Below are positions 1 to 54,796 of a stretch of 54,796 bases of DNA, piece by piece. Position numbers and translations under genes: made by a program. Positions within the stretch are counted from its first letter, which is position 1. Every line of letters starts with the position of its first letter. The notes below the pieces were generated by a model. It was not told the DNA's origin and ran no database searches. It worked only from the letters and a program-made list of their open reading frames with translations. Source of the DNA: Candidatus Synechococcus spongiarum SP3 (GTDB lineage: Bacteria > Cyanobacteriota > Cyanobacteriia > PCC-6307 > Cyanobiaceae); assembly GCA_001007665.1 (NCBI GenBank), contig JXQG01000005.1, forward strand, positions 1 through 54,796. The letters run 5' to 3'.

Positions 1-1776
1 AATGTGCAACAACGGGGCATTCGGGAAGGGGCCAGCACCATCACCCAGCAGTTGGCCCGGATGGTGTTTCTGAGTCAGGAGCAAACCCTGGTTCGCAAGG
101 TGAAAGAAGCGCTCCTGGCCTTCAAGCTGGAACGCCAACTCAGCAAGGAGCGGATTCTTGAGCAATACATCAACAATGTCTATCTGGGGGCCAACGCCTA
201 TGGCGCTGCAGATGCGGCCTGGGTGTATTTCTCCAAGCGCCCCGAGCAACTGACCCTGCCGGAAGCAGCCCTCATTGCCGGCCTTCCCCCGGCGCCCTCC
301 ATCTACTCACCCCTGGTCAACCCCGATCTGGCGCAACGGCAACGGCGCTCTGTTCTCCAGAGCATGCGCGAAACAGGCTTTATCACCAAGGAAGAAGAAC
401 AGCAGGCCAATGCCGCGCCCCTCAACCTGATGCCGGCAGAACCCAAGCACTTTACCAGTGCAGCGCCCTACTTCACGGAATGGGTCGAGCGGGAGCTGCC
501 CCGGATCCTCAGCCTGGATCAGATTGAGCGGGGTGGCCTCACCATTCGCACCACCCTCGACCTGGATTGGCAGCGCCATGCCCGGCAGGTGATGAGGGAC
601 CATCGACCCGGCCAGGAAATTCAAGGGGCCATGGTGGCCTTGGACCCGGCCACCAGCCAGGTGCGGGTCATGGTGGGTGGACAGAGCTTCTATGACAGTC
701 AATTCAACCGCGCCACCCAGGCGCTGCGCTCCCCTGGCTCCACCTTCAAATTATTTGTCTATACGGCTGCGCTGCGGGAGGGACTCAATCCCAGCACGGT
801 GTTCATTGATCAGCCCACCTGCTTTGGCGAGTACTGCCCCAGAAACTTTGGCAACAAGCATTTTGGTTCCATCACCATGAAGACCGCACTCAGCCGCTCA
901 GTCAACACCGTGGCCGTGCAGGCCATGGACCGCATCGGGGCCGACCCGGTGATTGCAACCGCTCAGGCCCTGGGGCTTCAGGGGGAGTTGGGCCGCTACT
1001 GGCCCCTGGCGTTGGGCGCCTATGAGCAGACCCTGTTGGACATGACCACGGCTTACGCCGCTGTGAACAATCGGGGCGTCTACATTGCCCCCACCCCCTT
1101 CCTGACCATTACAGGTCCGGATGGGGAGGAGCTATGGAACGGTGAGCGGGACGGACAACCTGGTCGACGGGTTCTGGATGCCCAGGTGGCCGACACCATG
1201 GTGTGGATGCTTCAGGAGGTGGTGAAATCCGGCACAGGCATTGCCGCTCAATTGCCGGACCAGCGTCCCGTGGCGGGCAAAACGGGGACGTCCCAAAGGA
1301 ATCGTGATCTTTGGTTCATTGGCTCCATCCCCCAACTGACCACCGGCGTTTGGTATGGCTACGACGACGAGCGGGATACCAGGCAGTTGAGTGGGGAAGC
1401 CGCCTGGACCTGGAAGCAATTCATGCTGCCGGTTGTGACCACCCTCCCCCAGCAGGACTTTCCCCCTCTGCCCGAATCCGTGGCGCAACGCATGAAGCGC
1501 CAGGAGGTGCAAAACCTGAAAATCCTGCACCAGGGCAACCAGGGATCGCCGCTGCTCCCCTCTCCTGGCGCGAACCCGTCCCCCGTTCCCATGGGACCAC
1601 AACCACAAGCTCCACAGGTAAATCCCCCTGGAGACCATGGAGATGGCGGGGATCAACAGGAGACCCCTGTGGTGTTGCCCTCTCCCCCGTCCTCTCAACA
1701 GCCGCCGCCGCTGCGTCCGCTGGATCCGGAGACCAACGAATTCGACCTGGGGGACATCCCGCCGTTTCAAGGCTGA
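1..1776 (+). CDS. Class A penicillin-binding protein (PBP1A type), 5' end cut by window
   Basis: Bifunctional peptidoglycan synthase acting at the periplasmic face of the inner membrane: glycan polymerisation plus DD-transpeptidation. The frame is already open at base 1, so the membrane anchor and the start of the glycosyltransferase domain lie outside the window. Counting from the first in-frame GTG (base 4), glycosyltransferase motifs (EGASTITQQLARM, LERQLSKERILEQYINNVYLG region) occupy about residues 9-65. The transpeptidase has the three family motifs: S246-T-F-K249, S299-V-N301 and K426-T-G. The last ~80 residues are a Pro/Gln-rich tail. It converges on rsmB and the 3' ends overlap by 10 bases. 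Class is firm; the exact paralogue is not. Confidence 0.93.
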   Translation, partial: NVQQRGIREGASTITQQLARMVFLSQEQTLVRKVKEALLAFKLERQLSKERILEQYINNVYLGANAYGAADAAWVYFSKRPEQLTLPEAALIAGLPPAPSIYSPLVNPDLAQRQRRSVLQSMRETGFITKEEEQQANAAPLNLMPAEPKHFTSAAPYFTEWVERELPRILSLDQIERGGLTIRTTLDLDWQRHARQVMRDHRPGQEIQGAMVALDPATSQVRVMVGGQSFYDSQFNRATQALRSPGSTFKLFVYTAALREGLNPSTVFIDQPTCFGEYCPRNFGNKHFGSITMKTALSRSVNTVAVQAMDRIGADPVIATAQALGLQGELGRYWPLALGAYEQTLLDMTTAYAAVNNRGVYIAPTPFLTITGPDGEELWNGERDGQPGRRVLDAQVADTMVWMLQEVVKSGTGIAAQLPDQRPVAGKTGTSQRNRDLWFIGSIPQLTTGVWYGYDDERDTRQLSGEAAWTWKQFMLPVVTTLPQQDFPPLPESVAQRMKRQEVQNLKILHQGNQGSPLLPSPGANPSPVPMGPQPQAPQVNPPGDHGDGGDQQETPVVLPSPPSSQQPPPLRPLDPETNEFDLGDIPPFQG

Positions 1777-3143
1777 GGAGAGGGCAAGGGCTCAAGGGCC
1801 ACGGCAAAAAAACCATCACAGCCATGGCGTTGAGGCCAGAGTTGGAGTTGGGTGCTGTGGCCGCAGAGGCGTTGCAATGCCTCAGGCAGCGGGCATTGGC
1901 GCCAATGGGGATTTTGGTTCAGCAAGGAGTCGATTTGGGCCTGGTTCTCGGCGGGATGGACCGTGCAGGTGGCATAGACAACCCGTCCGCCGGAACGAAC
2001 CAGTTGGAGGGCCTCATGGAGGAGTTGCCGCTGCAGCGCCTGCAGGTCGGCAATGGCCGCTGGACTCAGGCGCCAGCGGGCACAGGCATGGCGGGCCAAC
2101 GTACCCAGACCCGAGCAGGGCGCATCGAGGAGAACGCGATCCGCGCAGCCATGGAGGTGGGGCAGGGCGCGGGCATCGGCACACTGGGTTCGGATGGACC
2201 GCAATCCCAGGCGCCGGGCATTGCGCTGCAAGCGGCGAAGGCGGGCCGCGGAGCGGTCAACGGCAATGATCCGTCCCTGGTCGTCCATCAACTCGGCCAT
2301 GTGGGTTGTCTTGCCACCGGGGGCAGCACACATGTCCACCACCACATGGCCAGGCCGGGGTTGCAACAGGGGCGCCACCAGTTGGGCAGCCCGATCCTGC
2401 ACAGACCACAGGCCGGTGTCGTAGCCAGGTTGTTGCGCCATGGCCCCCACTCCTTGCGAGAGCTGTAAACCCTGCGGCGCCATGGCAATGGGCAGCAACG
2501 GCTGATGTGCCTCTGCCCAGGCAGCCTGCACCTCTGCCGCGGAGGCCCGCAGCCGATTGACCCGCAGATCCAGGTGGGGCGGCTGGTTGGTCAGTGCTGC
2601 AAACGCCGCGGCCTCCCCCTCCGGCAGCCATTGCAGCAACATGGCCGCCAGCCAGTCCGGCAGGGAGTGCCGGGCTGCGAGGCGGGCAGTGGCCTGCCGG
2701 GGCAGTGGCGGCTCCTCCTGCCGCTGGCGGCAACGCACAACAGCCCGCAAGAGGCCGTTGACCACGGCGGCCAAGCGCCCCAAGCCGTGGGCCTTGGCCA
2801 GCTCAACGCTGCTGCTGACCGCCACCGCCTCGGGGATGCGGTGCGCAAAGAGAAGCTGGTACAGCCCCAGATGGAGCAGCCAGCGCAGCATTGGCGGCTG
2901 TTGTTGAGCGGGGAGCGCACCGCAATGGTCCAGCCAGCGATCCAGCAGGCGCCGCTGGCGGATGCTGCCGTAGGCCAACTCCATGGCCAGGGCGCGGTCA
3001 GCCCCGCCGAGCTGGTTGCCGTGGCGCCGGAACTCCCGCTCCAGAGCCACATCGGCAAAGGCGCCGGCAGCCACGCTTCGGAGCGCCTTCCAGGCCACCA
3101 GACGGGGCAGGGACACATCCGCCGAGGGCCTGGTCCTAGCCAC
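1767..3143 (-). CDS. rsmB: 16S rRNA (cytosine-967 C5)-methyltransferase RsmB
   Basis: Methylates C967 of 16S rRNA using S-adenosylmethionine. The 458-residue protein has the expected NusB-like N-terminal RNA-binding half and a Rossmann methyltransferase half. The SAM-binding motif is VVDMCAAPGGKTTHMAEL, and two catalytic cysteines sit in LLDAPCSGLGTLARHA (motif IV) and VVYATCTVHPAEN (motif VI). The start is a GTG at 3143 that overlaps the 3' end of the upstream alkyltransferase-like gene by 8 bases, which suggests translational coupling. Length is typical of the family. Confidence 0.95.
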   Translation of the reverse strand: MARTRPSADVSLPRLVAWKALRSVAAGAFADVALEREFRRHGNQLGGADRALAMELAYGSIRQRRLLDRWLDHCGALPAQQQPPMLRWLLHLGLYQLLFAHRIPEAVAVSSSVELAKAHGLGRLAAVVNGLLRAVVRCRQRQEEPPLPRQATARLAARHSLPDWLAAMLLQWLPEGEAAAFAALTNQPPHLDLRVNRLRASAAEVQAAWAEAHQPLLPIAMAPQGLQLSQGVGAMAQQPGYDTGLWSVQDRAAQLVAPLLQPRPGHVVVDMCAAPGGKTTHMAELMDDQGRIIAVDRSAARLRRLQRNARRLGLRSIRTQCADARALPHLHGCADRVLLDAPCSGLGTLARHACARWRLSPAAIADLQALQRQLLHEALQLVRSGGRVVYATCTVHPAENQAQIDSLLNQNPHWRQCPLPEALQRLCGHSTQLQLWPQRHGCDGFFAVALEPLPSPQP

Positions 3144-3507
3144 CCGTCAGGGCCTGGAGGACGTGGAGCGGATCGGGGGTCCACAGGTAGGTCCGCAGGG
3201 GCAAACGGCCGGATCGATCCACCGGAATGCCCTCCTCCAGCAGCAACTCCCGCTGGATCCAGTCGGACCCATTGCGGGAGTTGGTCATGGAGATGGCTCC
3301 AGTGGCATTGACCACCCGGTGCCAAGGGATGGTTGTGTTGGCGGGATCCTGGCGGCGCAATACCCAACCCACCTGTCGAGCGGCGCCGAAGTAGCCTGCC
3401 AGTTCCGCCACACGGCCGTAGGTGGAGACAGCCCCCCTGGGGATCATGGCTGTCACCCGCAAGATGTTCTGTTCCGCAGTGGGTGGCATGGTGGGCAGCC
3501 AATGCAT
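3136..3507 (-). CDS. Alkyltransferase-like protein (ATL, MGMT family without active-site Cys)
   Basis: A 123-residue protein of the O6-alkylguanine-DNA alkyltransferase C-terminal domain family. The helix-turn-helix/DNA-binding part is visible (VTAMIPRGAVSTYGRVAELAG). At the active site the usual PCHRV is PWHRV (IPWHRVVNATG). Trp for Cys is the known signature of ATL proteins, which bind alkylated bases and recruit nucleotide excision repair rather than dealkylating. The start is placed at the ATG at 3507; an open frame continues upstream but is antisense to queA. It overlaps rsmB by 8 bases, so the two are probably cotranscribed. Confidence 0.9.
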   Translation of the reverse strand: MHWLPTMPPTAEQNILRVTAMIPRGAVSTYGRVAELAGYFGAARQVGWVLRRQDPANTTIPWHRVVNATGAISMTNSRNGSDWIQRELLLEEGIPVDRSGRLPLRTYLWTPDPLHVLQALTGG

Positions 3508-3555
3508 CAGGCTAGAGCTCCCCAGCAGGATTGGGAGGCCTGCGCCCGCAGGAGC

Positions 3556-4656
3556 ATGAACCAGGACGACCGTCTTTCCAGCTACCACTACACCCTTCCG
3601 GAGGAGGCCATCGCCCAGGCGCCGGTGGAGCCGCGCCACAGTGCGCGACTGCTCTGCGTGGAACCCGGCACAGGCTGGCAGGCCACCACCATGGCCCGGT
3701 GGCCTGCCCTGCTGCGACCGGGTGACCTGCTGATCCTGAACGATACCCGTGTGCTGAAGGCCCGACTGAAGGCCCGTCGAGCCAGCGGCGGCCTTGTGGA
3801 GCTCCTGGTGTTGGAGCCTCACCGGGACAATACCTGGCTGGCCCTGGTAAGGCCCGGTCAGCGGGTTCGTGCGGGAGAGTGGCTGCGGATTCAGCCGCCC
3901 CCGGGGCAGCCACCCGTGGCGGTGCAGGTGTTGGGTCGTCACGGTAACGGCGGCGCCCGTCTGCTGCGATTTGCCACCCCGGAACTGGAGGCCATGGAGC
4001 AATTCTTGAACATCTACGGAGAACTTCCCTTACCGCCCTACATTCGCTCTGGTTGCCAGGATGAGCAGCGCTACCAGACCACCTATGCTCGCCGCCCCGG
4101 CGCCGTGGCGGCGCCCACGGCGGGCCTGCACTTGAGCAGGGAGTTGCGGCGGCAATTGGAGGCAGACGGTGTGGCCAGTGCAACCGTCACGCTCCATGTG
4201 GGCCTGGGCACGTTCCAGCCCCTCCAAACGGAAGACCTCAGCCAGGTGCAACTCCACAGCGAACGGGTGGAGATCAGCCCTGCCACGGTGAGCGCCGTAC
4301 AGCAGACCAAGGCCCAGGGAGGGCGGGTGCTGGCGGTGGGCACCACCAGTTGCCGTGCCCTGGAGGGGGTTGCCGCCCTCCAGGGGGGCCGGCTCCAGCC
4401 CTACAGCGGAGCGGTGGACCTTTGCATCCGTCCCGGCTTTCGCTTCCAGGTGATGGATGGTCTGCTGACCAACTTCCACCTTCCCCGCTCCAGCCTGCTG
4501 CTCCTGGTGAGTGCCCTCATTGGCCGCCAACGCCTGCTGAAGCTGTACCAGCAGGCCCTGGCCCAGGGTTACCGCTTCTATTCCTTCGGGGATGCCATGT
4601 GGATCCCCCCTGAGGCGGTCCTCAGCAGTGCCCGACCGCAAGGGGGCACATCCTGA
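3556..4656 (+). CDS. queA: tRNA preQ1(34) S-adenosylmethionine ribosyltransferase-isomerase
   Basis: Converts preQ1 at the wobble position of tRNA to epoxyqueuosine using the ribosyl group of SAM. The 366-residue length matches the family. Recognisable segments: YHYTLPEEAIAQAPVEPRHSARLL at the N-terminus (given in part), LLILNDTRVLKARL, YQTTYARRPGAVAAPTAGLHL (in part), LHVGLGTFQPL, GTTSCRALE and LLTNFHLPRSSLLLLVSAL. The ATG at 3556 is preceded by an AGGAG. It is divergent from the ATL gene with 48 bases between the starts. Confidence 0.96.
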   Translation: MNQDDRLSSYHYTLPEEAIAQAPVEPRHSARLLCVEPGTGWQATTMARWPALLRPGDLLILNDTRVLKARLKARRASGGLVELLVLEPHRDNTWLALVRPGQRVRAGEWLRIQPPPGQPPVAVQVLGRHGNGGARLLRFATPELEAMEQFLNIYGELPLPPYIRSGCQDEQRYQTTYARRPGAVAAPTAGLHLSRELRRQLEADGVASATVTLHVGLGTFQPLQTEDLSQVQLHSERVEISPATVSAVQQTKAQGGRVLAVGTTSCRALEGVAALQGGRLQPYSGAVDLCIRPGFRFQVMDGLLTNFHLPRSSLLLLVSALIGRQRLLKLYQQALAQGYRFYSFGDAMWIPPEAVLSSARPQGGTS

Positions 4657-4716
4657 AGAGCCAACATCAGCCAGCTGCAGGCTTTCGCTTCTCTTTCAGG
4701 GTACTGGTTTTGATCG

Positions 4717-5378
4717 TCATGCTGCTTCAGGCAAGCTTCTGGTGCTCACCAGTCCTTTGTGGTGGATGTAGTTTTGCAGGTAGAGTGCCGTCATTGGCAA
4801 CACTGCCAGGATGAGCAGCGGGAAGACCGCTGTTGATCCAGGGACGGCCAGGAAACACAGGAACGAGACAACAGAAAAGGAACCGAAACCCTGGAACATC
4901 CCTTTGAATGCCTTGTTCATGCAGGTCATCAGATTCAGGTCTGTTGTAAAGACGTGATGAATATAAAGCGGGGTTACCAGTATCATCAAGACGCCGGGAA
5001 TCACGCAGAGCAACAAGCCAATGCTCACGGCGACGTTAAAAAAAGGCCGGCCAGTAGATAACGCAATGGCTTGGAGATGAGGATGTCAACGATCTTGCCA
5101 GGAGCAGGGCAGTAATCTGTAGTATAATAAGTTGCCGCAATCAACATGAATAGGATTGTTACGGACAGCCACCAGTGTAAACCCAACCATGGAAATAAAA
5201 AAGGAAATAAAAAACGGATAGCAAGGGAGGCAATGAAATTGGAAAGAACGACGAAGGGAACGACCGTAGTGATCAGGATGATTCCCCAGATCGCGGCAAA
5301 GGTGCGGCCATTGTCTTTCAACTGCCGCCACACCTTGCCGATGGTTGGCGTCTCGATGGCATTCGCCGGAAGGCTCAT
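4717..5378 (-). CDS. Multi-pass membrane protein encoded in two frames (-1 shift needed)
   Basis: The first part (ATG 5378 to a stop at 5025) encodes 117 residues. The second (from 5028 down to 4717) encodes 103 residues one frame back. Joined at the run of seven T (sense strand, 5044-5038), they give one continuous, roughly 220-residue hydrophobic protein with about five or six membrane segments and a [20 protein letters not shown] stretch typical of YciC/DUF975-like membrane proteins. I do not recognise a specific family. The ATG overlaps the FKBP stop as ATGA, so translation is probably coupled. Possible explanations are programmed slippage, a single-base deletion (pseudogene) or a sequencing error. 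Confidence 0.6.
5037..5045 (-). promoter_or_regulatory. Candidate -1 slippery site, U_UUU_UUA type
   Basis: On the sense strand the zero frame reads CTT TTT TTA, so the heptamer T TTT TTA sits in exactly the phase used by -1 frameshift sites. Slipping back one base continues with AAC GTC GCC GTG AGC into the downstream membrane-protein frame. Whether slippage happens cannot be told from sequence; a homopolymer indel looks the same. Confidence 0.35.
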
Positions 5379-5971
5379 TCCTCCACCCTGAGCAACTCCA
5401 CGTCAAACACCAGCGTGGCATTGGGAGGAATGACGCCACCAGCCCCCTGCTGGCCGTAGCCCAATTCCGGGGGGATCACCAGTTGCCGCTTGCCCCCTTC
5501 TTTCATGCCCACCAGGCCTTCATCCCAGCCCTTGATCACCTGGCCAGCCCCCAACCGGAACTGGAAGGGTTGATCACGGCGACGGCTGCTGTCAAACTCC
5601 TTGCCGTTCTCCAACCGACCGTCGTAATGGACAGTCACGTTGGTGTTGGCGACGGCTTCACGGCCCGTGCCAATCTGCACGTCAATGATTTTCAGGCCGG
5701 ATGGGGTAACGGTCATGGGCAAGTCCTGGGGTGTGCCTTGAGCTTGGGGATCGTCTACGGCCATGGCAAACAGGGGGGGATTGGGATCGGCAGGGTCCAA
5801 CTCCCAGCGAGGGGTTGATGGGAGGGTGGCCGGGGCCTGCGGGTTGACCGCCATAGGCTGATCTGTTGTCAACGTCTGCGCACCGGATGGCGCCGGGGCC
5901 AACCACTGACTCACCAGAGCCACCAGAAGACAGGACACACAAACACCGGCGCTGATGAGAATGTGTTGCAT
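5375..5971 (-). CDS. FKBP-type peptidyl-prolyl isomerase, exported or membrane-anchored
   Basis: Accelerates X-Pro isomerisation of envelope proteins. The 198-residue product begins with a hydrophobic signal/anchor ([18 protein letters not shown]), then a Pro-rich linker to about residue 90. The C-terminal ~105 residues are one FKBP domain: [50 protein letters not shown] and [14 protein letters not shown]. The start is the ATG at 5971, just before the signal peptide. It is divergent from the glycosyltransferase gene (27 bases apart) and coupled by ATGA to the frameshifted membrane-protein gene. Confidence 0.92.
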
Positions 5972-5998
5972 GGACTCACTGACCACGGGAGAAGGCGG

Positions 5999-8071
5999 AT
6001 GATCAGCATCCATCCTGCCATGGGGCGGGGTGCCGTCTGCTGGTTGCAGCACTGGCTGCCCTTGCTGCTGATCTGGCTGGCTGCCACGGTGGCGGATCGG
6101 GTCTGGTTGGCGGCGGATCAGGCCATTCCCGCCTGGGATCAAGCCGAGTATCTGAATAGCGCGGTGGATCACGGCCGGGCCCTTGGTCTGCTTCCTGGTG
6201 GTGAATGGCCGGGTTGGCGGGAGTTTCTCTTGCTGTCTCCCAAAATTCCGCCTTTGGCCTCCCTGGTCCACGGCACGGTCATGGCGGTGGCGGGCGAGGG
6301 ACCGGATCAGGCAAGCTGGGCCTTGGCGCTCTGGCATGGCTTGCTGTTGCTGGCGCTGGATGGCTGGGCGCGGCAACTCCATTCCCCTCGCCTGGCATTG
6401 CTGGCTCTTCTCCTGGCCGCCGTGGCCCCCAGCCTGGTGTCCCTGCGGGTGAATTTCACGCTGGATCTTTCCCTCACTGCAGTCACCACAGCGGCCCTCT
6501 GGCAGCTCTGGCGCTGGCAGCGTCCTACGCCCCACGGCGGCCGTTGGGTTCCGGCCTTTTGGGCCGCGTTGGCCTTGGCGGCGGCGCTGTTGGTGAAGCA
6601 AAGCGCCCTTCCGGTTTTGGCGGCTCCCTATGCCTGGGCTGTAGTGACTGGACTTGGGCAACGGCGGCGGCGGGCGCAGCTCCTGGCGGGGATGGCTTTG
6701 GTGCTGGCGCTGGTGCTGCCCTGGCTTCACCAGAACTGGATCACCACCATCGGCGGCACCCATCGGGCGGTGGTGGATTCTGCCGCATCCGAGGGGGATC
6801 CGCCGGTGTTGTCACTGGGCAGCTTGCTGTATTATCCACGGCTCTGGTGGCGACAGTTGGGCGCTCTCCCCTGTGGTGGGGCCGTGGCGGGTCTGGCGCT
6901 GGGCCTGGGGCGTCGTCTGCGGAGGGGGCGCTCCGCAGGGATTGCGCTACCGGAGGGCTGGGGTTGGCTGCTGGGCTGCACGGTCAGCGGCTGGCTGCTC
7001 ACCACCATGAGCCCCAACAAGGATGCCCGCTACATCGCCCCGGTCCTGTCCCTGCTGATCCTCTGGCTCGCTCTGGGTTGGGTGGTGCTGATGGCTGCCC
7101 TGCAGGGCTGGCTGGGCCGCTGGCGGGCCTCTGCCATTCTGGTTGCGGCCTTGGTGCTGGCTGCGGGCCACAGCGCCGTGGGGCGCGTGGCAGCCGTTCG
7201 GAGGACGGAGCACGAGCCCCCCCTCGTCAGCCTGGTGACATTTCTGCGGCAGCACACCGCCAACGCCCCCGTCACCCTGCTCATGGTGCCGGGCAGTGCC
7301 GATCTCAACGAACACACCGCCACCACCTATGGCCGCATGAATCAGGGTCAACTCCTGGCTCGTAGCCTGGGAGACTCTCCCTCTCACCATCCCCTGGTGC
7401 TGGATCAGGCCGAGTGGGCGGCATTGGCCACGGGCGACCAGGGGCACCACCGACGGCAGGTGCGCCAACTGAGCCATGGCATCCGCAGAGACGGTCGTTT
7501 TCAACGGGTGCGGCAATGGCCGTGGAGCCGGGGACGCTTTGTGGAGCTTTGGCAGCGTCGGCCCGATGCGAAACGCGGTCAACCGTTTGCCCGGCAATTT
7601 GTCGTCCTGGCCCAGGGCCTGGCCGAGGGTCCTCAGGGCCTGGCCCGGTTCATGGAGCAGATCGGCCCGCATCACCAGTTGGACGGCCATTTTCTGTATC
7701 AGCAACAGGTTGAAACCTGGGCCAGCCAGCGCCTTGCCCAGGCGCCCCAGGCAACGGATGCCCTCTGGAGCATGGCGGCACTGGCCATCCTGCGCCAGGA
7801 CGCCAGCACGGCAGATCACTGGCTGGCCCGACTGGAGGCTGTGCTGCCCCACAATCCCTGGCCAACGACCTGGCGCGCCGCGGTGCTGCTGGTGGACTGG
7901 AAGCCCTGGGCGGCCCGGCGGGTAGCCGAGGCCCACCACCGCCTTGAGGAGGAGCCCCTCCTCAAGGCTGTAGGTGACCTGGCTGCGGTGGTGGGTGGCG
8001 ACCTGACCCGTCTGCCGGCCTTGGCCGCCTCATGGCCAAGGGCTGTGGAGCAGGTTCAGGGGAGCCGTTGA
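5999..8071 (+). CDS. GT39-like membrane glycosyltransferase
   Basis: A 690-residue polytopic protein of the PMT/ArnT (GT-C) superfamily, which transfers sugars from polyprenyl-phosphate carriers at the outer face of the inner membrane. The N-terminal half has a run of hydrophobic helices (about residues 12-410). An acidic motif [18 protein letters not shown] follows the first helix, where GT39 enzymes carry the catalytic Asp/Glu. The C-terminal ~280 residues are soluble. The ATG at 5999 is preferred over a GTG at 5963, which would overlap the FKBP start. Acceptor unknown. The 3' end overlaps the next convergent gene by 110 bases. Confidence 0.8.
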
Positions 8072-9713
8072 GAGCCTGCTTGTGGGATGTCTGGTCCTCC
8101 GGACCGCACCACTGCAAGCTGACGGACTTCTGTTGGCCAGGTGGAGGCGGGGGAGGGAAGAGCGCCTGGAGACGACAGCCATCCGAGGGTTGCTCACCAG
8201 GAGCCGCCAGATGGTGAGGACGTGGCGCCTGGGCAGGTCTGGGTGGAACCGGACGCCCCCCATACCAGGAGAGGGATGGGCGACCCGCGCCCTGGGTAAA
8301 GACCAACGACTCGGGGGGCAGTGTACGCACCAGACGGCCCACGGCACGGGTGGGCCAGGTTTCGTTCAGTTCCCAGAGCCATGTGGGTGTGGCCCAGAAA
8401 CAGAGCAGCGCCACCCACCAGCCCACCAGCATCACCCCCAGCCCCCAGCGCACGGACCACCCCCTGAGCAACACAATTGCCGAGGTGGTGAAGGCGCCGC
8501 CAGCACTCAGGAGGGACCAAAGGGGCAGGCCATGGACAACGGCCAATGCCTGCAGAGCAGCGGCCAACAGCAGCGCCAGTCCCAACAGCAGCAGAGGGAT
8601 CCCCGATTGCCCCCCACGGCGCTCCCGCCAGAGCCGGGCCAGGGCCGGGCCTTCCATGCAGGCCAGCGGGGGCCAGAGGATATGGCTGTACCAGGGCAAC
8701 TGGGTTTTGAGGGACAGCACCACAGCCAGGCAGCCCGCCAGAATGCCGAGCCGCCAGCGACCTGCGGGCTGGTTCCGCTGGCGCCAGGCCAACTGCAACC
8801 CCAGGGGCAACAGCAGGAGCCATGGCCAACCTCCTTTCAAGAGTTCGAAGGCAGGAACAGACAACCCCTGAGTATGGCCTTCCAGCGCCTGCGCCAGTCG
8901 GGCAAATCCTTGACGGCCCCACATCAGCAGAGCCCCGTCGCCCCGGTGGCAGAGGTGCCAGCCATGCCAGGCCAACCCCGGCAAGCAGCCCAGCAGACCC
9001 CAGAGCCCCATGGCGCGCCAACGGCAACGCCATGGCTGAAGCGGGGCATCCCTCTGGCGGTGTCTGTCCATGGACAGGGCTGCCAGGAGTGTTGCCGCCC
9101 CGCCAACCACCAGAAACGCCATGGCGGCCGGGGGCTTGAGGAGCAACAGGCCACTGCAGGCCACCCCCGCCAGGCCGGCGCCCCGTCGGGGGTGACTGCG
9201 GAGCAGCAGCAGCCCCCACCAGAGCAGCAGCGCGGCGGAAACCATGGCGCCATCCAGCATCAACAGCCGTCCATGGCGGGCCATGGGCAAGGTGGTCATC
9301 AGGATCAGTCCCGTGGCCAGACCCTCTCCGGCGGTAGCTTCCCGAGGCTGTGGGCTGGATTGGAGAGATTGAAGCGCCAGTTCCCGCTGCATGAGCGCCA
9401 CCAGAGGAACGGCTGCGGTGCTCAACACCGCCGGCGCCAGGCGCAGCACTGCTTCATGGGTTCCCCCAAGGCGAATGGCCAAGGCGACCAGGAGGTGCAG
9501 ACCTGGTGGTTTATTGAGGTAGGGCTCCCCCCAGCGTGTGGGCAATAAGCCGTTGAAGTCCGCCGCCTGGGCAAATTCCAGGGCTGTGCGGGCAATTCCG
9601 GCTTCATCCCAGTCCCGTAAGGGGACGTTGCCCAGCCAGGGAAGCCAGAGAGCACAGGTCAAGAGCCAGAGCAACAGCGGCAGAACCCATGGGCGAGGCT
9701 GGTGCAGAAGCAT
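7962..9713 (-). CDS. GT39/ArnT-like membrane glycosyltransferase
   Basis: A 583-residue polytopic GT-C protein with family motifs at the N-terminus: LRDWDEAGIARTALEFA (the DE catalytic motif after the first helix), then GEPYLNKPPGLHLLVALA, the KPPL-type loop of ArnT. About ten further hydrophobic helices follow. The last ~90 residues are Pro/Gln-rich and the final ~36 are antisense to the neighbouring glycosyltransferase, so the native stop may have been lost or extended. Two different GT-C enzymes end to end suggest a locus modifying lipids or surface glycans. Confidence 0.82.
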   Translation of the reverse strand: MLLHQPRPWVLPLLLWLLTCALWLPWLGNVPLRDWDEAGIARTALEFAQAADFNGLLPTRWGEPYLNKPPGLHLLVALAIRLGGTHEAVLRLAPAVLSTAAVPLVALMQRELALQSLQSSPQPREATAGEGLATGLILMTTLPMARHGRLLMLDGAMVSAALLLWWGLLLLRSHPRRGAGLAGVACSGLLLLKPPAAMAFLVVGGAATLLAALSMDRHRQRDAPLQPWRCRWRAMGLWGLLGCLPGLAWHGWHLCHRGDGALLMWGRQGFARLAQALEGHTQGLSVPAFELLKGGWPWLLLLPLGLQLAWRQRNQPAGRWRLGILAGCLAVVLSLKTQLPWYSHILWPPLACMEGPALARLWRERRGGQSGIPLLLLGLALLLAAALQALAVVHGLPLWSLLSAGGAFTTSAIVLLRGWSVRWGLGVMLVGWWVALLCFWATPTWLWELNETWPTRAVGRLVRTLPPESLVFTQGAGRPSLSWYGGRPVPPRPAQAPRPHHLAAPGEQPSDGCRLQALFPPPPPPGQQKSVSLQWCGPEDQTSHKQALNGSPEPAPQPLAMRRPRPADGSGRHPPPQPGHLQP

Positions 9714-9890
9714 CTGTCCCTGGAGTCGTGCGGGTAAGCGCTACGCTAGTTGTAGATTACCGGAAGAAGAAAGGATAAGATAGGGGAAGAAGCCCATCCA
9801 TAGAAGGAGCAGGCCCCATATTCATTATCCATTGGTCGCCCCCAATTCCCATCAAGTTCAGAGAGGAAGAGAAAGAGCAATTTGAAGTCT

Positions 9891-10075
9891 ATGGCCCGCT
9901 CCCTTATGCTGGGGCACGGCTTGATCCGTCGTGCCCAAATCCTTCTGGTCTGTGCCGAAGGAGGGCCCCAGGTGGAAATTGCCAAGGGACTGGGCGTCAG
10001 CAAGATGATGGTCAGCAAACAGCGCCGTCGCTTTCACCACCGGGGCATCAAAGAACTCCAGGACCAACAACCATC
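9891..10075 (+). mobile_element. IS630-type transposase remnant (N-terminal HTH only)
   Basis: From the ATG at 9891 about 60 residues match the helix-turn-helix N-terminus of IS630-family transposases: LIRRAQILLVCAEGGPQVEI, then AKGLGVSKMMVSKQRRRFHH and RGIKELQDQQ. The frame then runs into sequence antisense to the neighbouring ATPase pseudogene. The DDE catalytic domain is absent. The junction near 10070-10090 coincides with the point where the ATPase loses its 3' end, so an insertion followed by deletion is the simplest reading. The 177 bases between this and the glycosyltransferase start show nothing I recognise. Confidence 0.72.
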
Positions 10076-11603
10076 ATCCAGGATCCTGCTACTACTGTAT
10101 TGCTTTTTGCTGTCTCGCCGAAGCAGTCTGGCAAATCCATCGAGAAGCCTCATGAGGTTCCGGGTCTGCAGAGCAGCACTCTCCATATCCGCGCCTTCGG
10201 AAATGGTCTGGTGGAGCGCCCTTACACCCCGCTCTACCTCGTGAAATACCATAGACAAGTTCAGGCCGGACATTCCCGCAGCCAGAAGGATGTCCTGCAT
10301 GTTTTGGTAGCCCTGCTCAATCTTTGCAACATGGCTCTCGAACTTCTCTTGTACACCTTTTCGCTTGAGTTCACGCCGCAGTTCCTGTATCGGCTTCTCA
10401 ATCCTTGCTGACACAGGATCTTCTGCTTTTTTCGTCAGCTTTCGGATACGCTCCTTGTCCAGTTGTCGTTTCACCTCAAGGGCAGCAAGTGCGCCAAGAG
10501 CGATACAACACAATTGCTGACAGGCTTTGTTGTCAATGAAAGCTTCTCGATTGGTCTTTCCGATAAGTTCAGCCGATTCTTTCAGAGACAGATGGATGGC
10601 CCCCAGGATGATATTGCGGCTGATCCGCCGTGTCGGCACGTTCACTCGGCACAAGTCAAGACCAAGCCAGTCGTTTCCCTGCTTGTCATAGTTGTAGATC
10701 CGGATGCCGTCGCGGTAGACACGTATTTCCCCTATTTCATCCAGATACTTTTCCAGCAGTTGAGTATTGGGTGTCCGTTGACGAATATCTCGATCCCGAT
10801 CATAGACATAAGAACTCCTCGGTGACAGGTCCAATATCTTTGAAGTCTGTCTTATCTGCAACAACCTTCTCTGAACCCGGCGGGAACTGTAACCTGTCAC
10901 CGGGCTTCGAGCGGACTTTTCTACCATCAAGGGCCAACCCTGGAACTTGGCGGAATTTGTAGGTCCAGTTGAAAGCCTCGCCCTCGGCCTGGAGGTAATC
11001 TGATTGTGCAGACGCCTTACCTCACCACGCGACCAGCCGGTCCGCAACTGCCGGATTCAATCCTGGCGCCTGTCCGGTTGTCAAAGAACATTTTGGGACG
11101 CCGGACCTGTATCGTTACAGGCGCGTCATCCAGAAACTGCTCGCTGAGCAGCTTGCTCCAGTCAATTTCCACGACACACTCGTCTGCATCCTGAGCCCGT
11201 GCTACCAGGGTGATGTGGTTCCCGAGCTTGTGGACAGCGAATCTCTGCCCAGGTCCTTTTCTCCGAGCGAAAGACGCTGGTGCTTTGCAGCCCTCGCGTC
11301 GGACAGGCGTTGCTTCTGGCGATGAATCATCCTCTGGGATCAGCCAGGCTGAGCGGAGCCTCTCTACTGTCATGCCCTCACCGTCGTCCTCAACCGTCGT
11401 CCTCGATGGTAATTCCGGGCTCAATGCTCTGACCCGGGACCAATGGTCACGACAATCTTGTTTGCATCTGCGTCATATGTATTCTTGACCAGTTTGAAGA
11501 CCGCCAACCGGGCGCTACCGATCAACTCATCTCCGATCAACTGGAGCAACCTGGCCCGCGGTTCGAACGGCTGCTGAAATTCGCTCAGAACACGGTCGCT
11601 CAA
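10076..11603 (-). pseudogene. Decayed GHKL ATPase / histidine-kinase-like protein
   Basis: Three consecutive frames on the minus strand form one broken protein. 11603-11421: LLQLIGDELIGSARLAVFKL then VKNTYDADANKIVV, the N-box of a HATPase_c_3 domain. 11424-11017: VEDDGEGMTVERLRSAWL (G1 box) and FAVHKLGNHITLVARA (G2 region). 11047-10076: RVYRDGIRIYNYD, DWLGLDLCRVNVPTRRIS, and an H-box-like MVFHEVERGVRALH followed by helices. The C-terminal ATPase expected after the H-box is missing at the IS630 junction. A 13-base tandem duplication at 11380-11404 explains one frameshift. The start is a TTG at 11603 with AAGGAG upstream. Proteins of this build often sit in accessory or defence regions. Confidence 0.7.
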
Positions 11604-11888
11604 GGGTGCTCCTTCTCGGGATTGTCCACTGCCTGGTCAGGTCCTGGAAAACCTGGCATCTCCTCCAATCCATAGGTTGTTCCAACTCAGTCATAGCCCG
11701 GAAGATCGGAAATCTCCCAGTCCTGCAGGGACTGGACACCTCAAGAAGTCATCATGTCCATTTGGGGAAGATCCCTAAGACCATGCCGGCCATGGCATGA
11801 ACAGGACACTGAACCTCACGGGCCCTGATGCCATTGGCTCTGGTGGAGCAGGAAGCTGCCGCATGACCCACTTGGGGGCGCTTTTTCA
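11604..11888. other. 285-base gap between ATPase pseudogene and rpmA
   Basis: Only short open stretches are present on either strand. A minus-strand stretch beginning MTELEQPMDWRRCQVFQDLT ends about at the start of the ATPase pseudogene and could be the tail of a lost upstream gene, but I cannot assign it. No clear terminator for rpmA is visible. Confidence 0.3.
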
Positions 11889-12170
11889 TCAGGCCCCAAA
11901 CGGCCCCTGACCGGGCACCACCCGAACCCGTTTGCGGCAGGTGCCTTTGCGGCGAATGGTCTGGAAGCCAACGATGCCGTCCACCAGCGCAAAGAGGGTG
12001 TCGTCCCGTCCGCGGCCCACGTTCTCGCCGGGAAGGATAGCCGTGCCCCGTTGGCGGATCAGGATGGATCCCGCAGGGACCCGTTCACCGCCGTAACGCT
12101 TGACGCCAAGGCGCTTGGCGTTGGAATCCCGGCCGTTGCGGGTGGAGCCGGTGCCTTTCTTGTGGGCCAT
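11889..12170 (-). CDS. rpmA: 50S ribosomal protein L27
   Basis: Large-subunit protein whose N-terminal tail reaches the peptidyl-transferase centre. The 93-residue sequence begins [20 protein letters not shown] and continues [20 protein letters not shown], the family signature. It lies 41 bases downstream of rplU on the same strand, the usual two-gene operon. Confidence 0.98.
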
Positions 12171-12211
12171 GGAACTGCAAAAGAAGAGTGAAGGAGGGTT
12201 GGGATGCGGTC

Positions 12212-12628
12212 TCAGACAAGGGGCTCACCCGCCACGGTGACGGAATCCACCCGCACGCGGGTGAGGGCCTGACGATGCCCGCGCTTGCTGCGGGTTTTCT
12301 TCTTGCGGCGCATCTTGTAGACGACGAGCTTGGGGCCACGGCGATGGGCCAGAACCGTCAGGTTGATCCGCCCCCCCTCCACGTAGGGGGTCCCCACGGT
12401 GACCCCGGCGCTGGAACGCACCATGAGCACCTGATCCAGCCGCAAGGTGTCGTCCACGGCGGCATCAAGGCGGTCCAGATCGTAGTAGCGCCCAGGCTGG
12501 AGCCAGAATTGCTTGCCACAGGCCTCAGCAATGGCGTAGATGCCAACGGGGGCAGGGGCAGGGGCTGGAGAAGGTTCCGTGGCGGTTGCGTTGTCGTTGC
12601 CCGACGGAGAAGCTGAGGATGAAGACAT
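12212..12628 (-). CDS. rplU: 50S ribosomal protein L21 with an N-terminal extension
   Basis: Binds 23S rRNA together with L20. From the ATG at 12628 the product is 138 residues. The L21 core starts near residue 28 ([20 protein letters not shown]) and includes [20 protein letters not shown] and [16 protein letters not shown]. The first ~27 residues are Ser-rich and then Pro/Ala-rich ([10 protein letters not shown]), unlike compact bacterial L21. A GTG/ATG further upstream is open, but the added residues look non-native. Divergent from kaiA. Confidence 0.95.
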
Positions 12629-12752
12629 GGAGGAGAATGGCGCAGTTTGGCTGGGCTCGCGGACAAGTCCCAATTGCAAACCAAACGTGCTGACCGGCAA
12701 AAGAGGAGTCTACATGACTAGGGTTGACCCGTCCACAGTTGCTGTGACCTTG

Positions 12753-12779
12753 GTCCTGGCCAGTTTTGTCCTGGCCAGT
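12753..12779 (+). repeat. Two 12-base direct repeats upstream of kaiA
   Basis: GTCCTGGCCAGT occurs at 12753-12764 and again at 12768-12779 (period 15), ending 14 bases before the kaiA ATG. The 165-base rplU-kaiA intergenic region should contain both divergent promoters, so this could be a regulator site or a small duplication. No -10/-35 pair is convincing by eye. Confidence 0.5.
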
Positions 12780-12793
12780 GGAGTGTTAAGGAA

Positions 12794-13177
12794 ATGGTCG
12801 AACGTAATCGTCGCGATTTTCTGTGCAACCTGAGCGAGCCCGGCAAGCAGGAGTTGCTGCAGGGCCTCAAGCGCCACGACCAAGTTCTGCTGAGGGGCTA
12901 CTTTGGCCAGGCAGACGCTGCAGAAGAGAAGCTGGAGCACTTTGTCTCCGCTGTGTTCTCTGCGGACGTGCCAGCCCAACTGCTGGTAAAGATCCACATT
13001 CAGGTCATGGACCAGTTGGCCGCCCAACTCAAAATGGAAGGGCACAGCACTGCGTTCCTGAAGGATTACCGGTTGGCCCTCGTTGAAGTCATGGCACGCT
13101 TGACGGAGAGGCACCGCAACGCCATGGCCGTGGATCCATCCAGTTTCCAGCCGACCAGATCCCCCGAAACCGCTTGA
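12794..13177 (+). CDS. kaiA: Circadian clock protein KaiA, C-terminal domain only
   Basis: KaiA stimulates KaiC autophosphorylation by binding its C-terminal tail. This version is 127 residues and contains only the four-helix C-terminal domain: [40 protein letters not shown], and [20 protein letters not shown]. The N-terminal pseudo-receiver domain (about 180 residues in S. elongatus) is absent, and the 165 bases to rplU cannot hold it. AAGG at 12788 supports the ATG at 12794. The stop overlaps the kaiB start (TGATG). Short KaiA forms are known in Nostoc-type cyanobacteria. Confidence 0.93.
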
Positions 13178-13509
13178 TGAGCCCTCGCAAAACCTACATT
13201 CTCAAGCTTTACGTGGCGGGTAACACACCCAACTCCATGCGAGCGCTCAAAACTCTGCGGGACATCCTGGAAACAGAGTTCAAGGGCGTCTATGCGCTTA
13301 AGGTGATCGACGTGCTGAAAAACCCCCAGCTTGCCGAAGAGGACAAAATCCTGGCCACACCCACGTTGGCAAAGATTTTGCCCCCCCCGGTGCGACGCAT
13401 TATCGGCGATCTCTCGGACCGCCAGCGGGTTCTCATTGGTCTGGACCTCCTCTTCGAGGAGTTGACGAACGAGGATATGTTGCATTCTGACTCAGAAGAG
13501 GCAATCTGA
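13177..13509 (+). CDS. kaiB: Circadian clock protein KaiB
   Basis: Fold-switching thioredoxin-like protein that binds the KaiC CI ring, sequesters KaiA and signals to output kinases. The 110-residue product has the family core: [60 protein letters not shown] and [15 protein letters not shown]. The acidic C-terminal tail is typical. ATG at 13177 overlaps the kaiA stop by one base; kaiC starts 4 bases after its stop. Confidence 0.98.
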
Positions 13510-13513
13510 GGCC

Positions 13514-15067
13514 ATGATCAGTCAGCTGTCCTCCCTACCGGATCCCCGCAGTCAGGGATTCGGCCATGTTCAGAAGGTCCCCACCGGCATTGAGGGCTTT
13601 GACGATATCTGCCATGGGGGACTGCCTACGGGTCGCGCCACCCTCATTAGCGGCACCTCCGGCACGGGTAAGACCGTGTTCTCCCTCCACTTTCTCTACA
13701 ACGGGATCAAACAGTTCGGGGAGCCGGGAATCTTTGTCACCTTCGAGGAGTCGCCCATTGACATCCTGCGCAATGCCAGCAGCTTCGGCTGGTCGCTCCA
13801 GGACCTGGTGCAGCAGGACAAGCTCTTTGTTCTGGATGCCTCGCCGAACCCGGAAGGCCAGGATATGGCAGGCAGCTTTGACCTGTCCGGTCTGATTGAG
13901 CGCATCAACTACGCCATCCGCAAGTACAAGGCCAAGCGGGTGGCCATTGATTCCGTGACAGCGGTCTTTCAGCAGTACGACGCTGTCTCGGTGGTGCGCC
14001 TGGAAGTGTTCCGCATGATCGCCCGGCTCAAGGAAATCGGGGTGACCACGGTGATGACCACGGAACGCATTGACGAGTACGGTCCTATCGCCCGTTACGG
14101 CGTGGAGGAATTTGTCTCCGACAACGTAGTCATCCTGCGCAACGTTCTGGAGGGGGAGCGGCGCCGGCGCACCTGTGAGATCCTCAAGCTGCGGGGCACC
14201 AGCCACATGAAGGGGGAGTTCCCCTTCACCATTGGGGTGCAAGGGATCAATATTTTTGCCCTGGGGGCCATGCGGCTCACGTCCCGCTCCTCCAACACAC
14301 GCATCAGCTCGGGGATCCCCCACCTGGACGAAATGTGCGGCGGCGGCTTTTTCAAAGACTCCATCATCCTGGCCACCGGACCGACAGGAACCGGCAAAAC
14401 ACTGCTGGTGAGCAAGTTCCTGGAAGATGCGTACCGGATGAAAGAACGGGCCATCCTCTTTGCCTACGAGGAATCCCGTGCTCAGTTGATGCGCAACGCC
14501 ACCAGCTGGGGCATGGACTTTGAGCAGATGGAGAAAAACGGACTCATCAAGATCATTTGCGCCTACCCCGAATCAACGGGTCTGGAGGATCACCTTCAGA
14601 TCATCAAGACCGCCATTGAGCAATTCAAACCCACCCGGATGGCCATTGACTCCCTCTCCGCTCTGGCACGGGGCGTGAGTCAAAACGCCTTTCGCCAGTT
14701 CGTCATTGGCGTCACCGGCTACGTGAAGCAGGAGGAAATTACCGGGCTGTTCACCAACACCTCCGAAGAGTTCATGGGCAGCCACTCCATCACCGACTCC
14801 CACATCTCCACCATCACCGATTCCATCCTGCTGCTGCAGTACGTGGAGATCCGTGGTGAAATGTCGCGGGCCATCAACGTGTTCAAGATGCGTGGCTCCT
14901 GGCATGACAGAGGCATCCGTGAGTTCCTCATCAGCGGTACGGGCGCCGAGATCAAGGACTCCTTCAAGGACTTTGAGCGGATCATCAGCGGGATCCCCAG
15001 TCGGATCAGTGATAATGAGCGCCAAAGCCTTGGCCGCATTGTCAGCCTGAGCGACGCCGGGGAATGA
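13514..15067 (+). CDS. kaiC: Circadian clock ATPase/autokinase KaiC
   Basis: Central oscillator protein, a hexamer with two RecA-like domains. The 517-residue sequence has Walker A sites SGTSGTGKT (46-54, CI) and GPTGTGKT (289-296, CII) with catalytic Glu pairs at 78-79 and 319-320. The CII phosphorylation motif SHISTITDS is intact; Ser432 and Thr433 correspond to Ser431/Thr432 of S. elongatus. The C-terminal A-loop/tail for KaiA binding is present. The last 26 bases overlap the end of convergent nblS. All catalytic features are retained despite the short KaiA. Confidence 0.99.
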   Translation: MISQLSSLPDPRSQGFGHVQKVPTGIEGFDDICHGGLPTGRATLISGTSGTGKTVFSLHFLYNGIKQFGEPGIFVTFEESPIDILRNASSFGWSLQDLVQQDKLFVLDASPNPEGQDMAGSFDLSGLIERINYAIRKYKAKRVAIDSVTAVFQQYDAVSVVRLEVFRMIARLKEIGVTTVMTTERIDEYGPIARYGVEEFVSDNVVILRNVLEGERRRRTCEILKLRGTSHMKGEFPFTIGVQGINIFALGAMRLTSRSSNTRISSGIPHLDEMCGGGFFKDSIILATGPTGTGKTLLVSKFLEDAYRMKERAILFAYEESRAQLMRNATSWGMDFEQMEKNGLIKIICAYPESTGLEDHLQIIKTAIEQFKPTRMAIDSLSALARGVSQNAFRQFVIGVTGYVKQEEITGLFTNTSEEFMGSHSITDSHISTITDSILLLQYVEIRGEMSRAINVFKMRGSWHDRGIREFLISGTGAEIKDSFKDFERIISGIPSRISDNERQSLGRIVSLSDAGE

Positions 15068-17078
15068 TTGTGGTGTCGTTGGCGGTGTCCGCCTGGGCCC
15101 GCTCCGCCAGCAGGGCCAGCTCATCGTCGTCGCTCCCCTCCAAGGACAGTTCGAACCAGAACGTGGTTCCCACACCGGGCTTGCTCACCAGCTTGGGGAC
15201 ACTGCCCTGCTTTTCCATGATGTTGCGCACAATGGCCAGGCCAAGGCCGGTCCCCTGTTCCGTATGGACCGTATTCTCCGCCCGGTAGAACCGCTCAAAG
15301 ATCTGGGCCTGATCCAAATCGTTCATCCCGCATCCCGTATCGGACACCTCCACCCGCAACCGGGGCAGCCGGGAGGTGATGTCGTTGATGGTGACGACGG
15401 TGCTCAGATCGGGGACCGCGCAGCAATCGGGCCAGAGATAGGCCCGGAGGCAGACAGCACCGCCAGACGGCGTAAATTTGAGCGCATTACCCACCAGGTT
15501 GTCCAGCACTTGCAGCAGAAGATCAAAGTTGGCCTGAACCCGGGGGAGGCCGGGCTCCACCTCGCAGAGCAGCCGCACCCCCTTGTCGGATGCATTGAGT
15601 CGGTAGTTGCGCAGGGTCTGCTCCAGGGCCGGTCGCAACTCCATGGGTTCAAAACGAAACTCCTGACCGGACTCCAGGCGGGAAAGATCCAGAACGTCAT
15701 TGACTAGTCGGGTCAGACGATCGGTTTCCGCATTGGCGGTGGCCAGGAATTCGCTGCGCTCCTCATCGCTGATTTGCGCCCACAAGTCATGGAGGGTTTC
15801 CACGTAGGTCTTGATGTTGAACAGCGGCGTCCGCAACTCGTGGGACACGTTGCTGATGAAGCGGCTTTTGGCTGCATTGAGCTCCACCTCACGGCTCAGG
15901 TCCTGCAGGGTGACGGTGACACCCTTGAGGGCGCTACTCCCGGGATCCGTGTCCGCAACCGCCACCAGCACAATGCGTAAGGTGCGGATGGGGGAACCGA
16001 AGCTGCAACGGATGTCCCGGGTGCCATGTTCACCCGCCAACACCTGCTGCAGCGCTTCTCCCACATCCATCAGCAGGGATTCAGGCAACAGATTGACCAG
16101 CGGCTCGCCCACCAGCTTGCGGGCCTCCCAACGGAACAATCGCTGGGACGTGGGGTTGGCCAGCACCACACAACCCCGGTCGTCAAGAAGCATGGCCCCA
16201 TCCGCCATGGTGGCAATGAGGGACTGCTGCTGGGCCTGGGCCACCTCCAGTTCTTTATTGGCCACCTTCAGTTCCTCGACGTTGGCCGCCTTGTACACCT
16301 CCAGTTGGCTGGCCATGGCATTGAATCCCTCCAGCAGCTCCCCCAACTCACCGCCCATGGGCAATGCAATACGGGTGGAAAATTGGCCAGCGGTGATTTT
16401 GCGCACCCCGTGGAGCAGTTCCTTGATGGGATGGGTGATGGTGAGGGCATTGAAGACAGCTCCCAGAATCACCAGCACCCAGATGGCAATAAACACGGCA
16501 ATGGTCACCTTGCGGGTCAAGGCTGCGGTATTGAGAACCACTTCATTGGGGTTGAGACCCAGAGCTACGACACCAAGGCGTTCCCCATTGGCCATCAAGG
16601 GCACGAACACGTCCGTGACCTGCCCATCAGGGGACAGGTGCTGACGCACCAGAGGATCTCCGAGGTGGTCGTAGATGCTGTCCGGCAATTCCAGGCGGCG
16701 CCGCAAGAGCAGAGTGCTGTCTTCGTCCGTGTTGGCGATGGGCAGGCTCAGGTAAATCACCCCATCGGGGTCGGCAAACAGGATGTAGCGGATACTGTTG
16801 CTCTGCCGCCAGAAGCGGCTGGCCACGGTAATCAACTGACGATCCTGTCCTTCCGCCACCAGGGACGTCACGTTGGCAGCCAGCAACAGGCCCACGTCTC
16901 GGGCATAGCGGGTGTCGCTGAGACGGGCATCCGCCTGAATGGAGGACAGAGAGAAGAACGTGAGCCCCGTGATGATGAGGCTCACCACAAGGGTGGACAG
17001 GGCCAGCAGCTTGGCCTGGAGCGTGAACTCCGACCACCACTGCCGCAGTGCAGTCAGCAGAGCTTTCAGGATGTCCAT
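15042..17078 (-). CDS. nblS: Sensor histidine kinase NblS (DspA/Hik33 type)
   Basis: Essential cyanobacterial kinase responding to high light, redox and nutrient stress. The 678-residue protein has membrane segments at about 22-47 and 190-213 flanking a periplasmic sensor, a HAMP domain (about 213-265), a short coiled coil, a PAS domain (about 283-385), the H-box SRFISNVSHELRTPLFNIK, N-box NLVGNALKFTPSG, G1 DTGCGM and G2 GTGLGLAIV. It lies 15 bases downstream of the purD remnant on the same strand, a conserved neighbour in marine Synechococcus. Confidence 0.95.
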   Translation of the reverse strand: MDILKALLTALRQWWSEFTLQAKLLALSTLVVSLIITGLTFFSLSSIQADARLSDTRYARDVGLLLAANVTSLVAEGQDRQLITVASRFWRQSNSIRYILFADPDGVIYLSLPIANTDEDSTLLLRRRLELPDSIYDHLGDPLVRQHLSPDGQVTDVFVPLMANGERLGVVALGLNPNEVVLNTAALTRKVTIAVFIAIWVLVILGAVFNALTITHPIKELLHGVRKITAGQFSTRIALPMGGELGELLEGFNAMASQLEVYKAANVEELKVANKELEVAQAQQQSLIATMADGAMLLDDRGCVVLANPTSQRLFRWEARKLVGEPLVNLLPESLLMDVGEALQQVLAGEHGTRDIRCSFGSPIRTLRIVLVAVADTDPGSSALKGVTVTLQDLSREVELNAAKSRFISNVSHELRTPLFNIKTYVETLHDLWAQISDEERSEFLATANAETDRLTRLVNDVLDLSRLESGQEFRFEPMELRPALEQTLRNYRLNASDKGVRLLCEVEPGLPRVQANFDLLLQVLDNLVGNALKFTPSGGAVCLRAYLWPDCCAVPDLSTVVTINDITSRLPRLRVEVSDTGCGMNDLDQAQIFERFYRAENTVHTEQGTGLGLAIVRNIMEKQGSVPKLVSKPGVGTTFWFELSLEGSDDDELALLAERAQADTANDTTIIPRRRSG

Positions 17079-17093
17079 GACGTGGTGCTTGCC

Positions 17094-17538
17094 CTACTGC
17101 AGTGCTTCTCGAAGCCGACGCACCTGGTGACCAATGTCGGACCGGACGGTTTTGTCAGCATAGTCAACGTGGCCCAAGCGATGAGAGTTGCTTGGGCCAG
17201 GCTTTGCTGGCCTCCAGTTGGGACCCGTCAGCGCCAGGGCCAAACACCGTCAGGCTGTGGGCACGCAGATCATCCGCCAGCCCTGCGGCCAGAGGCGCCT
17301 CGGGGCCAATGGCCACCAGCGTGACGGCCTCGTCTCGACAAAGCCTGAGAATTCCCGTTCTATCGGCTGCGGTCACCGACGCCACGACAATGGCCGCGGA
17401 CCCTTCTGTTGCAGCACTGACCATGCCCCCGTTACCTGGCGCCACCCCAACCACCTGGACGCCTGGATGTCTGGCCAAAGCCCAGGCCAGGGAATGTTCA
17501 CGACCACCCGGGCCCATCACCAGGATGTTTGCAGTCAT
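17094..17538 (-). pseudogene. purD: purD with large internal deletion (phosphoribosylamine-glycine ligase)
   Basis: The N-terminal ~118 residues are normal PurD: ANILVMGPGGREHSLAWALA, VGVAPGNGG, AIGPEAPLAAGLADDL and GSQLEASKAW. The frame then ends in a TGA near 17164. In another frame immediately after, LGHVDYADKTVRSDIGHQVR RLREALQ (17165-17094) is the normal PurD C-terminus. About 280 central residues (ATP-grasp core) are missing compared with the usual ~430. The product cannot be a functional ligase. Either purD is supplied elsewhere, the cell needs external purines, or the junction is an assembly error. Confidence 0.85.
17170..17199. repeat. Perfect 10-bp inverted repeat at the purD deletion junction
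   Basis: TGGCCCAAGC at 17170-17179 and its exact reverse complement at 17190-17199, separated by 10 bases. One arm lies in the last recognisable N-terminal codons (AWPKQ), the other in the first recognisable C-terminal codons (LGH). No T-run follows, so a terminator role is unlikely. Confidence 0.85.
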
Positions 17539-17615
17539 GGATTTGCCGTCTTCAGCGGATGAGTGGTAACGCTTCCCCTTAGCTTGGTCTGCCCGACCAG
17601 AGGCTACATGTGCTG

Positions 17616-18398
17616 ATGATGGATACCCCAACCCTTGCGCTTGGCCCCCTGCTCCATGAGGGGAAGGCCAAGAGATTGTATGCAACAGCCGATCCCCGGC
17701 TTTGTGCTGTGGAGTTCAAGGACACGGCGACAGCATCCAATGGTCGACATCAGGTCCGCTTGCCTGGTAAAGGCAAGCTCAACTGCCAGATTTCATCCCA
17801 TCTCTTCACACTTCTGGAGCAAGCGGGGCTGCCCACCCATTTCCGGGGACTCCTGGGAGATGGGTGGATGCTGGTCCAGCCCCTGCGGATGATTCCCCTG
17901 GAAGTGGTCTTGCGGAACCGGGCGGCGGGCTCTCTGCTGCGGCAGCTTCCCACCGTCCCGGGGCAGCCGCTGGAGCCACCGCTGTTGGACCTTTATTTCA
18001 AGGATGACGCCTTGGGGGATCCCTTCCTCAGCGAGGCCAGGCTGGACAGGTTGAACGTCGTCACCTCACAGGAGCGGATTCAACTGGAGACCATGGCCCG
18101 TCAGGTGAACAGCGCCTTGCATCAGGCCTTGGGGCGTCTTGACCTGGATCTGGTGGACCTGAAGCTGGAGTTTGGCCGGGACGGCTCGGGTCGGCTCCAG
18201 TTGGCCGATGAGCTCAGCCCGGACAACTGCCGTCTCTGGGATCAGCGGCAGAGCCCCGACAGCCCGGGGCGTATTCTGGACAAAGACAGATTTCGTCAGG
18301 GCCTTGGTGGACTGGTTGATGCCTACAAGGAGGTCAGCCAACGCATCCAGGCGCTTGGTCTCAAGCCCCAACACCATGGCTCTAGGGTCAGGTTATGA
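17616..18398 (+). CDS. purC: Phosphoribosylaminoimidazole-succinocarboxamide synthase
   Basis: Purine synthesis step joining CAIR and aspartate with ATP. The 260-residue protein has LLHEGKAKRLYATADP, VEFKDTATA (the usual FKD motif), PLEVVLRNRAAGSLLRQ, PLLDLYFKDDALGDP, DLKLEFGRDGSGRLQLADEL and SPDNCRLWD with ILDKDRFRQGLG. A GTG at 17610 and ATGs at 17616 and 17619 are possible starts; the first ATG is chosen. Divergent from the purD remnant. The stop overlaps the bamA start (ATGA). Confidence 0.96.
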   Translation: MMDTPTLALGPLLHEGKAKRLYATADPRLCAVEFKDTATASNGRHQVRLPGKGKLNCQISSHLFTLLEQAGLPTHFRGLLGDGWMLVQPLRMIPLEVVLRNRAAGSLLRQLPTVPGQPLEPPLLDLYFKDDALGDPFLSEARLDRLNVVTSQERIQLETMARQVNSALHQALGRLDLDLVDLKLEFGRDGSGRLQLADELSPDNCRLWDQRQSPDSPGRILDKDRFRQGLGGLVDAYKEVSQRIQALGLKPQHHGSRVRL

Positions 18399-20830
18399 CT
18401 CGGTTCACGCCACGTCCGTCAAGCATGTTCAATCCCATGGGTTCATGGTCCTCCGCAATGAGTTGCTCCCAGCCTCGGCGTGCCCGCATGCTGCTGGGCA
18501 CGCTTTCCGCCACGGCACTCTTCAGTATGGCGCTGCCCACACCATCCTTCGCCCAATCTCGGTGGCCCTTTGATGGACTGCAGGCGCCAACCACGATCCA
18601 GGGCGCGGCTCAAGCCCAGCCGGAGCCGGGGTCCATGGTCCCGAGCGCGGATGCAATCAGACGCCAGATGGCCCAGGCCATCAACAACCTGAAGCTGGCC
18701 CAGGACCCACCGGAAGAAGACGCCACGGAACCATCGGTTGTGACCCAGGAGGAGGCTCGGGATGATCCTGGGCGGGAGCAGATTCTTCCTGAGGAAGCGC
18801 CTTCCGGAGCCATTCAGGACATTGCCCCCGAGCAGCAGGTGCCCGTCTCCGAAGTGGTCATCGTGGGGCTGGCGGATCACCCTGAAGAGGAACGCCTTGA
18901 GACCATCGCCTACGACGCCATGGAGGTGCGTCCGGGTGGGAGCACAACTCGCTCCCAACTGGAGAGAGATCTGACCGCCATCTATGCCACGGGCTGGTTC
19001 AGTGACGTGCGGGTCAGTCCCACCGATGGACCACTGGGGGTGCGCCTGGAGGTGGCGGTTACCCCCAACCCGGTGCTGAGCGCCGTGGAGCTGGAGGAGC
19101 AGGACGTGCTGCTGTCTGAGGAGGTATTGCAGGACACCTTCGCGGAGGACCAGGGCCGAACCATTAACCTGGTGGACCTGCAGGACCGTCTGACCAGCTT
19201 GGAGGCGTGGTATGCCGAGCAAGGCTATTCTCTGGCCAGGGTGTTGGGACCAACCCGAATCACGCCAGAGGGCGTGATTATCCTCACGGTTCGTGAAGGC
19301 AGGGTGGCAGACATCGAGATTGCGTTTGCGGATGAAACTGGCGAAACCACCGACAAGGATGGGGATCCCATCCGCACGGACACCAAGCCCTGGGTCATCA
19401 CCCGCGAATTGTCCACAACAGCGGGAGACCGGTTTAACCGCCGCACCCTGCAGCAGGACCTGGAACGTCTCTATGGCACGGGCCTGTTTTCCGACATCAA
19501 TGTCTCCCTGCGACCCATTCCGAGCGACCCTGGCCTTGTGGCTCTTGTCTTGAAGGTCCAGGAAGCCAAAACAGGCTCCCTTTCCGGCGGGCTTGGTTAT
19601 AGCGATGTTCAGGGAATTTTCGGTCAGGTGTCCTTTAGCGAAGACAATCTGTTTGGCCGTGCCTGGAGAACAACGTCACAGATCACCTATGGCCAGCACG
19701 GGGTGCTGCTGGACCTTGCCTTCCACGATCCCTGGATCAAAGACGATCCTTATCGCACGGCATTTCGGATGAATGTTTTTCTCAGTCGGGAAGTTCCTCT
19801 GCAGTTTCGCCGTGAAGAGGACAGTGATATCAGAGTAGTTGAGTATTATCACGAGGCACCAGCTTCCACAACAAATAGAATATTCTTGACGGATGATAAA
19901 GATAATCCTAAAACCTCTACTGAGCTGGGCAGGCAGCTTGATCCTGAAATCGATAATCTTTACTATACCGATGGTGACTCGGTCCGCCTACAGCGGGATG
20001 GGGCCAACTTCCAGTTTATCCGGCCTCTCAACCAGGGGAATCCCCATGCTGACGATACTAAATGGACGGCCTCCGCTGGCCTGACCTTTCAGCAGGTAAC
20101 CATTCAGAATGCCGATGGTGATGCCAAAGCTTACGCAAAGGGTCCCCCTAAGGATCAGGAGACAACCGATGACTTCTTTTGTGTAGGCCACGATTGTGAG
20201 CCAAAAAATATTTTAGCAGGTTTGCGTCTCGGCATTCTCTATAACACTTTAAATAATAAGGTTAATCCCACCAGCGGAAATTTTGCCAGCCTCTCCACAG
20301 AGCAATATATTTCCGTAGGAAAAGGTTCGCCAACGTTTAATCGATCTCAGGCTAGCTTTGCCCATTTTATCCCTGTAAACCTGCTCAAAATCTATCCTGG
20401 TTGCCGTCCCGGGCCCGGAGAAGCAGAAGACTGTCCTCAGACTCTGGCGTTTCAAGTGACAGGCGGCGCCCTTCTGGGCAATGCGCCATCCTATGAGTCC
20501 TTCTGCCTCGGTGGCTCCACATCCGTCCGCGGCTTCTCCGAATGCGCCATTGGCCCTGGTGCCACCTTCGGGGAAGTGTCCATTGAGTATCGCTTCCCGA
20601 TCGTCGGGATTATCAGTGGCGCACTGTTCGCCGACGCCGGCAGTGTGCTGGGATCCCAGTCCAGCGTGACGGGCAATCCTGGAGCACTGCTGGACAAGCC
20701 GGAAAGTGGGTTCAGCTATGGCGCTGGTGCGGTCCTTAACACACCACTTGGACCACTGCGCATGGAGCTCGCCAAAGGCGACCAGAAGGACGATTGGGGC
20801 TTCAACTTCGGTGTGGGCTGGAAATTCTAG
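18395..20830 (+). CDS. bamA: Outer-membrane assembly protein BamA/Omp85
   Basis: Inserts beta-barrel proteins into the outer membrane. The 811-residue product has an N-terminal signal region (LLGTLSATALFSMALPTPSFA), an acidic/Pro-rich linker to about 148, three POTRA domains (about 150-230, 230-315, 315-395; e.g. VVIVGLADHPEEERLETIAY) and a 16-strand barrel. The diagnostic lid motif is STSVRGFSECAIGPG. Three POTRAs is the cyanobacterial number. The barrel coding region at about 19800-20400 is visibly more AT-rich than the rest. Start ATG overlaps the purC stop. Confidence 0.95.
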   Translation: MTRFTPRPSSMFNPMGSWSSAMSCSQPRRARMLLGTLSATALFSMALPTPSFAQSRWPFDGLQAPTTIQGAAQAQPEPGSMVPSADAIRRQMAQAINNLKLAQDPPEEDATEPSVVTQEEARDDPGREQILPEEAPSGAIQDIAPEQQVPVSEVVIVGLADHPEEERLETIAYDAMEVRPGGSTTRSQLERDLTAIYATGWFSDVRVSPTDGPLGVRLEVAVTPNPVLSAVELEEQDVLLSEEVLQDTFAEDQGRTINLVDLQDRLTSLEAWYAEQGYSLARVLGPTRITPEGVIILTVREGRVADIEIAFADETGETTDKDGDPIRTDTKPWVITRELSTTAGDRFNRRTLQQDLERLYGTGLFSDINVSLRPIPSDPGLVALVLKVQEAKTGSLSGGLGYSDVQGIFGQVSFSEDNLFGRAWRTTSQITYGQHGVLLDLAFHDPWIKDDPYRTAFRMNVFLSREVPLQFRREEDSDIRVVEYYHEAPASTTNRIFLTDDKDNPKTSTELGRQLDPEIDNLYYTDGDSVRLQRDGANFQFIRPLNQGNPHADDTKWTASAGLTFQQVTIQNADGDAKAYAKGPPKDQETTDDFFCVGHDCEPKNILAGLRLGILYNTLNNKVNPTSGNFASLSTEQYISVGKGSPTFNRSQASFAHFIPVNLLKIYPGCRPGPGEAEDCPQTLAFQVTGGALLGNAPSYESFCLGGSTSVRGFSECAIGPGATFGEVSIEYRFPIVGIISGALFADAGSVLGSQSSVTGNPGALLDKPESGFSYGAGAVLNTPLGPLRMELAKGDQKDDWGFNFGVGWKF

Positions 20831-20842
20831 GAGGCCGCCGCC

Positions 20843-21703
20843 ATGCTCTGGCCTGCCGACTACAGCAACCGTTGGACCATTGCTGAAGAGGTCTCCCTTG
20901 CCGGCGTTGGCCTCCACAGTGGCCTCACCAGCCGCGTCACCCTGGCTCCCAGCACGTCAGGGGGCCTGAGCATGGGCCTCATGGATGCTTCTCCTGTGCC
21001 CTTGCACCACCGCTTGGCTCGGGAGCAGTGTCTTTGCACCGCACTGCAACTGCCGACGGGCCTGGTCCGCACCGTGGAGCACCTGCTGGCGGCCCTGGCC
21101 GGCGTGGGCGTCAGCGATGTGCAGATTCACGTGGAGGGACAGGAAATCCCTCTTCTGGATGGTTCAGCCCTGCCCTGGGTAGACGCAGTCGCCACTGTGG
21201 GCCTCCATCCCTTGGGGGGCCAACGGTTCCCGCTGGTGGTTCGTGAGACGGCCTGTGTCCAGGCTGGCGACAGCCATGTCCTGGCGCTGCCCTACGAGGG
21301 TCTGCGGCTCAGTGTGGCGGTCAACTATCCCTCGCGAGCCATCGGCCAGCAATTTTACGAGGTGGAGCTGAATCCGGGGCAGTTCGTGGAGCACGTTGCC
21401 CCAGCCCGCACCTTCGGGTTTGAGGAGCAGTTGGATGCCCTACGCTCTGCTGGTCTGATCCAGGGAGGGAGCCTCCAAAATGCCCTGGTGTGCAATGCCC
21501 GACACTGGCTCAACCCTCCACTGCGTTTCACCAATGAGCCCGTGCGCCATAAATTACTGGACTTGATCGGTGATCTGGCCTTGGTCGGATGCTTTCCCCA
21601 GGGGCACATCAGTGCCTATCGCGCTGGCCATGCCCTCCACACCCAATTGGCCACAAGGCTGGCCATGTCCTGTTCCGCACCCACCACCGCACCCAACCGA
21701 TGA
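20843..21703 (+). CDS. lpxC: UDP-3-O-acyl-N-acetylglucosamine deacetylase
   Basis: Zn-dependent committed step of lipid A synthesis. The 286-residue sequence shows [12 protein letters not shown] at the start, the zinc-site [52 protein letters not shown], and [20 protein letters not shown] followed by [13 protein letters not shown] with the catalytic His. Starts 12 bases after bamA and overlaps fabZ by ATGA. Confidence 0.97.
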
Positions 21704-22185
21704 CCGCATCCCCCACCACGACTCCCGACACAACCCGGAACGACGCCCTGAATCAGGAGTTGCGCAGTGAGCAGATTCTCAACCTGCTCCCCCACCGCTA
21801 TCCCTTTGCCCTGGTGGACCGGGTGGTGGAGCAGGTGCCAGGCAAGCGGGCCGTCGCCATCAAGAACATCAGCATCAATGAGCCCCAGTTTCAAGGACAC
21901 TTCCCTGGCCGCCCACTGATGCCTGGCGTGCTGATTGTGGAAGCCATGGCCCAGGTGGGGGGGCTGATCGTGATGCAGATGCCCAACCTCCCCAAAGGGC
22001 TGTTCGTCTTTGCCGGCATTGACGGGGTGCGCTTTCGCCGACCTGTGGTGCCTGGCGACCAGATCCACATCAGCTGCGAACTCATCAGCATCCGGCGCCA
22101 ACGTTTCAGTAAGGTGCGAGGGAAAGCAACTGTGGACGGCGAGCTGGTTTGCGAGGGCGAACTGATGTTTTCTCTTCTGGATTGA
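21700..22185 (+). CDS. fabZ: 3-hydroxyacyl-ACP dehydratase FabZ
   Basis: Dehydrates beta-hydroxyacyl-ACP in fatty acid synthesis and competes with LpxA for the same substrate pool. From the ATG at 21700 (overlapping the lpxC stop) it is 161 residues: [16 protein letters not shown] with the catalytic His, [20 protein letters not shown] with the catalytic Glu, and [17 protein letters not shown]. About 20 extra Thr/Pro-rich residues precede the hot-dog domain. Confidence 0.97.
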
Positions 22186-22186
22186 G

Positions 22187-23011
22187 ATGCCGACGGACCT
22201 TCTCGAGCCAAAAATCCACCCCACCGCCGTTGTGGATCCGGAAGCCTCCCTGGCCCCAGGGGTCATGGTTGGTCCGTATGCTGTCATTGGCGCTGGGGTA
22301 ACCATCGGTCCCAACTGCTGGATTGGCCCCCATGCGGTTCTGGAGGGGCGTCTCACCATGGGTCGGGACAACCGGGTGTTCCCCGGTGCTTGCCTGGGGA
22401 TGGTTCCCCAGGACCTCAAATACCAGGGATCTGATACGGAGGTATGCATTGGGGATTGCAACACCTTCCGGGAATATGTCACGGTGAACCGTGCAACGGA
22501 GCAGGGTCAAATGACCCAGATGGGCGATGGCAACCTGCTGATGGCCTACTGTCACATTGCCCATAACTGCATCCTGGGCAATGGAATTATTATGTCCAAC
22601 GCGGTGCAGGTGGCTGGTCACGTGAGCATACATGACAGCGCCGTGATCGGCGGAGCCCTGGGCATTCACCAGTTTGTGCAGATTGGCTCCCTGGCCATGG
22701 TGGGGGGCATGAGCCGTGTGGACAGGGATATCCCCCCCTATTGCATGGTAGAGGGCCATCCGGCTCGGGTCCGGGGGCTCAACAAAGTGGGGCTGCAGCG
22801 CAGTGGCCTTGCCAGGATCCATGGCGCAGCCTACCTGCAAGACCTCCAGGACATCTGGAAGCTTTTTTATCGCAGCGAGATGACCATGGCCCAGGCATTG
22901 GAGCAAGGCCGCAACCAGCCATGGCACGGCCCTGCCGCCACCTTTTTGCACTTCATCGAGCATTCTCTTGCTGCGGGGCGTCGCGGCCCCATCCCCGCCG
23001 CCCGTGGTTGA
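22187..23011 (+). CDS. lpxA: UDP-N-acetylglucosamine acyltransferase
   Basis: First lipid A acylation. The 274-residue left-handed beta-helix protein is built of hexapeptide repeats (IHPTAVVDPEASLAPGVMVG, PYAVIGAGVTIGPNCWIGPH). It has the catalytic His in LMAYCHIAHNCILGN and the C-terminal helical domain GLNKVGLQRSGLARIHGAAY. Starts 1 base after fabZ; its 3' end overlaps lpxB. Confidence 0.97.
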   Translation: MPTDLLEPKIHPTAVVDPEASLAPGVMVGPYAVIGAGVTIGPNCWIGPHAVLEGRLTMGRDNRVFPGACLGMVPQDLKYQGSDTEVCIGDCNTFREYVTVNRATEQGQMTQMGDGNLLMAYCHIAHNCILGNGIIMSNAVQVAGHVSIHDSAVIGGALGIHQFVQIGSLAMVGGMSRVDRDIPPYCMVEGHPARVRGLNKVGLQRSGLARIHGAAYLQDLQDIWKLFYRSEMTMAQALEQGRNQPWHGPAATFLHFIEHSLAAGRRGPIPAARG

Positions 23012-24242
23012 GCCCCCTGCCGCGGTGCCCGTGCGGCTTCTCGTCAGCACAGGGGAGATCTCGGGTGATCTGCAAGGCAGTTGGCTGGTGAAGGCTTTGC
23101 GGGAGGAAGCTGCCGCCCGCAAACTGCCCCTCTGCATTCATGCCCTCGGGGGGACGCTGATGGAGCAGGCGGGCGCTCAACTGCTGGCCAACACCACGTC
23201 TTTGAGTGCCGTTGGCTTGTGGGAAGCCTTGCCCTTCGTGGTGCCCACCCTGCGGCTCCAGGCTCGGGTCGACGCATGGATCAGGACGGTGCGCCTGGAT
23301 GGTGTGGTGCTGATTGACTACATGGGCCCAAATGTCAATTTGGGTCTCAAGCTGCGACGGATGAATCCGGACCTGCCGATCAGCTACTACATTGCTCCCC
23401 AGGAATGGGCCTTTCGTGTGGGGGAAGGGGGCACCACCCGACTGATTGGATTCAGCAGTCAGATCCTGGCAGCCTTCTCCGAGGAGGCCAGGTTTTACAA
23501 GGCGCACGGGGCTGTGGTGCATTGGGTGGGACATCCACTGATGGACATCGTCCGCAATCGGCCCGAGCGCGCTGCTGCCCGGGCGCGCTTGAATCTCGGG
23601 GAGAGCAGCAAGCTGCTGTTGCTGCTGCCTGCCTCACGGAGCCAGGAAATTCGCTACCTCTTGCCGCCTCTGCTGGAGGGGGCGGCGCGGCTCCAGCGCC
23701 GCCACCCGACACTGCAGGTGATCATCCCGGCCGGGCGGCAGAGCTTTGTCCCCACCATGCGCCAGCAGGCGCAGAACGTGGGGCTCATGGCAACGGTGCT
23801 GGATGCCCGGGAGGCTCACCAGCACAAGGCCGAACTTTTTGCCGCTGCCGACCTCGCCCTGAGCAAATCCGGGACGGTGAACCTGGAGTTGGCCCTCTAT
23901 GGCGTGCCCCAGGTGGTGGGCTATCGCCTCAGCCGACCGACCGCCTGGGTGGCCAGGCATGTGCTGAACTTTCAGGTTCCCTTCATTTCTCCCGTCAACC
24001 TGGTGCTGAACGAGCCACTTGTCCCCGAACTGCTCCAGAATGGGCTTACCCCCTCTGCCATCGCAGACCATGGCGATGCCCTGCTCACCAGTGACATGGC
24101 CCGTCAGCGCCTGTTGGATGGCTATGGGCGCCTGCGCAGCCAACTGGGCCAGCCTGGTGTCGCCCGACGGGCGGCGCAGGCCATTCTGGGTGCCCTCCGC
24201 CTGAGCCGGGGCGCAACACCATCTTCGTCCACCCGTTCATGA
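23004..24242 (+). CDS. lpxB: Lipid-A-disaccharide synthase
   Basis: GT19 glycosyltransferase joining UDP-diacylglucosamine and lipid X at the inner membrane. Motifs: VRLLVSTGEISGDLQGSWLV, VLIDYMGPNVNLGLKLRRM, YYIAPQEWAFRVG, LLLLPASRSQEIRYLLPPLL and LALSKSGTVNLELALYGVPQ (sugar-nucleotide site). The start is uncertain: a GTG at 23004 (8-base overlap with lpxA) is chosen; a TTG at 22968 would add 12 residues. The stop overlaps msrA by ATGA. Confidence 0.95.
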   Translation: MVEPPAAVPVRLLVSTGEISGDLQGSWLVKALREEAAARKLPLCIHALGGTLMEQAGAQLLANTTSLSAVGLWEALPFVVPTLRLQARVDAWIRTVRLDGVVLIDYMGPNVNLGLKLRRMNPDLPISYYIAPQEWAFRVGEGGTTRLIGFSSQILAAFSEEARFYKAHGAVVHWVGHPLMDIVRNRPERAAARARLNLGESSKLLLLLPASRSQEIRYLLPPLLEGAARLQRRHPTLQVIIPAGRQSFVPTMRQQAQNVGLMATVLDAREAHQHKAELFAAADLALSKSGTVNLELALYGVPQVVGYRLSRPTAWVARHVLNFQVPFISPVNLVLNEPLVPELLQNGLTPSAIADHGDALLTSDMARQRLLDGYGRLRSQLGQPGVARRAAQAILGALRLSRGATPSSSTRS

Positions 24243-24910
24243 CCATGCACCGTTCCCTCACCTGGTTGCTTGGCGCCAGTCTCTTTCTGGCGCTCTTGCC
24301 GGGCGGCGCCACCCTGGCTGCTCCGTTGCAGGAGGGCAGCACATCCCCTGAAAAGACCCCAACCAGCACGGAAACAATCGTGCTGGCGGGTGGGTGCTTC
24401 TGGTGTCTGGAAAGCGACCTGGAGAAGCTGCCGGGGGTAGTGGAGGCTGTCAGTGGCTATAGCGGAGGTCATGTGGCCAATCCCAGCTATCCCCAGGTCT
24501 CCTCCGGCAACACCGGCCATCGGGAGGTGGTGGAGGTGACCTTTGACAGCCAGGTTCTTCCCCTGGAAGATCTTCTCCAGGTGTTTTGGCGCAACGTTGA
24601 TCCTCTGGATAACGGCGGCCAGTTTTGTGACCGGGGTGAGCAATACGCCAGCGCCATCTTTGTGGCCACGGATCAACAGCGGGATGTTGTCGAGACATCC
24701 CTGGATGCGGTGCAAGCCCAGTTTGCTGATCAGCCCATTGCCACACCCATTCTTCCTGCCACCACCTTTTATCCCGCCGAGGATTATCATCAAGACTATG
24801 CCAAAACCCATCCTGTTCGCTATCGGTATTACCGCTGGACTTGTGGTCGTGATCGACGCCTGAAGCAACTCTGGGGTGATGCCAGGTCGGGCTCAGGGGA
24901 AGCAGCATAA
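24239..24910 (+). CDS. msrA: Peptide methionine-S-sulfoxide reductase MsrA, exported form
   Basis: Reduces methionine-S-sulfoxide in proteins. The catalytic motif is VLAGGCFWCLESDLEKLPGV, followed by SGYSGGHVANPSYPQVSSGN and GEQYASAIFVAT. The 223-residue protein begins with a hydrophobic signal sequence (LTWLLGASLFLALLPGGATL), so it probably acts in the periplasm or lumen. Coupled to lpxB by ATGA. Confidence 0.95.
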   Translation: MTMHRSLTWLLGASLFLALLPGGATLAAPLQEGSTSPEKTPTSTETIVLAGGCFWCLESDLEKLPGVVEAVSGYSGGHVANPSYPQVSSGNTGHREVVEVTFDSQVLPLEDLLQVFWRNVDPLDNGGQFCDRGEQYASAIFVATDQQRDVVETSLDAVQAQFADQPIATPILPATTFYPAEDYHQDYAKTHPVRYRYYRWTCGRDRRLKQLWGDARSGSGEAA

Positions 24911-24938
24911 TAAGGTGTCCCTCGGCTCTCCTCGCGCC

Positions 24939-26252
24939 ATGGGAGGTCCTCCCCAGCAATCTGAGCAGGTTCCCTGCGCCCACTGGCATCCCCACCTCTG
25001 GCACCCCTTTGCCCAGGAGGCCCTGCACGATCCACCCAGAATGGTGCGTGCAGGCCGCGGCCCCTGGCTTGAATTGGCTGATGGTCGCCGTGTGCTGGAC
25101 GGCATCAGCAGTTGGTGGGTAACCCTCCATGGCCATGGGGAGCCCGCCATTGCCGCGGCCATTGCCGCCCAGGCCCAACAACTGGAGCAGGTCATCTTTG
25201 CCAATTTCAGCCATGACCCTGCGGTCACCCTGGCCCAACGGCTCTGCCGGACCTGGTCCGGTCTGGATCGGTTGTTTTTCTCGGATAACGGCTCCACTGC
25301 GGTGGAGGTATGCCTCAAGATGGCACTCCAGTACTGGCACAATCGGGGGAAGCCGCGGCAGCAGTTGATCGCCTTTGACGGCGCCTACCACGGCGACACC
25401 TTCGGCGCCATGGCCTTGGGCGCCCGCTCGTTGTTCACCACCCCCTTTGATCCCCTGCTCTTCGCCGTGGCCCGCTGCCGGCGCCCGGCCACGTGGTGGG
25501 ATGACGACACCGTGGATGACCGGGAACACTCCGCATTGCAGCACCTGGATCAACTGCTGGAGACCCCAACCGCAGCGGTGATCATTGAACCCCTGGTGCA
25601 AGGGGCGGGGGGCATGGCCATGGTGCGCCCGGGCTTCCTCCAGCAGGTGGCGCAACGGGTGCAGGCAGCGGGTGCGCTGCTCATTGCCGATGAGGTGATG
25701 ACCGGCTTCGGCCGCACCGGAGCACTGTTCGCAAGCCACGGGGCAGGCATTCAGCCGGATCTGGTGGCCCTTTCCAAGGGATTGACCGGGGGCTTTTTGC
25801 CCATGGCCGTGAGCTTGGCGCGGGAGGACATCTATCAGTCCTTCGTGGCGGACGACCCACGATGCACCTTCTTCCATGGCCATAGCTTCACGGCTAATCC
25901 CCTGGGCTGTGCGGCTGCCAATGCCAGCTTGACCCTGTTGAGTGCCCATCCGGAACGCTACCAGGGTTTTGCAGAGCGGCACCGTCCCCACCTGGAGATG
26001 TTGGCGCGGCTGTCAAGCCTGGAGCATCCGCGTCTCTGTGGAACCATTGCCGCCATTGATCTAAGGGTGGCCCAGCCCAGCTATCTCCACCAGGCAGGAC
26101 GACAGATCCAACGGGCCTGCATGGAGGAAGGAGTCTTTGTTAGGCCCTTGGGTCATGTGTTGTATCTTCTGCCGCCTCTTTCCATGAATGACGAGCAGCT
26201 GGAGCAGTGCTATGAAGCCCTGAGGAGAGCCGTGCAGGGGCTGGTTGACTGA
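24939..26252 (+). CDS. bioA: Adenosylmethionine-8-amino-7-oxononanoate aminotransferase
   Basis: PLP-dependent biotin-synthesis enzyme that takes its amino group from SAM. The 437-residue sequence has HLWHPFAQEA, GISSWWVTLHGHGEPAI, FFSDNGSTAVEVCLKMALQY, FDGAYHGDTFGAMALGARS, LLIADEVMTGFGRTG and the PLP lysine in LVALSKGLTGGFLPMA. An in-frame start at 24876 would overlap msrA by 35 bases, so the ATG at 24939 is chosen. It ends directly before the motor-like operon. Confidence 0.96.
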   Translation: MGGPPQQSEQVPCAHWHPHLWHPFAQEALHDPPRMVRAGRGPWLELADGRRVLDGISSWWVTLHGHGEPAIAAAIAAQAQQLEQVIFANFSHDPAVTLAQRLCRTWSGLDRLFFSDNGSTAVEVCLKMALQYWHNRGKPRQQLIAFDGAYHGDTFGAMALGARSLFTTPFDPLLFAVARCRRPATWWDDDTVDDREHSALQHLDQLLETPTAAVIIEPLVQGAGGMAMVRPGFLQQVAQRVQAAGALLIADEVMTGFGRTGALFASHGAGIQPDLVALSKGLTGGFLPMAVSLAREDIYQSFVADDPRCTFFHGHSFTANPLGCAAANASLTLLSAHPERYQGFAERHRPHLEMLARLSSLEHPRLCGTIAAIDLRVAQPSYLHQAGRQIQRACMEEGVFVRPLGHVLYLLPPLSMNDEQLEQCYEALRRAVQGLVD

Positions 26253-28055
26253 GTGATTGGACACTCCCCTGGAGTGACTGTGACATCGGTGTCTACTGTT
26301 GGCGTCAGTGGCTATGCAGTGATGACGGAAGGCAGCAATGTCATGTTTGCCGTTTTGGTGATTGCGATGGTGCTCATCACCCTGTCAACTTTCTCGGCAG
26401 GGGGCAAGGCCCGGCGCCAAATCCGCAAGCTACGGGAGACGATGGCATCCGGCATCGTTCTCTCACCCACCCAAGCAGGCGAGACGCCCACGACCCATAG
26501 ACCTCAGGACTCTGACTACCCCCGCCATCTCCTCCAACGGGGATTGGACCATCTTCTGGCTGCGCTCCAGGCCTCTGACCAGGCCCTGACGGGCGATACA
26601 AGCCATTGGCTGAGCTATCAAGCCCGGGCCCACTGGCTTGGCAAGTCTGTGGGGCTGCGCCAACTCATGGACTGGACCCAGAAAGCCCCTGCCTTGCTGA
26701 TCTCCCTCGGTTTGCTGGGAACGTTCATTGGCCTCACCATTGCCCTGGGGGATATTGGCCAAATCCTACAGCCAGGACTTCCCCCCGCAGCGATTAGCAG
26801 CGCCTTGGCAGAGATATTAAATCCCATGGGAACAGCCTTCCGGAGCAGTTTATTGGGCCTTGCCTTCAGTCTTTTGATTATATTCAATAATCAGATTCGC
26901 GGCTGGCACACGGTCATTGAAAGTCTGGAGTCGGATCTCTCCCACTTCTTCGATGGTCAACTGGTCAAGCTGCAACAAAGAGACCCAACTCAGGGGCTCT
27001 CACCCGTGCGCAAAGAGATGGCCGGTGTTGTTCAGGGCCTGGCTACGTTCCAAAAGAAAATTGAGGCAACGGCCGAGAGCTTTGGTGACCGGCTGGTCCA
27101 CACTGTTGATCAGGCTGTGGAGCGCACCATGGGAGCGCGACTGGATGAGCTCCATAACCAGAGCTTCGTGATGGCCGAAGAAGCACGTCACGCAGTGGAG
27201 CGCATGGGAGAGGTGGCCAACCGCCTCAATGAAGCAGGTCAGGACTTTATCGGGGCGGCGGCGGCGTTTCGAGATACGGATTTCGCCACTGTGTTACACG
27301 AGAGTGTTCAGCGCATGGTCGAGAATCAGGAATCTCTGGCAAGGACAACGGCAAGCCTGTCTGAGCGCATGGGGCTCCTCAGGGAAAGCCTGACCCGCAC
27401 CCAAATGGACTGGCAGACCTTGGCTGTCGCCGCTGAACGGGAACTCAAAAGCGCCTCCATGGCCAGTGCCGAGTCAAGGGAAGCAGCCTCGGCACTGAGG
27501 AAAGCAACCTCGGCATTGAGGAAAGCAACCTCGGCACTGGTGGAAGCGTCTTCCCAACTCAGCCAAGGCAGGGATCAGTTGATTTCCGCGCAGAAGGAGC
27601 TCCAGACGGCCAACGAAGCAACCTGCGCCATCAGCGGAGACGCCAGCCAACTGGCCAAGGCCTTGACCGATACATTGGCGGTGGACCAGGCCATTGGCAG
27701 CAGCGTGGCCGCCACATGCAGCACCCTGGGGGCTGCGATTCAGTCCTGGAGCGCAAGCGTTGAGCGGACAGATCAACTGGCAGCCAACTATGTGGAGGGG
27801 ATGCAGGCGGCCACCGGCAACTCCCTCAAGAATTTGGAGCAACAGGAACAGGAGCTGCGGTCAAGCCTCAATCGCTCCCGCGACGACCTGGTCCAATTCG
27901 TCAATGGCGAAGTCCAGCAGCGACTGGCCTCCTCCATCCAGCAGGTTGACCAACAGGCCAACCAGGCTGCTTCCATGCTGGGCCCTCTCAGTGCTGGCGT
28001 TCAAGATCTGCATCGGCTGGTGTCGGAGACCATCTGGAAAAATACCCATGAGTAA
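26253..28055 (+). CDS. MotA/TolQ/ExbB-type channel protein with long coiled-coil tail (ZorA-like)
   Basis: Six hundred residues. Membrane segments lie at about 29-48, 145-166 (KAPALLISLGLLGTFIGLTI) and 192-213 (MGTAFRSSLLGLAFSLLIIF), the pattern of stator proteins that form proton or sodium channels. Residues ~230-600 are almost entirely helical/coiled coil, long enough to reach far into the cytoplasm as in ZorA. A near-perfect heptad repeat (SALRKAT) occurs near residues 412-430. The GTG at 26253 directly follows the bioA stop; ATGs at residues 24 and 31 are alternatives. It is the first of eight tightly spaced genes. Channel class is firm; the biological role is unknown. Confidence 0.82.
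   Translation: MIGHSPGVTVTSVSTVGVSGYAVMTEGSNVMFAVLVIAMVLITLSTFSAGGKARRQIRKLRETMASGIVLSPTQAGETPTTHRPQDSDYPRHLLQRGLDHLLAALQASDQALTGDTSHWLSYQARAHWLGKSVGLRQLMDWTQKAPALLISLGLLGTFIGLTIALGDIGQILQPGLPPAAISSALAEILNPMGTAFRSSLLGLAFSLLIIFNNQIRGWHTVIESLESDLSHFFDGQLVKLQQRDPTQGLSPVRKEMAGVVQGLATFQKKIEATAESFGDRLVHTVDQAVERTMGARLDELHNQSFVMAEEARHAVERMGEVANRLNEAGQDFIGAAAAFRDTDFATVLHESVQRMVENQESLARTTASLSERMGLLRESLTRTQMDWQTLAVAAERELKSASMASAESREAASALRKATSALRKATSALVEASSQLSQGRDQLISAQKELQTANEATCAISGDASQLAKALTDTLAVDQAIGSSVAATCSTLGAAIQSWSASVERTDQLAANYVEGMQAATGNSLKNLEQQEQELRSSLNRSRDDLVQFVNGEVQQRLASSIQQVDQQANQAASMLGPLSAGVQDLHRLVSETIWKNTHE
27488..27539 (+). repeat. 21-base in-frame tandem repeat coding a coiled-coil heptad
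   Basis: Unit CTCGGCAYTGAGGAAAGCAA (+C) at 27488-27508 and 27509-27529, with a partial third unit to 27539. Each copy encodes one heptad (SALRKAT), so copy-number change would lengthen the tail of the channel protein in whole heptads. Confidence 0.85.
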
Positions 28056-28097
28056 GGCGACGGCGATGGAGCGTACAACCGAGGGGGACGACAGCTA

Positions 28098-28727
28098 ATG
28101 GCCAGCGCACGACGCACCCGCGGCAAGGAGGGTGACAACGGCATCAATCCCTGGCTGGGGTACACTGACGTGCTCAGCAGCATGCTGCTGATTGTGCTCC
28201 TTGCCATGGGCCTGGTCACGCTAGCCAAGGCGCTGAATGAAAAGCCTCTTCTTCGCGAAAAGCCTCCCCTCATTTCGCTGACAGAGACTGACAACTCATT
28301 CCGATTCCCCACAGGCAACTATGGTCTCTCCCAAACCTTTATCAACGCCTTGGACGTCAGGTACACCACTGAGATTAAACCCACGATTGAAGCCTTTGAT
28401 GTAGATGTGATCGAAGTTATTGGCCACACTGACGGTCAGCCCAGTGCAAGACGGACCAGCAATCTGGACCGCCGGCTGCCAACAGTGGCGCTACAGGGGG
28501 AATTCACTGGGTTTCAAGTCGGTTCCAACGCAGGTCTGGGCCTGCTGAGGGCCATGGCCGTGAGCAGGTATCTGCAGGCTCGCCTGGAGGAGGATCAATT
28601 GGCGGTGGGCATCCGCCCCTATTCCGCATCAAGCCTTCTGGATCCCCAGGGCGACTTCAATCCTGCTCCTACCGTCAGCGATCCCACCCGTCGCCGCATT
28701 GAGATCCGCTTTACCCGCAGCTACTGA
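28098..28727 (+). CDS. MotB/OmpA-domain stator partner (ZorB-like)
   Basis: A 209-residue protein with one N-terminal membrane helix (NPWLGYTDVLSSMLLIVLLA). Asp24 sits just before it, where MotB/ZorB proteins carry the ion-binding Asp. The periplasmic part is an OmpA-like peptidoglycan-binding domain: VIEVIGHTDGQP, GLGLLRAMAVSRYLQARL, IRPYSASSLLDPQGD and TRRRIEIRF. An insertion of about 35 residues follows GHTDGQ (RRTSNLDRRLPTVALQGEF). It lies 42 bases after the channel gene and is expected to form the channel with it. Confidence 0.85.
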   Translation: MASARRTRGKEGDNGINPWLGYTDVLSSMLLIVLLAMGLVTLAKALNEKPLLREKPPLISLTETDNSFRFPTGNYGLSQTFINALDVRYTTEIKPTIEAFDVDVIEVIGHTDGQPSARRTSNLDRRLPTVALQGEFTGFQVGSNAGLGLLRAMAVSRYLQARLEEDQLAVGIRPYSASSLLDPQGDFNPAPTVSDPTRRRIEIRFTRSY

Positions 28728-28735
28728 GACTGAAG

Positions 28736-29413
28736 ATGGACCATCCCACCCCCTTGCAACGCCTCGCCATCCTGGAAGGCAATGTGGCGCGGCTGGAGCA
28801 GCAGCAGGCCACACCATCCCCTGCCCCGCCCCAGGCGGGTTCATCCAGCCGGCGCCTTCCTCAATGGACGGGTGGCAGTTTGTTGCTGGCCCAGCTGCAG
28901 CGGCGCCACCCTGAGGTACTGCAGGCCTATGAACAGCCGGCAGCGCTGGCCACAGACAAAAACGGACGGGTGAGCCTGGCCGTTGACGAGGCGGCAGCAC
29001 CGTTTGTTTTTGTTGTTACGCCCAGCGATGGCGATGCCCTGCTCTACCCGGCCGCGGATGCGCCGGATTGGCTGATGGAGACAGCGTTGATCCGTGGACT
29101 GTTTGCGTTACCCGGTGATTCCAACGGCCTGCCACTGAAGCTTGAGCGACCAGCCCGATTCATCGCGGCCCGGCAAGGGGAGGAGTGGGTGCTGCACAGC
29201 AGGGGAGAGTTGCTTCCCACAGCTTCTTCCCGCAGGCAGGCAGAAGAGGACCGGCGGCAACAAAGGCGTTGGGAAGAGTTGACCCGGCAGCAGCGGCAAC
29301 AGGCCAGCGATCTGCATGCCCTCAAGGGGCAGGTGGCCAGCCTGGAGCGTGCTCTGCAACGGCTCTGCCAACTCCAGGAGGCCGTCGTCGAGACCACCCC
29401 GCAAGAGCCATGA
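28736..29413 (+). CDS. Uncharacterised coiled-coil protein sharing a domain with the last operon gene
   Basis: A 225-residue soluble protein. A short N-terminal coiled coil (PLQRLAILEGNVARLEQQQ) and a linker lead to a ~100-residue probably beta-rich domain (about 60-165) containing PFVFVVTPSDGDALLYPA, ALIRGLFALP and ERPARFIAARQGEEWVLHSR. A C-terminal coiled coil (about 165-215) follows. The central domain aligns by eye with the C-terminus of the 305-residue protein at 36118-37035 (SKPARVQSQGKLWRVVEQGE). No known family recognised. Starts 8 bases after the OmpA gene; stop overlaps the next start (ATGA). Confidence 0.7.
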   Translation: MDHPTPLQRLAILEGNVARLEQQQATPSPAPPQAGSSSRRLPQWTGGSLLLAQLQRRHPEVLQAYEQPAALATDKNGRVSLAVDEAAAPFVFVVTPSDGDALLYPAADAPDWLMETALIRGLFALPGDSNGLPLKLERPARFIAARQGEEWVLHSRGELLPTASSRRQAEEDRRQQRRWEELTRQQRQQASDLHALKGQVASLERALQRLCQLQEAVVETTPQEP

Positions 29414-30765
29414 TGTTTCAGCGCGCTTCCCTGCGGCGGTGCGCCGCCTGGCTTGTGGGCCTGATGGGCATGGCCGCCTTCCTGGCCGGCTGCCAACCCG
29501 GACCGCAGCAGCCGGAATGCTGGACGTCCCCCTCACCTGACGCAGCCAGCAGCGACACTGCGGCCAACGTGGACGCTGACCCCTCATCCGATCACCAGAG
29601 CAACCCGGGGGAAATCACCGAGCTTTCCCAAATCGTGATCGGGCTGGATGGCAGCGGGTCGTTGCTGGGCCACCTGCAAGCTGAGGGGAATGTCTGGACT
29701 CGCACCCTGCAGGCGCTCCAACTGCTCACCGCTGCCCAACCGGCGGAGAAAGTCGTGATGCGGGTTGGGGGACCAGCCCCCGAAACGGTTTCCAGCCTGC
29801 AGACCTCGGCCAATCTCTGCTTCTTCGCGGGCTGTGACGACTTCCCCCCGGTGAGTTCCAACCTGCCTGCCCTTTGGCGGCAAGCCGGGCCTGGTCAGCT
29901 CACCATTCTGGTCTCGGACCTGGAAACCGACGCCAGCCTCACCGGAGCATTGGTGCAGGCCATTGACCGGAGCGAACCGGAGGCCATGGGTGTGATGGCT
30001 GTTCAGGCCCCCTTTAACGGTCCACTGTTCGACCCGTTCACCGGCAAGTCGGTGGGCGACCTGAACGGCAACCGGCCTCTGTATCTTTTGGTGACAGGAC
30101 CACGGGAGCCGGTGGAGACAATCCTTCGCGACGGAGCCGGGGCTTTTGGTCAGGTCCATTTGCAGCCCGTGTACAGCAGCCTGCTTCCGGTGGAGACCGG
30201 TTCGGAGGAGCCAATCCATGCGCAGCAGTTGCAACTGCTGGACGACAACGGCCAACCTGATCCTCAGCAGGGCGTTGTGGGCGGCGGGGTGCCCGTGGGA
30301 TCTCTCAGCATCGTTCCCGTCGACAACGTGCTCACGGTCCAGGTGGAGCCAGGGCAATCACGACAACTGGCCCTGAGCGTGCAGGGCATGCTGGAGGACA
30401 CCCAGGGTGTTGCCTATCCACCGGGTCAGTTGATCCTGGAGCAGTACAACCTGGAGGAGAAGCAGTGGCAGGCAGGCGCCCAGGGGATGACGGTGCAGGA
30501 CCTGCGTCTGCAGAACAGCAATCTCAGCGCCACGGTCTCCCTGGCTGCGGGACTGCCCGCCAATCTGGTGCGGGCCAAGCTGCCAGCCCACCGTAGTGTG
30601 GAAGACTGGTGGCTTGCACTGAACGCCCATGGCCATGGCGCCCATGACCCAATCGAAGGCCGCACCAAGGGCCTCTACGGTTTGCTAACCAGCCTGCAAG
30701 CCTCACGACAGGATCCTGACCCACCTCCGGCTGCAGCGTTCTGCTTTGCCCACTCCCCCACCTGA
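29410..30765 (+). CDS. Lipoprotein with von Willebrand A (MIDAS) domain
   Basis: The 451-residue product starts with a lipoprotein signal; the lipobox is LAGC with Cys28. A disordered acidic linker leads to a vWA-like fold: IVIGLDGSGSLLGHL carries a DxSxS metal site (Asp80, Ser82, Ser84), and GQLTILVSDLETDAS supplies the second acidic loop (Asp170). The C-terminal ~180 residues resemble a beta-sandwich with LSIVPVDNVLTVQVEPGQSR. Such domains bind ligands through a metal. Its location in the periplasm, next to a peptidoglycan-binding stator, suggests an external sensor or adaptor (inference). Confidence 0.78.
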   Translation: MMFQRASLRRCAAWLVGLMGMAAFLAGCQPGPQQPECWTSPSPDAASSDTAANVDADPSSDHQSNPGEITELSQIVIGLDGSGSLLGHLQAEGNVWTRTLQALQLLTAAQPAEKVVMRVGGPAPETVSSLQTSANLCFFAGCDDFPPVSSNLPALWRQAGPGQLTILVSDLETDASLTGALVQAIDRSEPEAMGVMAVQAPFNGPLFDPFTGKSVGDLNGNRPLYLLVTGPREPVETILRDGAGAFGQVHLQPVYSSLLPVETGSEEPIHAQQLQLLDDNGQPDPQQGVVGGGVPVGSLSIVPVDNVLTVQVEPGQSRQLALSVQGMLEDTQGVAYPPGQLILEQYNLEEKQWQAGAQGMTVQDLRLQNSNLSATVSLAAGLPANLVRAKLPAHRSVEDWWLALNAHGHGAHDPIEGRTKGLYGLLTSLQASRQDPDPPPAAAFCFAHSPT

Positions 30766-30766
30766 T

Positions 30767-31246
30767 ATGCGCAATCTGGTCACTCTGGTTGTCCTGCTGA
30801 CTTTAGGCGCAGTGTGCAACTTCGTCGTTTTACCCGGTCTGGCCACCAACTTCCGTAATGTTTTCGCGGCACCAGGCCTGCCAATGGAGCAGTTTTTCAA
30901 CGAGGGACCACCGACCTTGTTCAGGGTATTCTGGTTCTGCAACGTGGGTGCTGTCCTGGCGTGGGTCTACCGGACATGGCAGCGGCGCGCCGCCAGTGCC
31001 GCCAGGGTGGCCAGGATGCGGGGCTACTGGTGGATTACCGCCAGCCTGCTGCTGGCTGCAGGAGTGGTCTGCAGCGCTTTCACCATCTGGATTCCCTTCC
31101 CGCAAGTTTCCCTGATGGGTGAAGTCCTCTTGTTGGCCCTGTTGCTTGTGGATGAGGCGCTTTTCTTCTGGCTGCCCACCGTATTGGCCTCGCCCCGCAG
31201 CTACCGCCTTGCGGCGCCGGGGGCCCAGATCTTCCAAAAAACTTGA
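30767..31246 (+). CDS. Four-helix membrane protein of the motor-like operon
   Basis: A 159-residue protein with four predicted membrane helices: LVTLVVLLTLGAVCNFVVLP, FWFCNVGAVLAWVYRTW, WWITASLLLAAGVVCSAFTI and LMGEVLLLALLLVDEALFFW. No family recognised. Starts one base after the vWA lipoprotein stop, and the tubulin-like gene follows after 15 bases with a GAGGGGAGG Shine-Dalgarno-like stretch. Probably an accessory membrane subunit. Confidence 0.75.
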   Translation: MRNLVTLVVLLTLGAVCNFVVLPGLATNFRNVFAAPGLPMEQFFNEGPPTLFRVFWFCNVGAVLAWVYRTWQRRAASAARVARMRGYWWITASLLLAAGVVCSAFTIWIPFPQVSLMGEVLLLALLLVDEALFFWLPTVLASPRSYRLAAPGAQIFQKT

Positions 31247-31261
31247 GGGGAGGTTCGTTCC

Positions 31262-32755
31262 ATGAAGTTGTTTGCCATTGGTGTGGGCGGCTCCGGGGCC
31301 AAGTGCCTGGAGGCAACCATTCACTTGCACACCATTGGCTTGCTGGATCGAGAAGGAAGCCCACCCACGGAGTTGGGGGTGCTTTTCGTGGAGCCGGATC
31401 GCCAAAGCGCCTTACTGCAGAGGGCGCGCACGGCCCTGATCCGCACCCAGTCCCTGCGCAAAGCCCTGGACGGTGTGACCCAACGCTTCTGCCACGGTGG
31501 CGGGCTGACAGACTACGGCGTTTGGAATCCAGTGGAAAGCGTGGCCGGTCAGGGGTCGTTGACCATGGCTCAGATTTACACAAAACAGACCCTTGCGCAC
31601 ACATCACCGGCCCTTGGCGGCCTCATGGATTGCCTGTTCACCCAGGAGGAGCAAAAGCTGGATTTAAGAGAGGGGTTTCGTGGGAGGCCGCCCATTGGTT
31701 CTGCCCTGATGAGTGCCATCGAACTGGAGGATCACCAGACGTGGGTACGGTTCCTGGGGGACGTGCGCCAGGCCGCCAAGGGGGGACAAGACGTGTACAT
31801 CCACATGTTTGGAAGCGTATTTGGGGGGACAGGGGCATCAGGAGTGCCCACCGTAGGGCGTTTGCTGCGCAACTGGCTGAAGGAGGAGCAGATCCAGAGC
31901 ACGGCGTTGAACGCCTCCCTGCTACTGCCCTACTTCCACTTCAAGAGCCATGGCGCCGAAGACACTGGTCTCCACGCGGAAGCCAGCAACTTTCACCTCA
32001 ATACCAGCGCTGCTTTGCAATACCTCTCCCAGGACGGCGCCAGCCCCTTTGATCGAGTGTACCTCCTGGGCAGCGATGCGAAGGTGGCTTATGATTTCTC
32101 CATTGGCGGCACCAGCCAGGCCAATGGGGCCCACTTGGTGGAATTGCTTGCCACCCTGGGACCCCAGCACAGCTTTGGCAAGACGGAACAGGATGCTGCT
32201 GCCTACACCCTGAGCCGGGACAGCCAGGGCAGTGTGAATTGGAATGATCTACCCGATAGCGCGTCCACCCAAAGCGCGCTGAGCCGTGGCGCCAGGCTGG
32301 CTGTGGTGTGGCGCAACAATATCGCCCTGGATCTGGAGGCTGCAGACGGCCAATCCCTGAGGAGCTTCTCTGTGGGAGCCCCATGGGCAACACGCTTCTA
32401 CAATTCCAGCGGCGAGGAGGTGAAAACTCTGGGCAGCCGCAACGACAAAGACGTCAGGTTTGCTGCAAACCAGTGGGCCGAGACCCTGCTCACCTGGCTC
32501 CGGCAACTCTGCTCCAGCACGGGTGGCGCCTTAGAGCAAAAACTGCTGGACCCGGCCAAACTGGCGGTCCAGCAGAGACACTTGGCAAGCCTCGATGGCT
32601 TGGTCTACGACAGTGACCGTGCGACCACCGGCAAGCGGGCAACCGATGTGGAAGACTTGAAAATCAAACTGGACGACCGCCGTGCCCGGGGGTTCAATCC
32701 CCAAGGGACAGGCGGTCTACTGGACACCCTCTGGGAGCTTTGTAACCAACCATGA
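31262..32755 (+). CDS. Tubulin/FtsZ-like GTPase (tubulin-like domain protein)
   Basis: A 497-residue protein with the nucleotide-binding features of the tubulin superfamily. The N-terminal strand-loop MKLFAIGVGGSGAKCLEATI includes the GVGGSGAK phosphate loop (7-14), and the tubulin signature appears as FGSVFGGTGASGVPTVGRLL (glycine motif GGTGASG at 188-194). It is far from FtsZ and matches the architecture of the tubulin-like proteins found in accessory operons. Overlaps the following gene by ATGA, which implies stoichiometric production with the actin-fold protein. Polymer formation is not demonstrable from sequence. Confidence 0.82.
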   Translation: MKLFAIGVGGSGAKCLEATIHLHTIGLLDREGSPPTELGVLFVEPDRQSALLQRARTALIRTQSLRKALDGVTQRFCHGGGLTDYGVWNPVESVAGQGSLTMAQIYTKQTLAHTSPALGGLMDCLFTQEEQKLDLREGFRGRPPIGSALMSAIELEDHQTWVRFLGDVRQAAKGGQDVYIHMFGSVFGGTGASGVPTVGRLLRNWLKEEQIQSTALNASLLLPYFHFKSHGAEDTGLHAEASNFHLNTSAALQYLSQDGASPFDRVYLLGSDAKVAYDFSIGGTSQANGAHLVELLATLGPQHSFGKTEQDAAAYTLSRDSQGSVNWNDLPDSASTQSALSRGARLAVVWRNNIALDLEAADGQSLRSFSVGAPWATRFYNSSGEEVKTLGSRNDKDVRFAANQWAETLLTWLRQLCSSTGGALEQKLLDPAKLAVQQRHLASLDGLVYDSDRATTGKRATDVEDLKIKLDDRRARGFNPQGTGGLLDTLWELCNQP

Positions 32756-35700
32756 CCCACCTTTGGTTTCCTGACACCCAAGATACCCTCAGCAAAGGCG
32801 CCAAGCCCGGTCATTGGAAAGGCCGCAGCGCCCACGAACTGGGCACTGCGGCATCCAAGCTCAGCTTCGACGGCATCACCACGCGGATTAACTCCCTGCC
32901 AACCCCCTGGTCACGGGTGGTCCAGATTGAGCAGGCAATTACAAATACCGATTATCCTACCCGAGGCCAACTCCTGGATGAGTTGTTTGGATGTCTGGCG
33001 GTTGTGGCGCTCTCGGATCTCTACAACTTGGACCTGAAAGCAGAGATCCTGCATCTTGAGGAGCTCCGCAACCATCGGGAGCCAGCCGTGTGCCGCTTTG
33101 CAAGCAGCCTATGGGCAAATAAGCCGGAAGCATCCCAATCGGTGCTAGGGAAGCCGTCCGGGGTCATGTCCGACTGGGATCGGCTGATGATTTTCATGAT
33201 CAAGGATGCCGGGACTCATCAGAGTCAGCCCATCGGTTTTGCATCTCCCAGTAGCGTTCTCTGTCCCACTGCCCAACTGCGCTGGCCGATTGCGGGTGTG
33301 CCTTGGATTGACAAGGATAGATTTAGCGATCCCACGCCCCATCTCTCTCTTCAGCAACACAAACAGCCCTTGGCAAACTGGCTCAAACAACTGGTCGAAG
33401 ACATACTCAGTATCGAATCAAAGGCCAACACTCCCTTGGCGGACAACCTCTGCACAGTCCTAAAAGAATTTATTGATCGTCTCGTCGGAGTTCAAGCATC
33501 CACAGGACCAGATAAAGGCGAGCCAATCCCTAGTGCCAACAGAAGTATCATGGGTGGCCTTTTGGTTTATTCGGCAGCACCGGTGAAGTTAGACAAGAAT
33601 CTCTGCCGGGTGATGCTGACAGATAAGCGGGAAGGGAACCTCAAGCCGGTCATCCTTGTAGATCCCTCCATGCCGCGGCAACTACAAAAGAAGGAGAGTG
33701 AGATCCAGCTCTACGGCCCTGACACCTTGGCAACCATCTCTGGCGATGCGGAACGGCTCCGCCAGCGCTACAAGGACATCACTGTAGTGACCCCTGATGA
33801 CCTGTTTCTGGACAACCTTACCCTGCTGCCTGGAGGCAATGCCCTGGAGCATAGCTGGCTGCCGGAGAAACTGACCGCTCGCCTGGAGATGGGCAACTGG
33901 GAAGACACCACCCCTCTGCTCCCCTTCAGTGCTGGTGTGCAGAAATTGTTCAGTAGCAGCGAACTGAAAGAGAGGGTGAGCTTGGCGGTGGATCACAGCC
34001 TGGGGTGCCTGGTGGTGGAGCTGAGGCTGACGTTGGAGGGCTTTGACGAGGATCACCTTGAGTATCACCTTGAGCGCAGCTACCCCCTGAAAGAGGCCAA
34101 ACTGCTGGGGAGCGTTCCTGTAATAGCCATATGGCCGGCCATCCCTGCTGGGCGCTGGCACAAATACTGGATCTTCAGCCAGATGGTTGATGGCCTGAGC
34201 GTCGATGGAACTGAAGCCTGGGAAGGGCCTGAACGAGTGGAGTCTGGCAGTGATTCAGTGCATTACTTTTGCAGTGAACATTTTCCTGACCTTCTCAAGG
34301 TCAGCGTGGACCAACGGCCAGGTGGTTTAATCCCGCTGGAGTCGCCGGAGCCAACTAAGGACACCGCCGACCTGTGGGATGTTGGCCTGGATTTCGGCAC
34401 TTCATTCACAAATTGGGCCATCTATGATCATAATCATGCACCGCGTAGATTCCCGTTACAGTCAGCATTATGGCCAGTCACGGCAGCCAATGCCGAGGTG
34501 CAGGAGGAACTTCTCAATCGATATTTTCTGCCTCAGACAATGTATCCAGAAGGAGATAATCCACCAACAAGTACAAGCCTGAGTGTAATGGGCGGTGGCA
34601 ATAAAGTGAATTCTGATCGCGAAAAACCTCCAGAACTCTTCCATGAAGCTCGTCTCCATATTCCTCAGCCAGGTGAAGCGTTCAAATCTCATTTGCGTAC
34701 TGGATTCAAGTGGGAGCATCCAGAGCTCCAGCGCCCCTTTTTGAAACAGCTTGCACTGATGATCAGTGCCGATGCGGTGCGACGTGGAGCTGAGGAAATG
34801 ACATGGAGACTCTCTTATCCCACGGCTTTTTCCAACAACACTAGAACTCTCTATCGCGATTTTTGGCAAGAATTAACAGAGGAATTGGGCAACATTACTG
34901 GGCTTAAGCAAAGACTGAATAAAAGGCTGAATGATGGTCCTCTACTCAGCGAAGCTGTAGCCTTTGCTCGCTGTTTAGCTGAGAGACAAACGATAACATT
35001 TCAGCATACCGCATGTATGGACATTGGCGGGCGTACCACTGACATTTCTCTATGGCAGAGGAGCAGTCTTGTTCACCAGGTTTCTGTCCCATTTGCTGGC
35101 CAACACATTTGCACCAAAATCCTTAATTGTCGTCCAGAATTTGCAGCCAATCTGCTCAACGAGAACTTGAATTCTATTACCGAGGGCAGCAATAGCAGGA
35201 CAATGGAGTTGAATCGGCTCAATCTCATTGACAATTACATACGCTTTGGTAGTGAAAATCTACTTGGAAAACTGAAAATGCAACGATCTCGAACACAGAG
35301 TTCAAAAGATAAAACCTTAGAGCAATTCATCAGCTTGATGGCCTTAGCTACAGGCGGACTATATCACTATCTTGGATTTATTGTCAGATGCCTTTATGAA
35401 AAGAACACACTCAACAGGCGGGCTTGCGTGTCAGTCTGTGTGGGTGGTAACGGCGGGAAACTGCTGCACTGGCTTGCTCCTACCGGTAAGTTTGCTCAAG
35501 ACTCCAAGATCAACACCTGGTTGAACCGCATTCAAGCCTCGGCAATCGATTGGAAGGATGATGAATCCAACGATAATGAATCCAACGATGATGAATCTGC
35601 TGAGGGCACACGTCTCTCGGGAGAATTCAAGGATGAAGTGGCCATTGGCTTGGTAGTGGTGGGTGAGCGCCATATCAGCGCCCCCGATGATTTGTCGTCT

Positions 35701-36111
35701 AATCCGCCCCCGCCGTTCAGCGGCGAATCTCTGTGCATCAATGGCCATGAATTCACTGCTGAACAGCCTATTGATTTGTCTAGCATCGATCACGACGAAC
35801 CTGTCAAGACCATGGAGCTCCTTGACCTGAAGGAACTCCAGCGCTATGTGCGAGGCACGGTTAAAGCCATGGAAGGCCTGAGAGCTGATCTACAAATAGA
35901 CCCATTGGTGAAGGAGTCGGATCTGGAAAGTGCTAACAGCCGCTTAAGGACAAGGGTGTTAGAACGTGCTCAAAACCTGTGTGATCAGAGTCTGGGCGAC
36001 CCCCAACATCCCAGAAGAATCGACGAATTCTCTGTGGAGCCAGGCTTCTTCCTGGGTCTGCGGGCCCTGATAGAAGTGCTTGCCGAAGATTGGGCAGCAG
36101 ACAAATTATAG
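32752..36111 (+). CDS. Large protein with C-terminal Hsp70/actin-fold ATPase domain
   Basis: 1119 residues. The N-terminal ~540 residues are of unknown family; RINSLPTPWSRVVQIEQAIT is a conserved-looking segment. From about residue 543 an actin/Hsp70 ATPase begins: phosphate-1 WDVGLDFGTSFTNWAIYD (Asp547), phosphate-2 ACMDIGGRTTDISLW (Asp757) and adenosine motif SVCVGGNGGKLLHWL. An acidic repeat DDESNDNESNDDES lies near residue 940, just past the adenosine motif. The ATPase part (about 34380-35450) is more AT-rich than its 5' half. Coupled to the tubulin-like gene by ATGA. Confidence 0.8.
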   Translation: MTHLWFPDTQDTLSKGAKPGHWKGRSAHELGTAASKLSFDGITTRINSLPTPWSRVVQIEQAITNTDYPTRGQLLDELFGCLAVVALSDLYNLDLKAEILHLEELRNHREPAVCRFASSLWANKPEASQSVLGKPSGVMSDWDRLMIFMIKDAGTHQSQPIGFASPSSVLCPTAQLRWPIAGVPWIDKDRFSDPTPHLSLQQHKQPLANWLKQLVEDILSIESKANTPLADNLCTVLKEFIDRLVGVQASTGPDKGEPIPSANRSIMGGLLVYSAAPVKLDKNLCRVMLTDKREGNLKPVILVDPSMPRQLQKKESEIQLYGPDTLATISGDAERLRQRYKDITVVTPDDLFLDNLTLLPGGNALEHSWLPEKLTARLEMGNWEDTTPLLPFSAGVQKLFSSSELKERVSLAVDHSLGCLVVELRLTLEGFDEDHLEYHLERSYPLKEAKLLGSVPVIAIWPAIPAGRWHKYWIFSQMVDGLSVDGTEAWEGPERVESGSDSVHYFCSEHFPDLLKVSVDQRPGGLIPLESPEPTKDTADLWDVGLDFGTSFTNWAIYDHNHAPRRFPLQSALWPVTAANAEVQEELLNRYFLPQTMYPEGDNPPTSTSLSVMGGGNKVNSDREKPPELFHEARLHIPQPGEAFKSHLRTGFKWEHPELQRPFLKQLALMISADAVRRGAEEMTWRLSYPTAFSNNTRTLYRDFWQELTEELGNITGLKQRLNKRLNDGPLLSEAVAFARCLAERQTITFQHTACMDIGGRTTDISLWQRSSLVHQVSVPFAGQHICTKILNCRPEFAANLLNENLNSITEGSNSRTMELNRLNLIDNYIRFGSENLLGKLKMQRSRTQSSKDKTLEQFISLMALATGGLYHYLGFIVRCLYEKNTLNRRACVSVCVGGNGGKLLHWLAPTGKFAQDSKINTWLNRIQASAIDWKDDESNDNESNDDESAEGTRLSGEFKDEVAIGLVVVGERHISAPDDLSSNPPPPFSGESLCINGHEFTAEQPIDLSSIDHDEPVKTMELLDLKELQRYVRGTVKAMEGLRADLQIDPLVKESDLESANSRLRTRVLERAQNLCDQSLGDPQHPRRIDEFSVEPGFFLGLRALIEVLAEDWAADKL

Positions 36112-36117
36112 GGGGCT

Positions 36118-37035
36118 ATGACAATGACGTTGACGGCACAAGCACCGACTACCCCAGAACTTCCTTCGCCTGCTTCCCCTCAAGTCGGGGATTCGCCCGC
36201 CACCACTGGAGACCAGCCCGCGGCAGATATAGCTCACTCTACTTCTCCTGGGGAAACCATCACCACCGAAAGCCCACAGCCTGTCCCAGTAGACATTACC
36301 ATCGCCAGCCCTCTAACCATCGACGCCAGCCCTCTAACCATTGGCATCCTGGCTTTGGTTATTCTCAATAGTGTCCTCTCATGTCTGTTTCTAATCCTCT
36401 TCAGAAACCGGACTCAATCAAAATCAGCAAACCCGATCCAGGACTCTAGCCCACTGGAGATGATTCAGGACCAAATGAAAGAGCAGCAAAACCTGGTCCA
36501 GTCTGTGCAACAGAATCAGCAAACTCTGCTGCGGAAGACGGAAGACATGGAGCAAAGCATCAAAAGGATGGGGCGGTTGCAAACCGTGGCCACTGCCCCA
36601 CCGCCAAGGCCAAGGGTGGTAAACGAGCCTCAATCGACTCCTAGGCTGAGACTGAGCCCAGCCGATCATCTTGTTCAAGTTTTGGAGCAAGGTGGCGACC
36701 GAGCCGCTCTGGCGCAGTGGCCTGTGGTGAGGGTGAAAATCACTGCTGCCAGTCAAAACCATATCCATCGTGGCGACATTGCCGGAATTGAGTTGGAGCC
36801 CGCCCAAGGGGGAGCCAGTTTTCTGGTCTTCCAGGTCAATGGGGAGAATCTGCTTGTCCCCAACCAGGAAACCCTGGGGGTATTCCAGCGCTATCAAAGA
36901 GGGCACACGGGGCTGTTTGTCGTCAAGCGGCAACCGTCGCAACCAACTCCACAGGTCAGCAAGCCTGCTCGGGTCCAGTCGCAAGGAAAGCTCTGGCGGG
37001 TGGTGGAGCAGGGGGAAGTTCTGATTCGGGGCTAA
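36118..37035 (+). CDS. Single-pass membrane coiled-coil protein, last gene of the motor-like operon
   Basis: A 305-residue protein: a Pro/Thr-rich N-terminal ~70 residues, one membrane helix (about 74-95, TIGILALVILNSVLSCLFLI), a coiled coil (about 108-150) and a C-terminal domain (about 185-305). That domain includes RVKITAASQNHIHRGDIAGI, FLVFQVNGENLLVPNQ and SKPARVQSQGKLWRVVEQGE, and resembles the central domain of the protein at 28736-29413. A 17-base direct repeat (36304-36341, period 21) encodes the duplicated SPLTI just before the helix. Starts 6 bases after the actin-fold gene. Family unknown. Confidence 0.72.
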   Translation: MTMTLTAQAPTTPELPSPASPQVGDSPATTGDQPAADIAHSTSPGETITTESPQPVPVDITIASPLTIDASPLTIGILALVILNSVLSCLFLILFRNRTQSKSANPIQDSSPLEMIQDQMKEQQNLVQSVQQNQQTLLRKTEDMEQSIKRMGRLQTVATAPPPRPRVVNEPQSTPRLRLSPADHLVQVLEQGGDRAALAQWPVVRVKITAASQNHIHRGDIAGIELEPAQGGASFLVFQVNGENLLVPNQETLGVFQRYQRGHTGLFVVKRQPSQPTPQVSKPARVQSQGKLWRVVEQGEVLIRG

Positions 37036-37792
37036 GGTGCTGGGCCACGGCAATGATCAACAACTGGGCACACAGAACATCTCCACGGCTAACTTTCCCA
37101 TGGTCAGAGAGCATCCCATGGGGAGAGGTTGGCCGATTTTTCATGGTGCCCAACTGTCCAGATCTATATATATAAAACCTCTTGATTTTAGCCAAAAATA
37201 AATACTAGGAAACCTCTGAATGAGCCCACAAAGATGGGTCATAAGGTACTGTCAAGGGCTCTACGGCTGCTTGGACCTGCGCCTTAACGACCTTGCTACC
37301 CACAATCGCCTGCTGGCAGTAGCAAGCTACCCTAAGCCGTTGCCGGTGAATCCATGACAGAGATCAACCATCGGAATGGGATCACCCTGCGTCGGGGGAA
37401 GGGCTGTGGAGCCGCCCTTTGCGCGCTCTTCAATCAGAGGGATTGCGCGATGACCAGAAACAGAAGCAAAACGAGGAAAAGAATGGCAAGAGGAGGCGAG
37501 AGAAGCAGAAGGACAACAAAGACAATGAAGAGTAAGCAACCCATTCCCAGAACAGAAGAGGTTATGGAGTCTCGAATGAATCCTAACCCTCAGGAGCTTG
37601 GTGGAAAAAATCGGCCAAGCCCCTTGCAACAGAGGGAAATACTGGACAACTCCCCTTTGCCCCGGTGCAGGCTTTTTTGGAAAGCCTTGTGGGAGCGGAC
37701 TGAACACTGTGTTCAGGCGCTTGCGTGGGATGACTCCCGTGAGGGGAGATGGTCTACACCCCTCTCCGCCAAAAGAGAGAAACACGACCCGG
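37036..37792. other. 757-base gap after the motor-like operon
   Basis: No convincing gene. A plus-strand open frame (37354-37920) has irregular composition and runs antisense into the Cys-repeat gene. Notable sequence: an alternating TA tract around 37164-37175, a 17-base palindrome CTGAACACTGTGTTCAG at 37700-37716, and a 6-bp stem GAGGGG/CCCCTC at 37741-37764. A degenerated mobile or phage segment is possible. Confidence 0.5.
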
Positions 37793-38345
37793 TTACTTCG
37801 CTTTCCGGAGGCAATAGGCGCCGAACCTGGGCCACCCCGGCGGGCAGAGGCGACCGACTCTCAACACCGCCTCCCGCTCCTGATTGGGGGAACCGAGGCA
37901 ATAATCCCCCCAAGGCGTAAAGCCTGTGGGGCAACCTCTGCCCACCCTCGTGACCACCTCACGACGCTTGTTGCCTGTCGTGATCAGGCAGTAGTCCTGA
38001 GATGCAGACCAACCTTGGGGGCAGGCATCGCCAACTTTCTGCACGGCCTCCCGCCGATTGTTGGGCGTGCCGAGGCAGTAATTGCCCCAACCCGTGAAGC
38101 CCTGTGGACAGACTCTGCCCACTTTCACAAGGGCGCCACGGGGATTGCCGCCCTTGGCGGGAAGGCAGTAGCTGCCGGAGGCCACGTAGCCCGTGGGGCA
38201 GCGGCTTGTAGTAGGGCAACGGTCGTACGGGCTGCTGGGCCTGAGCGGGGTGGATCGTGGCCAGGCAAGCAGCCATCAACACAGCCAACGGCCCCAACGG
38301 CTGAGGGCAGACGGAAGAGTGCTGGCGCGGGAGTGGGTTGGGCAT
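37793..38345 (-). pseudogene. Secreted four-repeat Cys protein with a +1 frameshift
   Basis: The frame from the ATG at 38345 starts with a signal peptide (GPLAVLMAACLATIHPAQAQ) and leaves its native reading near 38200. One base on, the frame 38185-37793 continues with repeats of ~27-32 residues of the form CP-x-G-[FW/Y]-x6-YCL: CPQGFTGWGNYCLGTPNNRR, CPQGWSASQDYCLITTGNKR, CPTGFTPWGDYCLGSPNQER and CPPGWPRFGAYCL, plus a first copy split by the frameshift (CPTGYVASGSYCL). Each repeat has two Cys, suggesting a disulfide-linked extracellular string. The family is unknown to me. It could be a sequencing error or a real inactivation. Confidence 0.65.
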
Positions 38346-38504
38346 GGGAGTGCGGGTAACGAGAGGGAAGGCCAGGCGCTCCTACACTGGTTTACCCGAA
38401 GAGTCGATTTCAGGGAACCTGGAAAAATGCCGGCACGGGGGATCAAGACCTGCTGCCATACCCGTCGCGGGGCAAAGGCGCTCTTTCCAGGGGTTGCCGA
38501 CAGG

Positions 38505-38663
38505 ATTGAGGAGGTGCTAAAGTTGGCAGAGTTTCTCTTGCAAGCCGGATCGAAGATGACCGCACTGACCAATGCAGATCAAGAAGGTGACGCAGTAGTT
38601 ATCAGGGCCTTCATCGCTGCTGGCGCCAATGTGAACTTCACGGAGGGCGGGGCAACTCCTTAG
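38505..38663 (+). pseudogene. Ankyrin-repeat-like remnant
   Basis: About 50 residues read LKLAEFLLQAGSKMTALTNA, then DQEGDAVVIRAFIAAGANVN and FTEGGATP before a stop. The segment GDAVVIRAFIAAGANVNFTEGGATPL fits the ankyrin consensus (GATPL obtained by a one-base shift across the stop). No start or other repeats are convincing. The rest of 38346-38996 holds nothing I can assign. Confidence 0.5.
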
Positions 38664-38996
38664 CAGTGTCGCTTGCAATCGTACAACATGCAGCTCTTTC
38701 GTCTTGGCAATCTGGAGACATGTCAGAACCACTGAATTCCACACTGTTTGATGGCTTCGTTACGCAAAGCCCTCTCAAGCAACTCAGACGATTGGCCTTC
38801 TCGGGGTCTATTGTCCGGCTTTGTTTTGTCCATGCTTGGTAAGGAGACGAAAACGCCAAAGAAGCCTTGGATGATTCTCTCCGGCAACCATGGAGCGCGC
38901 TCCTTCACGCAACTTAAAGCAGGCCGCCATGGCTGAATTGCACTATTGTCACCTCAGGCGACCAATGGACATGGCGGCCAGACTGAAATGATGTTG

Positions 38997-40502
38997 TTAT
39001 TGGCTTCTTGTGCGCCAACGCTCAATCTGCTCCAGCAGACGACTCCGAAACTCTGCCATGTCTCCACGCTTGAACTTGGCTTCAAGCCTGCCACAGAGGC
39101 GTGCCAGACTCTCTGGTTCCTTGGAAAGATCTTGAGCGAGATACTGGAGAGTATCTTTGGGGATCTGGCGATGGTCCAGACCCTGACGATAACGATTTTC
39201 AATGTTAGCCATGCTACGCTTAAGATTCCTTGCATCGATACCCAAGTCCCCAGAATAGTCATTTGCATGATTCTTCAAAACATTCCAAATCCATTGCTCA
39301 GACGCGACAGAATCAGGTAAGGTTAACAGTTCCATGCTATCTGGATATTGCTTTGCTGATCTTTTGATAGTATTGATTTGTTCTGTGGTGGCATCACCAT
39401 CCAGCACCATGAGAAAATTACCCAGACGACTAAACTTTCCCAGGGTGCGCACATGACCTGGAAATTCACTGATGCCTGTATCTCGGTCAATGATGAAGTC
39501 ACCAGGATATAGATCCAGATCAGGAATGATTTCATCCAAGACACCACGTACAATTGCTTCTGCAATTTTATCTTCACAAAGAATTGAAAGCTTATTGAGA
39601 GATTGGCCATAGAGAGCCTTCTGAAAAATATCTCGATAATTAGGCATTACCTGCACCTTATTGGTTTCAATATCACGATCAAGGAAGATTCGGCCTTCAA
39701 GAGGAACACTATAAAGCACAACAGGACTATGGGATGTTACGATAACTTGTAACTTTTGCCGCAGTGCCATGCGTTGCAACTCAAGCATCACCTGCTGTTG
39801 TGCATAGGGATGAAGACCGGCTTCAATTTCATCAATCAAAATGAAAGATTCTTCAAATTCTGATAGATCTTTTGAGAGATAAAGGATAGCCCTCTCTCCT
39901 GAAGACATGTGAAACTCTGAATACTTCGGCGTGATTTGGGTTGGTGTCTGGTTCCTGAGATCAACAAATAGAAGATCACGATTTTTTGCTCTGATTATTT
40001 TAAGATGCTGATAGTCCTGGAGCAGAATTCCTTGGGCAAAACTCAGTGAAGAGGTGGGAAGACGTTGGATTTGCGTCTGCTGTCGTGCGAGCTGCAGAAA
40101 ACTGCGTACCTCGGCTGGATTCGTAAGATTCGCCAATGTGCGCAAGTAGAATCTTCTCTGGGGTTGCTGACCTTTCTTACGACCACCATAGCTTCGGTCC
40201 CAACCACCACCTCGTATATAGGTCATGCCATGGGCTGATTTTTTGTGTAGATAGTCAAATTCCAACTCGGTTTCAATACTCATATCGCAAGCGCTTTGAT
40301 CGTTTTTATCGATGAAATCAGGGAAGACAATGCCAGGTGTCAGCCGTCGCGGTTTCCTCTCCGGATCCGGATCCTGATAGGCACAGGCACAGGCAAAGAG
40401 TATGGTGGATTTGCCGCAGCCGTTGGGACCAGCCAACACAGAGACAGGGTAGGGAAAGGAAACTGTAAGGTCATCAATACCGCGCAATTCCCTGATTCGC
40501 AC
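38997..40502 (-). CDS. OLD-family ATPase with TOPRIM-like region (5' end interrupted by a stop)
   Basis: 501 residues from a GTG at 40502. An ABC/SMC-type ATPase: Walker A AGPNGCGKST (24-33), signature-like SSGERAILYL, Walker B FILIDEIEAGLHP, and switch VIVTSHSPVVL. The C-terminal ~220 residues contain ILCEDKIAEAIVRGVL and LMVLDGDAT, the E...DxD pattern of TOPRIM nucleases in OLD/GajA-type proteins, many of which act in phage defence. In frame upstream lies ATG 40577, 6 bases after the gshB stop, but codon 9 is TAG (40553-40551). The gene may therefore be silenced or translated from the GTG. AT-rich relative to neighbours. Confidence 0.75.
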   Translation of the reverse strand: MRIRELRGIDDLTVSFPYPVSVLAGPNGCGKSTILFACACAYQDPDPERKPRRLTPGIVFPDFIDKNDQSACDMSIETELEFDYLHKKSAHGMTYIRGGGWDRSYGGRKKGQQPQRRFYLRTLANLTNPAEVRSFLQLARQQTQIQRLPTSSLSFAQGILLQDYQHLKIIRAKNRDLLFVDLRNQTPTQITPKYSEFHMSSGERAILYLSKDLSEFEESFILIDEIEAGLHPYAQQQVMLELQRMALRQKLQVIVTSHSPVVLYSVPLEGRIFLDRDIETNKVQVMPNYRDIFQKALYGQSLNKLSILCEDKIAEAIVRGVLDEIIPDLDLYPGDFIIDRDTGISEFPGHVRTLGKFSRLGNFLMVLDGDATTEQINTIKRSAKQYPDSMELLTLPDSVASEQWIWNVLKNHANDYSGDLGIDARNLKRSMANIENRYRQGLDHRQIPKDTLQYLAQDLSKEPESLARLCGRLEAKFKRGDMAEFRSRLLEQIERWRTRSQ

Positions 40503-40583
40503 CGATCGGAGACTTTCGGATCGCTGCTGATTTTGTGCCCGCAGGGCATCCTACACATCCCGCAACTGCTTGTCCATACGTCA

Positions 40584-41552
40584 TTACCGCGCCGAGGCTT
40601 CCATGAGCCGCTCCATGACCAGATCCGCCGCTGGCACACCACCGAGCCACTCGATTTCCCGCAACCCCGTCGGGCTGGTGACGTTGATCTCGCTCAGCCA
40701 TGGACCGATCACGTCAATGCCCACGAACGCCAGGCCCGCCCGGCGCAGCGGTTCAGCCAGGGCACGGCAGATGGTGTGATCCCTGGGGCTGAGGTCACAG
40801 GCTTCCGGCGTTCCGCCCATGGCCAGGTTGCTGCGAAAATCTCCCCGTTGAGGTCGTCTGTTGATGGCGCCAACGGGTTCACCGTTCGCCAGCAGGATCC
40901 GTTTATCCCCCTCCACCACGCCCGGCAGAAACGCCTGCGCCAACACCGGAAGCTGCTGTTGTGCCGTGACCAGCTCCAGCAACGCCTTCAAACCGGCCAT
41001 GGCGCTGCTGGCCCGCACCACCCCTTGCCCGCCACGGCCTTCCAGAGGTTTCAGCACCACGTCCCGGTGCTGACGGACAAAGGCCAGCAGGCTTGCACAA
41101 TCCGCACTCACGATGGTGGGCACCATGAGTTGGGAGAACTGCAGGGCGGAGAGTTTTTCGTTCCAGATCAGCAAGGACGCCGGACGATTAACGACGCGCA
41201 CACCACGGCGCTCGGCCTGCGCCAGCAGACCTGCGGCAAAGGTATAGGCATCGTCCACTGGCGGGTCGCGGCGCATCCACACCAACTGAAAGCTCGTCAG
41301 ACTGCGCTGCTCCGGTGCTCCCTGCCGATACCAGGGATCCGGCCCGTGCCATCCCTGGGGAGTGGGAGCCATGGGCTCCAAGGCCAGGGGCTGTGCCAGG
41401 ACGGCGATGTCCCCGTCAAGGGCCTGCAGGCGCCGTGGCTCCGCCCACCACACCTGGCTGCCGGCGCCACAGGCGGCTTGCATGAGGGCCACACTGCTGT
41501 CCTTGGCGGGGCGCAGCCGTGACAGGGGATCCGTCAGAAAAAGCTGTTGCAA
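40584..41552 (-). CDS. gshB: Glutathione synthetase
   Basis: ATP-grasp ligase joining gamma-glutamylcysteine and glycine. The 322-residue protein has LVWMRRDPPVDDAYTFAAGL, RVVNRPASLLIWNEKLSALQ, VVLKPLEGRGGQGVVR (ATP-binding loop), FLPGVVEGDKRILLANGEPV, GAINRRPQRGDFRSNLAMGG and FVGIDVIGPWLSEINVTSPT. It lies 17 bases downstream of grxC on the same strand, a conserved cyanobacterial pair. The ATPase gene follows almost directly. Confidence 0.97.
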   Translation of the reverse strand: MQQLFLTDPLSRLRPAKDSSVALMQAACGAGSQVWWAEPRRLQALDGDIAVLAQPLALEPMAPTPQGWHGPDPWYRQGAPEQRSLTSFQLVWMRRDPPVDDAYTFAAGLLAQAERRGVRVVNRPASLLIWNEKLSALQFSQLMVPTIVSADCASLLAFVRQHRDVVLKPLEGRGGQGVVRASSAMAGLKALLELVTAQQQLPVLAQAFLPGVVEGDKRILLANGEPVGAINRRPQRGDFRSNLAMGGTPEACDLSPRDHTICRALAEPLRRAGLAFVGIDVIGPWLSEINVTSPTGLREIEWLGGVPAADLVMERLMEASAR

Positions 41553-41569
41553 GAGACACCGGGGGTGGG

Positions 41570-41827
41570 TTAAGCCTGCAGCAGAGCATCCAGCCTGCCG
41601 GAGTCTTCTGCGGCCTGCAACTCCTCGTATCCACCAATGTGCCGGTCGTCGACGAACACCTGGGGAACGGTGGTTTTGCCGCCGGAGCGCAGTCTCATGG
41701 CGCGCTTCCGACCTCGGCCTTCCTCCACGTCAATGTTGGTGTAGGTCACGGCTTTGCCGTCTAGCAAGGCCAACGCACGACGGCAGAAGGGGCACCAACT
41801 GGTGGTGTAAATCTCGACTTTGGCCAT
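41570..41827 (-). CDS. grxC: Glutaredoxin 3 (GrxC type)
   Basis: Small glutathione-dependent disulfide reductase of 85 residues from the ATG at 41827. Active site is YTTSWCPFCRRALALL (CPFC), with the cis-Pro loop TVPQVFVDDRHIGG. The neighbouring gshB makes its reductant. Divergent from prfB, 43 bases between starts. Confidence 0.96.
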   Translation of the reverse strand: MAKVEIYTTSWCPFCRRALALLDGKAVTYTNIDVEEGRGRKRAMRLRSGGKTTVPQVFVDDRHIGGYEELQAAEDSGRLDALLQA

Positions 41828-41870
41828 GGCAGGCTCGGGCCTTAACTGGGACCTACGGTAAGCTATGGGC

Positions 41871-43014
41871 ATGACCGAATCCACCACCACGCGCCTGGAT
41901 CCCGTCGATCTCCAGCGCCACCTGTCCGAGCTCACGCAGCGCCTGGGCAATGCCCAGGACTGTCTTTGACGTCCCTGCTCTACAGGCGCGACAGAACGAT
42001 TTGGAGCAGCTGGCTGCTCAACCCGACTTCTGGACAGATCAGCACCAGGCCCGGAAGCATATGCGCCAACTGGATGACGTGAAGGCCCAGCTTGAGGCCC
42101 TGGGGCGGTGGTCTATTACCTTGGCGGATGCCCAGGCGGCACTGGAGCTCCACCAGTTCGAGGCCGATGAGCTGCTTCTGGAGGAAGCCCACAGCGCGCT
42201 GGCCACCCTGCAGGACGCCCTGGATCGTTGGGAGCTGGAGCGGCTGCTCAACGGTCCCTACGACAAAGAGGGAGCCGTGCTCACCATCAATGCCGGTGCT
42301 GGCGGCACGGATGCCCAGGACTGGGCCGAAATGTTGCTGCGCATGTACAGCCGCTGGGCGGAGCGCAACGGCATGACCAGCACCGTGGCGGAACGTTCCG
42401 AAGGAGAGGAAGCCGGCATCAAATCTGCCACCTTGGAGATCTCCGGTCGCCATGCCTACGGCTATCTGCGGCACGAGAAGGGCACCCACCGGCTGGTGCG
42501 CATTTCCCCCTACAACGCCAACGACAAGCGCCAGACCAGCTTTGCCGGCGTGGAGGTGATGCCCCAGCTCGAGGAGGACCTGGACCTGCAAATCCCCGAC
42601 AAGGATCTGGAGATCACAACCTCCCGATCCGGGGGGGCAGGGGGGCAGAACGTCAACAAGGTGGAAACCGCCGTGCGTATTCTCCATGTGCCCACTGGTG
42701 TGGCGGTGCGCTGTACCCAGGAGCGCTCCCAGTTGCAGAACCGGGAGCGCGCCATGGCTTTGCTCAAGGCCAAGCTTCTGGTCATTGCCCAGGAACAGCG
42801 GGCTGCGGAAATTGCCGATATCCGGGGGGACATGGTGGCCGCGGCTTGGGGCAACCAGATCCGCAACTATGTGTTGCACCCCTACCAGATGGTCAAGGAT
42901 CTGCGCACCCATGCGGAGACCACCGATGTGCAAGCCGTGATGAACGGGGAGCTGGATGCCTTCATTCAAGCCTCCCTCCACGCCAACCTGGAGACAGCGA
43001 ATTTGTCCCCATGA
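41871..43014 (+). CDS. prfB: Peptide chain release factor 2, expressed through a +1 programmed frameshift
   Basis: Releases peptides at UGA and UAA. The ATG at 41871 opens a 32-codon frame ending CTT TGA (41964-41969). A +1 shift (skip T41967) continues GAC GTC CCT and gives 380 residues in total, join(41871..41966,41968..43014). The class II release-factor core has GGQ in [20 protein letters not shown] and the stop-codon region [20 protein letters not shown]. This is the classic autoregulatory design: when RF2 is low, the ribosome pauses at UGA and shifts. Followed by a small gene overlapping as ATGA. Confidence 0.96.
41956..41970 (+). promoter_or_regulatory. prfB programmed +1 frameshift site
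   Basis: AGGA (41956-41959) acts as an internal Shine-Dalgarno-like element 4 bases before CTT TGA C (41964-41970), the canonical slip CUU to UUU at an RF2-dependent UGA followed by C. The stimulatory sequence is weaker than the E. coli AGGGGG. Confidence 0.9.
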
Positions 43015-43166
43015 CCGATAGCCCCCCTCAGGACAGTTACGTCAAGCTGGCCATGAGAAACATGGTGCGCAAAGGCCGTACCTCCTTGCTGCACATGGCC
43101 CTGACAACAACTGGTCTTGTGGCAGTGCTTCTGCTCCTGGCCAGCCTGGATCGCCCTGCCATGTGA
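43011..43166 (+). CDS. Small cyanobacterial membrane protein, DUF3285-like
   Basis: 51 residues: a soluble start ([20 protein letters not shown]) and one hydrophobic helix ([16 protein letters not shown]). The [14 protein letters not shown] motif and the position between prfB and ybeY match the cyanobacterial DUF3285 family. The ATG overlaps the prfB stop. Function unknown. Confidence 0.82.
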
Positions 43167-43169
43167 TCT

Positions 43170-43763
43170 GTGGTGAGTCGTCCCCGGCCAGAACTGATCC
43201 CCAATTCCCGGCAGGCGGACCTGGAGGTGGATCTGGCCTGGAGTAGCGTCCGGCCGGATCTTCTCGGCCAGCCCGTCTGCCATCGGTTGTTGCGGCACTG
43301 GCTGATGGCGCTACAGCCGGAGTTGATGCCCCAGCGGCGGAGCAGGGCCTACAGCCTTGGCGTCACCATGACGGACGACGCCACCATGGCGGGCTTGAAC
43401 CGGACCTGGCGTCATGGCCAGGGCGCCACGGACGTGCTGGCCTTCGCCAGTGGTCAGGATGGTCCCTGGTTGGCGCCGGAGCCAGGGGAGCCGCTGGAGT
43501 TGGGGGATATCGTCATCGCTTGGGAAACGGCTGAGCGCCAAGCCGAGGCCAGTGGCTGGTCCCTGAACCAGGAACTGGTTTGGCTGCTGAGCCATGGCGT
43601 CCTCCACCTCCTGGGCTGGGACCATCCCGATGATGCCAGCCTGGCGGCCATGCTGGAACGTCAGATCCTCCTGCTGGAAGCCACAGGCCAGACAACGCTT
43701 CAGGATCGGGCTAAGGTTTGGTCATTGCCTGGGGATCCCTTTGCAAATCACCAGTCCGCCTGA
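43170..43763 (+). CDS. ybeY: Endoribonuclease YbeY (rRNA maturation factor)
   Basis: Zinc-dependent RNase for 16S rRNA 3'-end processing and ribosome quality control. The diagnostic metal motif is LLSHGVLHLLGWDHPDD (H-x3-H-x5-H). Upstream features MTDDATMAGLNRTWRHGQGA, TDVLAFA and LGDIVIAWETAERQA fit the family. The 197-residue length includes an N-terminal extension from the GTG at 43170. Followed after 1 base by dgkA. Confidence 0.95.
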   Translation: MVSRPRPELIPNSRQADLEVDLAWSSVRPDLLGQPVCHRLLRHWLMALQPELMPQRRSRAYSLGVTMTDDATMAGLNRTWRHGQGATDVLAFASGQDGPWLAPEPGEPLELGDIVIAWETAERQAEASGWSLNQELVWLLSHGVLHLLGWDHPDDASLAAMLERQILLLEATGQTTLQDRAKVWSLPGDPFANHQSA

Positions 43764-43764
43764 A

Positions 43765-44184
43765 ATGCCAGTGATGCGCCGGGGCCGAGGAATGAGGATT
43801 GGAGCCTACAAGGTGGCCCGGGATCTGCCGGCCAGTTTCCGGTATGCGGTGCAGGGGCTGGTCTACGCCTTCGCCAGTCAACGGAACTTCCGCCTGCAAC
43901 TGGTGATGGGCAGTGTGGCCCTGGCCTTGGCCCTTTGGCTGCACCTCAACGTGTTGGAGTTGGGAGTGCTGGTGCTTACCGTGGCCGCCGTGTTGGTTCT
44001 GGAGTTGTTGAACACCGCCACCGAAGCCGCGGTGGACCTGGCCATCGGACGACAGTTTCACCCCCTTGCGCGTGTTGCCAAGGATTGTGCGGCAGCAGCG
44101 GTGTTGGTGGCGGCCATGGCCTCGATTCTCATTGCCCTGCTCCTTTTATCTCCCCCCCTGTTGCAACGCATCGCGGGGGGATAG
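43765..44184 (+). CDS. dgkA: Diacylglycerol kinase, DgkA type
   Basis: Small integral membrane lipid kinase of 139 residues. Family segments: [40 protein letters not shown] (catalytic ELxNTAxExxVD) and [20 protein letters not shown]. Three membrane helices. Sits in the conserved ybeY-dgkA-trpG series. Confidence 0.95.
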
Positions 44185-44186
44185 CG

Positions 44187-44786
44187 GTGCTTCTGGTGAT
44201 CGACAATTACGACAGCTTCACCTTCAATCTGGTGCAGTACCTGGGGGAGTTGGCTGTGGATCATCCCCTTGCTGCCAGCTTGCGGGTGGAGCGCAACGAT
44301 GCGCTGACCGTCCCGGAGCTTGCTGCCCTGCGGCCAGCGGCGGTGGTGCTCTCCCCGGGACCTGGTGACCCGAATCAGGCGGGGGTGTGCCTGGAGGTGA
44401 TTCATCAACTGGGATCCACAACGCCCATGCTGGGGGTGTGCCTGGGTCACCAGGCCATGGCCCAGTGTTTTGGTGGACACGTGGTGCGTGCCGGTCGACC
44501 CATGCACGGGAAGACCTCGGCTGTCCACCACCAGCAGGAAGGGGTATTCCGCGGGTTGCCCCAACCCTTGACCGCCACCCGTTACCACTCCCTGGTGGTG
44601 GAGCGCCCCACCCTGCCCGACTGCCTGGAGATTACCGCATGGCTGGAGGATGGTGAGGACACCATCATGGGCCTGCGCCACCGCGACCACCCCCACCTGC
44701 AGGGGGTGCAGTTCCACCCGGAAAGTGTACTGACCCAGGCGGGGCACCAGTTGCTGGGCAACTTCCTGCGGCTGGCGGATGGTTGA
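44187..44786 (+). CDS. trpG: Anthranilate/aminodeoxychorismate synthase glutamine amidotransferase subunit
   Basis: Supplies ammonia for tryptophan and/or folate synthesis. The 199-residue protein has [40 protein letters not shown], the nucleophile Cys in [17 protein letters not shown], and the catalytic His/Glu in [19 protein letters not shown] start at 44187, 2 bases after dgkA. It may serve both TrpE and PabB (trpG/pabA). Confidence 0.95.
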
Positions 44787-44810
44787 ACGCTGCTGTCTTC
44801 CGTTTTCGAG

Positions 44811-45327
44811 TTGATCAACCCCTTTCAGGCCACTGCCTGCGCCGCGGGTCTGACGGAACCTCGCCTTGCCGTGGATCTGGTTTTGGCCAGCCGCCGCCGC
44901 CCTGACGAGGGTGCTCCCGTAGCCCGTGGCCTCTTCCTCGACACCCCTGGCTCCTATCTGTTCCATCGGCTGGATGATGATTGGTCAGGTTGAGGGCTTT
45001 GCCGTCCCCCATGGCCACGTGGGAGGGAGCGCATCTTGCTCAGTGGCGTGGACGTGCTGGTGTTGGGCGCTGGTGGGGGCAGCAAGGTGCTGGACGGGAC
45101 CCAGGCTGCCCAGGTGGGTCAGCACCATCAAGCTCCGCTTGGTAATCCCTGTGCAATACGCCACGACAACACCCCCGGAAGGGTGTGATCTCGCCACCAT
45201 TGAGATCTTTCTTGAAGACCTCCCCGCTACCATCCCTGTGGAGCGTCCAGGTCCCACAACGATGTTGAGCAACTCCCTGCTGGGTGAAGGCGCTGCTGTT
45301 CATGTGCTGGAGCTGGATTCAGACTGA
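44811..45327 (+). pseudogene. Metallo-beta-lactamase-fold hydrolase remnant
   Basis: Three pieces in different frames fit one MBL-fold protein: RGLFLDTPGSYLFHRL (about 44922-44971, the xDTPGxY motif), SGVDVLVLGAGGGSKVLDGT (about 45038-45097) and LRLVIPVQYATTTPPEGCDL to a normal-looking C-terminus ending HVLELDSD (45129-45327). The N-terminal zinc-binding HxHxDH part is missing. Gene position after trpG matches a cyanobacterial metal-dependent hydrolase. Loss of the metal site and frameshifts make it non-functional. Confidence 0.65.
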
Positions 45328-45329
45328 CC

Positions 45330-46949
45330 ATGGATGTAGAGGTGCAGGGCGGCTCCCTGGCCGTCGACCTGGGGAACAGCAACACGGTTGTGGCCCACCA
45401 ACCAGCCACTGGTGGACCGCCCCGTCTGCTGCGCTTATCGGCCTACAGCGATCCGGATGAGCCGATTATCCCCACCCTGCTCTATTGCGCCAACGACTGC
45501 ACCACGTCTCCTCTGAATTCCTCCCCGCAACCCTGCCTTGTGGGACGCCAGGTGATTGAGGCTGGTCTCCTGGAGAGCATGCATAAGCCTCCCCAGCCCC
45601 CGGCTGAACTGTATTGCCACTTCAAGCGCTCCATTGGCGCCCGGCCCCGTTCCGAGCCGGTGGAGCGGGCTGAACGTGGCGGCGCTTTGTTTCTGGAGCA
45701 TCTCTGGCAGGCCCTTCAGTGGCAAATGCCACCGGAGCGGTTGGTGCTTACCGCTCCAGTGGACGCCTTCGCCGGCTATCGCCGTTGGCTGCTGGATTAC
45801 GGCAGGAGGCTTCCTGTGCCTGAACTGGCCCTGGTGGATGAGCCCACGGCGGCGGCCATTGGCTCCGGCTTGCCCCCAGGTAGCCACGTGCTGGTGGTAG
45901 ATCTGGGGGCCGGCACCAGCGATCTCGCACTTGTGCGGATTCAGGGCGGAGAAGGTCAGGCCCGGCCCATCTCCCAGTTGCTTCGTTTTAACGGGAACGA
46001 CCTGGCGCGATCCTCTCAGCATTTGCGGGTGGCCCGCGTCGTGGGGAAAGCGGGTGTGCCTGTGGGTGGCCGTGATCTGGACCACTGGATTGCCGCCCAC
46101 ATGGCCCCGCAGGTCAAGGGACCTGTGCCGGAGGCCTGGCTTCGTGCGGCGGAGCAACTCAAGTGCCAGCTTAGCGCCAATGATCAGGCAACAGTGGACG
46201 TGATCCAGGCTGAAGGGGACGTGACACCTTGGCAATTGGAACGTTCCGCACTGGAGCGTCTCCTGAAGCGGCAGGGCTTTGTACGTCTGTTGGATCACCT
46301 GTTGGAGCAGGTGGCCATTGCCGCCCGCCGTGAAGGTTTGGATCTGTTGCGGCTGACTGCTGTTCTCCCGGTTGGGGGCACAAGTTGCTTGCCCCTGGTG
46401 CGCCGCTGGATTGAGCGCCGCCTGCCTGGTGTGCCTTGCTGTGTGCGGCAGCCCCTAACAGCGGTGGCCTATGGCGCGTTGGCCCTGACCCCCAATGTGC
46501 GAGTGCGGGACGTGCTGAGCCGCGGTGTGGCGCTTCGATACTGGGATCGTCGTCAACAGGCCTACTGCTGGCATCCTCTCTACTGGGCGGGTCAGACCTG
46601 GCCAACGGAGTCCCCCCTGCAGATTCGCCTTGCCCCGGCCCATGCCCGTCAACCCGCCCTTGAATTGGTGCTGGCAGAGGTGAGCGCCGATCTGCGGCGC
46701 GAGGTTGTGTTTGTGGATGGGCAGCCCCGGTTGCTGGAGGAGCAGGCGCCGCCGGCCAGCATGAGTCCCTGGCACGCCAGCTTTCCACCCCTGCCACTCC
46801 CCGAGCAGGCCCAACCCGGTCAAGATGCCTTGCTGCTGGCGTTCAGCATCACGGATGATCGCCACCTTCGTCTCCAGGTCAAAAACCTTCTTGATGAACA
46901 ATCCGGTGCAGAATTGAAGGGTCCCCTTGACCTTGGCCCACTCCGCTGA
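45330..46949 (+). CDS. Divergent Hsp70-family protein
   Basis: A 539-residue chaperone-fold protein. Phosphate-1 is LAVDLGNSNTVVAHQP (about 10-24), phosphate-2 LVVDLGAGTSDLALVRI (about 189-205) and adenosine motif TAVLPVGGTSCLPLVRRWIE. The peptide-binding half is short and lacks the canonical DnaK substrate domain. It is a separate lineage from DnaK and from the actin-fold protein at 32752-36111. The neighbour downstream (14 bases) is a membrane-anchored protein with which it may work. Confidence 0.88.
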   Translation: MDVEVQGGSLAVDLGNSNTVVAHQPATGGPPRLLRLSAYSDPDEPIIPTLLYCANDCTTSPLNSSPQPCLVGRQVIEAGLLESMHKPPQPPAELYCHFKRSIGARPRSEPVERAERGGALFLEHLWQALQWQMPPERLVLTAPVDAFAGYRRWLLDYGRRLPVPELALVDEPTAAAIGSGLPPGSHVLVVDLGAGTSDLALVRIQGGEGQARPISQLLRFNGNDLARSSQHLRVARVVGKAGVPVGGRDLDHWIAAHMAPQVKGPVPEAWLRAAEQLKCQLSANDQATVDVIQAEGDVTPWQLERSALERLLKRQGFVRLLDHLLEQVAIAARREGLDLLRLTAVLPVGGTSCLPLVRRWIERRLPGVPCCVRQPLTAVAYGALALTPNVRVRDVLSRGVALRYWDRRQQAYCWHPLYWAGQTWPTESPLQIRLAPAHARQPALELVLAEVSADLRREVVFVDGQPRLLEEQAPPASMSPWHASFPPLPLPEQAQPGQDALLLAFSITDDRHLRLQVKNLLDEQSGAELKGPLDLGPLR

Positions 46950-46963
46950 GCCAACCATGAACC

Positions 46964-47797
46964 ATGAATCGCTTCCCCCTGCTGCGACGTTTGCTCCAGC
47001 TCATGGCGGTGGCGGCAACGATTGTCCTGGTGTTCAAGACAGTGGTCCATGGTTGGCAACATCAGTTGACGCAACGCTTGCGGCGCTCCATCACAGAGGA
47101 AGACCATATCGCCTGCGTGGCTTCTGGCGAGCAACTGGCGCGTCTACGCCCCCTGGAGCTTGTCGAAGCAAGGCAGTTGGCCCATTGCCGTCGCATCCTG
47201 TCCAGTGATTATTGGGTCACCGGTGAGCATCAAAAGGCCCTGGATCTTCTGGAGCGCCTTGTCAGCTCACCCCAGATGGTTGCCGCAGACCAGGTGCAGC
47301 TCTCCGAATGGGTGCGCCAGCGGCGGGATCGGGCGGTGGAGCATTACCGCCGGGGGGAGCTGTCCACGGCAGTGGCCCTGCTACAGGAACTGAGTGATCG
47401 GCAGGAACCGCAGCGGGATACCTTGATTGAGAGCCTTCGGATTCGCTGGAATCTCAACCAGCAACTCCATGAGCAGGCCAAGCGGCTCAGGGCCGAGGAA
47501 CGCTGGTGGGAAGCCTTTGATGCTGTCAACCGGCTGGATCACCCCTGGTGGCGTGCCCGCGCCAAGCCACTCCAGGACGAGATTGTTACAGCCACCCAAG
47601 CCTTGACCAGACAAGGTGTGGATCGCGATGGCCACAATGGGAGGGCACGCCACAACGTCCCCCTTGATGAGCTGGACCGCCGCGTCCGCCTTCACTCGAC
47701 CCGTAGCATGAACCACTGGCATGCCTACGTTCAGGCCTGTCATGAGTTGGGAGGTGTGGTGGTGGATTACGGTCCCGAGAGCGTCTGTCGCCGTTGA
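46964..47797 (+). CDS. Membrane-anchored TPR-like protein, conserved hypothetical
   Basis: 277 residues. One N-terminal membrane helix (LLQLMAVAATIVLVFKTVVH), then helical repeats suggestive of a TPR-like solenoid (YWVTGEHQKALDLLERLVSS, YRRGELSTAVALLQELSDRQ, LRAEERWWEAFDAVNRLDHP). The C-terminus has a short HWHAYVQACHELGGVVVDYG segment. It follows the Hsp70 gene by 14 bases, so it may be a client or co-chaperone (inference). Confidence 0.75.
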   Translation: MNRFPLLRRLLQLMAVAATIVLVFKTVVHGWQHQLTQRLRRSITEEDHIACVASGEQLARLRPLELVEARQLAHCRRILSSDYWVTGEHQKALDLLERLVSSPQMVAADQVQLSEWVRQRRDRAVEHYRRGELSTAVALLQELSDRQEPQRDTLIESLRIRWNLNQQLHEQAKRLRAEERWWEAFDAVNRLDHPWWRARAKPLQDEIVTATQALTRQGVDRDGHNGRARHNVPLDELDRRVRLHSTRSMNHWHAYVQACHELGGVVVDYGPESVCRR

Positions 47798-47906
47798 TAA
47801 GGTGCTGGAGAACGGGGAAGTGTTGAAACAGGCCTTCTCACTTGGGGCTCTCTTCCGTGCCGCATGTGACAAAATCAACGCTGTACAGTCTCAATGGGCA
47901 ATTGCC

Positions 47907-48128
47907 ATGCAGCCGGGTGACCGGGTCCGGGTTAAGAAATCCACCATCGTCTACAACCACCCCAAGCACCGGTCGAAGCCTTTTGACATGCATGGTCAGG
48001 AGGGTGAAGTGAAGCAGATCATCAGCACATGGAAGGGGGGGGAGCCTCTGGGCGCAACTCTTCCCGTGGTCGTCATGTTTGGCCGCACCCGCTTCCATTT
48101 CCACGCCGATGAGCTGGAGCTCTGCTGA
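47907..48128 (+). CDS. ftrV: Ferredoxin-thioredoxin reductase, variable (alpha) chain
   Basis: Structural subunit of the FTR complex that passes electrons from photosynthetic ferredoxin to thioredoxin. 73 residues: QPGDRVRVKKSTIVYNHPKH, PFDMHGQEGEVKQIISTWKG and RFHFHADELELC. An open frame continues upstream to 47721, but the family starts at the ATG at 47907. Confirms an oxygenic phototroph. Confidence 0.92.
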   Translation: MQPGDRVRVKKSTIVYNHPKHRSKPFDMHGQEGEVKQIISTWKGGEPLGATLPVVVMFGRTRFHFHADELELC

Positions 48129-48154
48129 GCATTGCGCCCCCGTGGGGCTTGCCC

Positions 48155-48721
48155 TCAAGAGGAGGGCGCCCTGGGCAGCAGGACGACTCCCTCCTCCGGG
48201 TCCGTGGGTCGCAGGTACAGTCGGATGAACTCACTGCGCCGCGTGGGCACGTTGCGGCCGACGAAGTCCGCCTGCAGGGGCAGCTCCCGATGGCCCCGAT
48301 CCACCATGACCAGCAGCCGCACCGTGCGGGGATTGCCCCAGGCCAACAGCGCATCGAGAGCAGCCCGGGCGGTTCGCCCTGTGAACAGCACATCGTCCAC
48401 CAGCACCACATCCCGGTTATCGACAGGCACGGGCAAGACCGTGGCCTGGGGTAATTTGGTGGGGACCGTGCGCAGGTCATCCCGGTGAAAGGTCGGGTCC
48501 AAACTGCCCGCTTCAATCACTTGCCCTGCCAGGCGCCCCAACTCCTCCGCCAGCACCTTCGCCAGCGGGACACCACGGTTGGGAATGCCCAGCAGGAGCA
48601 ACCGACTGGGGTTATGGGCAGCCTCCAGCACCTGGGAGGCCAGGCGGGTCATGGTGCGGCGGAGCGCCGGACCCGAAAGAATCACGACACATGGCTGATC
48701 TGGAACCATATCTGGAACCAT
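48155..48721 (-). CDS. pyrR: PyrR bifunctional regulator / uracil phosphoribosyltransferase
   Basis: 188 residues with the PRPP-binding motif VVLVDDVLFTGRTARAALDAL, the LLLLGIPNRGVPLAKVLAEE hood and GSLDPTFHRDDLR. PyrR binds pyr mRNA leaders in Bacillus; in cyanobacteria the attenuation role is unproven. The start is an ATG at 48721; ATG at residue 5 is an alternative. Convergent with ftrV (26 bases). Confidence 0.92.
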   Translation of the reverse strand: MVPDMVPDQPCVVILSGPALRRTMTRLASQVLEAAHNPSRLLLLGIPNRGVPLAKVLAEELGRLAGQVIEAGSLDPTFHRDDLRTVPTKLPQATVLPVPVDNRDVVLVDDVLFTGRTARAALDALLAWGNPRTVRLLVMVDRGHRELPLQADFVGRNVPTRRSEFIRLYLRPTDPEEGVVLLPRAPSS

Positions 48722-48872
48722 AAACGTTGGGAAATGCTCACGTAACAGGCCGGGATTGAGACAAGCCGCTCAGTGAGGTCCCATGATTGTGCAAGCCACA
48801 GTCAGGATCACTTCACTCAACAGCAACCGACCGAGCCACCCCTCCAAATTATCCAACCGAGGAGAGTAATCA

Positions 48873-50546
48873 TTGGTGACCGCAGCCCCTGTTACCCGCA
48901 GCCAGCACGCTACCCCTGGCGGAGTCCAGCGTCATATGGATCGTCAACCCCAAGAAGCGCCCGTGGTACTGGTGATTCTGGATGGATGGGGTTACCGTGA
49001 GAGTGCTGCAGACAATGCCATTCGTGTGGCCGAAACACCCAACATGGACGATCTGTGGCGGACCTGTCCCCACACCTTGATTCAGGCCAGCGGGTCCGCT
49101 GTGGGTCTACCGGATGGGCAGATGGGCAATTCCGAAGTGGGGCACCTCACCATTGGTTCCGGGCGAGTGATACGCCAGGAGCTTGTCCGCATCGGCCATG
49201 CGATTCAGGATGGGTCCTTTCAGAGGAATTCCCGACTCAACTCTCTGGCGCAGCGGCTTGAGGATCGAGGCACCACGCTCCACCTGGTTGGTCTGTTATC
49301 TGATGGAGGGGTCCACAGCCATGTGGATCATCTGGCGGGGGTGCTGCGCTGGGCCGCCGAGCGGCGGTTGTCCCGTGTCTGTGTCCATGGCATCACGGAT
49401 GGACGTGATACGGCTGATCATGCCGGTCTGGGGTACGTGAAGGACTTGCAGCAGTTGATGGCCAGCCTCAACTGCGGCCAGCTCACCACCCTCTGTGGTC
49501 GCTACTGGGCCATGGATCGTGATCACCGTTGGGAACGCACCGCCAGGATCTACCGCCTGCTCACGGAGGATGACAGTGACCATTACCCTGATCCTGTGGC
49601 CGCCATTGAAGCCAGCTATGCCGGAGGGATTGGCGATGAATTTCTTGAGCCCCACCGCTTTGCGAGGGGGCGCCTGCAGCCAGGGGACGGCTTGATTTGC
49701 TTCAACTTCCGCCCAGACCGGGTCCGTCAGATGATCCGTGCCCTGGTGTTGGAAGACTTCAACGGGTTTCCCCGTCCCACATGGCCCAGCCCCCTGGATG
49801 TGGTCACCTTTACCCAATATGAGCAGGGTCTGCCGGTAGAGGTTGCCTTCCCCCCCCAGCCTCTTGACCACATGTTGGGAGATGTGATAGCCGAGCATGG
49901 TCTTCGCCAGTTCCGCATTGCTGAAACGGAAAAATATCCCCACGTGACCTATTTCTTTAACGGCGGTAAGGAACGGCCATTGCCTGGAGAAGATCGCCAC
50001 CTGGTGCCCTCCCCCAGAGTGGCCACCTATGACCAGGCCCCAGCCATGTCCGCATGGGATGTGACCGATGGCGTCATCAGTGCCATCGCCAAGGGTGTTT
50101 ACTCCTTGATTGTGGTCAATTATGCCAACCCGGACATGGTTGGCCATACCGGAGTCATGGATGCTGCGGTGCAGGCCATTGAAACGGTTGATGCCTGTGT
50201 TGGCCGGATCGCGGAGGCTACCCATTGGGCTGGGGGCACCATGCTCATCACAGCAGATCACGGCAACGCCGAAACCATGCGTTCATCCGAGGGCAAGCCC
50301 TGGACAGCCCACACCACCAATCCCGTACCGTTGCTGTTCATCGAGGGGGGAAAGCACAAGATCTCTGGCGCCGACAACCCTGTGGAGTTGCGGGATAATG
50401 GCACACTGGCGGACCTGGCGCCCACAATCCTGCACATTCTTCGGATCGCTGTTCCGCCAGCCATGGGTGGGTGCAGTCTCATTGCCTCGTCCTCCCGGAT
50501 ACGGCCTGTTGCCGCTGGGCGAACAGCCCAGGTGCTGGGCGTTTAA
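48873..50546 (+). CDS. gpmI: 2,3-bisphosphoglycerate-independent phosphoglycerate mutase
   Basis: Interconverts 3- and 2-phosphoglycerate with a phosphoserine intermediate. Key motifs: VVLVILDGWGYRESAADNAI, catalytic Ser in DGQMGNSEVGHLTIGSGRVI, HGITDGRDT, FFNGGKERPLPGEDRHLVPS, NYANPDMVGHTG and LITADHGNAETM. 557 residues from TTG 48873 (GGAGAG at 48861 supports TTG 48873 or GTG 48876); the ATG at 48936 would trim 21 residues. secG follows. Confidence 0.96.
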   Translation: MVTAAPVTRSQHATPGGVQRHMDRQPQEAPVVLVILDGWGYRESAADNAIRVAETPNMDDLWRTCPHTLIQASGSAVGLPDGQMGNSEVGHLTIGSGRVIRQELVRIGHAIQDGSFQRNSRLNSLAQRLEDRGTTLHLVGLLSDGGVHSHVDHLAGVLRWAAERRLSRVCVHGITDGRDTADHAGLGYVKDLQQLMASLNCGQLTTLCGRYWAMDRDHRWERTARIYRLLTEDDSDHYPDPVAAIEASYAGGIGDEFLEPHRFARGRLQPGDGLICFNFRPDRVRQMIRALVLEDFNGFPRPTWPSPLDVVTFTQYEQGLPVEVAFPPQPLDHMLGDVIAEHGLRQFRIAETEKYPHVTYFFNGGKERPLPGEDRHLVPSPRVATYDQAPAMSAWDVTDGVISAIAKGVYSLIVVNYANPDMVGHTGVMDAAVQAIETVDACVGRIAEATHWAGGTMLITADHGNAETMRSSEGKPWTAHTTNPVPLLFIEGGKHKISGADNPVELRDNGTLADLAPTILHILRIAVPPAMGGCSLIASSSRIRPVAAGRTAQVLGV

Positions 50547-50577
50547 GCTTGCTTCCGGTCTTTCACTTCAGCGACGG

Positions 50578-51072
50578 TTGCTTAACTCGTTTGCGCTCGT
50601 CATCTGGCTTGTCACAGGTGTCATTCTGATCATTACCGTTCTCCTCCATAGTCCGAAGGGGGATGGCATGGGGGGCATGGCCGTTGGCGCTGCGGCCGGC
50701 ATGTTCAGCAGCACCCGCAGCGCGGAAAGCACACTCAACCGTGCCACGTGGACCCTGGTCACCATCTTTTTACTGTTAGCCGTGCTGCTCAGTGCGGGCT
50801 GGCTGCAGCGTGACATCCAGCAAGGTGGATTTTCCCCGGTCGTCGCACCGGCCACATCCAGTGAGACGGACCCTGTGGACAGTGAGACGGACCCTGTGGA
50901 CAGTGAGGCAGACCCTGTGGACAGTGAGGCAGACCCTGTGGACAGTGAGGGAGACCCTGTGGACAGTGAGGCAGACCCTGTGGACAGGGGTGTGTCGTCC
51001 CCGGTCACATCACAGTCGCGTTTTCTCACTCCTCCTCCCCCTCTGGACCCAGAGGAAGCCCCCGCCCCTTAA
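50578..51072 (+). CDS. secG: Preprotein translocase subunit SecG with repetitive acidic C-terminal extension
   Basis: Normal SecG is about 75 residues: two helices joined by LLHSPKGDGMGGMAVGAAAG and the RSAESTLNRATWTLVTIFLL motif, all present. Here a further ~85 residues follow, containing six copies of the heptapeptide SE(T/A/G)DPVD and a Pro-rich end. TTG at 50578 is the likeliest start (LLNSFALVIWLVTGVILIIT). Position after gpmI is the usual cyanobacterial one. Confidence 0.9.
   Translation: MLNSFALVIWLVTGVILIITVLLHSPKGDGMGGMAVGAAAGMFSSTRSAESTLNRATWTLVTIFLLLAVLLSAGWLQRDIQQGGFSPVVAPATSSETDPVDSETDPVDSEADPVDSEADPVDSEGDPVDSEADPVDRGVSSPVTSQSRFLTPPPPLDPEEAPAP
50860..50985 (+). repeat. Six tandem 21-base repeats in secG
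   Basis: Six contiguous 21-base units from 50860 to 50985, with common core GTGAGRCRGACCCTGTGGAC and variation only at a few bases (ACG/GCA/GGA). Encodes (SExDPVD)6, in frame throughout, so copy-number changes keep the reading frame. Confidence 0.95.
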
Positions 51073-51125
51073 ACCCCACACAGGGATTGCGGCAAACCCT
51101 GGTCTGGAGGCCCCCATGGGTTGGC

Positions 51126-51437
51126 CTATGGTTGCTCCGCGACGAGGGCTTGCCAAAATGCCTCTGGCGCCATGGCAGCTTGCAGAACGTGCTCGGCGCC
51201 AGGTTGCAGGGGTGCTTTCAGGATTTCGATGGTCTCCAGTTGATCGCCGTCCTCCAGAAGAGGGGCATCGGCATCAACAACTATGATGCCGTGGCTGGTG
51301 CTGCTGCTAAAGTAGCGGAACAGGATCAACTCAAAGGGTTCGCCACCGGCCAGTTGGCCACGGCACCGCAACACCCAGTTGCGGTGGTGGGCACTGAGGT
51401 CCTCCAGACGCTGCAGTTGGTCTGAATCAGAAGCCAC
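51126..51437 (-). CDS. Conserved hypothetical protein (103 residues)
   Basis: An acidic soluble protein: LSAHHRNWVLRCRGQLAGGE, FELILFRYFSSSTSHGIIVV, DADAPLLEDGDQLETIEILK. The length, composition and coupling to the DUF3177-like gene (11-base overlap) support a real gene. I do not recognise a domain. Confidence 0.75.
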   Translation of the reverse strand: MASDSDQLQRLEDLSAHHRNWVLRCRGQLAGGEPFELILFRYFSSSTSHGIIVVDADAPLLEDGDQLETIEILKAPLQPGAEHVLQAAMAPEAFWQALVAEQP

Positions 51438-52041
51438 CGGCTACCCGACCGAAGCGAGGCCATCGCACCAGAAGCCATTGCAGGAAGAAACCTGCGTAAA
51501 TGACGAGACAGAGCCATCCGGCCACCTTGGCTCCCTCAGCAGCCCAAGAGGAACCAAAGAGAAAGTTCAGCCCATGGCCCAGTACTTGGCTGAAGCTGCC
51601 CGGAGGGTGCTGCCAGAGGACACACACGCGGCTTGCTTGCCAGCCACCCAGACAGTTCAAGGACGCCACACTGGCGGCGCAGCCCACCACAGTGAACACC
51701 GTGAGGCTCCACCGCCAAATGCGCGTCACCAGGGGGAGGGCGCGCCAGGGAGGGAGATCCGCCAGCTCATCGTTGATGTCTTCCCAGAACCAAAGGCTGC
51801 CCAGGATAAGCAGGTGGGCGGCCACGGCAACAGCAAAGGCCATGGGCTCCGCGCCCGCCAGCAGCAGTACGGTGATGGCCAACAGGCTGGACACCTTCCA
51901 ATACAGGTTCAGGAGTCTGCCGATGGCGCCCTCCCGCTGCACGGTGGCCCAGATCAGCAACATCAGGGGCAAGACGATTGTGAGAACCACGGCAGCCCGA
52001 TAGTCCGCCCAGATTAGTTGTTGCAAAAGCGTAATGCTCAT
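51427..52041 (-). CDS. Cyanobacterial membrane protein, DUF3177-like
   Basis: 204 residues from the ATG at 52041 with about five membrane helices (VVLTIVLPLMLLIWATV, LLAITVLLLAGAEPMAFAVA, VAAHLLILGSLWFWEDINDE, VFTVVGCAASVASLNCLGGW, WLCLVIYAGFFLQWLLVRWP). The WADYRAAVVLTIVLPLMLLIWA start resembles the DUF3177 family of cyanobacteria. Function unknown. Divergent from the FIST gene with 80 bases between. Confidence 0.8.
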   Translation of the reverse strand: MSITLLQQLIWADYRAAVVLTIVLPLMLLIWATVQREGAIGRLLNLYWKVSSLLAITVLLLAGAEPMAFAVAVAAHLLILGSLWFWEDINDELADLPPWRALPLVTRIWRWSLTVFTVVGCAASVASLNCLGGWQASRVCVLWQHPPGSFSQVLGHGLNFLFGSSWAAEGAKVAGWLCLVIYAGFFLQWLLVRWPRFGRVAGGF

Positions 52042-52121
52042 CGTGTGGAAGGGAAGCAAAGAAAATAGGCACCCCTGATTATGGATTGAGTAGGGTCTGA
52101 TGAACGCGTTTGTTTGTGCCC

Positions 52122-53417
52122 ATGTTGCCCTGGCTTCAGCAAGGCCAATCAAGATCTGGTGCGTGGCGCTCTGCCCTCGCCAGTGACGCCTCGCTGGAGC
52201 AAGCCATCCAGGACCTGGACCAGCAAGCGTCCCTGCGGGGATTCGGCCAGGCGGATCTGGCGGTGGTGTTCGTCAGCACCAGTTTTGCCAGTGAGCTTTC
52301 CCGTGTGCTCCCGTTGCTGCAACGGCGTTTTCAGGCCACCCACTGGCTGGGCTGTTGTGGTGGTGGCGTGATCGGTGTGGATCGCAATGGCCAGAGTTGC
52401 GAGTTGGAACAGCAGCCCGCTGTGGGGCTGAGCCTCATTCATCTGCCGGGAGCCATGCTCCAGCCCTTCCACGCTGACCTCCAGAACTTGCCCGACCTGG
52501 ACGGACCACGTGAACCGTGGTGTCAACTGGTGGGGACGTCCCATGAGGATTCCGTCAATGGCTTGCTTTTGCTGGCGGACCCCAGCAGCAGCGGGATCAA
52601 GGATCTCCTCGGCGGCCTGGACTACGCCTTTGCCGGTGTGCCAAAGGTGGGAGGAATCGCGGCGCCCCATGGCGGCGCCGGCGGTTCCCTGTTGTTTCAA
52701 GACAGGCTATGCACAGGCGCCATTGGTCTGGCCATTGGCGGTGACTGGACCGTAGAGGCTGTGGTGGCCCAGGGCTGCCGCCCCATTGGACCGGTCTTCG
52801 AGGTGCAAGAGGCCAAGCGCAACGTGGTGCTCAGGCTGCAGTCCCACAGGCTGGAGACAACGGATGCTGGCCAGCCACCGGTGGGCTGCCTCCAGGAAGT
52901 CATTGCCCGGCTCAATGCCGAAGACCGGGAATTGGTGCGCCATTCCCTCTTTATTGGCCTGGCCAGTACCAGCTTCTCCTTGGCGCCGGAGTCCGAGGAT
53001 GACTTTCTCATTCGCACCATTGTGGGGGTGGACCCCCGCAACGGCGCCATTGCCATTGCCGACAGCGTCCGTGTCGGGCAGCGGCTGCAGTTTCATCTTC
53101 GAGATGGGCGCACGTCTCGATCAGAACTCCAACACCTGCTGGAGCAACAGCGCCAGACAAGGTTTCCCCCCCTGGGAGCCTTTTGCTTTGCCTGTATCGG
53201 CCGCGGCCGCAACCTCTATGGGGAACCGGATGTGGACAGCGGGCTCTGTCGGGCCGCCTATCCCCAGTTGCCCATTGGAGGGTTGTTCTGCAGTGGGGAG
53301 ATTGGCCCCATTCATGGGGTCACCCATCTCCACGGGTTTACCGCCAGTTGGAGTTTTCTTTGCCCCAAAGAAGCAGACCAGCCTGGTGAGACCCCACCGA
53401 AACCACCCAGGGGTTGA
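52122..53417 (+). CDS. FIST-domain (FIST N and FIST C) sensory protein
   Basis: 431 residues from the ATG at 52122 (a TTG at 52110 is possible). FIST domains are thought to bind small ligands such as amino acids and often feed signalling proteins. N-terminal part: ADLAVVFVSTSFASELSRVL, THWLGCCGGGVIGVDRNGQS. C-terminal part: PPLGAFCFACIGRGRNLYGE, IGGLFCSGEIGPIHGVTHLH. No output domain is attached. trmB begins 3 bases downstream. Confidence 0.9.
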   Translation: MLPWLQQGQSRSGAWRSALASDASLEQAIQDLDQQASLRGFGQADLAVVFVSTSFASELSRVLPLLQRRFQATHWLGCCGGGVIGVDRNGQSCELEQQPAVGLSLIHLPGAMLQPFHADLQNLPDLDGPREPWCQLVGTSHEDSVNGLLLLADPSSSGIKDLLGGLDYAFAGVPKVGGIAAPHGGAGGSLLFQDRLCTGAIGLAIGGDWTVEAVVAQGCRPIGPVFEVQEAKRNVVLRLQSHRLETTDAGQPPVGCLQEVIARLNAEDRELVRHSLFIGLASTSFSLAPESEDDFLIRTIVGVDPRNGAIAIADSVRVGQRLQFHLRDGRTSRSELQHLLEQQRQTRFPPLGAFCFACIGRGRNLYGEPDVDSGLCRAAYPQLPIGGLFCSGEIGPIHGVTHLHGFTASWSFLCPKEADQPGETPPKPPRG

Positions 53418-53420
53418 GGT

Positions 53421-54047
53421 GTGGGTTCCATTCGCCAACACGTCAATCCCCTGGGGCGCTTTTTTCAGCAGCCCCTGGCGTTGCCCAGCCTGACGGCCCT
53501 GTTTCCATGCCCCCACCAGCCGCTCCATCTGGATATTGGCTGTGCCCGGGGGTGTTTCCTCATGGAGATGGCTGCCCTTTATCCTCAGCGCAATCACCTG
53601 GGCTTGGAGATTCGCCGTCCCCTGGTGGAGCGGGCCGAGATCCAACGGCAGCGGCGGCAACTGCACAACCTGCGCTATCTGTTCTGTAACGTGACCGTGA
53701 GTCTGGCCTCGCTGACCTGTCGGTTGGCGCCGGAACAGTTGCAGTTGGTGACCATTCAGTTTCCTGATCCCTGGTTCAAGCGCAAGCACCACAAGCGGCG
53801 CCTGCTGCAAGACAGTCTGCTGAACACCCTGGCGGCGGCCATGGCCCCTGGCGCCCTGTTGTTCCTCCAGAGTGATGTGCATCCGTTGATGGAGGAGATG
53901 GCCGCCCTGGCTCAGGCCCAAGGATGTTTTGTCCGCCAGCCGCCGGACTGGTGGCCGGAGAATCCCCTCCCGGTGGCCACGGAGCGGGAGCGGCTGGTGC
54001 TGGCCAGAGGGCTTCCCGTGTGGCGCGCCTGCTTCCAGCTGAAGTAG
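53421..54047 (+). CDS. trmB: tRNA (guanine-46 N7)-methyltransferase
   Basis: SAM-dependent modification of the tRNA variable loop. 208 residues: LHLDIGCARGCFLMEMAALY (SAM site), NHLGLEIRRPLVERAE, VTIQFPDPWFKRKHHKRRLL (the PDPWxKxxHxKRR family signature) and FLQSDVHPLMEEMA. GTG start at 53421 coupled to the FIST gene. Confidence 0.96.
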   Translation: MGSIRQHVNPLGRFFQQPLALPSLTALFPCPHQPLHLDIGCARGCFLMEMAALYPQRNHLGLEIRRPLVERAEIQRQRRQLHNLRYLFCNVTVSLASLTCRLAPEQLQLVTIQFPDPWFKRKHHKRRLLQDSLLNTLAAAMAPGALLFLQSDVHPLMEEMAALAQAQGCFVRQPPDWWPENPLPVATERERLVLARGLPVWRACFQLK

Positions 54048-54056
54048 AGCGAGGGG

Positions 54057-54076
54057 CTCCGCCCTTCAGGACGGAG
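54057..54076. repeat. Imperfect hairpin after trmB, possible IS200/IS605 left-end structure
   Basis: CTCCGCCC (54057-54064) pairs with GGACGGAG (54069-54076) with one mismatch and a TTCA loop. No T-run follows. The CTCCGCCCTTCAGGRCGGAG form is common at ends of IS200/IS605-type elements. It could still serve as a terminator for trmB. Confidence 0.5.
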
Positions 54077-54169
54077 GGGATAGCGATCAGCACGGCCGCG
54101 CCAAAGCCATTGCAACTCCGCTGCCGCTGCGAGCCAACGCCAGGGCAAGGGATTCCTCTGGCGTTGGCC

Positions 54170-54553
54170 TGCGGAAGAGTAAGGGACGCTCCAGAGCCCC
54201 CAGATTCAAGAGACGTAACAATCGCCAGAGTATTCCCATCTGCGGTAAGGAATTAAGGGCGGCCAGCAGGGGTGGCCGTTTCCCTGAGGTCGGAGAACTC
54301 CGTCTCCGCTGGAGCAGTCCCCTGCCTGCTCCTCCCAGCTCCTGCGTGATCGTCAAGGACTGTGCAGGACGGTACTTCGCCAGCTTTCTTTGTGGTGGAG
54401 GTAGGGCGTCCGAGGCTAGCGCCCAACGGCAAAGCCGTTGAGATTGATCTGGGCTCGGCATCCTTCGCCGTCACCTCCGACGGCGAAAAATTACCCCTCC
54501 GAAATTCCCTCGCTCTGCTTTTCAGCGAATACACAGGTTGCAACGGAGCTTGA
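54170..54553 (+). mobile_element. Frameshifted tnpB (IS200/IS605 OrfB) remnant
   Basis: Frame one reads KGRSRAPRFKRRNNRQSI, then GGRFPEVGELRLRWSSPLPA and CVIVKDCAGRYFASF (to ~54392). A one-frame shift then gives FFVVEVGRPRLAPNGKAVEI and DLGSASFAVTSDGEKL (to 54553). The latter is the RuvC-I motif of TnpB (IDLG). The N-terminal region, RuvC-II/III and zinc finger are missing. Non-functional relic; the flanking hairpins at 54057 and 54651 may be the element ends. Confidence 0.75.
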
Positions 54554-54650
54554 GCCGCAAGGTCAAAAAGAAGGTTGGATTTTCTCAAGCTGGCGCTCAC
54601 TGATCCGGAACCGGTAGGCTACCCTTCCGCCTCCTGAAGGTCTCTTGGGA

Positions 54651-54670
54651 GCCCCTCTTTGCTGAGGGGC
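54651..54670. repeat. Perfect 7-bp hairpin downstream of the tnpB remnant
   Basis: GCCCCTC (54651-54657), loop TTTGCT, GAGGGGC (54664-54670). It lies about 100 bases after the remnant, where an IS605 right-end hairpin (and the omega-RNA 3' end) would be expected. The rest to 54796 has a minus-strand open stretch (54796-54698) ending ASLRLGAQL that I cannot identify. Confidence 0.5.
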
Positions 54671-54796
54671 GTCACTCCCTCAGCGAACGGGTCCCCCCTA
54701 GAGCTGCGCTCCGAGGCGGAGGCTGGCGGTAGAGTGGCTGTCACCCGAACCCAAAGCGGATACGGAAACCTCTCCGCCCAACGACCATCGGCTCCA

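Follow-up and report, generated by a model that had tools for sequence, protein, structure and literature searches.

The window, a 54,796-nucleotide stretch of Candidatus Synechococcus spongiarum SP3 DNA, carries a tight run of eight + strand genes, here called A to H, which form an operon at 26253-37035. From the ORF coordinates, the intergenic gaps from A to H are 42, 8, -4, 1, 15, -4, and 6 bp. Genes F (31262-32755, 497 aa) and G (32752-36111, 1119 aa), which encode a tubulin-like and an actin-fold protein, are both intact ORFs, and their differences to three congeners are about twice as frequent at the third codon position as at the first two. For gene F, these values were 0.25-0.31 at the third position compared to 0.10-0.18 at the first and second, and for gene G, 0.35-0.36 compared to 0.16-0.18. 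Due to this excess of third-position differences, we consider both to be real genes under purifying selection. The preliminary description of this DNA delimited F and G well but missed ~135 residues that follow the actin core of G, as well as the six other genes of the operon.

Gene A (26253-28055, 600 aa) encodes a MotA/ExbB/ZorA-like protein, with matches to PADLOC ZorA2 (8e-11), Pfam MotA_ExbB (0.017), and NCBIfam ZorA_4 (1e-8; 34.5 bits, far below the 500-bit cut-off). Hydropathy places its membrane segments near residues 30-48, 147-165, and 193-211, followed by a long tail. The product of gene B (28098-28727, 209 aa) is MotB/ZorB/OmpA-like, matching Pfam OmpA (0.002) and PADLOC ZorB1 (8e-4, 17.0 bits), and has one membrane segment with a stator-type Asp (GYTDVLSS); the stator-type Asp, in an xFxD/YxD motif, is present in all full-length B relatives. 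Gene C (28736-29413, 225 aa) accompanies A and B and encodes a protein with a helical end and no named domain. It overlaps by ATGA with gene D (29410-30765), which encodes a lipoprotein with a LAGC lipobox and a vWA-type DGSGS motif. D had no Pfam match, so the vWA call rests on the motif and on homology: 33/53 D relatives carry DxSxS and many others DGTPS, with a lipobox in 44/53. Gene E (30767-31246, with its ATG at 30767) encodes a small protein with about four membrane segments that is a conserved neighbour in Cyanobacteriota and Nitrospirota. Gene H (36118-37035, 305 aa) encodes a protein with one membrane segment, a likely coiled coil, and a C-terminal domain. Beyond the operon, 37793-38185 (- strand) encodes a short secreted-looking protein with repeated CPxGW/CPxGF...YCL units, and similar DNA is also found near the operon in loci L017 and L019. 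About 2 kb after the operon, at 38997-40502 (- strand), lies a gene for a stand-alone ATPase (AAA_21/AAA_15) that has an additional C-terminal part and is possibly of the OLD or abortive-infection kind.

Gene F belongs to the tubulin superfamily. It scored 26.4 bits against Pfam Tubulin_2, just below the 27-bit cut-off, and 33/36 aligned family members matched this profile at E <= 0.01. An AlphaFold2 model of F (pLDDT 83, pTM 0.89) aligned with CetZ1 (Z 16.4, rmsd 3.0, 201 residues aligned) and with FtsZ (Z 15.7), many FtsZ structures aligning over model residues 1-333, and Foldseek paired it with tubulin, CetZ, and TubZ at probability 1.00. Residues G9, G10, and G12, together with G188, G189, G191, A192, and G194, were found in 36/36 aligned proteins, and the GTP-binding loops T1 (GGxG) and T4 (GGTGAxG) are kept in essentially 36/36. 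These data establish F, by sequence and models, as a predicted GTPase-fold protein of the FtsZl1/Tubulin_2 type. Past residue ~342, fold alignment and a motif check revealed neither a recognisable canonical C-terminal domain of tubulin nor a clear T7 motif. This fits the remark by Makarova and Koonin (PMC2875224) that the distal elements of FtsZl1 escaped identification. Since the tubulin match covers only residues ~1-342 and leaves the T7 motif and C-terminal domain unrecognised, F may not polymerise in the usual way.

Gene G comprises an N-terminal part (residues 1-538), an actin fold of the MreB/FtsA/Hsp70-like kind (539-983), and a C-terminal part (984-1119). The ~540 residues previously placed ahead of the actin fold are real, and AlphaFold2 models and motif conservation bear out the assignment of F and G to the tubulin and actin superfamilies. 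In the model of G (pLDDT 82.7), residues 539-983 aligned with MreB (Z 19.0, rmsd 3.8, 280 residues aligned) and FtsA (Z 17.9). The phosphate 1 motif (D547, G549, T550) and the phosphate 2 motif (D757, G759, G760, D764) were present in 41/41 proteins, while in the adenosine motif G899 was found in 41/41 and N900 in 37/41. The nucleotide-binding residues are kept in the aligned relatives of both F and G. Sequence and models together establish that G carries a predicted ATPase-type actin fold, which fell below the cut-offs for FtsA or MreB proper (Pfam FtsA, 20.9 bits against 31.8; MreB, 13.5 against 27; NCBIfam ftsA, 16.3 against 175.85). Profile searches of PDB sequences with whole G or F gave matches only to the actin phosphate-2 stretch and chance-level rows for the N-terminal part.

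Residues 1-538 of G had no sequence match, and the fold lists for G were filled by the actin domain with no match to this part among them, so we make no claim on its fold. Paralogues of G begin at about profile position 342, which marks the first ~340 residues as a separable module. Viral contigs and phage records contained no relative of G. Pfam SrfB (PF07520) had no match in the window's own genome; controls were equally without a match, so this is no proof of absence. Other actin-like genes were seen along the way. Second, N-terminally different copies lie downstream in the same cluster at L065:15443-17641, L086:15771-17963, L096:15907-18132, and L106:15341-18325, and the actin of one further locus has a 270-residue extra N-terminus. 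The window itself encodes another actin/Hsp70-fold protein outside the operon (45330-46949, + strand, 539 aa; Pfam HSP70 7e-13, MreB 1e-8).

A tubulin adjoining an FtsA-like actin could represent a division pair resembling FtsZ-FtsA, and a weak Pfam FtsA match is indeed seen in 26/41 G relatives. However, the FtsA cut-offs were missed, canonical FtsZ is encoded elsewhere in 11/11 genomes tested, and the F-G pair is present in 4/10 genomes of the window's genus and absent from the other six. With canonical FtsZ elsewhere and the pair dispensable in congeners, we ruled out a division pair, a reading to which we give almost no weight. Plasmid partition of the TubZ/ParM type was considered because five cyanobacterial plasmids carry the F-G pair, and was ruled out because most copies are on large chromosomal contigs with membrane partners.

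Across 60 relatives, all full F matches were in genomes that also encode G, with the sole exception (G030) being a contig-end fragment. Among 386 sampled cyanobacterial genomes, 25 encode F and 27 encode G, with both present in 25/25 F-bearing genomes. Among the 40 cyanobacterial loci obtained by scanning 84,980 species genomes, F is upstream of G on the same strand in 34; three of the remaining six begin at the actin gene, and the others are L083, L108, and L112. Homologous adjacency extends to further phyla, with F and G side by side in Cyanobacteriota, Nitrospirota, Bacillota, and Bacteroidota, mostly accompanied by the same vWA-type lipoprotein and small membrane protein. The order D-E-F-G is common to Cyanobacteriota and the Nitrospirota locus L122, the pair also occurs in Oscillospiraceae (L125/L126) and Bacteroidales (L149), and F and G are 30 bp apart in Prevotella (L158). 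Locus L123 has G without F. Gene order at 30 loci repeatedly combines F and G with the vWA lipoprotein, the small membrane protein, and membrane proteins with a coiled coil. In a Syntrophomonadaceae MAG (L118:2442-7424), a single 1660-residue ORF contains F at residues 3-412 and G at 529-1655, joined by an open linker without a stop, although this fusion is known from a single MAG contig and may stem from a frame error. For F and G, evolutionary distances are correlated across 36 loci (r = 0.977; 0/2000 permutations as high) and within cyanobacteria (0.964), in part because of shared species history. The F-G adjacency is old, and sequence comparisons and models show that F and G have been inherited together beside D, E, and H.

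The preliminary description was right that the stop codon of F and the start codon of G overlap as ATGA, which lies at exactly 32752-32755 (+ strand). Its further proposal, that the overlap is a sign of fixed stoichiometry, did not hold up across relatives. Translational coupling for a fixed-stoichiometry tubulin-actin copolymer would be consistent with the ATGA overlap found in the window, three congeners, and L069, and with the one fused ORF. However, most relatives lack the overlap, with F-G gaps of -4, -1, 10-60, 66-616, and up to 4169 bp, and F has no recognised T7 motif or tubulin C-terminal domain. Genes C and D overlap by ATGA in the same way as F and G, and an overlap of -4 is more frequent in bacteria than any other class. 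Given the variable gap, the identical C/D overlap, and the frequency of this class, the ATGA at F/G is weak evidence for fixed stoichiometry, and we regard such a copolymer as very unlikely.

The A/B pair adjoins the module in the window's genus and at L020, L079, L058, L059, and L114. At L122, F-G is directly followed, in the same direction, by a protein that matches MotA_ExbB just at the Pfam cut-off and then by a ZorB-like protein, and the L149 operon has a ZorB-like MotB after G, also in the same direction. Because A/B lies beside the module in only some lineages, it is a recurrent but optional part. Other relatives carry different partners. G-family actin cores stand behind fused caspase domains at L108:9176-12475 (Planktothrix rubescens) and L053:3785-7648 (minus strand), with Pfam Peptidase_C14 matches of 4e-14 and 1e-13, caspase motifs FAGHG/FSGHG and DCCYSG/DACHSG, and no adjoining tubulin gene, while at L099 an iSTAND-MoxR-vWA set is inserted between F and G.

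These variants raise the question of a conflict or anti-phage system, in which the tubulin-actin pair, a ZorAB-like motor, and a vWA sensor would form a threshold switch that triggers an effector, as in the systems of Kaur et al. 2020 or Zorya. In addition to the caspase fusions and the iSTAND-MoxR-vWA set, ZorA and ZorB are the best motor matches, and the patchy presence of the pair within the genus, the different upstream flank of congener L018, and the five plasmids are consistent with such a role. In contrast, the window operon encodes no effector nuclease and none of its eight genes matched ZorC, ZorD, or a ZorE effector in Pfam or PADLOC, the caspase and iSTAND forms are variants found elsewhere, and the operon is flanked by lpx, tRNA-independent housekeeping genes, prfA, and ybeY rather than a defence island. 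The Synechocystis counterparts, moreover, show a motility and photosynthesis phenotype. We therefore consider a conflict role possible, though doubtful, and the main rival to the explanation favoured below.

In Synechocystis sp. PCC 6803, Sll0445 has a Tubulin_2 domain, Sll0446 an FtsA domain, and Sll0447 a DivIC domain, and in insertion mutants of sll0445, sll0446, and sll0447 phototaxis was reported to be impaired and PSII fluorescence to be altered (PMC9880817, 2021). The pairing of F and G had been called unusual, which stands in part, but apparently the same pair had already been described as sll0445/sll0446 (PMC9880817). The order Tubulin_2, FtsA-like gene, coiled-coil gene in one unit is found as D-E-F-G-H in the window, as D, E, F, G, H, H in Synechocystis salina (L084), and as the seven genes D-E-F-G-H-H-H in L061, a presumed Synechocystis relative. 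Because of these two loci, F-H can be equated strongly with sll0445-0447, through domains, order, and Synechocystis relatives rather than the 6803 sequence, and from gene order H would be the positional counterpart of sll0447.

An accessory role in motility by type IV pili, like that in Synechocystis, would explain several of these observations. The sll0445-sll0447 mutants lose phototaxis, their products co-fractionate with the pilus proteins Slr2015 and Slr2018 (PMC9880817), Sll0445/Sll0446 are deregulated in a comFB mutant with pilus defects, and sll0443-sll0449 form a predicted seven-gene unit with a predicted CRP site upstream (PMC2633013). In a lexA mutant, sll0443-0445 and sll0448 are changed (PMC4759255). 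However, PilM did not exceed the cut-off in the window genome (95.8% complete) or in seven congeners, and these genomes have essentially a single T2SSE ATPase, compared to PilM and 4-5 T2SSE matches in genomes G071/G129. Gut MAGs of Bacillota and Bacteroidota contain the system as well. Since the window genome lacks PilM, type IV pili cannot fully account for the operon, and we consider a pilus role unlikely as the general function.

Given the missing PilM, the canonical FtsZ elsewhere, the patchy distribution, the L018 flank, and the plasmids, we favour an envelope assembly with host-dependent use. On balance, and by a modest degree of confidence, we propose a conserved, NTP-switched assembly that spans the envelope, is encoded by several genes, and has F and G as its cytoplasmic core. 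F, with GTP, and G, with ATP, may come together beneath the inner membrane into a scaffold switched by nucleotides. E and H would tie this scaffold to the membrane, while D would read the periplasm or outer membrane. The MotA/MotB (ZorAB-like) pair could add an ion-driven input or output in this and several other lineages. Such an assembly would link an envelope force or stress signal to a polymer or switch in the cytoplasm. The counterpart operon of Synechocystis, sll0443-sll0449, supports phototactic motility and is putatively under SYCRP1/LexA control, whereas in the window's host, without PilM, the operon would have to serve another envelope process. The folds, motifs, linkage, and co-occurrence are shown by sequence and models; physical interaction of F and G, nucleotide use, membrane coupling, and a motor role are what we infer.

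More tentatively, the tubulin-actin pair might be a shared engine of envelope-spanning machines that plugs into ZorAB-like motors (window lineage, Nitrospirota, Bacteroidota), caspase effectors, or iSTAND-MoxR-vWA switches, an idea we hold to be speculative. If true, this would define a so far undescribed class of cytoskeletal conflict/stress systems coupled to motors or effectors. In it, a tubulin- and an actin-superfamily protein would work as a single unit and, in one case, as one polypeptide. The pair itself is already known, from Synechocystis sll0445/sll0446/sll0447 in 2021 and as the FtsZl1/Tubulin_2 kind in 2010. Apparently unreported are the cross-phylum conservation of F-G, the fusion, the linked MotAB/ZorAB-like pair in several phyla, and the variants with caspases or an iSTAND-MoxR-vWA set. 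Direct pairing of the two families across several phyla, once as a fusion, offers a compact bacterial system for testing crosstalk between cytoskeletal superfamilies, with Synechocystis as an available genetic model. The F-G operon ties together scattered reports on FtsZl1 operons, the three Synechocystis phototaxis genes, ZorAB motors, and conflict-system parts.

Several known systems can be set beside this operon. FcmB, a ParM-derived cyanobacterial actin (PMC12645912), is, like G, an additional actin-like protein in cyanobacteria; this comparison is by description, and FcmB differs in its plasmid-partition origin and its partner, FcmC. For Zorya, ZorA and ZorB are the best matches of A, B, and the L122 and L149 MotB proteins, but these matches are far below the family cut-offs and the operon is without ZorC/ZorD/ZorE. 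NTP-dependent conflict systems contain tubulin, HSP70, MoxR-vWA, iSTAND, and caspase parts (Kaur et al. 2020, PMC7159879), and the F-G family shares parts with them, G variants carrying caspases or an iSTAND-MoxR-vWA set. In contrast to those systems, no DO-GTPase or GAP1 was seen in the window operon in a general Pfam scan, no P-loop GTPase matched among its eight genes (Pfam), and G is not a canonical HSP70.

FtsZl1/Pfam Tubulin_2 systems combine tubulin-superfamily, vWA, and OmpA-family proteins in one operon, cyanobacteria included, according to the accessible portion of Makarova and Koonin (2010, PMC2875224). The window likewise has a vWA protein (D, DGSGS) and an OmpA-family protein (B, OmpA match) in its operon, with the B-type gene found in a subset of relatives only. 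That portion of the description (PMC2875224) has no actin-fold or MotA partner, and F, at 497 aa, is shorter than the typical FtsZl1 with its extended coiled coil described there. G is a likely missing partner for the 2010 FtsZl1 system. Compared to Synechocystis sll0443-sll0449, the window adds MotA- and MotB-like genes and gene C upstream, its host is without PilM, and its proteins are only ~30% identical to those of Synechocystis salina, with 6803 likened via relatives. Both nevertheless have the same domain pair in the same order within one predicted unit.
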